Of a DNA stretch of 33,592 bases, positions 1 through 33,592 are shown one piece after another. Source of the DNA: Acidobacteriota bacterium (GTDB taxonomy: Bacteria; Acidobacteriota; Terriglobia; Acidiferrales; UBA7541); the NCBI GenBank assembly GCA_003224145.1, contig QHYN01000219.1, forward strand, positions 1 to 33,592. The letters run 5' to 3'. The notes beneath the pieces are model-generated. The model was given only the letters and a program-made list of their open reading frames with translations, was not told where the DNA came from and made no database searches. The translations under genes were made by a program, and so were the position numbers. Numbering within the stretch: position 1 is the stretch's first letter; every line of letters begins with the position of its first letter.

Positions 1-834
1 GAGGTGATCGCAACTCGCCGCCCTCAGCAAAATCGCCAATCGCGTTGCGCCGGTGCGGGAAAGTTGCTCGGCATGCATTCGTGGAGCGAGTCCCCATTGC
101 CGCCCGGCTTGCAAGACCCGTTTTGATTCTTCTACCGAGAACGCACCGCGATCGCAGAACACATCGCAAAACTCCGCAAGCCGACCCTCCCCGATTTCCG
201 GCAAAAGGTCTTCTTCCAGCAGCCGGAGGTACCGCTTCCTGCCCGCAGCTTTCTTGCCATATTCCTCTGGCACAGCGTGCGCGCCCAGAAATGTCGAGAC
301 GATTTCCAGGGGCTGCTCGTTCGCCAGCTCTTTGTGCAATCTCAGAATTTTCAGCTCGCTCGCGAGCTCCAGCCCATAACCGCTTTTGGCCTCGATCGTT
401 GTGCTCCCGTACGCTGCAAATTGTTGCAGCGCGGCTAGCGCGCGCTTCTTCAGCTCCTTGGCCGTAGCCGCGCGCAACTGTTTCACCGAATTGAGAATCC
501 CGCCGCCTTTCCGCGCAATCTCCTCGTAGCTCGCTCCGGCAATCTTCGACTCGTACTCTTCCGCGCGGCTCGCCGCGTGAACCAGGTGCGTGTGCGAGTC
601 CACGAATCCTGGTAGCGCCACGCGCCCGCCCAGGTCCAGTTTTTCCGCCGAGCGAGCTTCCGGCAACGCCTCGACCTGGGCCTGCGTCCCCACCGCCGCG
701 ATCACGCCGTCGCGCACCAGCACCGCGCCGTCTTTGACCAAGCCCAAATTGGAAAGGGAATTGCCCCGCCGCGCGCCGCTTCCGCGCAGCGTCAGCAATT
801 GCGATGCACCCGTGATAAGCAGGGAATTCGTCAA
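1..834 (-). CDS. hutI: Imidazolonepropionase (HutI), 3' end cut by the window edge
   Basis: Hydrolyses 4-imidazolone-5-propanoate to N-formimino-L-glutamate, the third step of histidine degradation, as a cytosolic metal-dependent amidohydrolase. The visible 278 codons begin with the beta-sandwich of this superfamily (VLVRDGVIAAVG near residue 38). The metal-site motif DSHTHLVHA follows (His81, His83), then GGGILNSVKQLRAA after about residue 110, a typical HutI block. Later ligand regions are MHAEQ (His254) and CDHL (His277) at the truncation. Full HutI is about 410 residues, so roughly the first two thirds are present. No ATG exists at the N terminus; the best start is TTG at 834 with only a weak purine-rich stretch upstream. 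It lies 97 bp downstream of the NmrA-like gene on the same strand, with hutU beyond that, so a hut operon is likely. Confidence 0.93.
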   Translation of the reverse strand, partial: MTNSLLITGASQLLTLRGSGARRGNSLSNLGLVKDGAVLVRDGVIAAVGTQAQVEALPEARSAEKLDLGGRVALPGFVDSHTHLVHAASRAEEYESKIAGASYEEIARKGGGILNSVKQLRAATAKELKKRALAALQQFAAYGSTTIEAKSGYGLELASELKILRLHKELANEQPLEIVSTFLGAHAVPEEYGKKAAGRKRYLRLLEEDLLPEIGEGRLAEFCDVFCDRGAFSVEESKRVLQAGRQWGLAPRMHAEQLSRTGATRLAILLRAASCDHL

Positions 835-930
835 GGCTTTCGTATTATGCCGAAAACAAGGGGGAGTAGCCCAGGCTTTAGCCAGCGCCGGCAGTGCAGA
901 ATGGCGACACCCCGATTCTGAGTTTCTATC

Positions 931-1833
931 CTATGCGCTCGCAGCTTGCCCTTTGAAGGCAGGCAAGAACACTTGCTGCACAAATGTTTCAAACGAGGTT
1001 GGCGTCATGTTTTTTTCCGACCGCGGCTCCAGCGGCTGCATGTATCCGCTGTTCAGGGCATCGGACATCTCACAGATCAAGGTGGCAAAATTCTTCGACA
1101 TGCCCATTTGGGTCATTGCCATGATCACCTGCTCGGCGGGCAATTGAATGTAGGCCAGCGCCGGCCTTCCAGTCGCCGTGCCCACGATGCGTGCAACTTC
1201 CGAATAAGTGATCTCGCGCGGGCCAAGCAGTTCCCGCGTTTGCTTGCCGGAGAAATTAAGCTGCAGCAGGGCATCCGCTGCCGCTGCGCCAATGTCTTTC
1301 GTGGCGATCATGGCCAACGCCAGGTCCGCGCGCAAAGGCCCAGCCATCATTCCGAATCCCTGGATAATCCCGACCTGCGCCAAGATATTTTCCATGAAAT
1401 ACCCCGCGCGCAAATGCAGGACATTCATCTCCGAAATATCGGCAAACCGCTCTTCCATATAATGCAAGCCCGCCACGGGCCCTGTTTTTTCTGGCTTGTC
1501 CGCACCTACGCTGCTGAGCGTCACAACGTGTTTCACGCCCGCCGCTTCGATCGCCGCGGCCATCGCGTCGCTTACCTGATCCTGGAAACGGCGATAGTTC
1601 TCGCTGGTGAGATGCGGCGGGATCAGCGCATACACGCCTTCCGCCCCCGTTAATGCCCGAGTCAGTGCCTCCGCATCCCCGGCATCCGCCACAGCCGCCT
1701 CAGCGCCGCGGCTCACGAAGGGCGCCAGTTTCTTGCTGTCGCGTCCCACCACGCGCACTCTCTTGCCTTTATCGAGCAACGTGTTTGCAACGACGGAGCC
1801 CGTGTGACCGCTTGCTCCCAGAACGACGTACAT
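931..1833 (-). CDS. NmrA-like NAD(P)-binding protein (atypical SDR)
   Basis: A 300-residue atypical short-chain dehydrogenase/reductase of the NmrA / NAD(P)H-azoreductase-like group. The N terminus is the Rossmann dinucleotide loop GASGHTG (residues 7-13), followed by a basic VRVVGRDSKKL segment that would suit NADP. The central TLSSVGAD and the C-terminal substrate lid (ITYSEVARIVGTATGRP) are also typical. The usual SDR YxxxK catalytic pair is not evident, so it may be a redox sensor rather than an enzyme; the substrate is unknown. It sits between hutU (57 bp upstream) and hutI (97 bp downstream) on the same strand and probably shares their transcript, but I know no role for such a protein in histidine breakdown. 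The family call is firm; the function is open. Confidence 0.85.
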   Translation of the reverse strand: MYVVLGASGHTGSVVANTLLDKGKRVRVVGRDSKKLAPFVSRGAEAAVADAGDAEALTRALTGAEGVYALIPPHLTSENYRRFQDQVSDAMAAAIEAAGVKHVVTLSSVGADKPEKTGPVAGLHYMEERFADISEMNVLHLRAGYFMENILAQVGIIQGFGMMAGPLRADLALAMIATKDIGAAAADALLQLNFSGKQTRELLGPREITYSEVARIVGTATGRPALAYIQLPAEQVIMAMTQMGMSKNFATLICEMSDALNSGYMQPLEPRSEKNMTPTSFETFVQQVFLPAFKGQAASA

Positions 1834-1889
1834 GATTCTTCCTCGTACTAATAAGGCTGATTGAAACCCGCTCGAAAGAACTCGTCCCG

Positions 1890-3578
1890 CTATAGCATCG
1901 GCACCTTGACGCTCGTTTTTTTCGCAAATGCGATGGCCTCCGGATACCCCGCATCCGCGTGCCGCGCCACGCCCATTCCGGGATCATTCGTCAGCACGCG
2001 CTCGATGCGCTTCGCCATTTCCTTGGTTCCATCAGCGACAGTCACTTGGCCCGCGTGCTGCGAGTAACCGATTCCTACGCCGCCGCCATTGTGAATCGAA
2101 ACCCACGAAGCTCCACTCGCTGTATTAATTAGCGCATTCAGCAGCGGCCAGTCCGCAATCGCGTCCGATCCATCCAGCATCGCTTCGGTCTCACGGTACG
2201 GCGAAGCCACCGACCCGCAGTCCAGATGATCCCGCCCCATCACCACCGGCGCCTTGATTTCACCCTTCGCCACCAATTCATTCAGCGCCAATCCAAACTT
2301 GTCGCGTTCGCCATAACCCAGCCAGCAAATCCGCGACGGCAGCCCCTGAAACCTCACGCGCTTCTGCGCCAGCTTGATCCACTGGCTCAAATGTTCATCG
2401 TGCGGAAACATCTCCAGCACCAGTTGATCTGTTCGCGCGATGTCCGAGGCCTCGCCCGAAAGCGCTGCCCATCGAAAAGGCCCTTTCCCCTCGCAGAACA
2501 ACGGCCGGATGTACGCCGGCACGAATCCTGGAAAGTCATACGCATTCTTCACTCCCTGCTGAAATGCAAACGTTCGAATGTTGTTCCCGTAGTCAAACGT
2601 CACCGAACCCAGCTTCTGCAGTTCGAGCATGCCCTGAACATGCGCCGCGATCGCCGCCAGTGCTCGCTTGTTGTACTCCTCGGGATTCTTCTTGCGCAGC
2701 TCCAGCGCAGCTTCCAGCGTCATCCCATTCGGCACGTACCCGCCGAGGGGATCGTGCGCGCTCGTCTGATCCGTGAGCAGGTCCGGCACCACGCCGCGCT
2801 TCGCCAGCTCCGGGATCACGTCCGCGCAATTCCCAACCAATCCAACCGAAGTGGCCTCGCCTTTGCGCACCGCGTTCTTCAGAATCCGCAGCGCCTCGTC
2901 CAGCGAAGTCACGAGTACATCGCAATAGCCCGTCTTCACGCGCCGCTTGATCCGCTCCGGGTCCACGTCAATTCCCAGAAACGCCGCGCCATTCATCGTG
3001 GCCGCCAGCGGTTGCGCTCCTCCCATGCCGCCCATTCCGCCGCTTACCACGAGTTTTCCCTTTAAGTCGCCGCCAAAATGTTTCTTCGCCGCCGCCGCAA
3101 ACGTTTCGTACGTCCCCTGCAAAATCCCCTGCGTCCCGATGTAAATCCAGCTTCCCGCGGTCATCTGCCCGTACATCATCAATCCCGCGCGGTCCAGTTC
3201 ATGAAACCGGTCCCAATTATTCCAGTGCCCCACCAGATTCGAATTGCACAGCAGCACCCGCGGCGCGTATTCATGCGTTCGAAAAATTCCCACCGGCTTG
3301 CCCGATTGCACCAGCAGCGTTTCGTCTGCCTCCAACGCCTTCAGCGAACGCACAATCGCATGAAAACATTCCCAATTCCGCGCCGCCTTTCCCGTCCCGC
3401 CATAAACCACCAGCTCTTCCGGCTTCTCCGCCACTTCGGGGTCGAGGTTATTCAGCAGCATCCGCAGCGCCGCCTCCTGCTGCCAGCCTTTGCACGAAAT
3501 CTGCGTCCCTCGCGGCGCGCGAAACGGCCCCTTCGACAGCCTCGTCTCCGCCACAGTCCCCGGTATCGTCGCACTCAT
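1890..3578 (-). CDS. hutU: Urocanate hydratase (urocanase)
   Basis: Adds water to urocanate to give 4-imidazolone-5-propanoate, the second step of histidine catabolism; cytosolic and dependent on tightly bound NAD+. The 562-residue length is normal. Family hallmarks are the glycine-rich NAD loop [11 protein letters not shown] (180-190), [13 protein letters not shown] near residue 57, and [11 protein letters not shown], where Cys418 corresponds to the essential Cys410 of the Pseudomonas enzyme. The start is backed by a GGAGAGGG ribosome site 6 bases before the ATG. It is the first gene of the apparent minus-strand unit hutU, NmrA-like, hutI. hutH (histidine ammonia-lyase) is not in the window and may lie beyond the left edge or elsewhere. 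Confidence 0.97.
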
Positions 3579-3641
3579 GAATTTCCCTCTCCACCGCCCA
3601 TACTAGCGCAAAGCATTACGCATAGACAGGCTCGTGGCGCT

Positions 3642-3796
3642 TCAGCCTGGGAAGTCGCCTGATGGATTTCCCGGTTTCTCCTGGGCCCGCCGCAGGTCAT
3701 GGAGACTCTGCAGATTAAGCCAAAACTGTGCCCTTGTGCCAAAGAAATGACCGAGGCGCAGAGTGTTGTCGCCTGTAATCGAGCGCGCGGGAAGCA
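3642..3796 (-). pseudogene. 3' remnant of a HigA-type antitoxin
   Basis: On the minus strand an open frame reads ARSITGDNTLRLGHFFGT, then RAQFWLNLQSLHDLRRAQE, and stops at 3642. This is the C-terminal half of the HigA/VapI-like addiction-module antitoxin domain: the end of the helix-turn-helix region, the FFGT..FWLNLQ signature and a short basic tail. No start codon or N-terminal recognition helices precede it. The frame instead runs upstream into the 3' end of the diguanylate cyclase gene, and no HigB toxin is visible nearby. I read it as the decayed end of a lost higBA locus. The homology call is mine by motif, without a search. Confidence 0.72.
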
Positions 3797-3810
3797 GCGC
3801 CACCTTAGCA

Positions 3811-4857
3811 TCACTTCGGGAACGGTCCGGCCATGACGGGCCCGGGAATCAGAGGTTCCCAAGCTTCTTTGCAATGGGCACATCGCACTTCGCGTCGTGC
3901 GGCATTCCTCTCGCCTGAGGTTTGAAGGATGGCAAATGAGTTTTTCTTTCCGCAATGCGGGCATGTGAGATCGACTAGCACATGCAGTGGCGGTGCTTCT
4001 GTCGCCGAGGGGGAGTCCCCGCCGGAATTTTCCTGAGTGTCAATCTGCGGCGCGTGCGCTTTTTTGCTGGCCCGTTTTCTGTCATAGAGCACTTGATCCG
4101 CGCGCTCGAGCATTTCCTCCGGCCGCTCTCCCATTTCGTACTGCTTCCATCCCGCCGAAAACGTGACGGGAATTTTCTGGCCATGCCAATCCACTTCCAA
4201 TGAGCCAAGACGCCCCAGCACAAGCTCGAGCTGCTGCAACGTGCACTCGGGAAGCAGAACCAGAAACTCATCGCCTCCCAGTCGCACGGCGAGGTCGGAA
4301 CCGCGAATGATCTTATTCAGACGTGCGGCGAATTCTTGCAGCACCAGGTCGCCCGCCGGGTGGCCGTGCGTGTCGTTGACTTGCTTGAAGTGGTCCAAGT
4401 CCAGGGTGAGTACCGTCAGCGGATGACCCTTGCGCTCGGAGCGCGCAACCTCTGCCGCCAGGCGCTGCTCGGCAAAACGTCGGTTATAGAGGCCCGTCAA
4501 CGGATCGATCATGGCCAGCGTGCGCAATAGGTCTGAGTGCCCCTGTTTCTCAGCCAGTTGGCGGCGCAGCCGTTTGATGAGCGTCTGTTGGTAAACCACA
4601 TAGACATCAAAAATGATGACGAGTGCTACCAGGCCAAAAATGGCGTCGCTCGCCTTGATTTTGAAGCGCGTATCCGCACCTTCGCCCAGGCTCTGCAGAA
4701 GGAAGGAGATGACCGTAAATGTCAGCAACACAATGACAAAAATGGAGTAGCCCCAGACCCACCAATCCCGGTTCTCAATCTTCCGCAGTTCCCGCGCGAA
4801 CTCTCGATTTTTTTGTTCAATCGAAGCCGCAGTGGGTTGGAGGGGGGGAGCACTCAT
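3811..4857 (-). CDS. Membrane diguanylate cyclase (GGDEF) with C-terminal zinc-ribbon-like tail
   Basis: Predicted to make cyclic di-GMP from two GTP at the inner membrane. From the ATG at 4857 the protein has 348 residues: two transmembrane helices (about 36-55 and 71-89), a short linker, and a GGDEF domain starting at [12 protein letters not shown]. The active-site signature GGDEF is intact (194-198). An RGSD allosteric inhibitory site sits five residues before it, so product inhibition is expected. Beyond the domain, after a low-complexity linker, are two CxxC pairs (CPHC near 299-302, CAHC near 326-329), which resemble a zinc ribbon and are unusual on a cyclase. A TTG at 4920 in frame would add 21 residues; neither start has a clear ribosome site. 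The HigA remnant lies just downstream. Confidence 0.92.
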
Positions 4858-5124
4858 GGGCGAGAGGAGGGCAGTTGTCTCCAGTTCCTCCAAGCTAGTC
4901 CGCGAGAGCGTCAGGGTCAAGACTCATTCATGATCGTATTCTAATTTAGTCAACCCCACCGGCCAAGGTGGACGGGAAGCAGCTCGGTACCGCAGCCGAT
5001 TCCATAAACTACCTGTTATGAATGGCTTACGAGCCTGTTCGACTGTCTCAAAAGTCCTGTCCGACTGGTACGCCTGGCCCATTGGCCGGGGTGCCTGCTT
5101 CTGTCAAATTGACTTCGAACTGAA

Positions 5125-5532
5125 ATGGTCGCTCTCTTCATCCTCGTGTTCTCCGTGGTCGCGCTCCTGAAGTTCGCGATCTGGCAATGGCGCGCGATTT
5201 GGATATCCACCGCCAATCAGCCCCTGTCTGAATCCTTGCAGCTCGCCGCTGGAATTGATGGCGCCGCTATCGGCGCACAGGATTTCAGCACGTTGATGGA
5301 TCTTTGCGATCGTTTGTCCCCCGGCTTGAAAAAGACCAGTCCATGGCTCAAGGAAGTATCGTTCTACCACCGTATAGTTGCGAAACTTGATCGCGCTTTC
5401 GGGCGCAATCTCCCCGCGATTTCCTCGTGGGCGAACCGGGAAATGCAGACCTGCTCGCGGTACGCCGCCGTGGTTCTTGACCAGAGTCTCTCAATGAACA
5501 TGGATCGTCAGTTCGCCGCTCGCGCCAGCTAG
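5125..5532 (+). CDS. Small single-pass membrane protein, function unknown
   Basis: A 135-residue protein with one N-terminal hydrophobic helix (about residues 2-22) ending in aromatic and basic residues, then a soluble, probably helical region with three Cys. An in-frame stop at 5110-5112 makes ATG 5125 the first possible start; no strong ribosome site precedes it. The hydrophobic anchor followed by an amphipathic domain looks like a real gene, and the composition matches its neighbours. It stands alone between two minus-strand genes. I recall similar short anchored proteins in Acidobacteriota but cannot name a family or a role. Confidence 0.6.
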   Translation: MVALFILVFSVVALLKFAIWQWRAIWISTANQPLSESLQLAAGIDGAAIGAQDFSTLMDLCDRLSPGLKKTSPWLKEVSFYHRIVAKLDRAFGRNLPAISSWANREMQTCSRYAAVVLDQSLSMNMDRQFAARAS

Positions 5533-5646
5533 CGAGAAAGGCCCCCTCTTCAAGAACCTAACCCGAAAAGGTACGCCACCCTGATCTTGGTCGCTTAGTT
5601 AGCGTGACTTCAAAGGCTCGGAACTGCCCGCGAACGGGGAAATCCG

Positions 5647-6702
5647 TCACCGCCCGTAAACCAACACGTGAAATGTTCCTGGAATCGCCGGGCGCTGAGG
5701 ATGCGGCCGATCTGCCGTGGGGGCGGGAGCCGGAGCAAAGTCCGCCGTGTCCAGGAAAAGGTTGTGGCTCTTGGTGTCCAGGCCCATGGTTTTGGCTCCG
5801 TATTCGGTCTTGATCGTTTCGGCTTCGCTGAATTTGTCGGGGGAGTCTTCATGGAATACATGCACCATACCCTCGCGCGTAGAGACGAAGACCAGCCCCG
5901 TTTCGGGCTCGTAGGCGGCGGCATCCACGCCAGCGGAGATCGGGAAGGACTGAAGGACTTTTCCGCTGTCGGAGTCGAGCACCACGAGCATCTGGGGATC
6001 GCGGCCGGCGCTGAAGAGCCGGTGGTGCGGAACGTCCATGGCGAGAGCTGTAGGTACTCCGGCGGGCGCGAGCGGCCAGCGCGATTTGATCTTGAGCGAC
6101 TGGGAATCGATGGCCGCAAGTTCGCTTTTGTCCTCCAGGTTGACGTAAACCGTTCCCTTGCCATCGGCCACGGCAAACTCGGGGCCGCCTCCAAGATCGA
6201 TGGTCCCCACCACGCTGCCGCTCTTGGCATCAATCACCGTGGAGCTGTGGGGATCGCCGTTCATGACGAAGACGCGCTTCGAGAAGGGATCGTAAATGAT
6301 GCTGTCGGCGTCCTTGTCGGCCTTCGCTTCGCCGGTCACCTTAAGCGTCTGCAGATCGAAAAGGATCGCCTTGCCCTGCGCGCCGTCACTGATGAAGCCG
6401 CGGCCAAACTCGCTGGCCAAGGCGACCCCGTGCACTTGCTTCAGACCGGTGATGTTGCCGATGAGGGCGCCGGTGTCGGCGTCGATGACCTTGATTTCCG
6501 TGCCATGAGACAGGTATACGCAGCGCGCGGCAGAATCGACGGTGATGTAGTCGAAGTACTCGCGAGTGCTCCCCTCCGCTGCGCCGAAGCTGTATTTCTT
6601 GAGCAGGTGATAGCCGGGCGCCGCCGCCATCAAGAGCGAGCAAGCACCCAGCAGGATCGCGAACACGCTGCTTGCCAGACGTCCGAAACCATAAGACTTC
6701 AT
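5647..6702 (-). CDS. Secreted YncE/YVTN-type beta-propeller protein
   Basis: A 351-residue exported protein with a signal peptide (hydrophobic core about 9-27, likely cleaved after the MAAA region). The body is made of repeats of about 40 residues typical of YVTN/YncE seven-bladed propellers: EIKVIDADTGALIGNI, AILFDLQTLKVTG, STVIDAKSGSVVGTIDLG, LAAIDSQSLKIKSRWPLA, MLVVLDSDSGKVLQSFPI. The blades carry no catalytic signature, so a periplasmic scaffold or binding role is most likely. The tail is proline-rich (APAPAPTADRP) and may be a flexible end. It is a single gene, divergent from the YXWGXW gene across about 280 bp in which I see no clear motif. Ligand unknown. Confidence 0.85.
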   Translation of the reverse strand: MKSYGFGRLASSVFAILLGACSLLMAAAPGYHLLKKYSFGAAEGSTREYFDYITVDSAARCVYLSHGTEIKVIDADTGALIGNITGLKQVHGVALASEFGRGFISDGAQGKAILFDLQTLKVTGEAKADKDADSIIYDPFSKRVFVMNGDPHSSTVIDAKSGSVVGTIDLGGGPEFAVADGKGTVYVNLEDKSELAAIDSQSLKIKSRWPLAPAGVPTALAMDVPHHRLFSAGRDPQMLVVLDSDSGKVLQSFPISAGVDAAAYEPETGLVFVSTREGMVHVFHEDSPDKFSEAETIKTEYGAKTMGLDTKSHNLFLDTADFAPAPAPTADRPHPQRPAIPGTFHVLVYGR

Positions 6703-6984
6703 GTCATCCCTCCCTTACGATTGAAGCCATTCCCAGAACTCTAAAAGTTCCCAGCGATGATGCGGGACAATAAACGCTGTGTTCATGCGGGTTGGACGCG
6801 GTGAGGATGCCCTGGAGGTACCGGCTGCCCCTCGAGGCGCGTTACTCCAAAAGCACCGCGGATGCATCGCCTAATCAATGTCTATCACATCCGAGATATC
6901 ATAGCCATGTTTCGCATTCCGTGCCCGCGAGACTAAATCGATGCGGGCCACCGATGGATGATCGAGCGAAAGGAAGTACACGCC

Positions 6985-8085
6985 ATGCGCACGGTTTCGT
7001 CTATTCGTTCCTTGTTTTTCGCGCTGTTCCTGCTATGTCTTTCCGCGTCATCGTACGCTCAAGTCAGCATCGGCATTTCCGTCGGCTATCCTCCTCCTCC
7101 GCTGCCCGTCTACGAGCAACCCATCTGTCCGGAGGAGGGCTATATCTGGACTCCTGGCTATTGGGCCTGGGATGGGGATGATTATTTTTGGGTCCCCGGC
7201 ACCTGGGTGCTGGCTCCGCAACCCGGTTTTTTCTGGACGCCGGCCTATTGGGGTTGGAGCGGAGCTGTCTTTGTTTTCCATGAGGGTTATTGGGGCCCAC
7301 GAGTTGGTTTTTACGGCGGCGTAAATTACGGCTACGGCTATTTCGGCCGCGGTTATGAAGGCGGCCGCTGGGACCATGACCGCTTTTTCTACAACCGCTC
7401 GGTGAACAACATCAATGTCACGGAAATCCATAATACCTACAACACCACAATCATTAACAACAACACGACAATAAACCGCGTCAGCTATAACGGTGGCCAC
7501 GGTGGCATTGACGCGCGGCCGAGCCGCGAAGAAGAGAGCACGGGACGCGAGCGGCATATCCGGCCCGTCGGGGCGCAAAACCAGCACTTTCAGGAAGCAC
7601 GCTCCAACCAGGAATTGCGTGCCTCCGTAAACCACGGCAAGCCGCCCGTCGCAGCCACTCCTCGGCCCGGAGCATTCCACGAGCGCGGCGCCATGGCAGC
7701 ACGGGAGGCAGGAGGGCGCTACGAGCCGCCTTCCAATCGCCCTCCAAATGCTGGTCGTCCAACGCATGCCAACGAACTTTCTCCACACGAACGGTTCGCT
7801 CCTCCGAACACGGGCAACCCCAGGGTCGACCAGAGATACCGGCAGCAGCAGGACAGGCTCTACACCAAACAGGAGCAAGAACATCAGAAACTCCAGCAAA
7901 GACAGGAACAAGAACATCAGCGTCTGGATCAACAAAATTCAAATGAAGCCAAGAGACAACAAGTAGAGCAGCGCCACCAGCAACAGACGCAGCATCTCGA
8001 GCAACGCCACGAACAACAACGACAGCAGATCCAGCAGAAAAAGGAACCGCCGCACCAGTCCCAGTCTCGGCCCGGGCACCCCTAG
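6985..8085 (+). CDS. Secreted YXWGXW-repeat protein with Gln/His-rich C-terminal tail
   Basis: A 366-residue exported protein. The chosen ATG has a good ribosome site (AAAGGAAG) and is followed at once by a signal peptide ending SSYAQ; an in-frame ATG 27 bases earlier is less likely. After a proline-rich stretch come tandem aromatic repeats of the YXWGXW family: GYIWTPGYWAWDG, DYFWVPGTWV, GFFWTPAYWGWSG, HEGYWGP. Then follow a Gly/Tyr-rich part and an Asn-rich NNINVTEIHNTYNTT segment. The last 110 residues are dominated by Gln, Glu, His and Arg (QEQEHQKLQQRQEQEHQ), which would form a long charged helix or coiled coil. The function of the family is unknown; a surface or periplasmic structural role is inferred. 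A single gene. Confidence 0.85.
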   Translation: MRTVSSIRSLFFALFLLCLSASSYAQVSIGISVGYPPPPLPVYEQPICPEEGYIWTPGYWAWDGDDYFWVPGTWVLAPQPGFFWTPAYWGWSGAVFVFHEGYWGPRVGFYGGVNYGYGYFGRGYEGGRWDHDRFFYNRSVNNINVTEIHNTYNTTIINNNTTINRVSYNGGHGGIDARPSREEESTGRERHIRPVGAQNQHFQEARSNQELRASVNHGKPPVAATPRPGAFHERGAMAAREAGGRYEPPSNRPPNAGRPTHANELSPHERFAPPNTGNPRVDQRYRQQQDRLYTKQEQEHQKLQQRQEQEHQRLDQQNSNEAKRQQVEQRHQQQTQHLEQRHEQQRQQIQQKKEPPHQSQSRPGHP

Positions 8086-8216
8086 TTTCCTTGCAGGCAG
8101 ACGCTTACTTACAGGCGTACCTGCGGCTTTGTGTCTTCCACTAAGCCGAAAACAACCGAGCCGAAATGCGTGACTGATCGGAGGATCGACCTTGAATCCC
8201 TAACTCGCTTCCCGGC

Positions 8217-8262
8217 GGGTGGGCCAGCCTCAATGCGTTCTGACGATCTGGGTGGCCTACCC
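8217..8262. repeat. Imperfect inverted repeat (10-bp arms)
   Basis: GGGTGGGCCA (8217-8226) faces TGGCCTACCC (8253-8262) with one mismatch and a 26-base loop. It is followed within 26 bases by a second hairpin. Possibly a decayed intergenic repeat element, or part of the transcript end of the upstream gene. Confidence 0.4.
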
Positions 8263-8287
8263 CTGCGGTTTTGTTTTACGCAGCTCC

Positions 8288-8325
8288 GCCCCATCCCGGT
8301 GCTCTTGCGGGATGAACGGTGGGGC
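8288..8325. repeat. Second imperfect hairpin in the same intergenic region
   Basis: GCCCCATCCC (8288-8297) faces GGGATGAACGGTGGGGC (8309-8325). Pairing is good in the CCC/GGG and GCCCCA/TGGGGC parts, with a bulge between them. No T-run follows, so it is not a classical terminator. It may be a member of a dispersed repeat family. Confidence 0.35.
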
Positions 8326-8478
8326 TGCCTTTCGCTAGCCTCTTATCCCTGTTTCTATAAGCACGATTCTCCGCTTCAATTCCTCCTTTGTTTTCTTCAT
8401 CTTTCATCTTTCAACCTTAAACTTTTGACCTTCAACTTCCTTTTCCCCTAACTCCTTTCCCCTCACCCACTTAAAATT

Positions 8479-8517
8479 AGTATTTACAAGTATCGTATAA
8501 GTATGGTAATATAGTAT
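8479..8517 (+). promoter_or_regulatory. AT-rich promoter-like segment with four phased AGTAT repeats
   Basis: AGTAT occurs at 8479, 8489, 8500 and 8513, that is at steps of 10, 11 and 13 bases, close to one helical turn. The same segment holds a promoter-like pair TTTACA (8483-8488) and TAATAT (8507-8512) with an 18-base spacer. It is a sharp AT-rich island in GC-rich DNA. It would drive the small Cys/His gene beginning at 8749 through a leader of more than 200 bases. The repeats could be operator half-sites; this is inference. Confidence 0.45.
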
Positions 8518-8748
8518 GTGATAGTTAGGGACCACGTCATTCCCCCGCCGCAATCCTCTATACTTCCGTCCCCGCCCTTCACGGCCTCCTAAGTCCTGTC
8601 AAATCATATCGTTTGCAGACCCCCACTCTCTAACTCTTTTGGAATCATTTCGTTTCAAAAGCAGGGGGAGGGGGCAGGGGCTTTTTCCTTACGTCTTTAC
8701 TTCCTTTCTTCGTCACGTTGTTACTTCAATCTTCCGAAAGGCTAATCC
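8518..8748 (+). other. Long untranslated leader before the frameshifted small gene
   Basis: No coding potential is seen. It holds a near-direct repeat, AATCATATCGTTT (8602-8614) and AATCATTTCGTTT (8643-8655). The second copy lies in a hairpin with CTTTTG/CAAAAG arms (about 8636-8661). A G-rich run (about 8663-8680) and a short T-run follow. This might be an attenuator-like or structured leader. Confidence 0.35.
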
Positions 8749-9248
8749 ATGTCCCCAAAACAACACACCGATCGCCAGTGCCAATACCAGAACGCCCGCG
8801 GCCAGCGCTGCCACATGCTGATCGACGAGCATCGCCACGGCGAACAGCGCCAATCGCCCGCGCTCTGCACCTACCATGCCGACGTCTCAAGACGGCCGTT
8901 ATCGATCCCGAAGCCCTTGCCGCCGACCTTCTCGCCGACATCGACAGCTTCACTACCGCGGATGAGGTCAATCTCTTCCTCGGCAATCTAGTCAAACAGC
9001 TCGCTCGCAAGCGCATCGCCCGTCGTGACGCCATCGCTCTCGCCTATATCTCGCAACTCATTCTCACCAGCCAAACCGCCATGGCGAGGGAAGCGGCAGC
9101 CGAGATGGAAGCCGTGAAACAAGCGGAGCACGTTCGCCTCATCGCCCGCCTTGGCCAAGGGAGCCGCGACCTTGCATCACTCGGCAATCAACAATCAACC
9201 GGCGCCGCACCGGAGCACCGCAATGACGATCCGCAGCGTCCCGCGTAG
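8749..9248 (+). pseudogene. Small Cys/His-motif protein, interrupted by a frameshift
   Basis: The N-terminal part reads MSPKQHTDRQCQYQ, then RGQRCHMLIDEHRHG and LCTYHAD, with a Cys/His pattern (C..C, H..., C..YH) that looks zinc-binding. Close to 8880-8890 the reading frame changes by minus one. The continuation is LKTAVIDPEALAADLLADI followed by a helical region (VNLFLGNLVKQLARKRIARR, then DAIALAYISQLIL) ending at 9248. Together they make one protein of about 165 residues, so either a single base has been lost or the sequence has an error. A related C-terminal region is encoded at the right edge of the window. I recall the family as multi-copy in Acidobacteriota; its function is unknown. Confidence 0.65.
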
Positions 9249-9309
9249 AACGGCTGCCAAGCACCGCATTGCGCCGCCAAGTTCGGTGGGGTACAGTGAA
9301 CCCCAGACC

Positions 9310-11121
9310 ATGAACTACGGCACGCTTCCCTCACGTTTCCTGAATGCTATCGACAATCTGTCGAACCCGCGCGCGCAAATGGTGCGCCGCGACGGCCGCT
9401 GGGAAACCATTGGGTCCCAGGAATTTCTTCGCCGCGTTGCTGGCCTTTCCTCCGCCTTCGTGGAACTTGGCGTAAAGCCAGGCGATCGCGTCGGCCTCTT
9501 CTCCGCGAACCGTCCCGAATGGCACACCGCCGACTTTGCCATCACGGGCGCCGGTGCCGTCACTGTCCCGGTCTACTTCAACGAATCGCTGGACCGCATG
9601 ACCTATATCCTCAAACATTGCGGCGCCAAAGTGCTCTTCGTTGCCGGCAAGCCGCAGCTCGAAAAACTCCTCGCTGTACGTGGCAATCTTCCGGAACTCG
9701 AACAGGTCATTGTCGCCGACGGAGGCACAGAACTCCCCAGCGAATACCTACGCTATGAAACTCTCATCACCAGCGCAGGGGAGAAAGACATCGCCGCCTA
9801 TCGTCAGCGTGCCGCCCAGGTTCTTCCTGGCCAACTCGCTTCCATCATCTACACTTCCGGCACCACGGGCGAGCCCAAGGGCGTCATGCTCACGCACACC
9901 AACTTTTGCTCCAACGTCACCGACGTGGGCCATGAATTCCGAATTGACCCCGCCAAAGACGTCGCGCTTTCCTTTCTCCCTCTCTCCCACGTCTACGGGC
10001 GCGTCATGGACTATATCTATCTTTTCCAAGAGGCCCCTATCGCCTACGTCGAGTCCGTCGATGCGGTTGCTCAGGCGCTCCTGGAAGTCTGCCCCTCCGT
10101 CACTGCGGCCGTCCCGCGCTTCTTCGAGAAAATTTATGTGCGCCTGGTCGAGCAAGGTTCCAAAACCACCGGAATCAAGCGAAAGATCTTCCACTGGGCC
10201 ATGAAAGTTGCCAATCAGTCAGTTCGTTGGCGCGCCAGTGGAGGTCGTGCCAGTCTCGCCGTAAAGCTGCAGTGGCTCGTCGCCAACTGGCTCGTCTACA
10301 AGAAAATTCGCGCGGGCTTGGGTGGACGCCTTCGCCTCGTCTGTTCCGGCGGCGCGCCGCTTTCCAAGGAGCTGGCAGAATTCTTCTGGGCCGTTGGCGT
10401 TCCCATCTATCAGGGCTACGGTTTGACGGAAACTTCACCCATCGTTTCCAACAATTACCCGCAGAATCGTGTGGGAAGTTCCGGCAAACCCATTGCCAAC
10501 GTTCAGGTGCGCATTGCTGAAGATGGAGAGATCCTGGTCAAGGGGCCCTGCGTGATGCAGGGCTACTACAAGAATCCTGAGGCCACGCGCGAAGTCCTCA
10601 CCGAAGACGGCTGGCTCCGTACCGGCGACATCGGCCATCTCGATGCCGATGGCTATCTTTACATTACGGATCGCAAAAAAGATTTGCTGAAAACCGCCGC
10701 GGGCAAATTTGTTGCTCCCCAGCCCATCGAAAACGCCCTGAAGACCAGTCCGTACATCCTGAACGCTATGGTCGTTGGCGATAAGCGAAAGTTCATCGCC
10801 GCGCTTTTGGTTCCCAATGCCGCGACCGTCTCTGCCAAGGCCGCGGATGAGGGAATCACGTTTGCTTCAATCAAGGAGATGGTTGCTCATCCCTGGGTGC
10901 ACTTCCTGATCGATTCGGAAGTGAAGCGCCTCACGGCCCATCTGGCGCAGTATGAAACCATCAAGCGTTTCGCGCTGCTCCCCGAAGATTTCACGGTCGA
11001 CAATGGCAGCCTCACCTTCACTCTCAAACTCAAGCGCCGCATTGTCGAGCAAAAATACCGCGACGTCATCGAATCTCTTTACGCCGACGTCGCCGAGCCC
11101 CGCCCCATCTTCCAGGGGTGA
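9310..11121 (+). CDS. Long-chain fatty acid-CoA ligase (AMP-forming)
   Basis: Activates a long-chain fatty acid to its acyl-CoA through an acyl-adenylate; probably cytosolic or membrane-associated. The 603-residue protein carries the adenylate-forming core motifs in order: YTSGTTGEPKG P-loop-like motif (181-191), GYGLTETSP (369-377), WLRTGD (435-440) and the hinge ITDRKKDLLKTAAGK with the C-terminal lysine (about 466). The long insertion and overall length fit the FadD15/long-chain ACS branch. The frame is open back to 9151, but homology starts at MNYGTLPSRF, so ATG 9310 is chosen, 61 bp after the frameshifted gene. The ribosome site is weak. No beta-oxidation gene adjoins it, so a role in lipid uptake or membrane lipid recycling cannot be separated. 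Confidence 0.92.
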   Translation: MNYGTLPSRFLNAIDNLSNPRAQMVRRDGRWETIGSQEFLRRVAGLSSAFVELGVKPGDRVGLFSANRPEWHTADFAITGAGAVTVPVYFNESLDRMTYILKHCGAKVLFVAGKPQLEKLLAVRGNLPELEQVIVADGGTELPSEYLRYETLITSAGEKDIAAYRQRAAQVLPGQLASIIYTSGTTGEPKGVMLTHTNFCSNVTDVGHEFRIDPAKDVALSFLPLSHVYGRVMDYIYLFQEAPIAYVESVDAVAQALLEVCPSVTAAVPRFFEKIYVRLVEQGSKTTGIKRKIFHWAMKVANQSVRWRASGGRASLAVKLQWLVANWLVYKKIRAGLGGRLRLVCSGGAPLSKELAEFFWAVGVPIYQGYGLTETSPIVSNNYPQNRVGSSGKPIANVQVRIAEDGEILVKGPCVMQGYYKNPEATREVLTEDGWLRTGDIGHLDADGYLYITDRKKDLLKTAAGKFVAPQPIENALKTSPYILNAMVVGDKRKFIAALLVPNAATVSAKAADEGITFASIKEMVAHPWVHFLIDSEVKRLTAHLAQYETIKRFALLPEDFTVDNGSLTFTLKLKRRIVEQKYRDVIESLYADVAEPRPIFQG

Positions 11122-11489
11122 TTGCCGCAGTGTGCCCACATGCGCTGTCACATATTGCAGGAATGGACGCGCGCCGCCTTCCACCTATGCAGGCCGAATT
11201 TTTGGCGACCGCATTCTCGGCCCGACTTGGGCATGGCTCGCTGGACTCCCTGATGCCCTCGATCTGTGGGCGCGGAATTTCTCGAGGCCTGTTCTAGCGT
11301 ACAGTTACAACCGGCGAACCACGCAACTTAGCCGCGAAACATCGAAGCATCCTCTCTTCGTAAACTGGAATCGAAGTAGATAAAGCCCGCCTCAGTTCCC
11401 AGACCCGGTTTTGCCTAGGCTATGGAGAGTTCCCAGGCTCCCGTCGCGCAAATTGGAAGAGGATCGTAATCCGAGTTCGGAGGGAACCA
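11122..11489. other. Intergenic region, 368 bp, nothing recognised
   Basis: No coding frame with family resemblance, no tRNA and no clear promoter. Its end holds the GGAGG ribosome site (11479-11483) of the next gene. Confidence 0.5.
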
Positions 11490-12467
11490 GTGAATTTCAT
11501 TTGCGAAATGGTTGAGGGTAATTTGGTCTCTCGTGCGGTCTACCTAGGAAGCGCCGGACTTCTCTGCGCGCTTCTTTTTTTCGCTCTTTGTTCATCGGTG
11601 TTTGCGCAATCTCCCATTCCTGCGGCCACGAATCCGGCCAACAAGGACGCGGGAGGCTTTACTCCCGGATGGACACTCGGCGCGCGCTTCGAGGGCAGCT
11701 ATAGCAGCGATGCCGGCGTCTACGACCTCGGAACAGCTCTTGGCTACAACTTTTCGCGTCACTTTGGAATCGATGGGGGCGTCCCCTTTTACTTCATCAC
11801 CACGCCGACTTCGATCAAGCAAAGCAATCCTGGCGCGGTTTCCGGAGTAGGCATAGGGAGTTTCTTCACCGATCTGCGCTTGAATTATCCTAACCCTTCC
11901 CTGAATTACAGTTCAGCCATTCATTTGACCGCGCCTACCGCGGACACCAAGAAAGGCTTCAGCGTCGGTCACGCAACTTGGAACTTTACCAACCATTTCG
12001 ACCATGCCTTTGGCGATTGGTCGCCGTTCATTGACGCCGGGGTCGGCAATTCGTTAATGGACACACGATATTTCACGCGCCCCTTCGCGACCTTCGGCTA
12101 CAACGCAGCGTTCGCTGGTGGCCTGGAATACGACAAGGGATCCTTCAGCCTTTCGGCAGGCGCTTACGATATCGCGCCGTGGGGAAACCAAACGGTGATC
12201 AGCCGGGTCTTCCGATGCGGCTCTGCAGCGAAGTGCAGTGCCAACGGAACATCGACGAACCGCAACGGATTCACTAGTTCCAGCGTTACGACTGGTAGCG
12301 CTGCCCTCGTTCGGGACAATGGCTATGAAGCAGGCATCGACTTTAAGCCGGTCTATTATCTCGACTTTGAGTTTGACTATAGCCGCAGCGTTCCTTTGCG
12401 GCTCAACAACTATTCGTTCGGCATCGGCCTCGATCTCAGTTCGCTGGTGCGATCTCGTGCTCACTGA
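11490..12467 (+). CDS. Predicted outer-membrane beta-barrel protein
   Basis: A 325-residue exported protein. Translation starts at GTG 11490, six bases after a strong GGAGG site. The hydrophobic signal segment (about residues 20-36) ends VFAQ. The mature part alternates polar and aromatic residues in strand-like stretches: GWTLGARFEGSYSSDAGVYD, LGTALGYNFSRHFGIDGGV, FTDLRLNYPN, SPFIDAGVGN. It ends with FDYSRSVPLRLNNYSFGIG, a strand pair near the C terminus. This pattern fits a transporter-like or OmpA/W-like barrel, and no soluble enzymatic motif is seen. One Cys pair lies in an extracellular-loop-like insert (RCGSAAKCSANG). It is a single gene, convergent with the M16 peptidase. Family assignment within barrels is uncertain. 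Confidence 0.7.
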   Translation: MNFICEMVEGNLVSRAVYLGSAGLLCALLFFALCSSVFAQSPIPAATNPANKDAGGFTPGWTLGARFEGSYSSDAGVYDLGTALGYNFSRHFGIDGGVPFYFITTPTSIKQSNPGAVSGVGIGSFFTDLRLNYPNPSLNYSSAIHLTAPTADTKKGFSVGHATWNFTNHFDHAFGDWSPFIDAGVGNSLMDTRYFTRPFATFGYNAAFAGGLEYDKGSFSLSAGAYDIAPWGNQTVISRVFRCGSAAKCSANGTSTNRNGFTSSSVTTGSAALVRDNGYEAGIDFKPVYYLDFEFDYSRSVPLRLNNYSFGIGLDLSSLVRSRAH

Positions 12468-12500
12468 TCTCAACGTCCACTCTGAGCTTGAAGTATCCGC

Positions 12501-12543
12501 TGAGATTCTTCGCCCATCCTCATCGGATGGGCTCAGAATGACA
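12501..12543. repeat. GTCATTCTGAGC-type palindromic intergenic repeat (also candidate bidirectional terminator)
   Basis: Read on the minus strand the element begins TGTCATTCTGAGC and ends GCGAAGAATCTCA, the frame of a widely dispersed bacterial intergenic repeat. Here the core is a perfect 8-bp stem, GCCCATCC (12512-12519) with GGATGGGC (12525-12532), loop TCATC. An outer ATTCT/AGAAT stem (12505-12509 with 12535-12539) encloses it. It sits between two convergent genes, where it could also end transcription from both sides. Confidence 0.7.
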
Positions 12544-12595
12544 CTTCTGCGGTGTTGCCTATACCTAATGCAGTGTCACTGCTTAGAAACTTAGA

Positions 12596-15325
12596 TTACA
12601 GTGGTTTTCCGTCCGGGCTCAGGAAGCGGATTTCGCCCAGATTCAGTTCTTTCACTCCCGCCTCGATTTTTGCGCGGTCGCCGACAATCACCCAAATTAG
12701 ATTATCTGGATGAACCACGGTCTTCGCGGCATCCTCCACGTCGGCGATTTTCAGAGCGCGGACTTTGCCTGCGTACGTCTCATAGTAATCGTCCGGCAGT
12801 CCGAATTGCACCAGGTCCAAGATTGATCGTCCCACTTCTTCCTGCGTTTCCCGCGATCCCGGCAGACTTAGCGTTTCGTTGGCTTGAATTCTTGCCAACT
12901 CATCAGCCGTGAGCGGACGCCCTCCCAAGATGCCACGGAACTCTTTATTCATTTCCGCGAGGGATTCCTTGGTTTTGTCGGTTTGCACCGGAGCCAGCGC
13001 GATGAACGGCCGCTGCGCGCGCGCCGCCCACAGCAGGGTCCTCGCTCCGTACGACCAGTGCTTGTCCTCGCGCAAGTTCATGTTCAGCCGCGAACCGAAC
13101 ATTCCGCCCAAGTCGTCGTTCATGGCTTCCATGGCAATTTCTTTGGGGTTGGCTTTCGGCGGCGCGACGCTTCCGGCGATGATGACCGACTGCAACGCGC
13201 CGGGCTTGTCCATCAAATAGACCGTGGATTTCGCCGCCAGCGGAACACTGCCGATATTTTTCTTTGGTATTTGTCCTGCTTTCCAGTTGGCAAACAGTTT
13301 TTCCAGCTTCGGCTTCACCTCGCTTAGGGTCGTATCGCCCACGATCACCAGCGTCGCGTTGTTCGGGTGATACCACGCTTGGTGAAATTTGACGAGGTCC
13401 TCCCTCGTCATCTTCGTCACGCTCTCTGTTGTCCCCGAGCCGGTCAGCGGATTTCCGTAAGCATGTCCCGTTCCGTAAACCAGGGCCGGCAACACGCGCA
13501 GCGCCATTTGTACCGGCGCGTTTTGCTCGCGCTCGATGGCCGCAAGAGTTTGTTTTTGTTGGCGTTTGAAATCGCTCTCCGGGAAGACCGGGTTCTGAAT
13601 CACATCCGCGAACAGGTCGAGCGAAGGATCCAGCTTGGCCTTGAGCGTGGACAATTGCACGACCGACAAATCCAGATTGGAATAAGCGTGCAGCTCCGCG
13701 CCCAGCATCGCCAGTTGATCGTTGATCTGGAGCGCGGTCCTCGTGCTCGTCCCTCCATCAAGCAGGGACGACGTCAGACTGGCCGTACCCGGCGCGGACA
13801 ACTGGTCGGCCGCATACCCAGCGTCGATCGTCATCCAGAAATGTACCAGCGGCACTTCGTGCCGTTCCGACAAAATCACTTTCAAGCCGTTGGAAAGTGC
13901 CGCGCGCTGCAATTTGGGCAGCTTCAAGTCCGGCGGTGTGCCGGTCTCCGGAGGCTTCGAGCGGTCAGCTCCCTTCGACGCCGTCTTGTATTCCGGGAAC
14001 GGATACACTTCCAGCGCGTAAACGCCATCGGAAAGCCAGCGGTTCCCCGCGGCTTTCAGGTCTTCGGCCGTGGCTTCTTGCACGCGCTTCAGCGAAATTT
14101 TGTACGCCGCCGGATCACCCCGGAATACCTGGTTCCGCGCCAGTTGGTCGGACTTTCCGCCGAACCCGCCGATACGCTCGATTCCACGGATAAAATTCGC
14201 CGCATATTCTGTCTTGACGCGCTGCAACTCTTCCGCCGTTGGGCCGTCTTTCAGAAAACGCGCCAGCTCTTCGTCCAACTCTTTTTCCACCTGATGGAGA
14301 TCCTGCCCAGGGCGCGCGGTTACCTGAATGCCGAACTGCCCGCCGATCTCTTTCAGGTCCACGAAGGCGTTCGCGTTCGTGGCAATCTGATCGTCGTACA
14401 CCAGCCGCTTGTAGAATCGCGACGTCTTCCCGGCACTCAACACGTCACTCACGAGGTCCAGGTAATCTGCATCAGCGGTCCCAAACTCTGGAATGTTCCA
14501 AACCTTGTATATGCGCGCCTGCGGCACGCGATCTTGAACCTTCTGCCGGTGCGTCCCCGTCATTTTTGCGATCCACACCTCATGGTGCGCAACGGGCGGC
14601 CCCGCGGGGATATCTCCGAAATATTTTTCCATTTTTTCTTTAGCTGTCTTCAAGTCGATGTCACCGGCCAGCGCGATGACCACATTCGATGGTCCGTAAT
14701 AGGTCTTGAACCATTCCTGCACATCCTTCATCGAAGCCGCATCCAGATCCGCCATCTCCCCGATGGTCGTCCAGGAATACGGATGCCCCGCCGGATAGGT
14801 GTTTTGCGTGAGCAATTGACGCGTGACACCGTACGGCTGGTTTTCTCCTTGCCGTTTTTCGTTTTGTACGACGCCGCGCTGCAAGTCGAGCGTCTTCTGA
14901 TCCAGCGCGCCGAGCAGGTGCCCCATGCGGTCCGATTCCATCCACAGCGTCAGATCCAGTGCAGACGTTGGCACGTCTTCGAAGTAATTGGTGCGGTCGG
15001 GATTCGTCGTGCCGTTCAAGTCGGTTGCGCCGATTCGCTCCATTGCATCAATGTACCGCCCCGGGGCGTGTTCGCTGCCGCCGAACATCAGGTGCTCAAA
15101 GAGGTGCGCGAATCCCGTTTTCCCGGGCTTCTCATTTTTCGAGCCCACGTGATACCACAGATTCACGGCCACGATGGGCGCCTTGTGATCCTCGTGCACG
15201 ATCACCGTCAGCCCGTTATCCAGCACAAATTTTTGAAAAGGAATGTCGATGTCTGCACTCTGCGCGAAAACTCCAGTTGCCAGCAGCGCAAAAACGAGAA
15301 TCATGACTGCGGATCTGAACTTCAT
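12596..15325 (-). CDS. M16-family zinc metallopeptidase, two-domain, exported
   Basis: A 909-residue pitrilysin/insulinase-type protease with a signal peptide (hydrophobic core 6-20, cut near VFAQ), so it should act in the periplasm. The first M16 domain has the inverted zinc motif HLFEH (74-78), with a downstream glutamate in VVQNEKRQ (Glu156) as third ligand. The second half is another M16 unit (begins LSNGLKVILSERHEVPLVHF) whose corresponding position reads APGTASLTSSLLDGG without HxxEH, the usual inactive partner. The pair would close like a clam around peptides. A GGGAGGG ribosome site precedes ATG 15325. It is transcribed alone. Confidence 0.94.
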   Translation of the reverse strand: MKFRSAVMILVFALLATGVFAQSADIDIPFQKFVLDNGLTVIVHEDHKAPIVAVNLWYHVGSKNEKPGKTGFAHLFEHLMFGGSEHAPGRYIDAMERIGATDLNGTTNPDRTNYFEDVPTSALDLTLWMESDRMGHLLGALDQKTLDLQRGVVQNEKRQGENQPYGVTRQLLTQNTYPAGHPYSWTTIGEMADLDAASMKDVQEWFKTYYGPSNVVIALAGDIDLKTAKEKMEKYFGDIPAGPPVAHHEVWIAKMTGTHRQKVQDRVPQARIYKVWNIPEFGTADADYLDLVSDVLSAGKTSRFYKRLVYDDQIATNANAFVDLKEIGGQFGIQVTARPGQDLHQVEKELDEELARFLKDGPTAEELQRVKTEYAANFIRGIERIGGFGGKSDQLARNQVFRGDPAAYKISLKRVQEATAEDLKAAGNRWLSDGVYALEVYPFPEYKTASKGADRSKPPETGTPPDLKLPKLQRAALSNGLKVILSERHEVPLVHFWMTIDAGYAADQLSAPGTASLTSSLLDGGTSTRTALQINDQLAMLGAELHAYSNLDLSVVQLSTLKAKLDPSLDLFADVIQNPVFPESDFKRQQKQTLAAIEREQNAPVQMALRVLPALVYGTGHAYGNPLTGSGTTESVTKMTREDLVKFHQAWYHPNNATLVIVGDTTLSEVKPKLEKLFANWKAGQIPKKNIGSVPLAAKSTVYLMDKPGALQSVIIAGSVAPPKANPKEIAMEAMNDDLGGMFGSRLNMNLREDKHWSYGARTLLWAARAQRPFIALAPVQTDKTKESLAEMNKEFRGILGGRPLTADELARIQANETLSLPGSRETQEEVGRSILDLVQFGLPDDYYETYAGKVRALKIADVEDAAKTVVHPDNLIWVIVGDRAKIEAGVKELNLGEIRFLSPDGKPL

Positions 15326-15668
15326 AGGTAAACCCTCCCTCAGAAATTTGAAGCTAAACTTTGCATGGAATACGCTGGAACTGTTTTGGACAGACCACCA
15401 CCCTTGCTATAGACGTGCGCATTCAACCAAAGTTTCATCCGGAACGGATCTTTATGCTCGGCCACGCTGAGTACGCAAGGCTTCATCTGCGGATCAGCGA
15501 GTCTACTACATCTTGCCGCCCCATCTACTGGCCTCTCGGGCCCGGGGCTGCTTGAAATGCTCTGGCTTGCCGGCTTTTCCCTTCTTGTTGCACCCTATGC
15601 ACTGTTTTCAATTGTTGCAGCATCGAATACACTGGGACCCTGAAGAACAGCCTGGGAGGTTATTCGCC
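15326..15668. other. Divergent intergenic region between the M16 peptidase and dps
   Basis: No gene is seen in these 343 bases. TTGTTGCA is repeated at 15585-15592 and 15612-15619 (27 bases apart) just upstream of dps and might mark operator half-sites or promoter parts. A GGGAGG ribosome site serves dps. Confidence 0.35.
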
Positions 15669-16175
15669 ATGCCCGCAACAGCAGCAAGCACTGTCCGCAC
15701 TTTCAAAAGCAATGTTGGTGTCCCGGAAGCCAATCGTCAAGCGCTGATCGCGCTTCTCAATGCGCGCTTAGCCGACAGCGTGGATCTATACAGCCAGATC
15801 AAGTGGGCCCATTGGAATGTGAAGGGCTCGGATTTCATTCAACTTCATGAACTGTTCGACTCCATCGCGGCTCACGTTTTGGAGCAAACCGACACGATTG
15901 CCGAGCGGGCCGTGACGCTTGGCGGCGTTGCCAATGGAACTGTCCGCGAAGCGGCCGCGAAGAGCGGTCTCAAGGAAGCGGACCTGAGTGCCAGCGATGG
16001 GAAGGCGCAGTTGAAGTGGCTGGTTCACAATGTGGCCCACCATGCGAACGCTTTGCGCGGCGCGGTGAAGCAGGCCGGAGACCTGGAGGATGACATCACT
16101 GTCGATCTCTTCACCGAATTGACGCGCGCGTTGGACAAGGACCTCTGGTTCCTCGAAGCCCATCTGCAGGGCTGA
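15669..16175 (+). CDS. dps: Dps family ferritin-like DNA-protection protein
   Basis: A 168-residue Dps/mini-ferritin that should form dodecamers, oxidise Fe(II) with peroxide and protect DNA during stress. The inter-subunit ferroxidase residues are all present with the exact family spacing: His48, His60, Asp64, Asp75 and Glu79 (WAHWNVKG, then HELFDSIAAHVLEQTDTIAE). The start is ATG 15669 behind a GGGAGG site; the frame is open further upstream, but nothing there matches the family. The N terminus has few lysines, so DNA binding may be weak. Standalone gene; oxidative or stationary-phase control is expected from the family, not shown here. Confidence 0.95.
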   Translation: MPATAASTVRTFKSNVGVPEANRQALIALLNARLADSVDLYSQIKWAHWNVKGSDFIQLHELFDSIAAHVLEQTDTIAERAVTLGGVANGTVREAAAKSGLKEADLSASDGKAQLKWLVHNVAHHANALRGAVKQAGDLEDDITVDLFTELTRALDKDLWFLEAHLQG

Positions 16176-16270
16176 TCTGTACTTGCCCGCCGCCGTTGCA
16201 TCTCTTTGAGGGCGCAGGCGGACTTGGCGTCCTGATTGGTTTTCGTCAGCTTTGCGAAGCTCTCTCCGAT

Positions 16271-16299
16271 TTGTCCTGATCGGGCGATAGGTCTAGAAT
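16271..16299 (+). promoter_or_regulatory. Candidate promoter of thiG
   Basis: TTGTCC (16271-16276), 17-base spacer, TAGAAT (16294-16299). Transcription would begin only about 9 bases before the ATG, within the GAGAGGA ribosome site, so the leader would be almost absent. Moderate match to a housekeeping sigma consensus. Confidence 0.35.
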
Positions 16300-16314
16300 C
16301 GCAGAGAGGATCCC

Positions 16315-17091
16315 ATGTCAGATCAGCTTGTCATTGCAGGCCGCGGATTCCATTCGCGGCTCATCGTTGGAACAGGGAAGTACCGCAGTTTTCAGGAAAT
16401 GGCGCGCGCACACGCCGCATCTGGCGCGGAAATGGTTACCGTCGCCGTTCGGCGCGTCAATCTCACCGACCGAGCGAAGGAATCGCTTCTCGATTACATC
16501 GACCGCGAGAAAATCTTCATTTTGCCGAATACCGCTGCGTGTTACACCGCCGACGAAGCGATCCGCACCGCGTACCTGGCGCGCGAAGTCGGCCTCTCGA
16601 ATTGGATCAAGCTGGAAGTCATCGGCGACCAGCAAACGCTTTTCCCGGACACCGAGCAGCTCATCGCGGCCACCCGCGTGCTCGTCAAGGAAGGCTTCGT
16701 CGTTCTGCCTTACACGAATGACGATCTCATTGCCGCTCGCAAACTCATCGACGCTGGCGCCGCCGCAGTCATGCCGCTTGCCGCGCCCATCGGTTCCGGC
16801 CTCGGCGTACAGAATCCCGCCAATCTCCGCATCCTCCGCGAGCGCATCACGGAGGTCCCGATGATTGTGGACGCCGGTGTTGGCACCGCGTCCGACGCGG
16901 TCGTGGCCATGGAACTTGGCGCCGATGGCGTGCTCATGAACACGGCCATCGCCGAAGCGCAAGACACCGTCCTGATGGCGGAAGCTATGCGCGACGCGGT
17001 CATCGCCGGCCGCAGTGCTTATCTCGCCGGCCGTATGCCCAAGCGCCTTTACGCCTCCGCATCTAGCCCGATGTCCGGCGTGGTCCGGTAA
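16315..17091 (+). CDS. thiG: Thiazole synthase ThiG
   Basis: Builds the thiazole phosphate half of thiamine from 1-deoxy-D-xylulose 5-phosphate, dehydroglycine and ThiS-thiocarboxylate in the cytosol. At 258 residues it has the normal length. Family segments are [11 protein letters not shown] near residue 16, [10 protein letters not shown] with the imine-forming Lys99, [11 protein letters not shown], and the phosphate loop [20 protein letters not shown] followed by [18 protein letters not shown] precedes the ATG. No thiS, thiF, thiH/thiO or thiE is near, and the 139-bp upstream gap is too short for thiS. I see no THI-box riboswitch. Confidence 0.96.
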
Positions 17092-17332
17092 AACGGCACA
17101 CTCGCTTTCTGAACTGCCACGAGGTGCAGGGCATTCTGCTTGCCCGTTCCTACAGTATTTACGCGGCTAATCAATTCGGAACCACCAGCATACAATTCTC
17201 TCTTCTGGTCGGAGAGTTGGTGTAACTCTAATGGTAGGCAGCCCCGGTGGCTCCGCTGGCGCCGGAGGTTCACATCGAAGAGCCTTTCGTTGGCGCCGGT
17301 TGTTTCTGCTTCCAGGCTGTAAAGGGCTCACT

Positions 17333-18715
17333 ATGTGGCGTTCGCCCATCCCCAAACGCCTCCTTCCTGGTCTGACTGTCTGTGTTGTTTACATTCTGGC
17401 AGCCAAGCTTAGCCTCCGCCTTGCCTCGGTACATCCAAGCGCCACTCCTTTTTGGCCTCCGACAGGCATTGCAATCGCCACGCTGCTCATGCTCGGGCCG
17501 CGCTTTTGGCCCACGATTTTCCTCGGAGCATTCCTCGTCAACCTGACGACTGCCGGCACTGCGCTCACCTCATTGGGAATCGCCGTTGGGAACACTTCGG
17601 AGGCACTACTGGCCTCCTATCTAGTCACACATTTTGCCGGCGGCCGCCATGCTTTCGAGAAGACCTGGAACATTCTCCGATTCGCTGTTTATGCCGGAGT
17701 TTTAAGCACCTCGGTCGCAGCCACGCTTGGCGTGGCGAGCCTTGCGCTGGGGGGATTTGCTCCCTGGAGCCAATACGGACTCCTCTGGCGGACTTGGTGG
17801 CTCGGCGACGCTACAGGAGCTCTGGTCTTTGCTCCCTTCCTGCTTCTCTGGAGTGCGAACCCTCGCCTGAAATGGTCTGGATGGGAACTTCTGGAAGGCG
17901 TGGGCTTGTTTGGCTCGATGCTATTCACGATAAGCATTGTCTTCGGCCCGACTTTTCACTTGCAGATGAAGGGAGATCCGTGGACGTTTCTTTGCTTTCC
18001 ATTTCTTGTTTGGGCCGCTCTCCGGTTTGGTCCGCGCGAAGCCTCTGCGGCCATCTGCCTTCTTTGTGTGGCGGAGGTCGTGGGTACTGTCCACGGTTAC
18101 GGGCCTTTTGCGGGGGGATCGACCAACAAGTCTCTGCTGCTCTTGCAGACTTTTGTTGCCGTCGAAGCCATGATGATTCTCATCTTTGCGGTGGAAGTCT
18201 CTGAGCGCCGCCGACAAGAACGACATGCAAAACGCCTTGCCGTTACGGATTCGCTCACGGGCCTTGCGAATTACCGGCTGTTGCTGGAGCGCATCGATAC
18301 GGAGATTAAGCGCTACGGCCGCAACGGTCAGCCCTTCTCGGTGCTCTTACTCGATATGGACGGATTAAAAAAGATCAACGACACGTACGGCCACCTAGCG
18401 GGCAGCCTTGCGCTCTGCCGCATGGCAGAGGTTCTGCACTTGAGTTGCCGGGAGGTCGATACCGCCGCTCGCTACGGCGGCGACGAATTCGCCCTGGTTC
18501 TGCCGGAGACATCCTCGGAATATGCCGGCCTTGTCGCGGAGCGCATATCGAAGCGTCTTGCCGAGGACACCGAAATTCCGCGCCTTGCCGTCAGCATTGG
18601 CATCGCTGAGTATCCTGGTGATGGTCTCACCATAGAGTACATCCTCAGTGCGGCGGACCACGCCCTTTACGAGGCCAAACGCCAGGCCCGTTCTGTCACT
18701 GTGCCATCCTCTTAG
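17333..18715 (+). CDS. MASE1-GGDEF diguanylate cyclase
   Basis: An integral-membrane sensor cyclase of 460 residues from ATG 17333, chosen for its AAAGGG site and because the MASE1 homology begins at MWRSPIPKRL; the frame is open to 17231. The N-terminal half is an eight-helix-like MASE1 sensor (ATPFWPPTGIAIATLLMLGP, then FWPTIFLGAFLVNL). The C-terminal GGDEF domain begins at TDSLTGLANYR. GGDEF at 382-386 is intact, and the REVD inhibitory site lies five residues before it (373-376). It should therefore make cyclic di-GMP and respond to product feedback. The signal for MASE1 is unknown. It converges on the STAS gene with a 70-bp gap. Confidence 0.94.
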   Translation: MWRSPIPKRLLPGLTVCVVYILAAKLSLRLASVHPSATPFWPPTGIAIATLLMLGPRFWPTIFLGAFLVNLTTAGTALTSLGIAVGNTSEALLASYLVTHFAGGRHAFEKTWNILRFAVYAGVLSTSVAATLGVASLALGGFAPWSQYGLLWRTWWLGDATGALVFAPFLLLWSANPRLKWSGWELLEGVGLFGSMLFTISIVFGPTFHLQMKGDPWTFLCFPFLVWAALRFGPREASAAICLLCVAEVVGTVHGYGPFAGGSTNKSLLLLQTFVAVEAMMILIFAVEVSERRRQERHAKRLAVTDSLTGLANYRLLLERIDTEIKRYGRNGQPFSVLLLDMDGLKKINDTYGHLAGSLALCRMAEVLHLSCREVDTAARYGGDEFALVLPETSSEYAGLVAERISKRLAEDTEIPRLAVSIGIAEYPGDGLTIEYILSAADHALYEAKRQARSVTVPSS

Positions 18716-18785
18716 CGCAGCGCCAGCAATCCGTCGTGCTGCTTTGGTCCAGCGGGGAAGAAGGCGATCCTCGCTATCGCCCGCT

Positions 18786-19145
18786 CTACATCATTTTTCC
18801 ACCGTGGCGGCCGACGGCTTCGAACAACGTCAGCAGTTTGGAAATCCCAAATAGTTCCCGGATCTGCCTATTTGCGTTCACCAACTCGAAGGCGAGCCCT
18901 CGCGTTCGGGCCGAAACGTACAGCCCCGCGATCGTTCCGAGCCCCGAGCTGTCGATCATGGGGACCTCTTTCAAGTCCAACACGATCCGTTTCTTCTGGT
19001 CCATCACACTCTTCGCCTCGCTCCTCAGCAGCGGCGCATTCTCGATCGTCAACTTGCCGTGGCATTCCACCACGGTAGCGTCTTCCGTCTGATAGCAATG
19101 CACCCGGAATCCTCGCGTCGAGCTGATGGGCCAAGAAGGGGACAT
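18786..19145 (-). CDS. STAS-domain anti-anti-sigma factor (SpoIIAA/RsbV-like)
   Basis: A 119-residue single STAS domain. Such proteins bind an anti-sigma kinase when unphosphorylated and so free a sigma factor. The motif MIDSSGLG (Ser66/Ser67) is the phosphorylation site region, and the N-terminal strand ATVVECHGKLTIENAP is typical. A short AGGA site lies 6 bases before the ATG. No partner kinase (RsbW-type) or sigma gene is in the window, so the regulon is unknown. Alternative: an STAS protein acting in a phosphorelay other than sigma control. It sits next to a diguanylate cyclase and near dps and globin genes, which is suggestive of stress control but no proof. Confidence 0.9.
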   Translation of the reverse strand: MSPSWPISSTRGFRVHCYQTEDATVVECHGKLTIENAPLLRSEAKSVMDQKKRIVLDLKEVPMIDSSGLGTIAGLYVSARTRGLAFELVNANRQIRELFGISKLLTLFEAVGRHGGKMM

Positions 19146-19260
19146 ACAATATCCTGTGAACTCTCGGCTGTTTCGTCTACTGTAGCTTTTTCAATCGTGG
19201 CGTACCAGGTAATGCTCGATGCGGTCCACATCCCCGGCGGTCAATACGGGTGCGGCCTTG

Positions 19261-19782
19261 CTATGCTTGGGCTACCTTCCTAGCCTGTGCGTCGTCGTAG
19301 CTTTCGCCGTAGATCGACGGCACCTTCGCGCCCATACATCGAAGGTACGAAGATAGCTGTCCGCGATGATGAATCGTGTGATGCAGACCCAACATCACGA
19401 ACGACACAGCAGGCCGCTGAAACATGCCACGAAAATCCACCATTTTTGTCAGCTGCTCGCCGGAGATCTTCGTCAGCGCTTCGAAATTCCTGGCAAAGCG
19501 CTCTTCATACCACGCCGCAATTTCTTGCGCGGTTTTCACGTTTTCCGGGATCAGCGACGGGTTCGTATCAAACACCCCATTGATCACCGTCTCCAGGAAC
19601 CGGTTCTCAGCGGCCGCAATATGCCTCACCAGTTCGTTCGCGCTTCTCGAGTTCGGGTCTGGCTTGTACTCGCCCTTGTTCGGCGGCACTGCTTCCAGAA
19701 CCTTCTTGGTAATCCGGCTCTCGTTTTTCAACGTTCCCAGGTACACGTCTTGCAGCAAATATACCGCCTGCTCTGCCGTCAT
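19261..19782 (-). CDS. DinB-like four-helix metal-binding protein
   Basis: A 173-residue member of the DinB/YfiT superfamily, all-helical and usually binding one divalent metal. ATG 19782 is preferred over the longer frame because GGAGGAAC sits 5-12 bases before it. Candidate ligands are His54 in ELVRHIAAAENRF and the HxxxH pair in GLHHTIHHRGQ (His134/135 and His138/139), the family pattern. Members include thiol-dependent transferases (bacillithiol or mycothiol S-transferases), but many have unknown roles and the substrate is not predictable here. It lies about 140 bp downstream of the globin gene on the same strand. Confidence 0.9.
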   Translation of the reverse strand: MTAEQAVYLLQDVYLGTLKNESRITKKVLEAVPPNKGEYKPDPNSRSANELVRHIAAAENRFLETVINGVFDTNPSLIPENVKTAQEIAAWYEERFARNFEALTKISGEQLTKMVDFRGMFQRPAVSFVMLGLHHTIHHRGQLSSYLRCMGAKVPSIYGESYDDAQARKVAQA

Positions 19783-19924
19783 CTCTTGTTCCTCCTCGGA
19801 AGTCTGCTGGCACTCTGTAATTCGATTTTCCGCTCCGCGGACTTCATTGTCCCGTTGGATGCAGAAATCCATCCAAAGTTTTGACCAACATCTTGGTCCA
19901 CAAACGCGGTGCCCGGCGACTACC

Positions 19925-20293
19925 TCACCGATTCAGGACGGTGGCGCGTTTGCTTTCCAGACGTTTTATCACCTTCTCCGCGCGCTCCGCTTTCACTCCC
20001 ACTTCATCGAGTGCTGCGCAAAAGTGCTTGAGGAAGGCATCAAAATGCGCATCGTTCAGTCCCTGCTCCCGCGCCTGCGCATGAGCGGCTCCGATCTCCT
20101 TGCCGGTATATACGATTCTTCCGCCCAGAAGCATGGAAATGAACATACTTTGCCGGGCGTTCAGGTTCTCCATGTCGGTTGCTTCGAAAAAGTGACGCAG
20201 AGTCTCATCCGCTTTGACTCTTCGGTAGAAGGATTCCGTGGCCGCCCGAATCGTGAGTCTTCCACCGATCAATTCATAGAGGTCGTCGATCAT
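19925..20293 (-). CDS. Group I truncated hemoglobin
   Basis: A 122-residue 2-over-2 globin that binds heme and could handle O2, NO or nitrosative stress. From ATG 20293 (AGGAGC ribosome site) the family landmarks are YELIGG at the start, Phe22-Tyr23 on helix B, VYTGKEIGAAH with the probable proximal His71, and NDAHFDAFLKHF. Length and spacing fit the group I (GlbN) type. The frame extends ten codons upstream to 20323, without support. It precedes the DinB gene on the same strand. Physiological ligand not predictable. Confidence 0.92.
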   Translation of the reverse strand: MIDDLYELIGGRLTIRAATESFYRRVKADETLRHFFEATDMENLNARQSMFISMLLGGRIVYTGKEIGAAHAQAREQGLNDAHFDAFLKHFCAALDEVGVKAERAEKVIKRLESKRATVLNR

Positions 20294-20334
20294 GGGGCGC
20301 TCCTGAACAAGAAGATGACACACTCAGTTCCGTG

Positions 20335-20418
20335 CTACCGGCGAGGCATTGGTTCACGCGGGAACCCGCCGGCCACCCAATCGGCGAGTTCCGCTGGATT
20401 GAATTTCGAAGGTTCCAT
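20335..20418 (-). CDS. Possible 27-residue ORF upstream of the globin gene
   Basis: MEPSKFNPAELADWVAGG continues for nine more residues to a TAG stop. A good GAGGTG site lies 7 bases before the ATG, and the end is 41 bases before the globin start, so a leader peptide or small protein is possible. A longer start (20526, 63 residues) exists with a weaker AAAGGA site. No homology is recognised. Tentative. Confidence 0.3.
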   Translation of the reverse strand: MEPSKFNPAELADWVAGGFPREPMPRR

Positions 20419-20578
20419 GAGAGAACACCTCACAAGAAGACCCATTTTGCGCCTGGTGGTGGTGTAATTCAACGGAGGATCGCCGGAAACTCCAACCCGA
20501 GCGTTTTCCAACGAGAATCTCTTCATTTGGGCGCCATCCTTTCCTAAAAGACAAGGAACCCTGGTGGAAGGCAGCAAT

Positions 20579-21583
20579 CTAGACCGTGCGGAACAAGAAA
20601 TGCCAGGTCATGTCCACGGCTGCATGAACCAGCGCCGACGCAAAGATCGATCCCGTTCTCCGCCACGTCCAGCCGTAGAAGAAACCCGCGATGGAGGCGA
20701 GCAGCACGTAGCGCCAGTTGGGAAATCCCAGGTTCGTGATGTGAGAGAAACCGAAGAGGATCGAGGCCGTCCACCAGCCGGCTAGATCGCTGTTGCATGC
20801 CCTCGACAGCATGTTCTGCAGCAATCCACGAAAAAGAAACTCCTCGGGCCAGGCCGTGAAAAATAAAATCCCGAGCGCCGTGAGCGGCAGGGGCCTTAGT
20901 TCCGACCACTGGGGCTCAAATTGAATGAAGTGGATGCGCGTGCCCAGCGGTACAGCGATGCACGCAAGGACCAGAAAGCTCGCCAGGATGAAAAAGCCCC
21001 AGTGGCGGCCCCAGCCGATGGAATACCCGATGCCGTTCACCCGGCGCAGCAGCAGGAACGCCGCCAGCGCGACGTTCACACACAACAGCACGGTCATCAC
21101 ATAGGCGAGGCGCCCGCCCGGATAGGGCCAGAGCCAATGCGATATCGAAAATCCCCAGCGGTTCGGGAGCGGTTTCACGGCCACCCAAATTCCAGCGAGT
21201 ATCACGAAGTCCTGCCACGCACCCGCCGGTTTTCTTTCGGCGGAGGCCGCCAGCGCCAGCGGAAAAAACACCAAGCCGGCGACGGTTGCGGCACGCCCAA
21301 ACGCAAAAGTATTTGTTCCTAACGCATAAATCAGGTAGACAAGGAACACTGCGACGCCGAGCAAATGACCGCTCCCGGCGCCAAAACGCGCGGTCAGACT
21401 ATTTTCAAGGCCGCGAGCGGCAAACAGCAGCATCACCAGAAAGTAGAAAGCGAAGGCCGTAAGCGTAGCAGCGAAGTCGCGGCCGCCGTAGCCCAGCCAG
21501 ACGCTGTAAAGCGCTCCGGTGAGAGTCAGCACGGCCCACAGGCCGAACAGCGAGAGCACACCGAGTTGGCGCGTGGCAGGCAA
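20579..21583 (-). CDS. CPBP-family intramembrane metalloprotease (CAAX-like/Abi)
   Basis: A 334-residue multi-pass protein whose C-terminal third carries the CPBP active-site set: WPEEFLFRGLLQN (Glu247-Glu248, Arg252), FGFSHITN (His281) and ALVHAAVD (His320, Asp324). The N-terminal part has several additional helices. Family members cut prenylated proteins or act in bacteriocin self-immunity; the local target is unknown. The coding frame has no ATG: it starts at TTG 21583 or GTG 21559, neither with a clear ribosome site, so the exact start is unsure. It is divergent from the acyltransferase gene, with only 22 bases between. Confidence 0.88.
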   Translation of the reverse strand: MPATRQLGVLSLFGLWAVLTLTGALYSVWLGYGGRDFAATLTAFAFYFLVMLLFAARGLENSLTARFGAGSGHLLGVAVFLVYLIYALGTNTFAFGRAATVAGLVFFPLALAASAERKPAGAWQDFVILAGIWVAVKPLPNRWGFSISHWLWPYPGGRLAYVMTVLLCVNVALAAFLLLRRVNGIGYSIGWGRHWGFFILASFLVLACIAVPLGTRIHFIQFEPQWSELRPLPLTALGILFFTAWPEEFLFRGLLQNMLSRACNSDLAGWWTASILFGFSHITNLGFPNWRYVLLASIAGFFYGWTWRRTGSIFASALVHAAVDMTWHFLFRTV

Positions 21584-21605
21584 GCGAAAATTGTAGCGCA
21601 GAGCG

Positions 21606-22799
21606 ATGGCAGACCAAACTCACCCACCAATGCAACCTCCGCCACAAGCGGCTCGGGTCTCGCCGCAATCCAAGATGAGCCGCCTTGCGTATATCGACTG
21701 GATGCGCGGGTTGGCCTGCGTGCTGATGTTTCAAACGCACTGCTACGACTCCTGGCTGAGTCCCGAAGCGAGAAAATCCTCCTCGCTGATCATCTGGTCG
21801 CAGCTCGGCGGCACGTTGCCCGCGCCGCTGTTTGTTTTTCTCGCGGGGGTCTCTTTTGCGCTGGTCACGGAACGCTTGCGCGAAAAGGGAGTAGGACGCA
21901 ACGCCATCGCCAAGCAGACCATCGCGCGCGGAGCGGAAATCTTCGGTATGGGTTTGCTCTTTCGCGTGCAGGAATTTGTTCTCGGTTATCCCCGGGCGCC
22001 CTGGACCGATCTGCTTCGCGTTGATGTGCTGAATATTCTCGGGCTTTCGATGATGCTGATGGGCGTGCTTTGTTGGTTGACCAGTGACAGTGACGTGGCG
22101 ATGGCAAGAATCCGCACGCTGGTCGCGGCGCTATTCGCAGCGGCTATCGTGGCTCTGGTCACACCGCCGCTCTGGACGACTCATCGGCCAAGATTCTTGC
22201 CCTGGCCGCTCGAGTCTTACATCAATGGCGCGCACATCTTTGACAAGCCACAGCCCTGGCTATTTCCGTTGTTTCCCTGGTCGGCGTTTGCTTTCGTGGG
22301 CCTAGCCATGGGCTTTTTTCTGTTCTCAGATTTCGCGAAACGCAGGGAGGGGTTGGCGTTCGCGTTGCTCGGGGGAACGGGAGTTCTTGCCGGTTTCCTT
22401 TCGATCTTGTTCGATTCGTTGCGCTTCCGCCTCTACGCGGTTTACGACTACTGGCACAGTAACCCCAGTTTCTTCCTCATGCGCTGCGGCATCCTGCTGG
22501 TGATCCTTTCCTTGGTTTATGCGTGGTGCCGCTGGGGCCTTGCGCAAAAAGGGTTCAGCCCCATCATCCAGCTCGGAAAAACGTCGCTGCTGGTCTACTG
22601 GGTGCACATCGAATTTGTTTATGGAAGATTCTCCATATTGCCAAAGGGGCGGTGCAGTGCGCTGAAGGCCACCGTGGGATTGCTGACCATTTTTCTTGCC
22701 ATGTTGGTGCTTTCTGTGGGCCGCACAACCTGGAAGAAGCGGAAGCTCAGGGCTTCACCGAAGAAGCTTGAGGTAACTGCTGCGACTGCGGAATCTTGA
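21606..22799 (+). CDS. Membrane acyltransferase, heparan-alpha-glucosaminide N-acetyltransferase-like (DUF1624)
   Basis: A 397-residue protein with about ten hydrophobic segments. The opening RLAYIDWMRGLACVLMFQTH matches the start of DUF1624/HGSNAT-type membrane acyltransferases, and LFVFLAGVSFALVTERLREK is another family block. The region LLVYWVHIEFVYGRF near the C terminus is also typical. These proteins move acyl groups across or at the membrane onto sugars; the acceptor here is unknown. ATG 21606 is the first start; ATG 21675, just before the homology, is an alternative. Its last 53 bases overlap the 3' end of the convergent FtsB-like gene. Confidence 0.8.
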   Translation: MADQTHPPMQPPPQAARVSPQSKMSRLAYIDWMRGLACVLMFQTHCYDSWLSPEARKSSSLIIWSQLGGTLPAPLFVFLAGVSFALVTERLREKGVGRNAIAKQTIARGAEIFGMGLLFRVQEFVLGYPRAPWTDLLRVDVLNILGLSMMLMGVLCWLTSDSDVAMARIRTLVAALFAAAIVALVTPPLWTTHRPRFLPWPLESYINGAHIFDKPQPWLFPLFPWSAFAFVGLAMGFFLFSDFAKRREGLAFALLGGTGVLAGFLSILFDSLRFRLYAVYDYWHSNPSFFLMRCGILLVILSLVYAWCRWGLAQKGFSPIIQLGKTSLLVYWVHIEFVYGRFSILPKGRCSALKATVGLLTIFLAMLVLSVGRTTWKKRKLRASPKKLEVTAATAES

Positions 22800-23124
22800 T
22801 GATAACCTCGCCGGGTCTGGCCAGTCCCAATTCGTCCCGCGCGATTTTCTCGATCTTGTGAGGATCGCTCTTCAGCTCTTTCACTTCTTCTTCCAACTGC
22901 ACGTTTTCCTTGTTCAACTGCCCGATGCCGGCCTTCACTTTGTTGATTTCCTGCTGCGTGCGCCGCATCGCCAGGTAGCCGTGGGCCCCGAAAATATCGT
23001 GCACGAGCAGCGCCAGCAGCAGAAGGCCCAGCAGCGTGCTGCCGTACTGCCGCAGCCACGCGCCGAGTTCTTGCTCGGCATGGGCCTTTTTCTGCTTTGT
23101 GTTTTTCAGCTTTGCAGAACCCAT
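22747..23124 (-). CDS. Septum formation initiator family protein (FtsB/DivIC-like)
   Basis: A 125-residue bitopic protein: short basic cytoplasmic tail, one transmembrane helix (about 29-46), then a coiled coil (about 53-90, QQEINKVKAGIGQLNKENVQ) and the conserved ending DPHKIEKIARDELGLARPGE. This is the FtsB/DivIC layout; such proteins link FtsL and FtsQ in the divisome. Its ATG overlaps the last 19 bases of the phosphohexomutase gene, indicating translational coupling. Its 3' end overlaps the opposite-strand acyltransferase by 53 bases. The C-terminal QSQQLPQASSVKP is an unconserved tail. Confidence 0.88.
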   Translation of the reverse strand: MGSAKLKNTKQKKAHAEQELGAWLRQYGSTLLGLLLLALLVHDIFGAHGYLAMRRTQQEINKVKAGIGQLNKENVQLEEEVKELKSDPHKIEKIARDELGLARPGEVIIKIPQSQQLPQASSVKP

Positions 23125-24551
23125 TTTGTCGCTTCGCCGGTCAATTTTGCCGATGCGCCTTCGCTTTCGGCTTCCACGTAGAGCCGCAGAAGCGGTTCCG
23201 TGCCCGACAAACGCAGCAGCATCCAGGACCCATCTTCGAAAACAAATTTTGCTCCATCGGTGCGGTCAATAGATACGACTTTTCGGCCCAATAGTGTCGA
23301 ACCGTCCACGGCCACCTTGCGCACCGCATTTGCCTTTTGTTCGTCGCTCAAATGCAAATTCTCCCGCACCGGCCAGAATTCGCGCCCCAGCTTCTTGTAC
23401 ATGGTCTTCACTTGCTCGCCGATGGAAGCCCCACGCGCGGCGATCATTTCCGCGACCAGCAGGCACGCGAGGATTCCGTCCTTCTCGGGGATGTGACCGC
23501 GAACCGTCAAACCCGCGCTTTCCTCTCCTCCCAGCGCGATCTTGTCTTCGCGGATGAGCTGCCCAATGTATTTGAATCCCACGGGCGTCTGGTAGACGGT
23601 CTGGCCGCGGGATTTCGCCACCGCGTCGATCATTTGCGTCGTAGCCACGCTGCGCGCTGCGGGCATTTTCCATTGACGGGTCTCCACCAAATAATCATAG
23701 ACGAGCGCGAGAATGAGATTCGGCTGGATCCACGTGCCGCCGCGGTCCACAATTCCAAAGCGGTCCGCGTCGCCATCGGTGGCTAGCCCCGCTGTCGCTT
23801 TCGAATCGGTCACCGCCTTGCGCAGCGGTGCAAGGTTTTCTTCGGAAACGTCGGGCCCGGTGCCGTCGAAAAGACAATCGCGTTCTGTGCGCATCGCCTG
23901 GACCGGGACTCCATGATCGCTCAGCGTGCGGTCCAGGTAACCCGCGCCGCAGCCATGCAGCGCGTCCACAAGAAACTTGACTTTCGCTTTTGCCAGCACG
24001 TCGAAGTGCACCAGTTCCCCGAGCCGCTTGAGATAGTTTTCCCGCAGATTGACTTTTTCGCTCGGATTCGTCTTTGTGGCGCCATGAGGCAACGCCGGCA
24101 CTCCGCCCTTTGCCGCGATGCGGGCCGCGCGCGCCTCAATATCTTTCGTGACTTCCGGAAGCGCCGGCCCGGCGTCCGCCGAAGAAAACTTCAACCCGTG
24201 ATACTGCGCTGGATTGTGGCTGGCGGTGAAATTGATGGCCCCGTCCAGCTTTCGCCGCATGATTTCGAACGCCACCGCAGGCGTCGGCGTGAAGGTTTCG
24301 CACAACAGCGCGCGGATGCCCTGATGTTGCAGGATGTCCACGGCGAGCTGCGAGAATTCTTCCGAATAGAACCGCGTGTCGTAACCCACGAGGATCGACG
24401 GCTGCTTTACCTTTGCCTTCACGTGTTCGGCTATCGCCGTCAACGCCAGCCGCACGTTTGCAAAGGTAAAATCGTCGGCAATCACCCCGCGCCAGCCGGA
24501 TGTGCCAAACTTGATGGGAGAATCTGTGCCAGGTACTGCGCTGGTGCTCAT
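23106..24551 (-). CDS. Phosphoglucomutase/phosphomannomutase family protein
   Basis: A 481-residue alpha-D-phosphohexomutase that interconverts hexose 1- and 6-phosphates, feeding envelope or exopolysaccharide sugar nucleotides. All four signature sites are intact: TASHNP with phosphoserine Ser111, the Mg loop DGDADR (259-264), the sugar loop GGEES (341-345) and the phosphate-binding RLSGTEP (447-453). The N-terminal KFGTSGWRG is typical. Specificity (glucose, mannose or glucosamine) cannot be read from these motifs, so no symbol is given. It is co-transcribed with the FtsB-like gene, whose start codon lies inside its end. Confidence 0.93.
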   Translation of the reverse strand: MSTSAVPGTDSPIKFGTSGWRGVIADDFTFANVRLALTAIAEHVKAKVKQPSILVGYDTRFYSEEFSQLAVDILQHQGIRALLCETFTPTPAVAFEIMRRKLDGAINFTASHNPAQYHGLKFSSADAGPALPEVTKDIEARAARIAAKGGVPALPHGATKTNPSEKVNLRENYLKRLGELVHFDVLAKAKVKFLVDALHGCGAGYLDRTLSDHGVPVQAMRTERDCLFDGTGPDVSEENLAPLRKAVTDSKATAGLATDGDADRFGIVDRGGTWIQPNLILALVYDYLVETRQWKMPAARSVATTQMIDAVAKSRGQTVYQTPVGFKYIGQLIREDKIALGGEESAGLTVRGHIPEKDGILACLLVAEMIAARGASIGEQVKTMYKKLGREFWPVRENLHLSDEQKANAVRKVAVDGSTLLGRKVVSIDRTDGAKFVFEDGSWMLLRLSGTEPLLRLYVEAESEGASAKLTGEATKWVLQS

Positions 24552-24608
24552 GGCGCGGTATTTTAGCCCTTAGCGCCGTGCTGCGAAACCCATTATTATG
24601 GTGACCCG

Positions 24609-24953
24609 ATGAATCCCGCAGCGGCAAAAAATACGCGGATCGCCCTGGTCACTTGCCCTTCTCTTGCGGTCGCACGGAAAATCGCGCGCGCGGTGGTGCA
24701 TAAACACCTCGCCGCCTGTGTCAACGTGGTGCGCAGCCCGGTCGAATCCTTTTACACCTGGGAAGGAAAACTGGAGCAGGCCCGCGAGTATCTCTTGGTG
24801 ATCAAGACGGTCAGCGAGCGCCTAAAGAAGTTGGAGAGGGAAGTGCACCGCCTGCACACCTACGATGTGCCCGAATTCATCGTGGTTCCCATCATCGCAG
24901 GTTCGGCAAAATACCTGTCTTGGCTGGGCGAAAGCGTGAAGAATCCTCGGTAA
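24609..24953 (+). CDS. cutA: CutA-type divalent cation tolerance protein
   Basis: A 114-residue trimeric ferredoxin-fold protein. Family segments are ALVTCPSLAVARKIARAVV, LAACVNVV, VESFYTWEGKLEQAREYLLV and YDVPEFIVVPI with TYDVPE near residue 84. It was first linked to copper tolerance, but its true function is unsettled (signalling by PII-like fold has been proposed). A short GGTGA ribosome site precedes the ATG. The gene is divergent from the mutase across 57 bp and convergent with the cystathionine synthase gene, from which only 12 bp separate it. Confidence 0.94.
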   Translation: MNPAAAKNTRIALVTCPSLAVARKIARAVVHKHLAACVNVVRSPVESFYTWEGKLEQAREYLLVIKTVSERLKKLEREVHRLHTYDVPEFIVVPIIAGSAKYLSWLGESVKNPR

Positions 24954-24965
24954 GGTCTTCAGCCT

Positions 24966-26105
24966 CTATACATACAGCAGCGCCTGATCCAGATCGGCGA
25001 TCAGGTCTTCCACGTCTTCGATGCCTACCGACATCCGTACGAGTCCTTCCGTAATTCCCACGCGATCGCGCATCTCTTTGGGCATGGAAGAGTGGGTCAT
25101 CAGCGCCGGCAGCGAAATCAAAGTTTCCACTCCGCCCAGACTTTCCGCCAGCGAGCACAGCTTCACGTGATTCAAGAATCTCCGCGCCGCCTCAATGGAA
25201 CCGAGATCAAACGAGAGCATCGCCCCCGGCCCCTTTTGCTGCCGTCGCGCGATTTCGTGCTGCGGGTGCGACGTCAGTCCCGGGTAAAAAACCTTCCGAA
25301 CTTTGGGGTGCGCGTCCAGATGCCGCGCCACGGTAATTCCATTCGCATTGTGCTGCAGCATGCGCACCGCCAGCGTTTTGATTCCGCGCGAAACGAGAAA
25401 ACAGTCCATCGGCGCCAGGCCGGTTCCTGCCGAGCGCTGGATGAAATAGATTTTCTCCGCATCTTCCGGCCGAGTGAGAACCACCGCCCCGCCCGTCGAA
25501 TCGCTATGTCCATTCAAATACTTGGTCATCGAATGCACCACGATGTGCGCGCCGAGTTCAATCGGCCGCTGCAGGTACGGGCTCAAAAACGTGTTATCTA
25601 CCGTGAGAGTGATGCCTCGTTCGTTGGCCAGCTTGGACATGGCCGCGATGTCCGTCACGCTCATCGTGGGATTCGCCGGCGTTTCGATATAAAGCAGTTT
25701 CGTATTGGACCGCATGGCCATCCGCACCGCTTCCGGCGTCGACGTGTCCACGAAGCTGAATTCCAACCCGAAGTGCACTAGGAGTTGGGTCGATAGCCGG
25801 AAAACGCCGCCGTACACCGCTTCCGACAGAACGACGTGATCGCCCGGTCGCAGCAGCCGGAACATCGCATCGATTCCCGCCATCCCTGACGAGAACACGT
25901 ACGCACTGTGCCCGCCCTCCAGCTTGGCCACCGTGCGCTCCAGCGCTTTGCGGTTCGGGTGATTTGTTCGCGCGTAGTCGTACCCCTTGTTCTTCCCCAG
26001 CTCTTCGTTCACATACGTCGAGGTCTGATAAATCGGCGCAACGATCGCACCCGTGGCGGGATCCGGTTCTTGGCCCACGTGAATCGCGTTGGTGGCAAAA
26101 CCCAT
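24966..26105 (-). CDS. Cystathionine gamma-synthase/lyase-type PLP enzyme
   Basis: A 379-residue Cys/Met-metabolism PLP enzyme of the cytosol. Motifs include YDYARTNHPNRKALE with Tyr44/Arg46 (cofactor phosphate site of the neighbouring subunit), FSSGMAGIDA (phosphate grip), VDNTFLSPYLQRP with Asp170, and HSMTKYLNGHSD, in which Lys195 carries PLP. It could join homoserine ester and cysteine (MetB), or split cystathionine (MetC or CGL); the motifs do not decide this. GGAG lies 6 bases before the ATG. The 307-bp upstream region holds stem-loops but no SAM riboswitch I can identify. Confidence 0.93.
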   Translation of the reverse strand: MGFATNAIHVGQEPDPATGAIVAPIYQTSTYVNEELGKNKGYDYARTNHPNRKALERTVAKLEGGHSAYVFSSGMAGIDAMFRLLRPGDHVVLSEAVYGGVFRLSTQLLVHFGLEFSFVDTSTPEAVRMAMRSNTKLLYIETPANPTMSVTDIAAMSKLANERGITLTVDNTFLSPYLQRPIELGAHIVVHSMTKYLNGHSDSTGGAVVLTRPEDAEKIYFIQRSAGTGLAPMDCFLVSRGIKTLAVRMLQHNANGITVARHLDAHPKVRKVFYPGLTSHPQHEIARRQQKGPGAMLSFDLGSIEAARRFLNHVKLCSLAESLGGVETLISLPALMTHSSMPKEMRDRVGITEGLVRMSVGIEDVEDLIADLDQALLYV

Positions 26106-26412
26106 GATGCTCTCCTCACTCTTCTTCAGGTGTTTGTAAAGCAGTCAGCCTGACGTTGGCTACTGACCGCCCGTGGGCACTTCCCGTGCTCCGGTGTCCC
26201 GGTGATGCTTACGGCGCAGTTTCTTGAGAACTTACAGGAGCCGCACAGGTCCGTCAATTAGGCTATCACGGAAGTTTCTACGCTGCTGCCTCGCCGCCAC
26301 CGTTTGCGCAACAGCAGCTGAGCAGCGGTTCCCGCCGCGCGGGCATCCCATTCCAGGGTGACGAGGCTTGACCTTCACCCGCCATTCCATAGAGGATGGA
26401 GTTCAGCCACTT
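26106..26412. other. Divergent intergenic region with stem-loops
   Basis: No gene is seen. GTCAGCC (26143-26149) and GGCTACTGAC (26158-26167) form a bulged hairpin. A GTGGGCAC/GTGCTCC and CCGG-rich stretch (26173-26203) can form further stems on the side read into the cystathionine enzyme gene. A GCTGCT-type repeat lies around 26282-26326. Possibly a structured leader. Confidence 0.35.
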
Positions 26413-26838
26413 ATGAGATTCTCGCGAACTTTCTCCACCTGTTCCTGCTTTGCGGCGGCACTCTTTCTTGCGGGCACCATCGCAGCGCAGAATTCCTCCC
26501 CTTCCTCATCCTCCGCACCTAAGCCTGCTACGCCGAAATCCGATTCCCAGACGCGCATCACCATCGAAGTCACTGGCGGCGACAAAGAGACGCCCGTTGA
26601 AAACGCCAGCGTGTACTTCAAATACATCGAAGAGCGCAAGATCAGGAAAGACAAGAAGCTGGAACTCAATGTCAAAACAAATCGTGAAGGCGTCGCCCAC
26701 GTTCCTGACGCGCCCATGGGCCGCGTCCTCATCCAAGTGATCGCCGAAGGCTGGAAGAGCTACGGTCGCTGGTTTGATATCACCGATCCCAAACAAACCG
26801 TCAAGGTCCATCTCGAACGACCGCCGAAGTGGTACTGA
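26413..26838 (+). CDS. Secreted carboxypeptidase-regulatory-like (Ig-fold) domain protein
   Basis: A 141-residue exported protein from ATG 26413, where a signal peptide starts (MRFSRTFSTCSCF, ending near IAAQ). A Ser/Pro-rich linker follows, then a single domain with the CarboxypepD_reg-like pattern: ITIEVTGGDKETPVENASVY, FKY, and NREGVAHVPDAPMGRVLIQV followed by GWKSYGRWFDI. This beta-sandwich is common in acidobacterial envelope proteins and may bind carbohydrate or join other domains. An upstream in-frame ATG at 26368 would hide the signal peptide. No operon partner. Confidence 0.75.
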   Translation: MRFSRTFSTCSCFAAALFLAGTIAAQNSSPSSSSAPKPATPKSDSQTRITIEVTGGDKETPVENASVYFKYIEERKIRKDKKLELNVKTNREGVAHVPDAPMGRVLIQVIAEGWKSYGRWFDITDPKQTVKVHLERPPKWY

Positions 26839-27268
26839 ACCGTAGGAAATGCGGAAATGATACTTCAGCTCAGCTCTTTTTTGGATTTCGGCTCTTCGGT
26901 TTGATCATTCACTTTCGAGGGTGCGAAATTCAAGCCTCACGGAATCAGTCGGTTAGCTTTTCTGTTCCGGTTGCAAAATCTCTGCTGAAAATAATCTCGG
27001 CGACGGAAAACAATTGCATCCGAGAAAATGCGCGCGGAACACTCAGCGTTGCACACAAATAGTGCAAAGAGCAGAAGAGTGTTGAAGCGCCGAAGGTTAG
27101 CTGACATCCGGCGGTGATTTCCACACACTTATCAACACTTGTGTTGAAAACTTTACAGCGCGGAAATATTTTTCCTGGTTTTCGGCACGCAGTTTGCTCC
27201 ACGCTGCGCCTCGCGAACTTTGACCCCTGCAAATTCAGAGTGTTAGAGTAGAATTTTGGTTTTCACTC
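26839..27268. other. 430-bp non-coding region upstream of the permease
   Basis: No frame resembles a protein. AT content is higher than in the surrounding genes, most clearly in 27120-27180, which also holds a perfect palindrome and a TTATCAACA segment. It separates the secreted domain protein from the permease and probably carries the permease promoter, though I see no strong consensus. Confidence 0.45.
27129..27149. promoter_or_regulatory. Perfect palindrome, possible operator or DnaA-like site
   Basis: TCAACAC (27132-27138), spacer TT, GTGTTGA (27141-27147). The left side extends to TTATCAACA, one base from a DnaA box (TTATCCACA). TTTCCACA lies just upstream (27118-27125), and a second GTGTTGA is at 27079-27085. 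Confidence 0.45.
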
Positions 27269-28387
27269 ATGACCGAAACCTATGACGGACCATTTTCTCT
27301 GCTCCAAATGTTCTGGGGCAGCATCACCGCTCGCCCGCTGCGCAGCTTTCTCAGTGTGATGGCCATCGCCATTCAGGTGATCCTCGTTCTAATGGTTGTC
27401 GGTCTCACTTCGGGAGTCATTTCCGAATGGGGAAAGCGCGTGGAAGGCGTGGGCGCGGACATCCTCGTACAGCCGCCTAACTCTTCGATTTTCTTTGCGT
27501 TCTCCAGCGCGGTGATGCAGGAGTCGCTGGGCGATCAAATTGCGACGGTAAGTGGCGTCGATGAGGTCGCCCCCACGGTCATCCTCACGGAACCAAAGAG
27601 CTTAGTGATGGTCTATGGCATCGACTACCAACGCTTCAACGCTCTCAGCAAAGGCTTTTTGTTTCGCGACGGGCGCCCCTTCGAGGGCCCCGACGAAGTG
27701 ATTGCCGACGACATCATCGCCCAAACCCGTCATTTGAAAGTCGGCAGCCAGATCATACTTCTGAATCATACGTTTACCGTCAGCGGCATCGTCGCTCATG
27801 GCAAAGGAGCGCGGTTCTTCATTCCCATTCGCACCGCGCAGGAAATTGCCGGGGCCGAAAAGCGTGTTTCCATGTTTTACGTTCGCAGCAAAGGAGATAC
27901 CGACGCTACTCGCGCCCAAATCTCGAAATTGCTCCCGCAATACAGCATCCGTTCCCTCGCTGAATACGTCACGCTCATGACTTCCTCCAACTTGCCTCAG
28001 CTTCGCCCCTTCACGCGCACAATGGTGGCCCTCGGCATCGTTATCAGCTTTATCGTCGTTCTGCTGAACATGCACACCATGGTCATGGAGCGCACACGCG
28101 AGATCGGCATCCTCAAAGCTCTCGGCTTTTCTCGATTTGACATCGTTCGAATGCTCCTCAGCGAAACGTTTATCCTCACTCTCTTCGGCACGGGCCTCGG
28201 CATCGCGCTCACGTTTCTCACCAGTGCCATTCTGAAACAGACCAATCCGGGCCTCACGATTCTCATTTCGGCGCCTTGGATTCTCTCCGCCGTCGTTCTC
28301 GCGCTAGTCGGAGCCACCGCCGGCGCTCTCTATCCCGCCCTTCGCGCCGCCAGTTACGACCCCGTCGTTGCCCTCGCGTACGAATAG
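27269..28387 (+). CDS. FtsX/MacB-type ABC transporter permease
   Basis: A 372-residue permease with the FtsX topology: one N-terminal helix (about 22-48), a large periplasmic domain (about 50-245), and three C-terminal helices (about 250-275, 295-320, 332-355). The cytoplasmic coupling segment ERTREIGILKALGFSRFDIV is a clear MacB/LolC/DevC hallmark. Such proteins work with an ATPase in lipoprotein sorting, toxin or drug export, or mechanotransmission; no ATPase gene is within the window. No ribosome site is evident. The flavoprotein gene follows at 56 bp, possibly on the same transcript. Confidence 0.9.
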   Translation: MTETYDGPFSLLQMFWGSITARPLRSFLSVMAIAIQVILVLMVVGLTSGVISEWGKRVEGVGADILVQPPNSSIFFAFSSAVMQESLGDQIATVSGVDEVAPTVILTEPKSLVMVYGIDYQRFNALSKGFLFRDGRPFEGPDEVIADDIIAQTRHLKVGSQIILLNHTFTVSGIVAHGKGARFFIPIRTAQEIAGAEKRVSMFYVRSKGDTDATRAQISKLLPQYSIRSLAEYVTLMTSSNLPQLRPFTRTMVALGIVISFIVVLLNMHTMVMERTREIGILKALGFSRFDIVRMLLSETFILTLFGTGLGIALTFLTSAILKQTNPGLTILISAPWILSAVVLALVGATAGALYPALRAASYDPVVALAYE

Positions 28388-28442
28388 AGTTTCGCCCATT
28401 ATAGTTTTGCGTGAAAGATTGCACCTAGTCAGAGAAAAACAA

Positions 28443-29234
28443 ATGGCTCGCTCCCCGGACAAACACTACCGCGCACGCATCATCGACCGGCGGGACGTCT
28501 CTCAAGATTTGTGCATATTGCGTATGGATCCCGGCGGCCCGTTTGAATACCGCGCTGGACAATACGCCACCCTCGGCCTGGAACGGGACGGCGTTCGAAC
28601 CGAGCGCGCCTACTCCATCGCGTCTTCTCCGTACGAAGACGCACTCGAATTTTTCGTCGAGCTGGTTCCCCAAGGCGGTTTGACGCCAACTCTTTTCGAA
28701 TTGAAGCCCGGTGACGAGCTTCTGTGCCGTAAAATCGCCAAAGGCCGGTTCACTCTCGATTTGCGCAGCGGCCGCACAAACCATCTCCTCATTTCTACGG
28801 TAACCGGCATCGCCCCGTTTGTCAGTTACGTTCGAACCATCTACCACGACTGGAAAAGTGGCAGCAGCCCCATGCCCGGCGATCACAGAGTTTTCTGCCT
28901 CCAGGGCGCCAGCCACCTCGTCGAGTTCGGCTACCGCGAAGAACTCACGCGCTATGCCGCCGAAGCGCCTTGGTTCAAGTACGTCGCCACGGTGAGCCGT
29001 CCCTGGGACAACCCCAACTGGAAAGGCGAGACCGGGCGCGTGGACGATCTTTTAAGGAAATACACCGATGGCTGGGGTCTGCGGCCAGACACCACGACCG
29101 CGTATTTATGCGGCCATCCGAAAATGATTGAGAACTGCCGCGGCATTCTCGAGCGAGCTGGCTGGAAAAAAGACGCAATCTTGGAAGAAGCCTATTTTCC
29201 CCTGGCGATCAAGGAAGCTGCTGGCGGCGCCTGA
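28443..29234 (+). CDS. Ferredoxin-NADP reductase-like flavoprotein
   Basis: A 263-residue FAD oxidoreductase of the FNR superfamily, likely moving electrons between NAD(P)H and a small electron carrier in the cytosol. Order of motifs: FAD-binding RAYS (55-58), the TGIAP nucleotide turn (121-125), and CGHP near the C terminus (223-226). Homology starts at ATG 28443; the frame is open to 28368 and there overlaps the permease end. There is no iron-sulfur domain. The natural partner is unknown. Confidence 0.9.
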   Translation: MARSPDKHYRARIIDRRDVSQDLCILRMDPGGPFEYRAGQYATLGLERDGVRTERAYSIASSPYEDALEFFVELVPQGGLTPTLFELKPGDELLCRKIAKGRFTLDLRSGRTNHLLISTVTGIAPFVSYVRTIYHDWKSGSSPMPGDHRVFCLQGASHLVEFGYREELTRYAAEAPWFKYVATVSRPWDNPNWKGETGRVDDLLRKYTDGWGLRPDTTTAYLCGHPKMIENCRGILERAGWKKDAILEEAYFPLAIKEAAGGA

Positions 29235-29277
29235 CGGACCATCGTTACGCGAAAAACAGAATTCTTGCGGCGTTCCA

Positions 29278-29715
29278 CTACGCCCCGGGAGCGCTCAACT
29301 CCAACTGGCTGGTTACATCATCCAACGTGCTTAGGGGAACCAGCAGATGCACGTTCTGGTCGGGCTCCTCGACATCAATCTGCAATTTCCCCGCGTGCGT
29401 GCGGATTTGCACGTGCTGGTCGTCATCCGTGACCTCCACGAAATCCGCGTCCGGGAATTTTTTCAGCTCTTTGATGAGCGCATGAGTCAGCGGGAGAAAT
29501 TCCCGCGCCCGCTCTGCCGCCTCACGCAAATGATGTTTCGGAACAAGGTGCAGGGTCATCGGCACTACCGCCGCGGGCACCCACATGTGAATGTGCGAGC
29601 CTCCCGCACAGTATTCATCCACATCGACTCGGATCACGCCTTCATGAAACGTGTAGGCGCCCGCCAGCACGAGCGCCCCGCCCATTCCCAGGGCCGCTTT
29701 GGCCACTAGCATCAT
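29278..29715 (-). CDS. Membrane-anchored LiaX/YvlB-like domain protein
   Basis: A 145-residue protein with an N-terminal hydrophobic segment (about 3-20, signal or anchor). The body carries the two halves of a LiaX/YvlB-N-like unit: HIHMWVPAAVVPMTLHLVP (IPLxL-type strand and helix), then FVEVTDDDQHVQIRTHAGKL (Gx-V-E-V-x-D--V-I). A further copy of the first half follows (DQNVHLLVPLSTLDDVTSQL). GAGAGGAAC precedes the start. The next gene upstream on the same strand, 52 bp away, encodes the same type of unit, so they likely form an operon. Related domains occur in envelope-stress proteins; the role here is inferred only. Confidence 0.6.
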   Translation of the reverse strand: MMLVAKAALGMGGALVLAGAYTFHEGVIRVDVDEYCAGGSHIHMWVPAAVVPMTLHLVPKHHLREAAERAREFLPLTHALIKELKKFPDADFVEVTDDDQHVQIRTHAGKLQIDVEEPDQNVHLLVPLSTLDDVTSQLELSAPGA

Positions 29716-29767
29716 GTTCCTCTCCCGTGCATCCGAGTGCCGTTGCTAGTCAATTCGCACGATGGAA

Positions 29768-30436
29768 CTAGTCCGAAACGTTCTTGGAATCCAGCCAGAC
29801 CTTTACTGTGTTTTCCCGGTCCTTCACGGAGACCAGTTCGGTGTCGCCCTGCGCGCCCAGCGCATGGAGCGCCGCCACCAGATCCAGTTCATCCTTGCCC
29901 GCGGAGAGGAGCGCATCAATCACCTTCATCGGCACTTTGATTTCCACCTGCGAGTTCTTCGAGCCGCCCTTGCCCTTGTCCACCACGTGGATGATCAGGT
30001 GATTGCTCTCCTTGGCCACGCGCACGTCGTTCTCGTTTCCCTGCACGGTGACGTATTCGCCGTCCCTGGCCGTGCGGATCGCGTCCATCAGTACGCGCAG
30101 ATCCACGTCTTCGACATGGGCGGAGTCAATCTTCACCTTCCCGTCGTGCAGCCGGTCGTGATTCACCGCCGGAAGCACCTTTTCGGCTAACTCCAGGGGA
30201 ACATTTACCCGCACGGTTTCGCCCTTGGCATCGTTGCAGATTACACGCACGTGCAGCCAGCGCTCCCCCTTCGCCGCCGGAGTCGCAGAACTCGTTGATT
30301 GTGCAGGCTTTGCCGGCGCCGCCGTGGCTTGCGCAAAAGCACCCAGCGGCGCAAGGACCAACGCGGCAGTGAGAAGTGCTCCCTTGGTGAACAGGCTTTG
30401 GGTGCGAGCACCCTTTGCTCTTTTAAGACTAGACAT
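29768..30436 (-). CDS. Exported protein with two LiaX/YvlB-like repeats
   Basis: A 222-residue protein. ATG 30436 is chosen because GGAGG lies upstream and a signal or anchor segment (about 18-36, ending AFAQ) follows. After an Ala/Pro-rich linker are two copies of one unit. Residues 60-141 read RWLHVRVICND, then VRVNVPLELAEKVLPAV, a linker helix, and DGEYVTVQGNENDVRVAKE. Residues 146-216 read NHLIIHVVDKG, then VEIKVPMKVIDALLSAG and ELVSVKDRENTVKVWLDS. This strand, IPLxL, helix, VxVxD-V-V plan resembles the N-terminal domain of LiaX/YvlB-type (SHOCT-like) proteins. It precedes the smaller gene with the same unit. Function unknown; envelope stress is a guess from the family. Confidence 0.65.
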   Translation of the reverse strand: MSSLKRAKGARTQSLFTKGALLTAALVLAPLGAFAQATAAPAKPAQSTSSATPAAKGERWLHVRVICNDAKGETVRVNVPLELAEKVLPAVNHDRLHDGKVKIDSAHVEDVDLRVLMDAIRTARDGEYVTVQGNENDVRVAKESNHLIIHVVDKGKGGSKNSQVEIKVPMKVIDALLSAGKDELDLVAALHALGAQGDTELVSVKDRENTVKVWLDSKNVSD

Positions 30437-30826
30437 GGCCGATTGCCTCCTGGCCGGCGCTTTCCCCGGCGGTTGCAGAGAGGTACGAACCAGGGCAGCA
30501 GAAAGTTTCCCAAAAAATGGACGCAACTCTAAACACTCATCCACTTGGAGGCCGGCTTTCTTTGTACATTGCCAAGACTTCCAGCCCCTGCCCGCAAGTG
30601 CCTTACAGATGTCCATCTTGCAACCTGTGCGGGGCGGCCATTCTGCCGGGGCCTGCGCTGCCGAAAAGGTAGTTTTCATACTTGACAACTCACAGTAACC
30701 GGGTTTCAATTCGTTTTCTGTGAGAAGGGCCCGAGGGTTAACCAACCCCTTTCTCCCCGTCTGCCCCCTCTCTCTAAGGAGCAACAACGCGCTGGTGGTG
30801 CGTAGGTCAGTTCAAGGAGGAATCGA
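30437..30826. other. Divergent intergenic region upstream of the sedolisin
   Basis: Nothing coding is recognised. A long minus-strand frame crosses it without family resemblance. It contains a good promoter for the protease (30682-30710) and a strong AGGAGG ribosome site next to the protease ATG. Confidence 0.5.
30682..30710 (+). promoter_or_regulatory. Promoter of the sedolisin gene
   Basis: TTGACA (30682-30687), exact consensus, 17-base spacer, then TTCAAT (30705-30710, four of six bases). It lies 117 bases before the ATG, giving a leader of about 110 bases. Confidence 0.5.
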
Positions 30827-32026
30827 ATGCGAACCAAAGCGGTGGTCTGTGTGGTGGCATCTCTGGTATTTACGCTTACGGTCCCGAATCTGGGCCTGTC
30901 GCAGAGCGAGAACGGGCAGTCGCATGCTGCCGTGCTGATCCCAGCGACTTCGATGGAGTTTCCCGAGGACATTGGGTTGCGCGCGCACACGAATCACCTG
31001 ATCCTCTTTGACACCAGGCCTGGGTTTGTCGGCACATCCCCCTCGGGCGAGACGCCCGCATCGCTGCGCGGTGTGTATAACCTGCCCTCATCTGGGGGCA
31101 GCGGAGTAATCGCCATCGTGGATGCTTTCGATTACCCCACGGCGGAAAACGATCTGAACGTCTTTTCAACCCAATTCGGGCTGCCGCCGTGCACCACGGC
31201 GAACGGGTGCTTCACCAAGGTCTATGCGAGCGGTACAAAGCCGCGAAAGAACTGCGGCTGGGCCCAGGAAGCCGCGCTGGACATTGAATGGGCGCACGCC
31301 ATGGCGCCAAACGCCAAAATTGTTCTTGTCGAGGCCGCGAGCAATAGCTTTGCCAATCTGTTTGCGGCCGTTGACGTGGCCACGCAGCAGATTTTGACCA
31401 ATGGTACTCGGGGCGAAGTGTCCATGAGCTGGGGCGGCAGCGAGTTTTCGAGTGAAGCCTCAAACGATTCTCATTTTCAGAACAACGGCGTGGTCTACTT
31501 CGCTGCCAGCGGTGACACCGGCGGCGCAAACATTTATCCCAGCGTCTCCCCTTCGGTTGTCTCCGCCGGAGGAACAAGTGTGAATCGCGACAGTAACGGC
31601 AACTTCGTCAGCGAAACCGGCTGGAGCGGCAGCGGCGGAGGCCCCAGCAAGTATGAGCCCAAGCCCGCTTACCAGTCCGGCGTTTCGGGAACCAGCGCGA
31701 CACAGCGCTCCGCGCCCGATTTCTCCTTCGACGCCGACCCGAACACCGGCGTGTCCGTCTATGACAGCACCTCCTGCCAGGGGCTAAGCGGCTGGCTCGT
31801 TTTTGGCGGCACCAGCGTGGCCTCGCCTTCCCTGGCTGGCATCGTAAATCTTGCAGGGAGCTTCTCCGTCAGTTCGACAACCGAACTTACCACCATTTAC
31901 GCCAACCGCACTAACACCAGCGACTTCCGCGACATCGTCTCCGGCTCCGCCGGCAGCTTTAGCTGCGCGGCGGGCTATGATTTCGTTACCGGTGTCGGCA
32001 GCGACCAGGGCACCAGCGGCAAGTGA
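30827..32026 (+). CDS. Secreted sedolisin-type serine-carboxyl peptidase (S53)
   Basis: A 399-residue exported endopeptidase, active in acid in this family. A signal peptide (core about 5-23) is followed by a short pro-stretch. The catalytic domain starts about residue 76 (TPASLRGVYNLP). The triad is Glu148 and Asp152 in WAQEAALDIE and Ser330 in FGGTSVASPSLAG, with oxyanion Asp230 in AASGDTGG. A C-terminal calcium-site-like tail ends GYDFVTGVGSD. The usual propeptide of about 170 residues is missing; only some 50 residues lie between signal and catalytic domain. The ribosome site AGGAGG is strong and a consensus promoter lies upstream. Confidence 0.9.
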   Translation: MRTKAVVCVVASLVFTLTVPNLGLSQSENGQSHAAVLIPATSMEFPEDIGLRAHTNHLILFDTRPGFVGTSPSGETPASLRGVYNLPSSGGSGVIAIVDAFDYPTAENDLNVFSTQFGLPPCTTANGCFTKVYASGTKPRKNCGWAQEAALDIEWAHAMAPNAKIVLVEAASNSFANLFAAVDVATQQILTNGTRGEVSMSWGGSEFSSEASNDSHFQNNGVVYFAASGDTGGANIYPSVSPSVVSAGGTSVNRDSNGNFVSETGWSGSGGGPSKYEPKPAYQSGVSGTSATQRSAPDFSFDADPNTGVSVYDSTSCQGLSGWLVFGGTSVASPSLAGIVNLAGSFSVSSTTELTTIYANRTNTSDFRDIVSGSAGSFSCAAGYDFVTGVGSDQGTSGK

Positions 32027-32246
32027 CCGTTTAGCGTGACGCTTCTGGCGGCCCCGCCGTGCGCGGGACCGCCCTTTCTTTTGCACGCGGGCGTGGGCCC
32101 TCGACCGCCTGGGAGTGACCCGCAAAATCAATCGAAGTTTACCGTGATCGTTTTGCAAGCGACACTTTTTGCGCTAATCTACGCTGCGTTCCTTTGCCCG
32201 GCTCACGCTCCGCTTTGGGCTTGGTAATGGACCGGGAGCACCCGAC

Positions 32247-33200
32247 ATGCCCGACAGGAACGAATCCCCCAAAACCGCCATGAGCGACCTGCCCGACTGC
32301 TGGCCACCTCTCCCGCTTGCTTCATGGAAGGATACTTACGCCACGCTACACATGTGGACACAAATCGTGGGCAAGGTTCGCCTCGCTCTCACTCCCCGGG
32401 TGAACCACTGGTGGAATGTGCCTCTCTATGTCTGTGCACGCGGCCTCACCACCACGGCGATTCCCTACGCTGGGCGCACCTTCGAATTGCGCTTCGATTT
32501 CGTCAATCACGAGCTGGTGCTGCAAACCAACGACGGCCAGGTCAAATCGCTCCCGCTCTTCCCCCGCTCGGTGGCCGACTTTTATCAAGCCTTCATGAGC
32601 ATGCTTGATTTGGCGGGCATCGAGGTCAAGATATGGAAAATGCCCGTGGAAATCCCCGACCCCATTCCCTTCGACCAGGATCGCGTCCACGCCTCGTACG
32701 ATCCCGAATATGCCCGCCGGTTCTGGCAAATCCTCGTCTCTGTCGATCGCGTTTTCCAGGAGTTCCGCTCGCGCTTCCTCGGCAAGTCCAGCCCGGTACA
32801 CTTTTTCTGGGGCAGCTTTGACCATGCCGTCACCCGCTTTTCCGGCCGTCCCGCTCCGGAACGCTCCGGCGCCGATTCCATCACCCGCGAAGCCTATTCC
32901 CACGAGGTCAGCAGCGTCGGCTTTTGGCCCGGCGCCGGCATCGAAGGACCAGCCTTCTATTCCTACATGGCTCCCGAGCCGCCGGGCTTCCGCGAATCTC
33001 GCGTCCGCCCGGATGCCGCCACGTACCACCCGCAGCTCAACGAGTTCATTCTGATGTATGACGACGTGCGCGGCGCGACGTCTCCCTGCGCCGCGCTCCT
33101 CGACTTTTGTCAGTCCACCTACGAAGCCGGCGCCCAGCTCGCCCATTGGGATCGCCAAGCCCTGGAAAAACCGTCCCACTCTTCCGCCCGCACCGCCTAG
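32247..33200 (+). CDS. DUF5996 family protein
   Basis: A 317-residue cytosolic protein. The opening WPPLPLASWKDTYATLHMWT, then QIVGKVRLALTPRVNHWWNV and PLYVCARGLTT, is the signature of DUF5996. Many His and Trp residues are conserved in the family (for example HFFWGSFDHAVTRFSG, YSHEVSSVGFWPG). Its biochemical role is not known. GGGAG lies 8 bases before the ATG. No signal peptide or membrane segment is seen. It is convergent with the partial gene at the right edge. Confidence 0.88.
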   Translation: MPDRNESPKTAMSDLPDCWPPLPLASWKDTYATLHMWTQIVGKVRLALTPRVNHWWNVPLYVCARGLTTTAIPYAGRTFELRFDFVNHELVLQTNDGQVKSLPLFPRSVADFYQAFMSMLDLAGIEVKIWKMPVEIPDPIPFDQDRVHASYDPEYARRFWQILVSVDRVFQEFRSRFLGKSSPVHFFWGSFDHAVTRFSGRPAPERSGADSITREAYSHEVSSVGFWPGAGIEGPAFYSYMAPEPPGFRESRVRPDAATYHPQLNEFILMYDDVRGATSPCAALLDFCQSTYEAGAQLAHWDRQALEKPSHSSARTA

Positions 33201-33244
33201 AACATTCCCGCCGCGGCGGCTCGACGCCGCTTTGCCATGTAGGG

Positions 33245-33592
33245 TCACGAAGACTCCTTGGTATTGGTGGTGTTGGGGGTCTCGCCGTTGTTGGGGACCG
33301 ATTGAGAGCTCATGCGCTTGTACAAGGCGCGTTCGGGGTCCTCGGGCCAGTCGCGCTTGGGGCGAGGCAGATCCATGATGATTTCCTGCGGCGCGTCGTT
33401 TGGCGGATGGACCTCCTTGTCGATGGCGGGGAGGGTGCGAAGGAGCAGGTTACAGGTGTAGGCCATGACAGCGGCACGGCGCGGGGGGATGCGATCCTGC
33501 GCCTGGAAAAGGAGAAGACGGGAGAGGAAGTCGTTGATAGGGACCGCGGACTTGAATTCAGTGAGACCGGCGATGAGCTCGGCGGAGAGATT
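33245..33592 (-). CDS. Small Cys/His-family protein, C-terminal part (5' end outside window)
   Basis: The 115 visible residues begin NLSAELIAGLTEFKSAVPIN, then DFLSRLLLFQAQDRIPPRRA and AVMAYTCNLLLRTLP, and end in a polar, Asn/Thr/Ser-rich tail. This region lines up with the C-terminal half of the frameshifted gene at 8749-9248: ADLLADIDSFTTADEVNLFL against AELIAGLTEFKSAVPINDFL, then RKRIARRDAIALAYISQLIL against QDRIPPRRAAVMAYTCNLLL. Its N-terminal Cys/His part would lie beyond the window. Role unknown; the two genes are in opposite orientation. Confidence 0.6.
   Translation of the reverse strand, partial: NLSAELIAGLTEFKSAVPINDFLSRLLLFQAQDRIPPRRAAVMAYTCNLLLRTLPAIDKEVHPPNDAPQEIIMDLPRPKRDWPEDPERALYKRMSSQSVPNNGETPNTTNTKESS

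Follow-up and report, generated by a model that had tools for sequence, protein, structure and literature searches.

A lineage-expanded family of small CCCH proteins and its association with a dispersed promoter-element unit in soil Acidobacteria

Results

A gene cut by the contig edge and a broken relative

The window, by which we mean the whole stretch of 33,592 nucleotides that was analysed, is the entire contig C201 (QHYN01000219.1) of an Acidobacteriota assembly of 4.79 Mb in 359 contigs. At its right edge, positions 33245-33592 of the minus strand hold 115 open codons that run up to the contig end and read NLSAELIAGLTEFKSAVPINDFLSRLLLFQAQDRIPPRRAAVMAYTCNLLLRTLPAIDKEV...KESS followed by a stop. 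A second, broken member of the same family lies on the plus strand further left, behind upstream sequence that recurs at many other loci. The features are as follows.

33245-33592, minus strand: C-terminal 115 amino acids of a CCCH-family gene, truncated at the contig end; stop codon at 33245-33247
33392-33592, minus strand: predicted helical core, homologous to 8916-9110 (plus strand) by alignment, with helices placed by analogy with the model of a relative
8749-9248, plus strand: second family member, broken, with zinc part and core in different frames (profile matches and frames)
8779-8877, plus strand: CCCH motif of the left member, C-x9-C-x18-C-x2-H, read from the translation and from family conservation
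8627-8675, plus strand: full upstream element, 73 nt before the ATG (model R1, 28.7 bits, E 3.6e-8)
8587-8613, plus strand: partial tandem element copy, 40 bp further upstream (R1 7.8 bits, E 0.16, weak alone)
8483-8512, plus strand: promoter-like TTTACA-18-TAATAT, read by eye
8449-8478, plus strand: third element-like copy, TAACTCCTTTCCCCTCACCCACTTAAAATT, directly before the -35-like box, seen by eye and not reported by R1 at E <= 5

A preliminary description of this DNA had proposed that the helical core of 8749-9248 recurs at the right edge in the opposite orientation and that the two genes are divergent members of one family, and both proposals are borne out. A profile of 25 relatives, four of them from the window's genome and none of them a window piece, gives the right copy 120.0 bits, the left core (8889-9245) 87.8 bits and the left zinc part (8749-8889) 26.8 bits, against a top score of 11.2 bits in 4000 shuffles of the two cores. 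A single-sequence search of the whole genome aligns the right core with 8916-9110 at 32% identity over 65 amino acids (E 5.1e-4). By these comparisons the right copy and the broken gene are homologous and clearly different in sequence.

The closest paralogue of the right copy, on contig C65, is 91% identical in DNA over 245 bp, with dN 0.044 and dS 0.275 over 84 codons (dN/dS about 0.16). Its upstream DNA scores 15.2 bits with a trained matrix of the element described below, and by eye it contains two degenerate element copies. The right copy comprises core and tail only, so that what we say of its zinc motif and promoter rests on its relatives.

The relatives of the left gene that occupy the same place in two other genomes (G012 and G048) have one open frame in the matched part. 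Upstream of the left gene, the full element is itself one of the 22 copies from which R1 was built, and the 40-bp spacing of the partial copy is that seen at other loci. The promoter-like layout at 8483-8512 matches, by eye, that of the G012 relative (TTGACA..GGTAATAT). The third element-like copy precedes the -35-like box and therefore lies outside the predicted transcript. Pyrimidine-rich 8-bp repeats of the TTACCTCN type can be seen by eye at 8677-8735 and in the leaders of three other loci (L071, L078 and L063); such repeats sit between promoter and gene in several units.

Fold and database searches

A structural model of one full-length relative, built from an alignment of 25 sequences, has a mean pLDDT of 80, with residues 31-110 averaging at least 90, and predicts helices at 47-67, 76-91 and 97-121, C-terminal of the zinc knuckle. 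The best Foldseek and VIA-align matches are helical bundles such as ribosomal protein bS20; as Z is at most 7.5 and E at least 0.3 in both libraries, we read them as a common arrangement of helices and set them aside.

The nearest described domain is PF09329, the zf-primase finger of Mcm10 and primases, which matches 7 of 47 family members at E <= 0.01 (best 6.7e-5, 23.0 bits). None of the 47 reaches its gathering cut-off of 28.8 bits; the left zinc part scores 17.1 bits, and the right copy, in which the zinc part is missing, has no match. A search of PDB sequences gives the zinc part a likewise sub-threshold likeness to MCM10 (7y01, E 0.027). The CCCH pattern is alike in PF09329 and in our family, but the likeness is limited to the knuckle, and the helical core of the family falls outside the match.

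No model in Pfam, NCBIfam, PHROG, PADLOC or Rfam describes the family. PHROG matches none of the 47 members at E <= 0.01, and two weak single-member matches, to Aga_Helical-REase in PADLOC (E 0.0079) and to PilW in NCBIfam (E 0.0081), were taken as chance. Among listings and abstracts of the literature, we found no account of the CCCH family or of the element of about 40 bp, and for a tie between Mcm10, the plant WRC domain and bacterial CCCH fingers only a plant genome-editing paper came up. The preliminary statement that the family has no known function thus holds for the searches made.

The same description had offered part of a mobile cassette as one identity for these genes, and our searches do not bear it out. 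No transposase family matches any of the 47 members (Pfam, E <= 0.01), plasmid and phage collections returned nothing for the one member used as query, and none of the 24 pattern matches that an alignment gave in viral contigs was confirmed. The positions of the genes do turn over, yet one slot is common to three or four genomes, as described below.

Distribution and constraint of the family

The family is lineage-expanded, as had been suggested from the two copies in the window. A six-row profile, with rows all from the window's genome (G000) and two of them the window pieces themselves, finds 13 matches in 12 places in that genome, several of them at or near contig ends. Matches occur in 21 of 41 genomes (the window's own and 40 relatives). 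The genus contributes 19 of 25, with 1 to 13 matches each, and the rest of the order two of six, as against none of 10 genomes from other orders of the class. In a wider draw from the phylum, in which 12 candidates were scored per genome so that counts are lower bounds, matches occur in 22 of 297 genomes; 17 of these belong to a single other family of the class and contain at least 1-3 each. Four matches lie outside the class. Two of these, L183 and L185, look by eye like antitoxins of the VapB type, and a third, L168, seems to belong to a different CCCH family. The three were excluded from the element count in the distant family given below and are still within the 22 of 297. L168, from genome G345 in another family of the phylum, is a CCCH protein of different build that has an HDPER motif and a weak likeness to phrog_3678 (E 0.0016). 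Named genomes, when scanned, yielded 31 loci, and every record concerned is titled Acidobacteria, Terriglobia or Candidatus Acidiferrum MAGs, in several cases with the label gp2.

The preliminary description had also proposed zinc binding and, as a check, a look for conserved Cys and His residues. In complete members the three C columns and the H column vary little or not at all in our alignments, which supports zinc binding by the family; the right copy itself is cut before the motif. Across 16 pairs of orthologues or paralogues dN/dS is 0.11-0.56, indicating purifying selection, and the members look like real, constrained proteins. They are small, undescribed proteins, most of them bearing the zinc motif, of which soil Acidobacteria carry several copies.

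Some copies depart from the common form. Two loci of the window's genome, L020 on C160 and L023 on C237, hold what is left of family genes: in one an internal deletion runs through the zinc part, and the other retains just a C-terminal tail that ends TNTKESP. The members of genome G003 (L076 and L078-L084) have long, proline-rich, poorly conserved C-terminal extensions and an element subtype of their own. Two contig ends of the window's genome, on C58 (L143) and C65 (L018), carry the same family-gene start and element and are probably one locus split by the assembler.

A tandem element before the genes

Shared upstream sequence, the second check proposed at the outset, is present in the form of an element and a promoter, and is our main result. 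Many family genes have in common an upstream motif near TAACYCCTTTGTTTNNCACTCTTACRAAAANNCCGGGGGTGTACCCC. With a matrix trained on 52 upstream stretches, 25 of the 52 score above 12 bits, as against 4 of 143 controls, and others show the motif by eye. Run on 30 named loci, R1, a sequence model made from 22 element copies, gives 34 matches, without exception on the gene strand. For 21 loci the gene (or its match) is preceded, at a distance of up to about 120 nt, by an element match at E <= 0.05; three of the nine remaining loci (L188, L207 and L216) contain little upstream sequence. Thirteen of the 21 loci lie outside the R1 training set. Four of these come from G003, like several training loci, which leaves nine that neither served for R1 nor are near copies, from one and the same genome, of loci that did (L187, L189, L190, L196, L198, L199, L204, L205 and L210).

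The element is commonly tandem: of the neighbouring pairs of half-elements, 7 of 10 upstream of genes and 11 of 30 at other loci have a spacing of 39-41 bp. RNAalifold predicts no pairs in the 22 element copies, so we treat the element as a sequence motif. A sigma-70-like promoter pattern precedes family genes in 33 of 50 cases (reverse strand, 5 of 50), and TTCGAA occurs within the 110 nt before the -35 box in 21 of 33 genes and in 12 of 24 of the gene-less units described below (L143 left out), against 3.2% of random windows. One subfamily (L063, L089, L062, L088 and L090) has a TTTTCCACARCC.ATTCGAA-like sequence before its promoter, which we take to be close to a DnaA box.

A similar element also occurs in the distant family of the class. 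There a strict pattern, TAAC or TAAG followed by a run of G and another run rich in G or C, precedes 7 of 16 members. The corresponding figures are 0 of 16 for the reverse strand, none downstream and 2.1% for random windows; the pattern was written after these sequences had been viewed. Applied to genus members, a regular expression made for this distant family fits 3 of 51 (reverse strand, 2 of 51), and because so few fit it is no general description of the element. A fixed short element pattern was set aside as well: it finds 28 sites in the window's genome against 3 for the reversed control, stays near background in most genomes, and so describes some species only. Upstream of L043 and L045, from genomes in another family of the same order, stands a different repeat, CCGCAAAAACCGCAAAAACCG-like.

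Element and protein vary together. Among 34 members the distance between proteins correlates with the distance between their elements (r 0.34, p 5e-4), and the correlation is stronger within genomes (r 0.64, 51 pairs, p 5e-4) than between them (r 0.23, 510 pairs, p 0.0015). Co-inheritance of a duplicated unit would by itself explain this match, since duplication copies upstream DNA along with the gene. It is conceivable, then, that the proteins do something unrelated, for example in stress or housekeeping, and that promoter and element are merely inherited with each duplication. We regard this as improbable. Neither the many gene-less copies of the element and their correlation with gene number, to which we turn now, nor a similar element before members of the distant family is readily explained in this way.

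Element units that lack the gene

The element is far more widespread than the gene. At E <= 0.01, R1 matches the window's genome at 86 or more places, counted among the 150 of 1006 candidates that were scored, and matches occur in 29 of 36 genus genomes. Numbers of gene and element matches rise together over 25 genomes (Spearman rho 0.74, p 2e-5), with rho 0.76 in the 17 genomes that are at least 90% complete and 0.71 when the window's genome is left out; these coefficients ignore kinship between genomes. Genome size has no clear correlation with gene or element number (rho -0.20 and -0.01). The pairing has exceptions: G010 has no family match and 15 elements, and G002 has four family matches and no element.

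From the better element matches that lie away from recognised family genes we took 40 loci, with 41 arrays. One array, L143, precedes the family-gene start at a contig end and was left out of the gene-less counts, leaving 40 arrays. A reading of these as dead genes was rejected, as none of the 40 downstream stretches (up to 700 nt) matches the family profile at E <= 1, and at loci L126-L165 no frame matches the family at E <= 0.01. A signal for a regulon was likewise rejected: of the nearest predicted genes on the 3' side, 20 share the strand of the array and 16 lie on the opposite strand, with no gene found for 4 arrays, and given this lack of strand preference the arrays do not look like the regulon of neighbouring genes. 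The neighbours include cysteine- and Fe-S-related genes, named by eye as IscS-, CysK-, CysS- and GlcF-like, and looked suggestive. At one locus of the window's genome (L128, contig C122, 7000-12500) two gene-less arrays share the same 150 nt upstream and stand about 1.9 kb apart on one strand. Near them lies an ISXO2/IS1595-like transposase frame, a 60-aa piece that matches PF12762 at E 1.2e-4 and 22.6 bits against a cut-off of 27.

The gene-less arrays resemble the gene units in what precedes them. In the window's genome, 20 of 29 arrays have a TTGAC promoter pattern in the 520 nt upstream, against 1 of 29 on the reverse strand; the signal is weaker in three other genomes (4 of 11, reverse strand 1 of 11). 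At the other end, the 3' part of the gene-less units resembles, by eye, the leader just before the start codon of the gene units. Since 20 of 29 keep the promoter pattern, the gene-less repeats of the window's genome may not be plain debris.

Promoters of this kind would be expected if the gene-less units were small non-coding RNA genes and the protein an RNA-binding partner of their transcripts and of its own leader. A slot shared by genomes G007 and G009, in which the element keeps its place and orientation while the surrounding DNA has diverged, would fit such a view. It sits poorly with an element that has no predicted consensus structure, and with the copy that precedes the -35 box in the window and so would not be transcribed. 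Rfam adds nothing in its favour for the loci tried: a scan at gathering thresholds over the window and seven loci found tRNA only, and one at E <= 0.05 over six loci found no match. An RNA partnership of this sort therefore seems to us quite unlikely.

Turnover at shared slots

Comparison of corresponding intergenic slots shows how gene and element come and go. Beside the slot just mentioned, in which both G007 and G009 have an element in the same orientation, there is another in which G007 has a gene unit and G009, with flanks 92-93% identical and no family match, has an element on the opposite strand (seen by eye).

Both window copies adjoin genes that allow such comparison. The right-edge copy adjoins a DUF5996 gene (PF19459) that is found in 23 of 36 genus genomes, and only in the window's genome (1 of 23 loci) does a family gene stand beside it. 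In G024, with a DUF5996 protein 85% identical, the same slot holds a gene-less element in the same orientation (28.1 bits), about 45 nt after the DUF5996 match; in G017 it holds a weaker element (18.1 bits) on the other strand. The left copy adjoins an AMP-binding enzyme found in 35 of 36 genus genomes. Among 30 fetched loci of this enzyme, three have family gene and element together, with the gene broken in the window's genome and free of stops within the match in G012 and G048. In a further genome, G005, the AMP-binding and family matches are 215 bp apart by coordinates, which makes the slot common to three or four genomes.

It is possible that the promoter-leader unit is a dispersed repeat comparable to a MITE that sometimes carries the gene, with the gene-less copies as its non-autonomous form and the protein either helping it to spread or travelling as a passenger. 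The excess of element matches over the 12 family places of the window's genome, the contigs that end at or near several copies, and the likeness between gene-less 3' ends and gene leaders all agree with such a repeat. So do the exchange of a gene unit for an opposite-strand, gene-less element between G007 and G009, and the single family gene beside DUF5996 whose slot in G024 holds an element in the same orientation. What argues the other way is that the 47 members include no transposase family, that the evidence presented here for the unit includes neither defined ends nor target duplications, and that one slot is common to three or four genomes. Moreover, none of the 40 gene-less stretches has a coding remnant, yet most of those in the window's genome keep their promoter pattern, which would be unusual for passive debris. 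We rank this reading first among the rivals, ahead of the RNA partnership and then passive co-duplication, and still consider it doubtful.

Discussion

The protein family described here is lineage-expanded and under constraint, its CCCH residues are conserved, and its genes are associated, in a fixed orientation, with a dispersed promoter-element unit. Multicopy genes that stand behind the same promoter and element, with the element also scattered in gene-less form, probably point to a small DNA- or RNA-binding regulator. Our preferred reading, to which we give a probability of roughly 45%, is that the family members are small nucleic-acid-binding regulators that act on the elements.

Under this regulator reading, the right-edge frame would be one copy of a protein whose N-terminal CCCH zinc knuckle is followed by a core of three helices. 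The gene would form the last part of a stereotyped unit present in many copies: promoter, leader, one or more tandem elements of about 40 bp, ribosome-binding site and gene. The putative promoter often has CATTCGAA boxes before its -35, and the elements end in a G-run. The protein may bind zinc and the element, most likely the element as DNA. We favour DNA because an element-like copy precedes the -35 box of the left unit in the window and because the element has no predicted RNA structure. By binding the element the protein would control its own unit, and the scattered gene-less units may serve as further targets or as decoys. Against regulation stand the uninformative fold searches, the lack of strand preference among gene-less arrays, the weaker promoter pattern in other genomes, the genomes that break the pairing of gene and element, the many members that have no recognised element, and the sufficiency of co-inheritance as a source of the match between element and protein.

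A wider form of the regulator reading is that there is a class-wide regulatory network in which one tandem element links multicopy zinc-knuckle proteins with gene-less units that have promoters and that, where a genome has most copies, run to tens, the gene-less units being non-coding transcripts or binding arrays read by the proteins, and the whole set expanding and shrinking together. This larger proposal we hold to be unlikely, about on a level with the MITE-like repeat.

Several known systems resemble parts of this arrangement. The WRC domain of plant growth-regulating factors has a C3H pattern within a nucleic-acid-binding motif, with a spacing similar to that of the knuckle. REP elements pair with RAYT (TnpA-REP) proteins, a dispersed intergenic repeat with a protein family and far more repeats than genes. 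The repeat outnumbers the gene here too (at least 86 matches to 12 places), but the 47 family members contain no HUH (Y1) or other transposase family, and the repeat differs as well, being a tandem of about 40 bp, confined to one flank of the gene, with a constant orientation and a promoter. The CcsR or cuckoo small RNA families are likewise multicopy, with repeated pyrimidine-rich motifs and a small protein gene alongside. Our units share that general layout with them; they differ in that they are known from DNA alone and have no predicted structure.

In summary, across species of the Acidobacteria the numbers of a small protein family go up and down with those of a dispersed promoter-element unit; these are common soil bacteria, with gene families for the most part unread. 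If the protein binds the element, this would be an autoregulated multicopy regulator with genome-wide decoy or RNA units, or else a partnership of repeat and protein that does without a transposase.
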